From a virus: a DNA stretch of 23,186 nucleotides. The position numbers and the translations under genes were made by a program. The stretch is taken from IMG/VR virus record IMGVR_UViG_3300017743_002996, positions 1 to 23,186 of that record; one strand, written 5' to 3'. Position 1 is the stretch's first letter; each line of letters begins with the position of its first letter. Under the pieces are notes generated by a model. The model ran no database searches. It saw only the letters and a list, made by a program, of their open reading frames with translations, and was not told where the DNA came from. Below are positions 1 to 23,186 of the stretch, one piece after another.

Positions 1-3000
1 ACTGTCGAATTCGCCAAAGTCAAAGCCTAGATCTTTTTGCTTTCTACCTAGACTGATTAGGAAATCAAATACTTCCTCAACTGATTTAAAAATTGTATCG
101 TAATAAACTTTTTCTGTTACACCTGTTCCAGATTGATAAACTGTTGCTGATGCTCCACCTATTGTAGGCAATTGAGATAGCAACGTCCACTCGCTAAGAT
201 CAAATGCACTAGGTTGTAAATCAGTTTTTGCCATATAAAAACTGCCACCAAATTTGATAATTTCGTTTTGTAGGTAATTTGCGCCTGTATCAAAAATACT
301 AAAGTCAGCAGGATTACCGCCCTCTTGTACACCTTCTTTAGGACCTGCTAAATTACTTGGTATAATTTCAAAGTACTGTGAACTAGTATCATAACCTGAA
401 ACTGAATATCCGTTTGAGGTTTTTGCTATTTTAACACCAGTGTAGAAATTTCTACTGTTGAATGGACTTGTATGTAAATTAACTGTGACGTCTTCTGCAG
501 GTAAAACCTGACTAGCACTAAAACCATCAGTACTAATACTTTCACTGAATACTTTCAACACTTTACTATTAACAAATCCTGAGAACTTATGACCTAGTCT
601 GGTATCTAAAGTTTGAATTGGATTTGCTATTTCAGTGTTAGTTGACAGTGAATAGAATTTTAAATACTGATCTATAAGTGTAGTATAACCCGGTCTAACT
701 GTAATATTATTATTAGAATCAATAAAACCATGTGGCTTAAAGTCTTGCCTTAATTTTCTTTTACCTGTATTTTTATCTACAAGTTGTTCTGGTTGTACAC
801 TAACCTTAGAAATGTTTCTAAGATCATAAAAATTATTTGTGAACTCACCTGGCCTTGCTAAGTATAATGCTTCTAATACTGCAAAAGGATAGTAACTACT
901 TTTTCTCCAAGCATATTCTGCCGGCGATATATCACCAAATGACCACTGAGCATCTACACCTAATGTAGACGAAGTTGTATTGGTATACATTATGTCTTGC
1001 GGTGATTTTAAATTACCAGTTGCGTCAACTGGTATAAAACTGTTAATAGTTGGTCTTGCCCAACGTTTCCAATAACCTTTTCTACTTCCTGCAGGAATAT
1101 AACCGTCTCTAACATTATTCCAAAATGCTGTATAAGAACTTGTTATTGCGGTAGGATATTGAGTGTCCCACCAACTTGGTTTTTTGTTAAAGCCAAACAT
1201 TTCCCATGGTGTTGTATTAGGTGTTTGTGTATCATAATAATAATCAAACACTCCTCTCCAGTAACCTGGTTTAGTAACACCATTTTCATAATTCCATGTA
1301 AACTCATTTGATGCATCATACACCGTGTTTGTTCTAAAGTCTACATTACTTTGTTTTAACCATTTGTTAAAGTTACTTTGTGTAAGTTTGTTGAATTCAA
1401 CTAAACTAAAGTCTGTTTCACAAAAATAACTTGGCTTGATATCGTATTGCGATAACCTAATTGTATCACATGTTCTATATGTCTCATCTATGTTATTGTA
1501 AACTATCTGCTCAAATGCTAAAAGGATGTCATCAATTCTATCATTTTGCCTAATTACATAACTACCGTCATGACAAAGTATTACATCCTTATTTACTTGA
1601 TATGACTCGTCTGTCATAAATTGTGGCTGAGATGGCATGTACATACCTAACTTAGGTAAACTTACTGGTACACCAGATGATTCGCTATCTTCGTATGTTC
1701 GTAATTTTAATTTGTCGCCTACATTTAATGTAACACTATTGTCTAATGTAATATCAAAAGGCAGATAAGTGTCTATTGTAAAATCTCTATCAGCACAAAG
1801 TACGGTGTCATTATGCTCTAGTACAAATAAATTTTTATCCTCTGATATATCAATTGTATTACTAAATGTGTATTCTTGTAAATTAACATTGCTAATTTCA
1901 ATTTCTTCATTAGTAAAGTCTGTACCAATCGGCAACATGTATGTAAGGTTGTAACTGTCCTTAGACAGTTTTGTAGATTTTAATGTTTTTAATACTGTAT
2001 CTAAAATCTCTAAATTGCTTTCTTCTAAATAGTCGTTGTTCTGTAAATAAATTTCTAATGTTGTTAAAAACTTTCTTTTGAATTTATTATATTCGTCGTT
2101 AGCAAATCTTAAAGAATTTACAATATTTCTATTTTCATTTTTACTTAGATACATTGCATGTATTAGATCTGAATCTATTTGTCCCATATTAATATTATTA
2201 ATATTAAATGATCGTTCTGTATCTTTATAATTGTTATTTCCTGTTACTTTACCTGCAAATCCTTTTTGACCTTCTAATAGTCTATTACCATGACCGACTA
2301 AATCACTTAATCTTGTTTCTGTAATTTCTGTATTAAGTGGATTATATTTTAATGCACCTGGAATTTCAAAATAACCATATGCATCTATTCCATTTTTTCT
2401 ATCTTCTTTAGTAAACGTTCTGACATTAATAACGTCAGTGTCTGTTAAATTAACACTTTGTGTGAAACCAAAATCGAATGTTGCACCAATTCCGTGTCCG
2501 TCACCTGAAGCAGTAGTGTATACTGATTCAATGTTTCCTGGGTGTCCAACTAATTCACTGTAGATACTATAATTTGTAACTTCTATAGTTTTAATTTGGC
2601 CTCCGCCATTACTGATGTTGCCATCGTATGCTTCGGCATCTGTAATTTTAATTGCAACATTGGTATTACTACCTGCAATGCCTAATGTTAAAACATCGCC
2701 TGTTTCGTATCCTATTCCTACTTCTCTTAATGTTACTGACTCTAATGTAGGATTAATTACAATACCTGTGGTACTGTTTCTAATAGCATAGTCTTTGTTA
2801 AGTTCCAGTACTGTATCATTTAATTTTACATACACATCATTGTTACTTGGCGTAGCACTTGTAGTAAAGAACACATCTTCGTCATTTATTTTATCAATGA
2901 GTATTACATCTTCTACATACTGCTTTGATGTTGTAGCATGTGCATCTTCGTAAAATTTAAAATTGCTTATGTCAAAATTGCCGGCACTTATATTTGTGTT

Positions 3001-5073
3001 AGCAACAAAATACTGATTTTCGTACTTAACAACTTCATCAGCAAAATATGTTTCTGCATTACTAAAATCTCTGTAATGATGAGGGGCACTTATTGGATGC
3101 CAGTTGTTTCTAAATCTTGCATTATCATTACCTTTATAATCCTGTTGTAAATCTTTATAAAATAAGTAACCAGATATTGTTGAAGTATTTGCTAAAATAT
3201 TTGCCTTATATGTTACTGTATGATTACCTAAATGGTTAAAGAATGTAGGCTCACTGTTAAACTTGCTTGTTTGATAAATTACGTTTGCACCTAATTCACT
3301 ATCATATGTTGCAGTCTTGCTACTAGTTTTGTCTGTATTATAAGTAAAAATAGGACAACCTTTAAAACTACTAAATGGATATTTTGCAGGATCGTCTACA
3401 TTTACTCCTACTGAGTCATATAGATTAAATAACGGCTCCTGATTGACTTGTATTTTCTGTTGTGCTTCTTGCCATTTAGAGCCTGTCCAATAATAATCAA
3501 GGCCAATGTTTGTACCTGTTACACTATACACATGACCGTTTGTTACAATATTTGCAGTCATGCCTGAGTCTTCAGCAAACCCTATCAGGCCACTGTTATT
3601 AACTATTCTATAAATCTTGTTAGATATATCTGTTTCATCTTGTGGGAAAATAATACTTGCATTCGCTGTTGCCGCCGCACTATTAATCGGAAAGCCTAAT
3701 GCTAATCCTTCTATGTCTTCTTTCTTTTTATCTGCAATAATATCGACTTTGCTTATAAAAGTATTACCCCAATTATATAATTCTATGTCTCTATCAAATT
3801 CTAAGATAGGTCTTGTTGCTCTTTTAGCCGATTCTGGTAATGCAAATCCAGATGTATTATCTTTAAGTGGTTCACGTAATTCGTTTACATGCCACCAGTA
3901 ATTTAATCTACTCCATGGGTTTTCGTTTTTTGCACCTCTTTCAATTGTAATATAATCTGCATTGTCTTGTGTTGTTTCTGAACTCCATGGTGTGGCGTCC
4001 CAACCTTTTTCTGTATCAATATTAAATTGTATGTTTGGATTAATGTATTCATTGTGAAAATCATCAATTGCAAAGTTGTGAGATGCCATTACTCCATCTG
4101 GCAAATAAAATGTATTGCCGGGAATAGTTGCTAAATTTAAATAAATTACATTACCTGTTCTTTGTGCATTATTACCTAAGTATCTAACATTATTTGATGA
4201 AGCATCACCTACTGATAATTCTTGACCGTTCAAGTACATTCTTGAAATTGCATCATTGTTAGATTTATTTTTAGTTGCAATATCTCTCCAAACTTGAGTA
4301 AAGTCTCCGCCTGGTGAAACTACAAAGTCTCCTGGTAAATTGCTGTTTGCATAGTATTCTACTAATGCTGACTGAGTATATGTAGATTCATTTGATTGTT
4401 CAAATGTAAAATCGTTAAACTCTGCATAAGCAGATGTTGAATCACCTGGTACTACAAATTCTATTCCTTCACCTACACCAGTAACAATATATGCTGTATC
4501 TTCTTTTAATACACTGGTATTAGCAATATAGTTGCCTGTAAATTTAACAACCATGTCGTTTCTTAATGTAGTGCCTGCAGGCGATGTGTAAGTTTTTAAT
4601 CCAACAATGTTATCTATATTAATAACATTACCTAACTTACCACCGACTTCTGTTACTTCTGGTCCTGTTGGGTACCAATAGTAATCCTGGTAATTTATTA
4701 ATTTGTCAATGTTTACAGGCGGTGCGTATGCATACTGATTTGTCTTAAACAGTCTGTTATGATTTTCAATCAATCCGCCTTTACTTCTTAAATCGTATAA
4801 AAAGTCTTCGTAGAATGTGTAATTTTCTGGTTTACCAGTTGTTGAATTTAGTGTGGTAACCACAGGGTCAAAACTGTAGTATTCTCTATTTGGTGCTGGT
4901 TGCTCAATGAACGTAGTGTTACTAGAGCCTATCTCTCTTGGAGTTCCAATAAAACCTTGAATATTCTCTACGTTTGACTTAGAAAATAATTGCTCGACTG
5001 TGCTTTCAAAGAAATTTTTATTAACACTAGTCTGGTGCTGTATCGGTAATAAATCAAAATATTTGTTTGTCAT
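1..5073 (-). CDS. Giant virion structural protein, partial (C-terminus off the left edge)
   Basis: The frame is open from an ATG at 5073 to base 1, giving 1691 residues with no stop, so the 3' end lies outside the window. The start overlaps the gp6 stop (TAATG), and a GGAAGTGGA purine stretch just upstream can serve as ribosome binding site. The protein begins MTNKYFDLLPIQHQTSVNK and soon has an aromatic-rich stretch (YQDYYWYP). It is rich in Asn, Thr, Tyr and Trp, with no signal peptide or transmembrane segment seen. Near the left edge it reads SVEEVFDFLISLGRKQ. This composition and its place directly after gp25 and gp6 fit a very large baseplate or tail protein. I recall similar long N-termini in giant structural proteins of marine and alphaproteobacterial myoviruses, but that is memory, not a search. 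It may do the job of T4 gp7 or gp10; I cannot assign either by sequence. Structural role: fairly sure. Exact identity: unknown. Confidence 0.75.
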   Translation of the reverse strand, partial: MTNKYFDLLPIQHQTSVNKNFFESTVEQLFSKSNVENIQGFIGTPREIGSSNTTFIEQPAPNREYYSFDPVVTTLNSTTGKPENYTFYEDFLYDLRSKGGLIENHNRLFKTNQYAYAPPVNIDKLINYQDYYWYPTGPEVTEVGGKLGNVINIDNIVGLKTYTSPAGTTLRNDMVVKFTGNYIANTSVLKEDTAYIVTGVGEGIEFVVPGDSTSAYAEFNDFTFEQSNESTYTQSALVEYYANSNLPGDFVVSPGGDFTQVWRDIATKNKSNNDAISRMYLNGQELSVGDASSNNVRYLGNNAQRTGNVIYLNLATIPGNTFYLPDGVMASHNFAIDDFHNEYINPNIQFNIDTEKGWDATPWSSETTQDNADYITIERGAKNENPWSRLNYWWHVNELREPLKDNTSGFALPESAKRATRPILEFDRDIELYNWGNTFISKVDIIADKKKEDIEGLALGFPINSAAATANASIIFPQDETDISNKIYRIVNNSGLIGFAEDSGMTANIVTNGHVYSVTGTNIGLDYYWTGSKWQEAQQKIQVNQEPLFNLYDSVGVNVDDPAKYPFSSFKGCPIFTYNTDKTSSKTATYDSELGANVIYQTSKFNSEPTFFNHLGNHTVTYKANILANTSTISGYLFYKDLQQDYKGNDNARFRNNWHPISAPHHYRDFSNAETYFADEVVKYENQYFVANTNISAGNFDISNFKFYEDAHATTSKQYVEDVILIDKINDEDVFFTTSATPSNNDVYVKLNDTVLELNKDYAIRNSTTGIVINPTLESVTLREVGIGYETGDVLTLGIAGSNTNVAIKITDAEAYDGNISNGGGQIKTIEVTNYSIYSELVGHPGNIESVYTTASGDGHGIGATFDFGFTQSVNLTDTDVINVRTFTKEDRKNGIDAYGYFEIPGALKYNPLNTEITETRLSDLVGHGNRLLEGQKGFAGKVTGNNNYKDTERSFNINNINMGQIDSDLIHAMYLSKNENRNIVNSLRFANDEYNKFKRKFLTTLEIYLQNNDYLEESNLEILDTVLKTLKSTKLSKDSYNLTYMLPIGTDFTNEEIEISNVNLQEYTFSNTIDISEDKNLFVLEHNDTVLCADRDFTIDTYLPFDITLDNSVTLNVGDKLKLRTYEDSESSGVPVSLPKLGMYMPSQPQFMTDESYQVNKDVILCHDGSYVIRQNDRIDDILLAFEQIVYNNIDETYRTCDTIRLSQYDIKPSYFCETDFSLVEFNKLTQSNFNKWLKQSNVDFRTNTVYDASNEFTWNYENGVTKPGYWRGVFDYYYDTQTPNTTPWEMFGFNKKPSWWDTQYPTAITSSYTAFWNNVRDGYIPAGSRKGYWKRWARPTINSFIPVDATGNLKSPQDIMYTNTTSSTLGVDAQWSFGDISPAEYAWRKSSYYPFAVLEALYLARPGEFTNNFYDLRNISKVSVQPEQLVDKNTGKRKLRQDFKPHGFIDSNNNITVRPGYTTLIDQYLKFYSLSTNTEIANPIQTLDTRLGHKFSGFVNSKVLKVFSESISTDGFSASQVLPAEDVTVNLHTSPFNSRNFYTGVKIAKTSNGYSVSGYDTSSQYFEIIPSNLAGPKEGVQEGGNPADFSIFDTGANYLQNEIIKFGGSFYMAKTDLQPSAFDLSEWTLLSQLPTIGGASATVYQSGTGVTEKVYYDTIFKSVEEVFDFLISLGRKQKDLGFDFGEFDS

Positions 5074-8000
5074 TAGTATCCACTTCCGCCTGAACCACTG
5101 CTACCGCTACTACTACTGCCACTACTACTGCTACTGCTACTGCTACTGCTACTTGATGCAGATGATCTAGTAATTGCGTTACCTTTTATTTGTTTTAAAT
5201 TTGTTGCTGATAAACTTTTTACAACTTCGACATTGTCTACTGTTGCAGTTGAAAAGAATAATTCATCTGATGCCGCTCTAACTTGATATAAATCTCCAAA
5301 TATAGATTCTGATTTCTTAGGAACAATAACAACTGATGCTACTGCTTTACCTAACTCTTGGTGAATATATGCACTGAGTTCTGAAAAATAAAATGTTTCT
5401 CCAAAGTCCCAATTTTGTACATTAAAATACTGGTCAATAAGTTGTAGGACAGCACTTCTGATTTCTGCATCACTTGTTACACTACCTGGTAACTTGACAA
5501 CTTTAATTGTTGCTTGTAATTCTTCTTCTGCGTCGGCGCCAAATAATAATTTAAATTTACCACTGCTGTAAACTAGTTGATCACTAACACTCTTAAATTC
5601 ATCTAGTCCTGCAAATTCTTGTGCAAGTTGTTCTGACGTTGGTGCTTTTGGTAGAACTGATGTTCCGCCATTTTTATAACTTAACATTGATTGGTAATGT
5701 GCCTTTGTAAGCATAAACATTTCTACAACATTACTAATACTTGGATCTATTCTAACATCACTTGGTGCAATATGTTGCCACTCAAATGCACACTTTCTAG
5801 GATTTTCCTGCAATGTGTTTTGTTCAAAACTTCTTCCAACTTTTACGTTATATTGATTATTTTCAGTTAGCACAATCATTTTAGGTGTTGTGATATCATT
5901 AATTAATTCATATACTTTAGGCAATAATGATCTTGGGAATACTAACTTGTGATTAAGTTTACCTAAATTATTTCTTAAATGTGCTTCTGCTACACTCAGA
6001 TCTTTTACAATAATTAAATCAAAGTCTGTAAATGCAGTCTTATTATCTGGGTCACTGCCTGGAGCAACTGTATCTAAAACATAATCAACTTTGATTTCTG
6101 TTTCAGTTGCAAAGTTTAAAATTTTAAATTTAGCAGGCCTGTCATATGTGTAGCCGTCTAAATCCGTATACTGCTCAAAGAATACAAAATCTGTGCTACC
6201 AACAAATTTATCAAATAGGTCTGGATCATCTGGGAAGCCATCGTAATCTGTATCAATTGGCTTGACAACAACTTTTGCCGGATCGGCAAAACCGTCACTG
6301 TATCTATATGAGTCAACTATTTCAAACTGTATTGGTTTGTCTAAAGACTCTTTAACATTTTTATAAACTATTTGCATTTTATCTGCATGTTTAAATCCGT
6401 TCCATCTGCTAGATAAACTATCAAAGTCAGAAACTTTTATACTTGAATCTGATAGTAAATCAATAAATCCTTCATTTGCAGTATCGCCTACTTCAAATGT
6501 TGTGGTTGTTGCATTACCAGTATAAGTTTTATAACTTGCAGAACCCACATCATAATTTACATAAGCAAGGTTTCCATTAGCACCGCCAACAACTGATGTG
6601 CCAAACTTTGATAGCGGTATAGTTATACTGCTTGGTAATGCTGATAATTTTGCACTATTTAATTTAACAACTGCTTTACCAGTTGTTGCAGATACTGGAT
6701 CAACTGCTATTGTTGTTGATATTGCTGGTGCAAAATCACCTTGACTGTAATCTGCAGAATTTGATACTCCTGTTTCTCCATTTAATAGTAAACCAAAGTT
6801 ACTGACAAATCTTACTTCTAAGTCTTTTGCTTTTGCATCTCTGCTTCTTAAAATAATTTCTGGACTGTTGCCCACATTAGGTGTATAGGTTGCATTAGTT
6901 GATTCTAATTGCCAACTGTCACCAATGTCATCTAAATTTGTATCTACCCAATTATATGTTTCAATTAATTCTGGCTTGAAGTTTGCAGTTGTTAATGATA
7001 TTGTGTCTTTTAGCACCCTACCAGTTTTACTATCAAATGTTTTTTCATCGCCTGAAAAATAAAATTTTATGTCTTTTAAACTTTCGAATACTAGTCTTGT
7101 ACCTCTAGAGGTTACAGTATAATTAGAAATGTTAGATGTGCTGGTTGTACTATTGTATTCAAACTTCATTAACCAACTAGCACCATTTGTAATATCTGGA
7201 TTAAAGTCTGCATTTCTATCTAATGCAGAATTATCAATGATGTACCAATGTGTTCCGTTAGACGAACCTGGCTTATGATTATATCCAATTCCAAAATCTT
7301 CTTTTGCATCGATTCTATTCTTAAATGCTGTGCCTATATCGTTTTCCAGTAATGCTGTATTAAGTGTTGGAATAATTTCAACTGCTCTATAGGCGTTTGG
7401 TATTTCTTTGTTTAGTTTAATTACACCTTCTGTGACACTTAATAAATTTGTAGGTATACCACTATTTTCAATACTTGTGATAGTTGCTAATTCTTCTTGT
7501 GTTGGGTCGCTTGGATTTCTAAATTTAATATAAGATCCTGGCTGAATAATTCTATTATCGTTTGAACTATTATTAAGTACTGTTCTTGTACCACCTTCCA
7601 TTCTAGTGAAATACCCTGTGTTATTTTTATTTTTACTTGGTTGCGTTACCCATGTTATGTCTTTATTATTAGATGTTAAGTCAAATGCCAATGCATCAAT
7701 ACTCATATTTAATTTTCTATAATCATCGTAAACAAAGTTTTGTAAATTTGTATCTTTAGTAATATTTGCAACATCCTCTTTTAGAATTTGTATTGTGGTT
7801 TTACTAGTACCAAATGTTAAATATGTTGCTTTATTTTCTATGTCCTTGTATAATGCTCCATCGTCTGCAAACGAAGTAACACTACTAAATCTTCCTGTAG
7901 GATCTTCGATGTCTATATATCTACTATGTCCTGCATGAGTTCTGTTTGTTGCTTTTAGTTTTAATATGTTTACACTTTGACTTAATGGAAAAACATTATA

Positions 8001-9200
8001 ATCTTGAGCACTAACCATTCTATTCTGAGTTGAATATGTCTGTGGTGCTCTGCTTTTAATACTTTGTAATGTTTCAGCGGCCGAACTATTTGATACAGTC
8101 GACTTCAATGACATATTTAATGTTAAATTATACTTTTCGCCTTTGTTATTAAAATAAGGTATAGTTAAATTAACATTTTGTAAATTCTGTGGTTTGAGTG
8201 TAAAGTTTTGTCCAACACTTGTTCTGTGGTAAATTCTAAAAATACCAGATGGTATGTTTGCAAAGTTGCCATCCGAAAATCTTATTCTAACACCATCATC
8301 AAATAAATTATCAATTGCATATAAGTTTCTTTCTTCTAAACTGTTTGAATTATATAAAAGTGTTTGTCCTTGCAAATTACTAACTTTTTTCCAACTCAGT
8401 TGTCTAATAGCATTTTCATCTAATTGTTGTACAAACACATCTGTTTCATTGATGTTCGGTACATTTATATCAATAGTTCTGTTAGGTAATGCTCTTTCAA
8501 ATATGTAATCTTCAAAACTTAATGTGCCTTGCTTGAACATCATAAAGAAACCGGTGAACTCGCTATCAAGTCCTCGCTTGTCATTTCTATAAGATATTTT
8601 GAGTTGGCTATAAATATCTGGTTCTGCTTCTTTGAATACACCGTTTACTATACTTGTACTAACAAATTCAAATGGTATACTTACACCGTTAATGTTTGCT
8701 GTTGTTGGGTATACAGGCGTTGTACCAATTTGGTTGTTTATGCCGTATACCTGTGTGCTAATACCACCAACTAATTCATCTTTGATTGGCTTTGTAAAAG
8801 GATTACTTTGCTGAAATGCACTATTAAGAATTGTAATAAATTGATCAAAACTATTTGCATTTGTAGGATCATTCCATTCAACTGTGACACCTTGTAAACT
8901 TTCACCTGATGCGTCCACTAGTGGTTCGTTTGTTTGCACGCCTTCAATTTTTATTAAGCCACTTGCAGGTATATTTCTTTTAGGTGCATATCCTAGCATA
9001 TCTGCTAGACGTAAAATACTATCTCTACTTTCTGCTGTTGCTAAAAAGTTTTCTCTAGTATTAAGATCTGCTCTAAAAGCCAAACTCTGTGACAAGTATG
9101 CCAGTAATTCTATGATTGCAACAAATTCTGAACTTTCTATATAGTCGTTAAATGACTCTGGATAATTTTCTTTTATGTAATTCAGCATTGCTGTACGCAT
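5073..9200 (-). CDS. 6: Baseplate wedge protein gp6-like, oversized
   Basis: In T4, gp6 dimers join the wedges into the inner ring of the baseplate. The N-terminal region here (FNDYIESSEFVAIIELLAYL, then LAFRADLNTRENFLATAESR and a GYAPKRN segment) is the conserved gp6/Mu gp47-type baseplate region. The position right after gp25 is the classic gp25-gp6 order. From the first ATG the protein is 1375 residues, about twice T4 gp6 (about 660). The middle is beta-rich with a DTDYDGFPDDPD stretch (6222-6256) resembling calcium-binding DxDxDG repeats. The C-terminal 35 or so residues are almost pure Ser and Gly. The listed start is the first ATG, but conserved-looking coding continues upstream in frame to 9299 (separate entry), so the real N-terminus is probably longer. 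The stop overlaps the start of the giant downstream gene. The gp6 call is strong for the N-terminal half; the role of the extra length is unknown. Confidence 0.88.
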   Translation of the reverse strand: MRTAMLNYIKENYPESFNDYIESSEFVAIIELLAYLSQSLAFRADLNTRENFLATAESRDSILRLADMLGYAPKRNIPASGLIKIEGVQTNEPLVDASGESLQGVTVEWNDPTNANSFDQFITILNSAFQQSNPFTKPIKDELVGGISTQVYGINNQIGTTPVYPTTANINGVSIPFEFVSTSIVNGVFKEAEPDIYSQLKISYRNDKRGLDSEFTGFFMMFKQGTLSFEDYIFERALPNRTIDINVPNINETDVFVQQLDENAIRQLSWKKVSNLQGQTLLYNSNSLEERNLYAIDNLFDDGVRIRFSDGNFANIPSGIFRIYHRTSVGQNFTLKPQNLQNVNLTIPYFNNKGEKYNLTLNMSLKSTVSNSSAAETLQSIKSRAPQTYSTQNRMVSAQDYNVFPLSQSVNILKLKATNRTHAGHSRYIDIEDPTGRFSSVTSFADDGALYKDIENKATYLTFGTSKTTIQILKEDVANITKDTNLQNFVYDDYRKLNMSIDALAFDLTSNNKDITWVTQPSKNKNNTGYFTRMEGGTRTVLNNSSNDNRIIQPGSYIKFRNPSDPTQEELATITSIENSGIPTNLLSVTEGVIKLNKEIPNAYRAVEIIPTLNTALLENDIGTAFKNRIDAKEDFGIGYNHKPGSSNGTHWYIIDNSALDRNADFNPDITNGASWLMKFEYNSTTSTSNISNYTVTSRGTRLVFESLKDIKFYFSGDEKTFDSKTGRVLKDTISLTTANFKPELIETYNWVDTNLDDIGDSWQLESTNATYTPNVGNSPEIILRSRDAKAKDLEVRFVSNFGLLLNGETGVSNSADYSQGDFAPAISTTIAVDPVSATTGKAVVKLNSAKLSALPSSITIPLSKFGTSVVGGANGNLAYVNYDVGSASYKTYTGNATTTTFEVGDTANEGFIDLLSDSSIKVSDFDSLSSRWNGFKHADKMQIVYKNVKESLDKPIQFEIVDSYRYSDGFADPAKVVVKPIDTDYDGFPDDPDLFDKFVGSTDFVFFEQYTDLDGYTYDRPAKFKILNFATETEIKVDYVLDTVAPGSDPDNKTAFTDFDLIIVKDLSVAEAHLRNNLGKLNHKLVFPRSLLPKVYELINDITTPKMIVLTENNQYNVKVGRSFEQNTLQENPRKCAFEWQHIAPSDVRIDPSISNVVEMFMLTKAHYQSMLSYKNGGTSVLPKAPTSEQLAQEFAGLDEFKSVSDQLVYSSGKFKLLFGADAEEELQATIKVVKLPGSVTSDAEIRSAVLQLIDQYFNVQNWDFGETFYFSELSAYIHQELGKAVASVVIVPKKSESIFGDLYQVRAASDELFFSTATVDNVEVVKSLSATNLKQIKGNAITRSSASSSSSSSSSSSSGSSSSGSSGSGGSGY
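5076..5168 (-). repeat. Ser-codon microsatellite encoding the gp6 poly-Ser/Gly tail
   Basis: The plus strand shows runs of (gctact)n and (act)n, which in the gp6 frame are alternating AGT and AGC serine codons followed by Ser/Gly mixtures ending GSGGSGY. There are 13 serines in a row, then SG-type linkers up to the stop. Changes in repeat number would be in frame and would alter tail length without breaking the gene. Confidence 0.85.
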
Positions 9201-9299
9201 AGTGCTGAAATCATATGCCTTAAAACTTACTTTGGTATATGCCTGATAGGCTACTTCCCAATCTTCAGCGGCGAATAAATTTTGATTTCTTGTACTAAT
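9201..9299 (-). other. Probable N-terminal extension of gp6 lacking ATG/GTG/TTG
   Basis: Directly upstream of the gp6 ATG at 9200 the frame stays open and reads like protein: it contains NLFAAEDWEVAYQAY and then SFKAYDFSTMRTAML, which runs into the conserved part. The open stretch goes back to a TGA just upstream of 9310. It has no ATG, GTG, TTG or CTG. The only initiator-like codons are ATT at 9299 (giving ISTRNQNLFAAEDW) and an ATA three codons earlier. This region overlaps the 3' end of gp25 by 49 nt. Likely readings are a rare ATT start, a frameshift from gp25, or a sequence error. The pattern resembles the N-terminus I expect of gp6 homologues, but I could not align it. Confidence 0.5.
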
Positions 9300-9676
9300 T
9301 GCCCGTATCCATCTCTCTCAAATTCTCTTTCTAACCTCATCTCTAATACATCTTTGCTTTGGTCTACCTTGTACTGTAAATATAATTCTACTTTAAGCAA
9401 ATGATCTGTATTTTCAATATTTGTTGCAAGTAAGTCTACTCTAGGATCGTTTTCTACTATCTCTTTGCACTCGTCTTCTATATCTTGCTTTGTTAGATTG
9501 TCAAATGGCTCCATTAGGATATCATGTATAATGCTACCAAAGTTTGGTCGCATAACTCTTTCGCCTTTTCTAGTTAAGAAATGATTTAATAAGTCTTGCT
9601 TAACTAAATCTAAATCTGTTAGAGTATAAGGCGGTTTTTGCTTGTTATCTGTACTAAATCCAATAAATGTTGCCAT
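9251..9676 (-). CDS. 25: Baseplate wedge protein gp25
   Basis: This 141-residue protein matches the gp25/GpW lysozyme-like baseplate family in length (T4 gp25 is 132). It has the family pattern: an N-terminal LVKQDLLNHFLTRKGERVMRP segment, FGSIIHDILMEPFD, a helix ending with NDPRVDL, and a final beta region (VELYLQYKV). In contractile injection systems gp25 is the conserved core of the wedge that contacts gp6 and the sheath; despite the historical name it is not a lysozyme. It is followed by gp6, with which it overlaps if the longer gp6 start is real. No Shine-Dalgarno sequence is visible before the ATG; instead a GATAAATA late-promoter-like box ends 5 nt upstream (9682-9689), so the mRNA could be leaderless. 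Identification is confident. Confidence 0.93.
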   Translation of the reverse strand: MATFIGFSTDNKQKPPYTLTDLDLVKQDLLNHFLTRKGERVMRPNFGSIIHDILMEPFDNLTKQDIEDECKEIVENDPRVDLLATNIENTDHLLKVELYLQYKVDQSKDVLEMRLEREFERDGYGQLVQEIKIYSPLKIGK

Positions 9677-9681
9677 ACAAG

Positions 9682-9689
9682 TATTTATC
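9682..9689 (-). promoter_or_regulatory. T4-type late promoter box GATAAATA before gp25
   Basis: On the minus strand the sequence is TGATAAATACTTGT followed by the gp25 ATG. GATAAATA differs from the T4 late consensus TATAAATA at one position, and the same 8-mer occurs before two other minus-strand transcription units. It lies only 5 nt from the start codon, so transcription would begin at or next to the ATG. Confidence 0.6.
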
Positions 9690-9734
9690 AGTATTATTAA
9701 CGGATACTTTAATGATGGGGGTTTTTGATGTTAT

Positions 9735-9755
9735 TTAGGCTTTGCCTAATTTTTT
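9735..9755 (+). terminator. Short hairpin plus T-run (plus-strand orientation)
   Basis: On the plus strand TTAGGC, a TTT loop and GCCTAA form a perfect 6-bp stem, followed by six T. This has terminator form, but it points rightward and overlaps the last codons of the leftward 199-residue gene. It could stop antisense transcription. The stem is short, and the Lys/Leu/Gly/Ala codons at that C-terminus may produce it by chance. Confidence 0.3.
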
Positions 9756-10334
9756 AGCCAATGAGTTGAATGTTGCTATTTGAACATCTTTGGACATATT
9801 ACTTGTAGCATTATCAACTTTTGCAAGAACTTGAGGATCATCAGTGGCGCCTGGCATTCCTTTTGGTGTACTCGAACCAGTATTTGTTGTTTGAATTTGA
9901 CTCTGTGCTAATGCTAGATATATACTGGAAATTTGGCCTTTGTCAGCAATTTTTGCCGGATCGGCTTCTGAGGAGTTTTTCCAACTAGCCGAAATAGCAC
10001 CTTTAAACTTAAGATCAGGTATAAGTTCTAAAAACTCTGGGTCTGTTAATTGAGGCTTTAATTTTGCAGATGTGGCCATAAAGTCTTTAAATAATTCTAT
10101 ATTCAATATTACTGGATTTTCATTAGGATGACTTACTGCTAACCATTTTGTATATGCTGTAGAAATAGAATTGGCTCCTTTCATTGCTTGAGCCTTTACG
10201 TCCCCTTGGATAGCCGCTTTGGCGGCACCTCTACTGATCTTGCCAGCAAATCTCTGTGCACCGGTTTTTATATTCTGCATACCTTGTGCAACACTACCAA
10301 ATTCTACTTCATTAATGACTTCGTCGATTCTCAT
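9735..10334 (-). CDS. Hypothetical protein, 199 residues, in the baseplate block
   Basis: I do not recognise this protein. It starts MRIDEVINEVEFG, has a basic, Ala/Gly-rich segment around residues 25-55 (AGKISRGAAKAAIQGDVKAQ), a central region with several prolines and charged residues, a Thr/Ser/Gly/Pro-rich linker around 150-165, and a helical Lys-rich end. No signal peptide, membrane segment or cysteine was seen. The start has a good ribosome binding site (AGGAG, 6 nt upstream) and a late-promoter-like box at 10352-10359. It is the first gene of the unit that continues to gp25, gp6 and the giant protein, so a virion or assembly role is a reasonable inference. Phages of this group often carry small proteins beginning with a similar MRI-E-I stretch, but I cannot name a family. 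Confidence 0.75.
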   Translation of the reverse strand: MRIDEVINEVEFGSVAQGMQNIKTGAQRFAGKISRGAAKAAIQGDVKAQAMKGANSISTAYTKWLAVSHPNENPVILNIELFKDFMATSAKLKPQLTDPEFLELIPDLKFKGAISASWKNSSEADPAKIADKGQISSIYLALAQSQIQTTNTGSSTPKGMPGATDDPQVLAKVDNATSNMSKDVQIATFNSLAKKLGKA

Positions 10335-10351
10335 TTATATCTCCTGCCAGT

Positions 10352-10359
10352 TATTTATC
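10352..10359 (-). promoter_or_regulatory. T4-type late promoter box GATAAATA before the 199-residue gene
   Basis: The minus strand reads AGATAAATAACTGGCAGGAG, then the start ATG. The 8-mer is identical to those before gp25 and the tail-tube-cap-like gene, and is 17 nt from the start codon with the ribosome binding site between, a normal layout for a T4 late promoter. Confidence 0.6.
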
Positions 10360-10374
10360 TCTTTTCTTATATCA

Positions 10375-10382
10375 ATTAAATA
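10375..10382 (+). promoter_or_regulatory. Weak late-promoter-like box before the nucleosidase
   Basis: ATTAAATA shares the TAAATA core of the minus-strand boxes (6 of 8 with TATAAATA). It lies 31 nt before the start at 10414, with the ribosome binding site AGAGGAA (10404-10410) between. No convincing -35/-10 pair was found in this 79-bp divergent gap. In an AT-rich genome this match is weak evidence. Confidence 0.25.
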
Positions 10383-10413
10383 ATTACATGTACAACTATC
10401 ATTAGAGGAAATT

Positions 10414-10959
10414 ATGAAATATGTTTTAGCAGTTGCACTGGCAGACGAATTAGAAGGAATGCAAGGCAACTATAACACAATTATTACAGGTGTTGGTAAA
10501 ATCAATGCCGCACTTAAACTTGCAGAGTATTTGGCAAATAATCCAGATACTGAATTAGTAATCAACTACGGTACAGCAGGTGGTATTGACCCTGATATGA
10601 AGGGCATGTTGCACATTGGTAAATTTGTACAAGCAGATATGGATTGTAGAGCATTCGGCTTTGATCAATATCAAACACCGTTTGAAACAAATACACATGA
10701 AATAATCATTGACAACAAAGGCTTTACATGTTATACTCAAGATAAGTTTGCTACAACTAAACCTGAAGGTTATTGTAATGTAGTTGACATGGAGGCTTAT
10801 GCACTTGCAAAAGTGTGTATGCATTTTGGCGTAGACTTCAAATGTTTGAAGTTTATAAGCGATATAATCGGACAAGGAGATCAGACATCTGATTGGGAGG
10901 CTAATAAGGCTCTAGGTGTTGAGATGTTCGAGTCCACTTTAAAGGATTTAATAAAATAA
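10414..10959 (+). CDS. mtnN: MTA/SAH nucleosidase-like (PNP/UDP phosphorylase family), compact
   Basis: The family cleaves adenine from 5'-methylthioadenosine and S-adenosylhomocysteine, clearing inhibitory by-products of SAM use and feeding methionine salvage in the cytoplasm. Seen here: the N-terminal Glu12 in the same place as the general-acid Glu12 of E. coli MtnN; GVGKINAA (26-33); NYGTAGG (51-57, the ribose/base-binding loop); VVDMEAYALAKVC (123-135) with Met126-Glu127 matching the ribose-contacting Met-Glu pair; and FISD (147-150) with Asp150 matching catalytic Asp197. All key residues are present, although at 181 residues it is some 50 shorter than E. coli MtnN (232); the missing part lies in the middle, between the AFG segment and VVDME. 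The start has a clear AGAGGAA site. The receptor gene follows after 1 nt, so they are probably co-expressed. Substrate preference within the family cannot be told. Confidence 0.87.
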   Translation: MKYVLAVALADELEGMQGNYNTIITGVGKINAALKLAEYLANNPDTELVINYGTAGGIDPDMKGMLHIGKFVQADMDCRAFGFDQYQTPFETNTHEIIIDNKGFTCYTQDKFATTKPEGYCNVVDMEAYALAKVCMHFGVDFKCLKFISDIIGQGDQTSDWEANKALGVEMFESTLKDLIK

Positions 10960-10960
10960 A

Positions 10961-12958
10961 ATGAACGATTTTGATAAGAATTTTCACATTAACTTTAGTC
11001 CACTATATTTTGCATTTGCATTTATGGTGTTTATGCTTTGGGCAAGTGAGGCTAAAGCCAGCGATATAGAAGAAGTAGTTGTTGTAGGACAACAAGAAAA
11101 AACCATCGAAGCAGATCCTATTATTAATAGTAGGCTGATTGATTCCATTATGCCAGTGTTTACATATAACCCTGGAGGCTATGGTGGCTTTGTTGGTTAT
11201 AATGAACGTGGTGCTCAAACAGTACATACATCTGTTATAGTAAACGGCATACCTGCCAATGACCCAGGAGCAAGTTGGTATGACTTTGGTCATGACTTTG
11301 CTAGTGGGCAAACTGTAAAAGTTGTCAGCGGTGCTAACGGTGTATTATACGGCTCAGGCAGTATTGCAGGTACTGTACTAATACAAGACACTATAGAACG
11401 TGGCCTCACAGTTAGGGGCGGTGATCAAAAATTTATCAGAGTTGCACCCATTGAACAATTAGAGTTCAGCAAGATTGATAACAGTATGGTTAGTGCTAGA
11501 AACGACAACGACGAAGTTGATAATTATGTAAACTCTACTGCTAGATTTAATGTCAGTTTTGGTGACTTTAGCATTGTTGGAAAATATTCAGAGTACGAGT
11601 ACGACTATGATAACTGCTATGGTTATAGTTGGAATCAAAGTAATGACTGCTTACAAGATGGCACTAGATATAACATTGCTATTAGAAATGATTTAATGAC
11701 GATTGGTAGAAATTACAATACTGCTGATTACTTTACAGAACTAGATCCTACTTATAGCAACGAAAGTTATAGAGACTTTGTGAGGTTTGGCAGTGATGCT
11801 AAACTCAGCAATAAAATCACAGTTGCTTATGGTATTGATGCTGAAAAAATATATTACAATACAACCAGTTGGCAAAATGTTCAAGGCACCACAGTTGTAG
11901 AAACAGAAAGCACAGAGCCAGGTATATGGTATGCTGAGGACGACACAAACAAAAACAGGCCAATGTGGACTGGTATTTACATAGGCACTGGAGAGTTTAC
12001 TAGTGAAACTGTTGGTGACGGTGTGTTTACACTTACTGACATTAATCAAAAATACACAGACGAAAATGCTGGTGCATACTTTACTGTAAATGCTGACTTT
12101 GTTTTAAAATATAACTTCGGAATTAGAGTAGGAAATGACGACCAAAATGCGTTGCGTCTAGGTATAGAAAACGGTCCATGGTTCTTTAACATAGGCGACA
12201 GTTTTAGAAAGCCTAACTTATATGAAATAAACGGTGATGGATTTGTTTCAGGCAATCCAGACTTACTGCCCGAAGATGGTATAGGATACGAACTGGGTTA
12301 CGGTGCTATCAGTATTTTTAGATACGAATTCGAAGAATCAATTGAATATGTACCAGGTTACAATACTGATTTTACAACTACCACTATAGAATTAGATGCT
12401 GATGAAACATTCAATCAAATTGGTACAGATGATCAAGCACCAGACCCAACTTATGTTTCGTGTGTACTAGATACTAATTGGAACGATAACGACGAAGCAA
12501 CATTTGGTGTTCCTGGGTGTATATATAAAACTGTGTCTACAGTCAATCAAGTGTATACTGCTCCTACTTATAGTAACACAGGCGAGTATGTAACACAGGG
12601 TATTAGATATAATAATGTGTTTGGTCCTGTCACAGTAAATCTTAAATGGACTGACACTGAGCAACCACGTGTACCTGAGTATGCTGGTGCAGTAATATTG
12701 AATCAAAATTTCAAAGGCGTTGACTTTAGAGTACGTTATGCCGTAAACTTAAATCGTAAACCAGGCGAATGGGATTTTGTTGAAGACGAATACCTCGAAG
12801 ACTTAGAAAGACTGGATATTAATATTACTAAAAGGTTTGCAAATGGCGTAACACTTTCTTTAAACGTAGAAAATCTCACAGACGAAGTTGTTGAAGTAGT
12901 GCCGTTTTACAATAGCACACAAAGAGAAACAACACTAGTGATAGATTATAAATGGTAA
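10961..12958 (+). CDS. TonB-dependent outer-membrane receptor, full length
   Basis: This 665-residue protein has the complete layout of a TonB-dependent transporter. Residues 1-33 form a signal peptide (hydrophobic core about 13-29, AKA cleavage motif at 31-33). A TonB box (IEEVVVVG, 36-43) follows at once. The plug domain occupies about 50-150, with YNERGAQTVHTSVIVNGIPA and then SGANGVLYGSGSIAGTV. The rest is a barrel with alternating aromatic strands. A typical FRKPNLYEINGDG / GNPDLLPEDG segment lies around residues 410-435, and the C-terminus has the VENLTDE motif and ends in an aromatic residue (DYKW). Paired cysteines in likely outer loops may form disulfides. Such receptors import iron chelates, B12 or glycans using TonB energy; the ligand is not evident. 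It lies 1 nt after the nucleosidase gene, with AAAGGA 14 nt upstream. No frameshift or truncation is seen, and base composition matches its neighbours. Confidence 0.93.
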   Translation: MNDFDKNFHINFSPLYFAFAFMVFMLWASEAKASDIEEVVVVGQQEKTIEADPIINSRLIDSIMPVFTYNPGGYGGFVGYNERGAQTVHTSVIVNGIPANDPGASWYDFGHDFASGQTVKVVSGANGVLYGSGSIAGTVLIQDTIERGLTVRGGDQKFIRVAPIEQLEFSKIDNSMVSARNDNDEVDNYVNSTARFNVSFGDFSIVGKYSEYEYDYDNCYGYSWNQSNDCLQDGTRYNIAIRNDLMTIGRNYNTADYFTELDPTYSNESYRDFVRFGSDAKLSNKITVAYGIDAEKIYYNTTSWQNVQGTTVVETESTEPGIWYAEDDTNKNRPMWTGIYIGTGEFTSETVGDGVFTLTDINQKYTDENAGAYFTVNADFVLKYNFGIRVGNDDQNALRLGIENGPWFFNIGDSFRKPNLYEINGDGFVSGNPDLLPEDGIGYELGYGAISIFRYEFEESIEYVPGYNTDFTTTTIELDADETFNQIGTDDQAPDPTYVSCVLDTNWNDNDEATFGVPGCIYKTVSTVNQVYTAPTYSNTGEYVTQGIRYNNVFGPVTVNLKWTDTEQPRVPEYAGAVILNQNFKGVDFRVRYAVNLNRKPGEWDFVEDEYLEDLERLDINITKRFANGVTLSLNVENLTDEVVEVVPFYNSTQRETTLVIDYKW

Positions 12959-12995
12959 AAAATATCATATTTTGATTTCATAAAGCAAGTTTATT

Positions 12996-13003
12996 AGTAA
13001 ATA
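12996..13003 (+). promoter_or_regulatory. Weak late-promoter-like box before the 88-residue gene
   Basis: AGTAAATA, followed by C as in the box before gp25, is 31 nt before the start at 13035, the same distance as the weak box before the nucleosidase. The 76-bp gap holds also AGGA (about 13026) as ribosome binding site and an AT-only palindrome. Support is only motif similarity. Confidence 0.25.
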
Positions 13004-13034
13004 CAAGTGTATCATTTAACAACATAGGACCAAA

Positions 13035-13301
13035 ATGAAAACTGATAAAATTATTAAGAAGATTGTATCCACTTTTAAAGATCTAGAGGAGAAAGCCAGC
13101 CACATCAATTCAGCAAGTGGCAAGACAGTAATTCACTCTATGATACAACGAGATAAAAGAGGCAAATTTGATAGTTTAGGATTTTATAATGCTAAAACTA
13201 AAAAATATGCCTTGGTCTTTATAAGAGATTATATTGCAAGAAACGTGGAGGTTATCCCTGAACTGGATGATATGAAACGTGTTATTACTGTTAAAAAATG
13301 A
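13035..13301 (+). CDS. Hypothetical protein, 88 residues, basic
   Basis: Unknown. The protein starts MKTDKIIKKIVSTFKDLEEK and is Lys-rich. It has a likely helical N-terminus, then a part that looks like short beta strands (FDSLGFYNAKTKKYALVFI), and ends in basic residues. No cysteine, signal peptide or membrane segment was seen. AGGACC lies 7 nt before the ATG and is a fair ribosome binding site. Its stop overlaps the start of the next gene by 4 nt (ATGA), so the two are translationally coupled. It follows the receptor gene by 76 bp on the same strand. The coding call rests on length, ribosome binding site and the tight overlap with a neighbour, not on homology. Confidence 0.7.
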   Translation: MKTDKIIKKIVSTFKDLEEKASHINSASGKTVIHSMIQRDKRGKFDSLGFYNAKTKKYALVFIRDYIARNVEVIPELDDMKRVITVKK

Positions 13302-13504
13302 CCGACCACTTAACAAAAAAATTTACAAACAATACATTAGAAGAAGATTTAAGGATTATGCTCGTTGAAAAAAACAACGAGTGTAATGCTCTTAGAGAAG
13401 AAATTAAAATGCTTAAAAATAGTGTTGCTGAAGAGCAAGATGCAAAATACAGAGCGTATGTAAAAATTTCTGATTTACAAAGAGAATTAAATACTACTAA
13501 ATAG
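13298..13504 (+). CDS. Hypothetical small coiled-coil protein, 68 residues
   Basis: Unknown. From about residue 14 to the end it is one long charged helix with hydrophobic residues at heptad-like spacing (LEEDLRIMLVEKNNECNALR and on to ISDLQREL), so a dimeric coiled coil is likely. It starts by ATGA overlap inside the end of the 88-residue gene. Its stop lies inside the 3' end of the leftward lysozyme-like gene: the two convergent coding regions overlap by 18 nt, leaving no room for a terminator between them. No catalytic motif is seen. It could be a small adaptor or regulator, but nothing in the sequence shows this. Confidence 0.65.
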   Translation: MTDHLTKKFTNNTLEEDLRIMLVEKNNECNALREEIKMLKNSVAEEQDAKYRAYVKISDLQRELNTTK

Positions 13505-14305
13505 GTTAGCCTCTGCTACCCTTCTATCATACAAGGTAGTGCTGACTCCAGCACCATTTTTCAAAGGCTTTTCAGTAAACTCCATAAAAAAAGTTGCACA
13601 ATTATATTCGCCTGTGTTAAGAGACTTTATTAATTTACTAGAAGCAAATTTAGTTTTGCCTATATCATATGCTAATGAGACAAGTGCTATTGCTTGATTT
13701 TTATTTACAGGTACTTTGACTTTGTCTGTTACTATATCAAATGCTTGACGTACATCTACATTTACTAATCTTTCTATAAACTCTGGTTTAGCACCATTTA
13801 CTAAACTGTATAAATAAAAATCGTTTGTTTCGTCATAAACAGCAATTGAATTATTTGCCGCACCATAATCAACAATACCATTTTTAATTATTGATGTACC
13901 TTTTAAATATGCATGATTTTTTCTAATACTTTTTGCAACATCTGGATGGTCTATGTCTAATATTTCTGTGTTATTTAAAGCAACTAATAAATTGTTAACC
14001 TCGTTGGTTTTAAGTTTATGAGAAAAACCTATTAATATTTGATCATCCTTTACTGTAGGAACAATAAATGTTTCGTAATTTCTTTTTATAAATTGCAAAG
14101 CATCTCTAATAATATGTTCTGGACTTAAATTTAATGGTACAAAAAACTTTGGTACATTGCTTGTCTTAGGCACATATACACCTTCTTTGTAATCACTGCC
14201 TTGATATGACATGCCCATAAAATATGCATCCGGAGAGCAATAATCTAATGGTCTAGAAGCATCTGTTTCTAATTGTCCTTTGATTAATTTATCAACGTAT
14301 GCCAT
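13487..14305 (-). CDS. GH24 lysozyme-like protein, separate from gp5
   Basis: The C-terminal half matches T4-type (GH24) lysozymes: NVDVRQAFDIV, AIALVSLAYDIG, SSKLIKSLNTGEY and DRRVAEANLF follow the family order up to the RR..E..LF end. In the N-terminal part, Glu78 and Asp87 have the same 9-residue spacing as T4 Glu11 and Asp20, and IGFSH (92-96) matches IGIGH, if a 2-residue deletion is allowed between them. The third active-site residue, Thr26 in T4, is Leu here. The first 60 or so residues are not lysozyme and may anchor it to the hub. At 272 residues it is larger than T4 lysozyme (164). It begins by TAATG overlap with the gp5-like gene, whose T4 relative carries its lysozyme inside the chain. 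The likely role is local peptidoglycan digestion at the tail tip; activity is uncertain. Confidence 0.75.
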   Translation of the reverse strand: MAYVDKLIKGQLETDASRPLDYCSPDAYFMGMSYQGSDYKEGVYVPKTSNVPKFFVPLNLSPEHIIRDALQFIKRNYETFIVPTVKDDQILIGFSHKLKTNEVNNLLVALNNTEILDIDHPDVAKSIRKNHAYLKGTSIIKNGIVDYGAANNSIAVYDETNDFYLYSLVNGAKPEFIERLVNVDVRQAFDIVTDKVKVPVNKNQAIALVSLAYDIGKTKFASSKLIKSLNTGEYNCATFFMEFTEKPLKNGAGVSTTLYDRRVAEANLFSSI

Positions 14306-15918
14306 TACTTGTTAGTCCTAGATGGACTAGGTTCGACACCTGGCCATCTTGTAATAATTGTTTCAACTTTTTGATCATATAACAACAAAGGTGTCAGAGG
14401 ACTCTTTCCTTGTTCTGCACGTTTTGGATAACCGCCACTAAGTATACCTTGTAATTCAAACGACAATAATGTATTTGTTGTTTTACTTGTTTTAATACCA
14501 CTCATATTAGGTACAATTGGCAAAGGTGGTAAAGCCGGTAATAAAGTTGTTTGAATATCAACTGTATCACCTGCATTTATAAACGTTTTTGTTGTGCCCA
14601 TAATATGTGTATGAGTTGTTGCAAATAAATCTATATCGCCCATTGACTTGATTTGTAATGTAGGTACGGACGGTGGATTGTTTACTGATACTGGTGCGGC
14701 TATTTCTACTTGTGTGCCTGCCATATGTACCTTGTTATCACCAAATAATTGTAAACTACCGGGTGTAGTTTTGCCGTCTACTGTAAACAGCCTTGGTCTT
14801 GCTTCAATGCTAATAGCATTAGAATACATGTTGATATCTTTTACACCTTCAATGTTTACACTACCTTCAGTGAGTTTACTTTGATATACTGGATTCACGT
14901 ATGCTAATTCTTGATTGTCTACAACACCTTTTTCTGATTCGTTAATATCATTAGGGTGTGGATAATTATTTGCGGCTTTGATATTAACATTCTGTCCTGC
15001 TTCAATATTTACATTTTTATCACCACGTAGATTTAAATCACCCGATGTTCTAACATTAAAACTTGACGTACCATAAATGTCTATATTTCCTGCTGAATCT
15101 ATTTCTATATGCCCAGAGCCACTTTTGTTAGAAATGTAAATTAAATTTTCAGCATCATTTAAAACTATTTGATTTCCGCCTCCAGTACGAATCCTAATAT
15201 GTGGATTATCATTATTGTCATCTAGTACGAACTGATGTCCGGAAAATCTCTGTGCTGGATTGTTTGGTTTCTTTGCACCAGGTGTTAATATACCATACAC
15301 TTCACTTGCACCTTCTCGCCTTGCTCCACTTGTACTCTGGCCTCTAATAAAATCGTTGATTAGTCCTTGTGCAAATATTGTGCTTTCTAATTCGTGTGCA
15401 GGTCTATTCTCTGCTTTTACGTCTACGTTCTTTACAGTACCCGAGTATTCCACATTATGATTTTTTATGTTGGCTCGCATATTTGCTTCTCTTACAGGTG
15501 TAACTCCACCTATGGATTTACCTGCAGGAATGCCTGGCACCATAAAGTTTCTTTGCGTTTGAAACATACAACCAAGTACTATGGGAGTCATACTACCATT
15601 ACTGTTGAAAAATCCAACTACAACTTGGTTACCTGGATCTGGTGGTCTCATCCATAGGCCATAACTGGTTTGCGAAGCCTCTGGAGAGTTTGGATCTGAT
15701 GATATGTTATCTGGTGTTGCTCCAGCAAATGGTGACGTCCATATACATTGAAATAACGAGTCTGCTGATGGTTCTGGTCCAGTTAGTTCGGGTATGTGTA
15801 CCCATAACAATCCGTTACGTGATGGATCGTCTGCTGATGTTATTGTTCCAATGTAGACCGAAGAAGTGGAATTTCCTAATTTTTGTTCTACTTGTTTTCT
15901 GTATTGACGTGGTATCAT
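14305..15918 (-). CDS. 5: gp5-like baseplate hub / tail spike without internal lysozyme
   Basis: The N-terminal 115 residues or so form a gp5/VgrG-type OB-fold: VYIGTITSADDPSRNGLLWV, then YGLWMRPPDPGNQVVVGF and PIVLGCMFQTQRNFMVPG. From about residue 225 there are repeated short strands typical of a trimeric beta-helix needle (IVLNDAENLIYISNKSGSGH, IDSAGNIDIYG, GDLNLRGDKNVNIEAGQNVN). The family forms the central hub and membrane-piercing spike under the tail tube. T4 gp5 (575 residues) has a lysozyme domain between the OB-fold and the helix; it is absent here and the next gene supplies one. The C-terminus ends in a Pro-rich stretch (RWPGVEPSPSRTNK) of the type seen at the end of cyanophage gp5 proteins, as I recall them. 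A strong AGAGGAG site precedes the ATG. Confidence 0.9.
   Translation of the reverse strand: MIPRQYRKQVEQKLGNSTSSVYIGTITSADDPSRNGLLWVHIPELTGPEPSADSLFQCIWTSPFAGATPDNISSDPNSPEASQTSYGLWMRPPDPGNQVVVGFFNSNGSMTPIVLGCMFQTQRNFMVPGIPAGKSIGGVTPVREANMRANIKNHNVEYSGTVKNVDVKAENRPAHELESTIFAQGLINDFIRGQSTSGARREGASEVYGILTPGAKKPNNPAQRFSGHQFVLDDNNDNPHIRIRTGGGNQIVLNDAENLIYISNKSGSGHIEIDSAGNIDIYGTSSFNVRTSGDLNLRGDKNVNIEAGQNVNIKAANNYPHPNDINESEKGVVDNQELAYVNPVYQSKLTEGSVNIEGVKDINMYSNAISIEARPRLFTVDGKTTPGSLQLFGDNKVHMAGTQVEIAAPVSVNNPPSVPTLQIKSMGDIDLFATTHTHIMGTTKTFINAGDTVDIQTTLLPALPPLPIVPNMSGIKTSKTTNTLLSFELQGILSGGYPKRAEQGKSPLTPLLLYDQKVETIITRWPGVEPSPSRTNK
14313..14329 (-). promoter_or_regulatory. Hairpin over the ribosome binding site of the lysozyme gene
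   Basis: In the mRNA, TAGTCC, a 5-nt loop and GGACTA form a perfect 6-bp stem just before the lysozyme start. The right arm contains the only Shine-Dalgarno-like sequence (AGGAC), 10 nt from the ATG. The stem would hide the site unless ribosomes finishing gp5 open it, so translation is probably coupled to gp5. This is inferred from sequence only. Confidence 0.4.
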
Positions 15919-15942
15919 GTTAGTATTTAATCTCCTCTAGAA

Positions 15943-18882
15943 TTAAGTATCACCTATCCCGGCAGTAACATTGCTTACATCAATGTTCAAATTTTCAGGG
16001 AGTAGACCAAAATCAGTATTATTTTGATTTCCTATGCCTAATCCGTCTGGAACTGTTTGACCTAATTGCCTGGCAATTTCTGCTTTTGCATCTCTAGATT
16101 CTTGATCTTTTAAAGACAATTCTGGAAATTGTCCTTGAAATTCTAATCTAACTGCTTCGATATTTTGTCTAAAAACACCACCTGAAAAATTATGTACAAC
16201 TCTATATACTGCAAACTGACCAGAAAATGATTGGTCCAATTTTAAATCTTTCATTTCGCCTGTGTGTCTGCTTGGATCGTCGTGCCATGTATCATATTCT
16301 CTAGGGAACAAGTATGCAAACAAAAACGTAACATCGCCGATACCATATGGCGCAACATTATCTGTTTGCGATTCTTCTAAAACAGATTTTAAATCTGCTT
16401 CATCATCACCTAGATATTCTACTTTTGGTTTTTGTGAAAACGTATTGCCTTTAATTTTAGATTTTCCTAACCAATAAGGATCACCCTTAATTGTCATATT
16501 CATTTTTTTCAAGTATGGTGTGCCTAATTCTGAATTTGTAAGCATCATTGAAAATAAACTCCTATTAACAAATTTGCTTGTACAAGGACCTATTAGTTCT
16601 CTTTCACCGTAACCAGTATCAAACTCACCAAACATCTTATCTATTTCTTCTGGACTGTTATCGTCTGATAGATATTCAAACTCTTCCATGTAAACGCCTT
16701 CGAGATCTACAGTTGCAGATGTAGATACTGTACCAGGATTAAATCCTGGTGGCGTTGAACCACTGCTTTCATCTCCACCCGTCTCGCCGTTTTCATCAAA
16801 GTTTACAAAAGGAAACTCTTTTTTTATAATATCTTTAGCAGGATCAAGTAAATCGTTTGTATTAATACCAAATTGATCTAATCCTATTTCGCCTACTACT
16901 CCTTCAACAGCACCTATCATTCCATTTATACCTTCACCTATTTTATTACCCAAACTGTCTAATACATCAAAAGGCGTAAATGCTTTACTCATTATATTAG
17001 ATATCTGTGAGTCTAGCAATTCGCTTAATTCTCCTTGTATCGAATCTTGTAAGTCATCAATGCTGTTTGTTAAATTATTAAGATCTGTTGTAAGTTCTGT
17101 GATTGTTTTTCCTTTCTGTAAAATTGCAATAGGTGAACTTGGCATTCTGAGATTAACTATTCTTGTGCCTGTAACTTCGTCTGTGGTAACTCCTTCTATA
17201 GGATTCAAGCCTGTAGCAAGTGACTGTAAATCTGTTGTTAATGTTATCGGTAATTCTGCTAATTGTGTAACTACATTTTTAAGTTCTTTACCAATTCTTT
17301 CAAATTTGTCTAGTATAACATTTTTAGTTTCTGTAAGATCATTTTCTATTGACTTCTCGACAGTGGCAATGCCTTTGCTACTTAATTGTGCGGCTTCGCT
17401 GGCAGAATAAGATGACTGCTTACCGCCAAATCCTGGCTGTAGATATCTAACCATGTTGTCTATTGTTAGATCAATGTCATACACCTGATCATTCATACCA
17501 GTATAATAGTAGCCATAAAATTTTGATATGTTTCTGTCTTTTGCGGCCTTGGTGGATCTGGCTTTATCATTTGATTCTGCTAACTCCTTAGGTGTACAAA
17601 CAATACCGGATGACAGTTTACCTGTGAGTGTATATTTAAATTCATACGAAATCTTGCCATCTGCTGTAAATTTTCCATTAGTCCATTCACTTGATTTTTT
17701 TACTTCTGGTATGACTACATTCACTTTATCCAAATTACATTTATCTGGATCTACAACTACATCGTTGTCTCCAGTTTCATATCGATGTGCAAGTTTGCAA
17801 TATGCTGTATTTAAACTTGCCAGATCTTTAATAACATTTTCGACGGTTGTGTCTTTTGGTATATTCACTGTGATCGAATTATTTTGTCCATCATCTGCAG
17901 GATCTCCTTTACCACTAAGATCGTCTGCTTTAGTGCCTTCAATAGTTTTATCTTTAAAATCTTTTATGTCTTTGAGATGTATAGGTCCAGATTTATATTC
18001 TTCGTCAACGGGCAAACCGTCTTTAAATATATCTGGATTTTCTGGAAGGCCTTCTGATGATAGTTCATAAACTCCCAATTGGGGTGCTGTTGCTTTACCA
18101 CCTTCGGTTTTTAAAGATTTACCAGTTGCAATGGCTACTTGTTGCTTTTGCATTTCTTTTGTAAAATCTTCAAGCAATTCTTCTACTGTACCGTTCTCAC
18201 TTGTAATCTTTAAGTCTTTTGGTACTACTGAAACTGATCTATCAGCACTTTTGTAAATTTCGTTAATTGTAACAGCAACCATTTGATAACCCGTGCCTTC
18301 GACACCCGGTTGAGCATTAAAGTTTACTAGTCTAATTGGAATTGCTGTGTGATAATAAACTTCGCCTAAGTCTAATTTTTCAGGTTCTTTTTCTTTGCTG
18401 ATAGGATCTTTTTGTCCTATTAATTCTATTTCCATTAAATAAGGCATCTCCTGTAATGATGGTTTGCCTGGAAATTCTATTCCTTTATCTTTTTTTGCTA
18501 ATTCTACAACTGTGCGATTTAACAAGTCAACAAATGACATGCCGTATGGTTCTTTTAATGTGAAGTTCATTATGTAAGATGAAGTTGTATTGCCTTTTAA
18601 ATTGTTTGGTGGTGAACCTGTTGTTACAGATGATATTTCTAGATCTTCTATTTGAAATTTGGTCACACCTGTTTGAGCAATAATAATTCTACTACCGCCT
18701 TTTAAATCTAAATTAACTTCTTGTGTTGTATAATAAGAATACGGTAACATACTAAAAGTCAATCTATATGTTGATGAAGCATATTCATCAGCAGGATTAA
18801 TTAATATGTTAGTTGCAATTTCGCCTGGTAGAAAAGCACTTGCAATTTCTGTGTCATTGAGATTAACGTCTGCATTGGCCAT
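15943..18882 (-). CDS. Large baseplate hub-associated structural protein (possibly gp27-like)
   Basis: This 979-residue protein lies between gp53 and gp5. The N-terminal 220 residues look like a beta-rich tail domain (YRLTFSMLPYSYYTTQEVNL, YGMSFVDLLNRTVVELAKKD). Residues about 500-650 are helical and probably coiled coil (LTTDLNNLTNSIDDLQDSIQ). A Gly/Ser/Pro-rich linker follows near 715. The C-terminal region has MTIKGDPYWLG and a FAVYRVVHNFSGGVFRQNIE segment, patterns seen in hub proteins of the gp27/Mu gp44/gpD type that bind gp5. T4 gp27 is only 391 residues, so if it is the hub it carries large insertions. No signal peptide or membrane segment was seen. It starts 1 nt after the gp53 stop, with only a weak ribosome binding site, and ends 24 nt before gp5. 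Structural role: confident. gp27 equivalence: inference. Confidence 0.75.
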   Translation of the reverse strand: MANADVNLNDTEIASAFLPGEIATNILINPADEYASSTYRLTFSMLPYSYYTTQEVNLDLKGGSRIIIAQTGVTKFQIEDLEISSVTTGSPPNNLKGNTTSSYIMNFTLKEPYGMSFVDLLNRTVVELAKKDKGIEFPGKPSLQEMPYLMEIELIGQKDPISKEKEPEKLDLGEVYYHTAIPIRLVNFNAQPGVEGTGYQMVAVTINEIYKSADRSVSVVPKDLKITSENGTVEELLEDFTKEMQKQQVAIATGKSLKTEGGKATAPQLGVYELSSEGLPENPDIFKDGLPVDEEYKSGPIHLKDIKDFKDKTIEGTKADDLSGKGDPADDGQNNSITVNIPKDTTVENVIKDLASLNTAYCKLAHRYETGDNDVVVDPDKCNLDKVNVVIPEVKKSSEWTNGKFTADGKISYEFKYTLTGKLSSGIVCTPKELAESNDKARSTKAAKDRNISKFYGYYYTGMNDQVYDIDLTIDNMVRYLQPGFGGKQSSYSASEAAQLSSKGIATVEKSIENDLTETKNVILDKFERIGKELKNVVTQLAELPITLTTDLQSLATGLNPIEGVTTDEVTGTRIVNLRMPSSPIAILQKGKTITELTTDLNNLTNSIDDLQDSIQGELSELLDSQISNIMSKAFTPFDVLDSLGNKIGEGINGMIGAVEGVVGEIGLDQFGINTNDLLDPAKDIIKKEFPFVNFDENGETGGDESSGSTPPGFNPGTVSTSATVDLEGVYMEEFEYLSDDNSPEEIDKMFGEFDTGYGERELIGPCTSKFVNRSLFSMMLTNSELGTPYLKKMNMTIKGDPYWLGKSKIKGNTFSQKPKVEYLGDDEADLKSVLEESQTDNVAPYGIGDVTFLFAYLFPREYDTWHDDPSRHTGEMKDLKLDQSFSGQFAVYRVVHNFSGGVFRQNIEAVRLEFQGQFPELSLKDQESRDAKAEIARQLGQTVPDGLGIGNQNNTDFGLLPENLNIDVSNVTAGIGDT

Positions 18883-18883
18883 A

Positions 18884-19189
18884 TTATGTGCCTACTATCT
18901 GAGTTGCTCTACTGGCTGTAACAAGGCGTATTACTGTTCCTTCTTTGAAGTCTACTATTGGATCTTTAATAATTTCTAGATTACTTAATACCAATACCCA
19001 CCATAATTCAGCAGAACCAAATTTATCATGTGCTAAAAGGTCAGGTCTATTTGCATATTTTTTTGTAATCAAAAATTCTTTGTCTGTTAACGATGCAGGT
19101 ATTCCAGGCAAATTTTTATAATTTAGTCCTGTATAAAAAGCCTTATTCTGTGCATTCTTTAAAAAACTGTTCTTATTATATACTGCCAT
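18884..19189 (-). CDS. 53: Baseplate wedge protein gp53
   Basis: The 101-residue protein has the gp53 signature: KKYANRPDLLAHDKFGSAEL, then WWVLVLSNLEIIKDPIVDFK and EGTVIRLV. In T4, gp53 (196 residues) is the last wedge subunit added and helps join six wedges around the hub. The form here corresponds to the conserved core only. It starts with TAATG overlap with the upstream gene and has AGGA 9 nt before the ATG. The downstream hub-like gene begins 1 nt after its stop. The T4-like order with gp5, gp25 and gp6 nearby supports the call. Confidence 0.88.
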   Translation of the reverse strand: MAVYNKNSFLKNAQNKAFYTGLNYKNLPGIPASLTDKEFLITKKYANRPDLLAHDKFGSAELWWVLVLSNLEIIKDPIVDFKEGTVIRLVTASRATQIVGT

Positions 19190-19935
19190 TAAATAAATCC
19201 TATGTTTCCGCCTTTCCTCATATTATCAAGATCAAATAGTCGTCTTGTTCTTCTCGGAGAGTATTGAGGAAGAACTGTAATTGTCATTTCTAAATCTGTA
19301 GGTACATACGTTACTTGTGATATAGAATTTGCATCATTTTCTGTAGTTCTAAATGCACTTACATGATTTTCAGACACTATTGTTGCATGTTCTACCGGTA
19401 TATAATCTACATTATTTTGCATAATAAAGTTTACGTCATTAACAACAACTGGTACTCTGTCATATCCTTGTGGCCCTAGATAACTAAATTCTAAGACCGG
19501 AGGTGGCCTACCAAACTTACCAGAAACTACTGCACTCTCACCAAACTGTGCTTTGGTTGATAATTTTAAAAAATGCATCATTGCTAATAAGTATCTTGCC
19601 TCTTCCTGATTATTTGCGGTGTATTGTGTCTGAATAGGTATTGTAGGAGGTTGACTATTAATATAAGTATGCAAAGGATAATTGGTACCTTGAAAACTTT
19701 GTGTATCGTATGTAGCACTATAGGCTATGAAAATACTAGGCTGGTAATGAAATATAATACCACGGTCAGCAATTAAAGGTCCCATAATATCTGATTTTGG
19801 ACTTGCCTTGCCTTCTTCACCGCCGCCTTCATCTGCTTTTCCAAAGAAATCTTCTTTATTGGCTCGCATAACTTGAAGTCGTGCTCTCCAGTCCATATCT
19901 AATTTTTCATTTTGACCTGTTGTATTAAGTGCCAT
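19189..19935 (-). CDS. Baseplate tail-tube cap/initiator-like protein (gp48/gp54 type, putative)
   Basis: This 248-residue protein opens a minus-strand tail operon ahead of gp53. After a charged N-terminus with a Gly/Glu-rich stretch (about 30-45), it shows FHYQPSIFIAYSATYDTQSF, EEARYLLAMMHFLKLSTKAQ, GRPPPVLEFSYLGPQGYDRV, and a final PTDLEMTITVLPQYSP. The strand pattern and the helix of the EEARYLLAMMHFLK type are what I associate with the tail-tube-fold proteins gp48 and gp54, which cap the baseplate and start tube growth. No residue-level proof is available, and T4 gp48 (364) and gp54 (320) are longer. A very good ribosome binding site (AGGAGAA) and a GATAAATA late box lie upstream. Structural role is fairly sure; the exact subunit is not. 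Confidence 0.65.
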   Translation of the reverse strand: MALNTTGQNEKLDMDWRARLQVMRANKEDFFGKADEGGGEEGKASPKSDIMGPLIADRGIIFHYQPSIFIAYSATYDTQSFQGTNYPLHTYINSQPPTIPIQTQYTANNQEEARYLLAMMHFLKLSTKAQFGESAVVSGKFGRPPPVLEFSYLGPQGYDRVPVVVNDVNFIMQNNVDYIPVEHATIVSENHVSAFRTTENDANSISQVTYVPTDLEMTITVLPQYSPRRTRRLFDLDNMRKGGNIGFI

Positions 19936-19956
19936 TCTTTCTCCTAATGTACTATG

Positions 19957-19964
19957 TATTTATC
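19957..19964 (-). promoter_or_regulatory. T4-type late promoter box GATAAATA before the tail operon
   Basis: The minus strand reads CGATAAATACATAG, then AGGAGAA and the ATG at 19935. The 9-mer GATAAATAC is identical to that before gp25. It sits 21 nt from the start codon with the ribosome binding site between, which is the expected arrangement. It lies in the same 127-bp gap as the sigma-70 promoter that faces the other way. Confidence 0.65.
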
Positions 19965-20010
19965 GATATCAATAAACTAGCCGTTATTGGCCAGAATTGG
20001 ATAATTATAC

Positions 20011-20038
20011 TTGACACTAGAAAAAATTAATGTATAAT
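20011..20038 (+). promoter_or_regulatory. Sigma-70-type early promoter for the gp55-gp47-gp46 operon
   Basis: TTGACA (20011-20016) and TATAAT (20033-20038) are both perfect consensus hexamers with a 16-bp spacer. The start codon of gp55 is at 20063 with AAGGAG between. This would allow host RNA polymerase with its housekeeping sigma factor to transcribe the operon before any phage sigma exists. Confidence 0.85.
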
Positions 20039-20062
20039 AAAGGTTAATTATAAGGAGACACA

Positions 20063-20914
20063 ATGGTCGCAAAAGTTAAATACTTGAACAATAAAGATTT
20101 ACTTAAACAAATACATCTGAGCAAGATGTCTTTTTGTTGGATTAAATCACCGCAATATGATTATCCAGACATTATTATTAATTTAGAAGATGAAATTACT
20201 GATGCAGTGGTACTCGAAGCAAAACAAAATAAAGCAGGAAAAATGAAAGACTTTGCTTATAAAAGAGCAGTCGAAGGATACGAAGGACCTGCAAATAAAA
20301 AGCCTAGACAAAAAGACTTTTTAGTTGATATCGAAGATATTGCTGATGAAGACGTGGTAATAAGACAAATGACTTATGAACACATTCCACTAGAACCAGG
20401 CAGAAAAAAGAATCCTAGAAACGAAGCAGAAACAAAAGCAAAAGTAAACTTTCCACCATTTAAGCATTATGGCTTGATAAACGGTACATGGGAAGAGGTT
20501 GCTAGGAGTCACTGGAAAGGCGGTCCTAAGAGTGGTAAGTTTTCTGTTGATCATGGTAGCATTACAAATGAGTTAGGGAAAATGTATCTTAAATTAGTTG
20601 ACAGGTATAGTCAAAGATCCAATTGGAGAGGATATACTTATGTTGACGAAATGAGAGGTCAGGCATTATTACAACTTGCTATGATTGGGTTGCAATTTAA
20701 TGAAGCAAAATCAGACAATCCATTTGCTTATTATACTGCCGCTGTAAATAACAGTTTCACAAGAGTGTTAAACATAGAAAAGAAAAATCAAAACATCAGA
20801 GACGATATATTAATTGACTCTGGACACTTACCAAGTTATGGCAGACAGATTCAACATGAAAATGAGATGAAGGCTTTGAGAGAAGAAACAAAGAATTCAG
20901 AATCGGATGCCTAA
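20063..20914 (+). CDS. 55: Late-transcription sigma factor gp55-like
   Basis: gp55 is the small phage sigma that directs host RNA polymerase to TATAAATA late promoters. The N-terminus has YLNNKDLL, matching YVNNKELL of T4 gp55. The sigma-2-like core is at about 190-245: WRGYTYVDEMRGQALLQLAM, NPFAYYTAAVNNSFTRVLNI and EKKNQNIRDD, aligned with the T4 GYT...EMIADGIE...NPHAYITQACFNAFVQRI region. Between these lies about 150 residues of charged sequence (KKPRQKD, PPFKHYGLINGTWEEVARSH) not in T4 gp55 (185 residues; here 283). The last residues (EETKNSESDA) lack the hydrophobic SLDFLYE-type clamp-binding tail I recall in T4. It is the first gene of the operon behind the sigma-70 promoter, with AAGGAGA as ribosome binding site. 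gp47 starts 2 nt after its stop. Confidence 0.85.
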   Translation: MVAKVKYLNNKDLLKQIHLSKMSFCWIKSPQYDYPDIIINLEDEITDAVVLEAKQNKAGKMKDFAYKRAVEGYEGPANKKPRQKDFLVDIEDIADEDVVIRQMTYEHIPLEPGRKKNPRNEAETKAKVNFPPFKHYGLINGTWEEVARSHWKGGPKSGKFSVDHGSITNELGKMYLKLVDRYSQRSNWRGYTYVDEMRGQALLQLAMIGLQFNEAKSDNPFAYYTAAVNNSFTRVLNIEKKNQNIRDDILIDSGHLPSYGRQIQHENEMKALREETKNSESDA

Positions 20915-20916
20915 GT

Positions 20917-21930
20917 ATGACAGACAATTTATTTGAAAAAGCAGTTGTCTTTACGGACATACATTACGGACTTAAATCTAATAGCCATCAACACTTAAGA
21001 GATTGTAGTAATTTTGTTGACTGGTTTATTGCTGAGGCAAAAGTCCGCGGTGCTGAAACCTGTTTCTTTTTAGGCGACTGGCACCATCATAGAGCAAGTG
21101 TAAATGTAGCAACACTAAATGCTAGTTGGGGCGACCTTAAGAAACTTAACGAAGCATTTAACAAAGTTTACTTTATTACAGGTAATCACGATTTATATTA
21201 CAGAGATAAACGTGAATTAAACAGCATGGAGTTTGCTAGAGACTTAAACAACTTTGTAATGATAGACGAGTTGTTTGAAGAAGGCAATGTCGGTATTGTA
21301 CCTTGGTTGGTAGAAAACGAATATAAGAAAGTTGCTAAAATGACATGCAAGTATATGTTTGGTCATTTCGAATTACCTTTCTTTAAAATGAATGCAATGA
21401 TAGAGATGCCAGACCATGGCGGAATAAATGCATCTATGTTGAGAAACCCAGAATATGTGTTTAGTGGCCACTTTCATAAAAGACAATATGACGAAAACAT
21501 TCATTATATAGGTAATGCATTTCCACACAATTACGCAGACGCACAGGACAACGACAGAGGATACATGTATCTTGAATGGGACAAAGAACCAGTATATGTA
21601 AACTGGCCTGAGTGTCCTAAGTATGTTACATGCGGACTTGTTGAATTAATTGATGATCCTGCAAAATACTTAGATGCATATACTTATGCAAGAATCAAAT
21701 TAGATGTTGATATCAGTTATGAAGAAGCAACATTCATAAAAGAAAACTTTATGGAAAAATACAAGTGTAGAGAAATACAACTTGTACCTATAAAAGAAGT
21801 TGAGGAAGAATACGAAGCCGGCGAAATATCATTTGAAAGTGTTGAACAAATTGTTATAAGTCAATTACAAACCATAGAAAGTAATACAATTAACACAGAA
21901 AAGTTAATTGACATTTACCAAAATTTATAA
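20917..21930 (+). CDS. 47: Recombination nuclease subunit gp47 (Mre11/SbcD-like)
   Basis: gp47 is the nuclease partner of gp46 and resects DNA ends for recombination-dependent replication and host DNA breakdown. The metallophosphoesterase motifs are present in order: DIH (Asp14, His16), GDWHHH (Asp54), GNHD (His91-Asp92), GHFE, and GHFHKRQ with the final metal-binding histidines. Its 337 residues match T4 gp47 (339). The start follows the gp55 stop by 2 nt with no strong ribosome binding site, suggesting coupled translation. gp46 follows after 3 nt. The C-terminal 90 residues, rich in Glu, should contact the gp46 ATPase. No defect is seen. Confidence 0.95.
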   Translation: MTDNLFEKAVVFTDIHYGLKSNSHQHLRDCSNFVDWFIAEAKVRGAETCFFLGDWHHHRASVNVATLNASWGDLKKLNEAFNKVYFITGNHDLYYRDKRELNSMEFARDLNNFVMIDELFEEGNVGIVPWLVENEYKKVAKMTCKYMFGHFELPFFKMNAMIEMPDHGGINASMLRNPEYVFSGHFHKRQYDENIHYIGNAFPHNYADAQDNDRGYMYLEWDKEPVYVNWPECPKYVTCGLVELIDDPAKYLDAYTYARIKLDVDISYEEATFIKENFMEKYKCREIQLVPIKEVEEEYEAGEISFESVEQIVISQLQTIESNTINTEKLIDIYQNL

Positions 21931-21933
21931 TAT

Positions 21934-23186
21934 ATGCTTAAATTAAAAAACATCAGTGTAAAGAATTTCATGAGTGTTGGAAACAATGTTCAAGGTGTGC
22001 GGTTTGACGACAAGAACTTAACACTAGTACTAGGTAATAATCTAGACCTAGGTGGTGACGGTAGTAGAAATGGCACAGGTAAGACTACTATTATTAATGC
22101 ACTCAGTTACGCATTATATGGTGAAGCACTTACTAACATTCGTCGCGATAACTTAATTAACAAAACAAATGCCAAAGGCATGATAGTTAGTGTAGACTTT
22201 GAACTTAACGGTGTTGACTATCGTATAGAAAGAGGCAGACGACCTAATGTGTTACGTTTCTTTGTTAACGGCACGGAATCAGAAGATCAAGAGCAACAAG
22301 GTGACAGTAGAGAAACACAAAAACACATTGAAAAAATAATTGGCTTTACTCACGAAATGTTTAAGCATATTGTTGCACTAAACACATACACTGAACCTTT
22401 CTTAGGCATGAAAAATAACGATCAGAGAGACATGATCGAACAACTACTTGGTATACAGGAGTTGTCAGAAAAAGCAGAAACACTCAAAGAAAGAATGAAG
22501 GATACTAGAGATAGTATCAAGGAAGAGGAAATTCGAATCAATGCTGTCAAAGATGGCAATGCTAGAATGGAAAAGAATATCAAAGAAATTGAAAGCCGTA
22601 GTATGGCTTGGGAAGCCAATAAGAAATCTAAACTATCTGAAATGGCTGATGCTCTAGAAGAAGTCAACGAACTAGATGTAGACGAAGAAATTGCAAAGCA
22701 TAATGCATTGGTTGAAATAAAAGACCACGAAGCAAATTTAAATGTATTAGTAAGCAATATCACTAACACAGAAACTAGTATTAAACGAAGTAATACTAAA
22801 CTGCAAACACTAGAAGCAAATTTGGCTAAAGCAAAAGAAGGTACCTGCCCTGCTTGTGGGCAAGATACAGCACATTTAGACACACATGAAGAATATACGG
22901 CCGATTTAAACACCGAAATAACAGAGGAAAGGACATATAACGACACTCTGATTACCAAAGAAAAAGACTTAAAAAACGGCGTAGAAATGCTAGGACCTGT
23001 TCAAGAACGCCCTAAAACCTTCTATAGAACACTAGAAGAGGCCCTTACACATAGAAATAATGTAGACAACTTAATACAAAGTATTAAAGATAAGAATAAC
23101 GAAGAGAATCCTTATGTTGAACAAATACAATCTATGAAAGATACGGGCATTCAAGAAGTCAGTTGGGACACTATAAATGAACTTAC
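21934..23186 (+). CDS. 46: Recombination nuclease ATPase subunit gp46 (Rad50/SbcC-like), partial
   Basis: The frame is open from ATG at 21934 to the right edge (417 complete codons), so only the N-terminal ATPase half and first coiled-coil arm are present. NGTGKTT at residues 46-52 is the Walker A loop, in the place typical of Rad50/SbcC. NTYTEPFLGM (about 150-160) lies in the Q-loop region. A long charged helix then runs from about 175. A CPAC motif at residues 305-308 (22846-22857) is the zinc hook that joins two arms. Walker B and the signature motif should lie outside the window. It begins 3 nt after gp47 with no clear ribosome binding site. The family binds and hydrolyses ATP to open DNA ends for gp47. 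Confidence 0.95.
   Translation, partial: MLKLKNISVKNFMSVGNNVQGVRFDDKNLTLVLGNNLDLGGDGSRNGTGKTTIINALSYALYGEALTNIRRDNLINKTNAKGMIVSVDFELNGVDYRIERGRRPNVLRFFVNGTESEDQEQQGDSRETQKHIEKIIGFTHEMFKHIVALNTYTEPFLGMKNNDQRDMIEQLLGIQELSEKAETLKERMKDTRDSIKEEEIRINAVKDGNARMEKNIKEIESRSMAWEANKKSKLSEMADALEEVNELDVDEEIAKHNALVEIKDHEANLNVLVSNITNTETSIKRSNTKLQTLEANLAKAKEGTCPACGQDTAHLDTHEEYTADLNTEITEERTYNDTLITKEKDLKNGVEMLGPVQERPKTFYRTLEEALTHRNNVDNLIQSIKDKNNEENPYVEQIQSMKDTGIQEVSWDTINEL

Follow-up and report, generated by a model that had tools for sequence, protein, structure and literature searches.

A complete gene for a TonB-dependent receptor was found between the baseplate genes of a jumbo phage of the T4-like group in the 23,186 nucleotides of DNA analysed here (the window), which make up a 23-kb virus fragment from IMG/VR. 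The receptor belongs to an old, phage-only family with hundreds of members, and its nearest characterised relative is BtuB, ahead of FepA, FhuA, FecA, CirA and PqqU. We see an even chance that it works as a TonB-dependent transporter of the BtuB type, takes up a cobamide and is made early in infection. A preliminary description of the window had reported a complete receptor in an uninterrupted gene with phage baseplate genes on both sides, and had named FhuA, BtuB and FepA for comparison. Leader, TonB box, plug, modelled barrel and phage flanks were all recovered in our annotation (Table 1).

The ORF begins with ATG, contains zero internal stops and starts one base past the co-directional nucleosidase gene. 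Its hydrophobic leader, MNDFDKNFHINFSPLYFAFAFMVFMLWASEAKA, was read from the sequence and is a predicted export signal, with the protein predicted to reside in the outer membrane. Directly after the leader lies the motif DIEEVVVV with the core IEEVVVV, a TonB box as in TonB-dependent transporters, through which the receptor is predicted to contact TonB. The Pfam Plug domain was found in all 76 receptor family members and scores 30.2 bits in the window receptor against a cut-off of 23.9, although its N-terminal part is shorter than the Pfam profile, the match starting at profile position 32. The C-terminus is aromatic. Only two of the 76 members are matched by the Pfam barrel profile PF00593 and the window receptor has no match, so that the assignment of the barrel depends on the structure model.

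An AlphaFold2 model of the window receptor built with 76 phage sequences (pLDDT 84.1, pTM 0.76) contains both a plug and a barrel, and supersedes an earlier, poor model from 23 sequences (pLDDT 69). Each strand has its partner among the 22 strands of BtuB in the alignment, and the modelled fold is thereby the plug within a 22-strand barrel that is expected of a TonB-dependent transporter and that the preliminary description had anticipated. A Foldseek search against the PDB gave 199 matches at E<=0.001, and all 50 of those listed are TonB-dependent transporters. Among the matches listed, the highest target-normalised TM-score belongs to BtuB (0.71), whereas the iron receptors PirA/PfeA are marginally ahead of BtuB by E-value.

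The conserved parts of the 76 members are the TonB box, the plug and the outer loops b3/b4 and b5/b6, and the conservation of these two loops equals that of the plug. Two other long outer loops were found in fewer than half of the members. A cysteine pair in loop b5/b6 (C219 and C230, window positions 11615-11650) is invariant in 76/76 members and also occurs in the nearest cellular relative (L342); the two residues likely form a disulfide.

Table 1. Features of the receptor gene and its surroundings, in window positions.
Feature	Position	Strand	Remarks
Baseplate wedge gp6, 1375 aa	5073..9200	-	Flanking phage gene
Baseplate wedge gp25	9251..9676	-	Flanking phage gene
Flanking ORF, 199 aa	9735..10334	-	Fast-diverging
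Nucleosidase gene, phosphorylase superfamily (PNP_UDP_1)	10414..10959	+	Order kept in 11/11 readable close relatives
Sigma-70-like promoter match, TTGACA-17-TATACT	10709..10737	+	Inside nucleosidase gene; kept in relatives
TonB-dependent receptor gene, 665 aa	10961..12958	+	BtuB-like; phage-only family
Leader, residues 1-33	10961..11059	+	Signal-peptide-like, ASEAKA at end; from sequence; model helix 6-26
TonB-box region, residues 34-45 (SDIEEVVVVGQQ)	11060..11095	+	E37 and V41 invariant in 76/76
Plug domain, about residues 51-146	11111..11398	+	Pfam Plug at residues 64-138
22-strand beta-barrel, residues 147-665	11399..12955	+	C-terminal YKW; AlphaFold2, Foldseek, BtuB alignment
Outer loop b3/b4, residues 177-190	11489..11530	+	Invariant D182, N183, E185, D187; aligned with BtuB L2 (D193/D195)
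Outer loop b5/b6, residues 212-234	11594..11662	+	Invariant Y214, D217, C219, C230; aligned with BtuB L3 (Y229, D230)
Small ORF, 88 aa	13035..13301	+	Co-directional; conserved together with the cassette
Small ORF, 68 aa	13298..13504	+	Conserved
Lysozyme-domain protein	13487..14305	-	Flanking phage gene
Baseplate hub gp5	14305..15918	-	Flanking phage gene

The receptor is flanked by gp6, gp25 and the 199-aa ORF on one side and by the lysozyme gene and gp5 on the other. The window phage belongs to the T4-like jumbo group, as its PHROGs include gp6, gp25, gp5, gp53, the late sigma factor and gp46/47 of the T4-like set, and its gp6 is closest to those of the jumbo T4-like phages PA5oct, Atu_ph07 and SCTP-2. 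The names gp17, uvsX and uvsW used for these phages are putative assignments from sequence alone. The same gene order was observed in all 11 close relatives that were readable, which come from other metagenomes, and the window is therefore not a chimeric assembly. The interval between gp5/lysozyme and gp25 is likely a cargo hotspot. In more distant phages (L400-L410), other small genes in the opposite orientation occupy the interval corresponding to window positions 9735-13504.

Several other features of these genomes were noted. The C-terminal end of the window gp6 (5073-5180, minus strand) is a low-complexity Ser/Gly tail (SSSSSSSSSSSSGSSSSGSSGSGGSGY). A virion ORF is truncated at the left end of the window (1-5073); it reaches about 7,000 aa in relatives, with full-length counterparts of 7,041 and 7,091 aa (L002 contig, G001, 50105-71230). 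A cluster of radical-SAM/SPASM proteins, related ORFs and a carbamoyltransferase occurs in close relatives (L099, G001:20001-40000) and is possibly a locus for peptide or glycan modification.

Peptide patterns of the window protein matched 43 loci in viral contigs, and a two-motif scan of IMG/VR derived from the alignment raised this to 227 relatives. When the matching pattern scan was run on 84,980 species genomes of bacteria and archaea, it returned zero relatives and thus no cellular donor of the receptor. A profile of the 76-member family scores the phage proteins at 583-910 bits. In about 700 Pseudomonadota genomes, this profile gave distant hits, mostly to the plug only, with a best score of 70 bits, and the nearest cellular protein (G441, L342:1288-3129) reached 91 bits as a whole protein. 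All phage receptors form one fully supported group in the tree, separated from BtuB and the nearest cellular protein by a long stem. The database search and the tree, both of which had been proposed as checks in the preliminary description, thus place the receptor in a phage clade. The window protein had no tblastn match among 50,697 named phage records. In BFVD, a single viral TonB-dependent receptor was found with confidence, which is of the SusC type and comes from an uncultured marine phage, and the only phage TonB-dependent receptor that we found in the literature is the SusC-type one of Mar_Mega_1. Within a major family of outer-membrane proteins, the phage receptors form a branch of their own that is nearly absent from current phage catalogues.

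Two genomic sites were observed for the receptor. In 68 of the 78 contigs with readable upstream sequence, its neighbours are an AAA ATPase ORF and uvsW; in the remaining ten, these two genes are joined directly and no plug domain was found elsewhere in the contig. In the window sub-lineage, receptor and nucleosidase occur together at the baseplate site (11/11 readable contigs). One contig of 339,794 bases (G014) links the uvsW-site context to baseplate, sigma and gp46/47 genes of the window type, arranged in the order seen in the window; its receptor is located at the uvsW site, and its baseplate site is empty of receptor. Together with the baseplate-site receptors of the sub-lineage, this indicates that the cassette occupies two different places in related phages. 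The idea of a gene common to two unrelated phage groups was dropped, since this contig shows both contexts in related jumbo phages.

The dN/dS values of 14 close receptor pairs range from 0.08 to 0.30, and the receptor is therefore under purifying selection. With these values, and with virion or replication genes as its neighbours in many independent contigs, the gene is a putative auxiliary metabolic gene, of host type but linked to phage genes and maintained. The baseplate-site receptor alleles differ at dS 1.5-1.7, compared to 0.2-0.7 for the adjacent nucleosidase and small ORFs, and they fall in three places in the tree; both observations indicate that the receptor is exchanged as an allele. 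A single clade of window sub-lineage receptors was rejected by the AU test (p 2e-42).

A sigma-70-type promoter (TTGACA/T-16/18-TATAAT, 11-12 of 12 positions) is found at or just upstream of the receptor start in 51 copies among 70 non-redundant loci outside the window sub-lineage, compared to 1.1% in a shuffled-sequence control. Terminator-like hairpins precede the promoter in several receptor loci, and together these elements suggest that the receptor is in most cases transcribed as a separate unit of the early type. In the window, the closest promoter match to the receptor is the one inside the nucleosidase gene, whose conservation may reflect only the coding constraint of that gene. Judging from the early-type promoter, the receptor would be expressed during infection. 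A scan of the window for the T4 late-promoter motif gave matches no commoner than chance. The T4-late-promoter-like sequence GATAAATA occurs at 9682-9689, 10352-10359 and 19957-19964 on the minus strand, just upstream of gp25, the 199-aa ORF and a 248-aa virion gene, and is absent upstream of the receptor cassette. Within the receptor family, three or more leader types are used interchangeably. A leader typical of the receptors, MNDFDKNFHINMSPLYATFLFMLL..., is also fused to a cell-wall hydrolase (Pfam Hydrolase_2; L043:8001-8558) and may represent a phage-specific export leader common to unrelated exported proteins.

The ligand of the receptor was approached through its likeness to BtuB, in which the ligand is bound by loops L2-L5 and calcium is coordinated close to the pocket by five aspartates (PMC7360065). 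At E<=0.01, the family profile (A2) matched only BtuB chains in the PDB (4e-18, profile positions 65-549 of 550). Its scores with E. coli receptors were 68 bits for BtuB, 14 for CirA, 10 for PqqU, 6 for FepA, 2 for FhuA and 1 for FecA. The NCBIfam family TonB-B12 matched 61 of the 76 members (best 3.7e-21) and did better than the heme families; the window receptor itself had no NCBIfam hit. Scores against the BtuB equivalog were far too low, with 39 bits for L309 compared to a cut-off of 599.7, and for this reason we describe the receptor as BtuB-like and do not file it as BtuB, with cobamide binding as a prediction.

The cage aspartates in L2 and L3 of E. coli BtuB, which we take to be D179, D193, D195, D230 and D241, may be retained in part. 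BtuB residues D195, Y229, D230 and R497 correspond to D187, Y216, D217 and R570 of the phage receptor, which are kept in 75-76 of the 76 members, R497/R570 not being counted as strong evidence because it may be a general barrel motif. BtuB D193 aligns with D182 in one alignment and with E185 in another, both residues being invariant, and D179 and D241 have no clean counterpart.

A gene for SAM synthetase (metK), an APRT-like enzyme or a nucleosidase lies within 6 kb of the receptor in 43 of the 44 contigs with enough downstream sequence. The window nucleosidase is nearest to the NCBIfam PRK05634 nucleosidase and to MTA/SAH nucleosidases, with scores below the cut-offs. All three contigs longer than 200 kb, which represent two lineages, encode a radical-SAM protein of the B12-dependent type: a B12-binding protein in G014 and G015 and a homologue in G013. 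This protein is nearest to KedN5 methylcobalamin-dependent C-methyltransferases (220 and 144 bits compared to a cut-off of 700), and its B12-binding domain is above the Pfam cut-off in one lineage. No such enzyme was found in the contigs of the window sub-lineage, which reach only about 93 kb. Radical-SAM enzymes of the methylcobalamin-dependent C-methyltransferase type release SAH and 5'-deoxyadenosine, both of which are substrates of MTA/SAH nucleosidases. A class II (B12-dependent) ribonucleotide reductase was excluded as a B12 need, as an NrdA-sized protein is followed by an NrdB-like one. A host name was also sought from the MetK of a relative, whose nearest sequences are from marine Alphaproteobacteria at about 50%, which is too weak for the purpose.

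Phage linkage, fold, conserved motifs, purifying selection, the early-type promoter, the gene neighbourhood and the nearest relative were established by computation. We infer expression, membrane insertion, a cobamide ligand and a benefit to the phage, which could be connected as follows. Early in infection, the receptor would be expressed from a promoter of the host sigma-70 type, exported and inserted in the host outer membrane, where the host TonB-ExbB-ExbD would power the uptake of vitamin B12 or a related cobamide by the infected cell. Both the B12-dependent methionine synthase of the host and the B12-type radical-SAM enzyme of the phage would be supplied with the cofactor in this way. 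SAM synthetase, nucleosidase and the adenine-phosphoribosyltransferase-like enzyme would serve the same cycle, with the nucleosidase acting on SAH, 5'-methylthioadenosine or 5'-deoxyadenosine. The fullest form of this proposal, in which ocean phages own an ancient virus-only B12 receptor that is used early via host TonB and fuels a phage SAM cycle and B12-dependent radical-SAM methylation, is tentative and somewhat doubtful as a whole.

The preliminary description considered that the sequence favoured none of its three ideas, namely nutrient uptake, superinfection control and a link to iron in the phage tail. This was too cautious, as the invariant residues of the TonB box, plug and ligand loops, the low dN/dS and the usual host-type promoter favour nutrient uptake; iron in the tail gains no support, a ferritin in some of the phages being the sole hint of iron. 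The motifs, selection and promoter would equally fit a phage TonB-dependent transporter for heme, a siderophore or another scarce compound, a reading that we consider unlikely but far from negligible. Heme-receptor profiles match 54 of the 76 members (best 2.9e-11), PirA/PfeA narrowly come first among the Foldseek matches listed, and the identity to BtuB is low. Genes for a ferritin-like protein occur in three lineages of receptor phages (L112:11040-11480, with Pfam Ferritin at E 3e-16; G014:144452-144886), which hints at iron instead of cobamide, and the ribonucleotide reductase of the receptor phages is of the class I, iron-type kind and not B12-dependent. However, iron and heme receptors are absent from the PDB profile hits or score near zero, both acidic loops of the BtuB type are invariant, and SAM-cycle genes and the B12-type radical-SAM enzyme are found in the same phages.

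The close linkage of SAM-cycle genes also speaks against superinfection control, by which the receptor would be a decoy or replacement for a host receptor that competing phages or toxins of the colicin kind exploit. Receptors of the BtuB type are well known as entry points of phages, the early-type promoter is in line with this reading, and rapid allele swapping at a fixed site along with variable long outer loops would suit an arms race. Yet the TonB box and the ligand cage, which a decoy would not need, are the most conserved parts, two of the outer loops are conserved and not variable, and the dN/dS values show no excess of amino-acid change; we therefore hold this explanation to be improbable. 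Such receptors are typical of cells and a single contig could mislead, which might suggest a recent chance capture of a host gene, or a chimeric assembly, without function for the phage. This is scarcely credible and we regard it as refuted by the over 200 related genes on viral contigs compared to zero in the 84,980 species genomes, the single phage clade with its long stem, the same locus in 68/78 and 11/11 contigs, and the purifying selection; long reads are not needed for its rejection.

To our knowledge, nearly all phage genes that boost metabolism encode small carriers or enzymes of the cytoplasm. A near-constant gene for an entire TonB-dependent receptor points to phages that alter the uptake of the infected cell from seawater, and suggests that large ocean phages upgrade its nutrient intake. 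Vitamin B12 is limiting and traded in seawater, and if the cobamide transporter reading is true, infected cells would be stronger B12 scavengers than uninfected ones. The direct question that follows is whether infection leads to higher cobamide uptake. As BtuB-type receptors are doors for other phages and toxins, the gene may also change who enters the infected cell.

The phage receptor shares with E. coli BtuB (TIGR01779 / PRK10641) the plug, the 22-strand barrel, the TonB box, an alignment that extends from the plug to the C-terminus, the acidic residues in the loops equivalent to L2 and L3, and the equivalent of R497. It differs in being phage-encoded, at about 14% identity and far below the equivalog cut-off, and in having a shorter plug in which the contact N72 is replaced by glutamine (Q86). 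No cobalamin riboswitch was found in the receptor phages, and the C219-C230 pair, invariant in the phage family, is missing from E. coli BtuB. The cellular BtuB-like receptor of G441 (Pseudomonadota) shares the loop motifs EDDGY and YDNC...NDC with the phage receptors, but is cellular, has a full-length plug and lies well outside the score range of the phage members. The SusC receptor A0A8D9FQQ5, judged from its name and source to be the protein of the marine megaphage Mar_Mega_1, is likewise a TonB-dependent receptor encoded by a very large marine phage and matches the fold of the window receptor (E 8e-15, TM-score 0.50, 11% identity), whereas it is of the SusC type, has 805 aa and forms a separate family, for which carbohydrate uptake has been suggested (PMC9723777). 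Finally, a weak match between the plug of the window receptor (residues 83-141 only) and the 760-position profile of PHROG 5687 (E 5.7e-6) indicates that at least one further receptor-like family exists among phage proteins.
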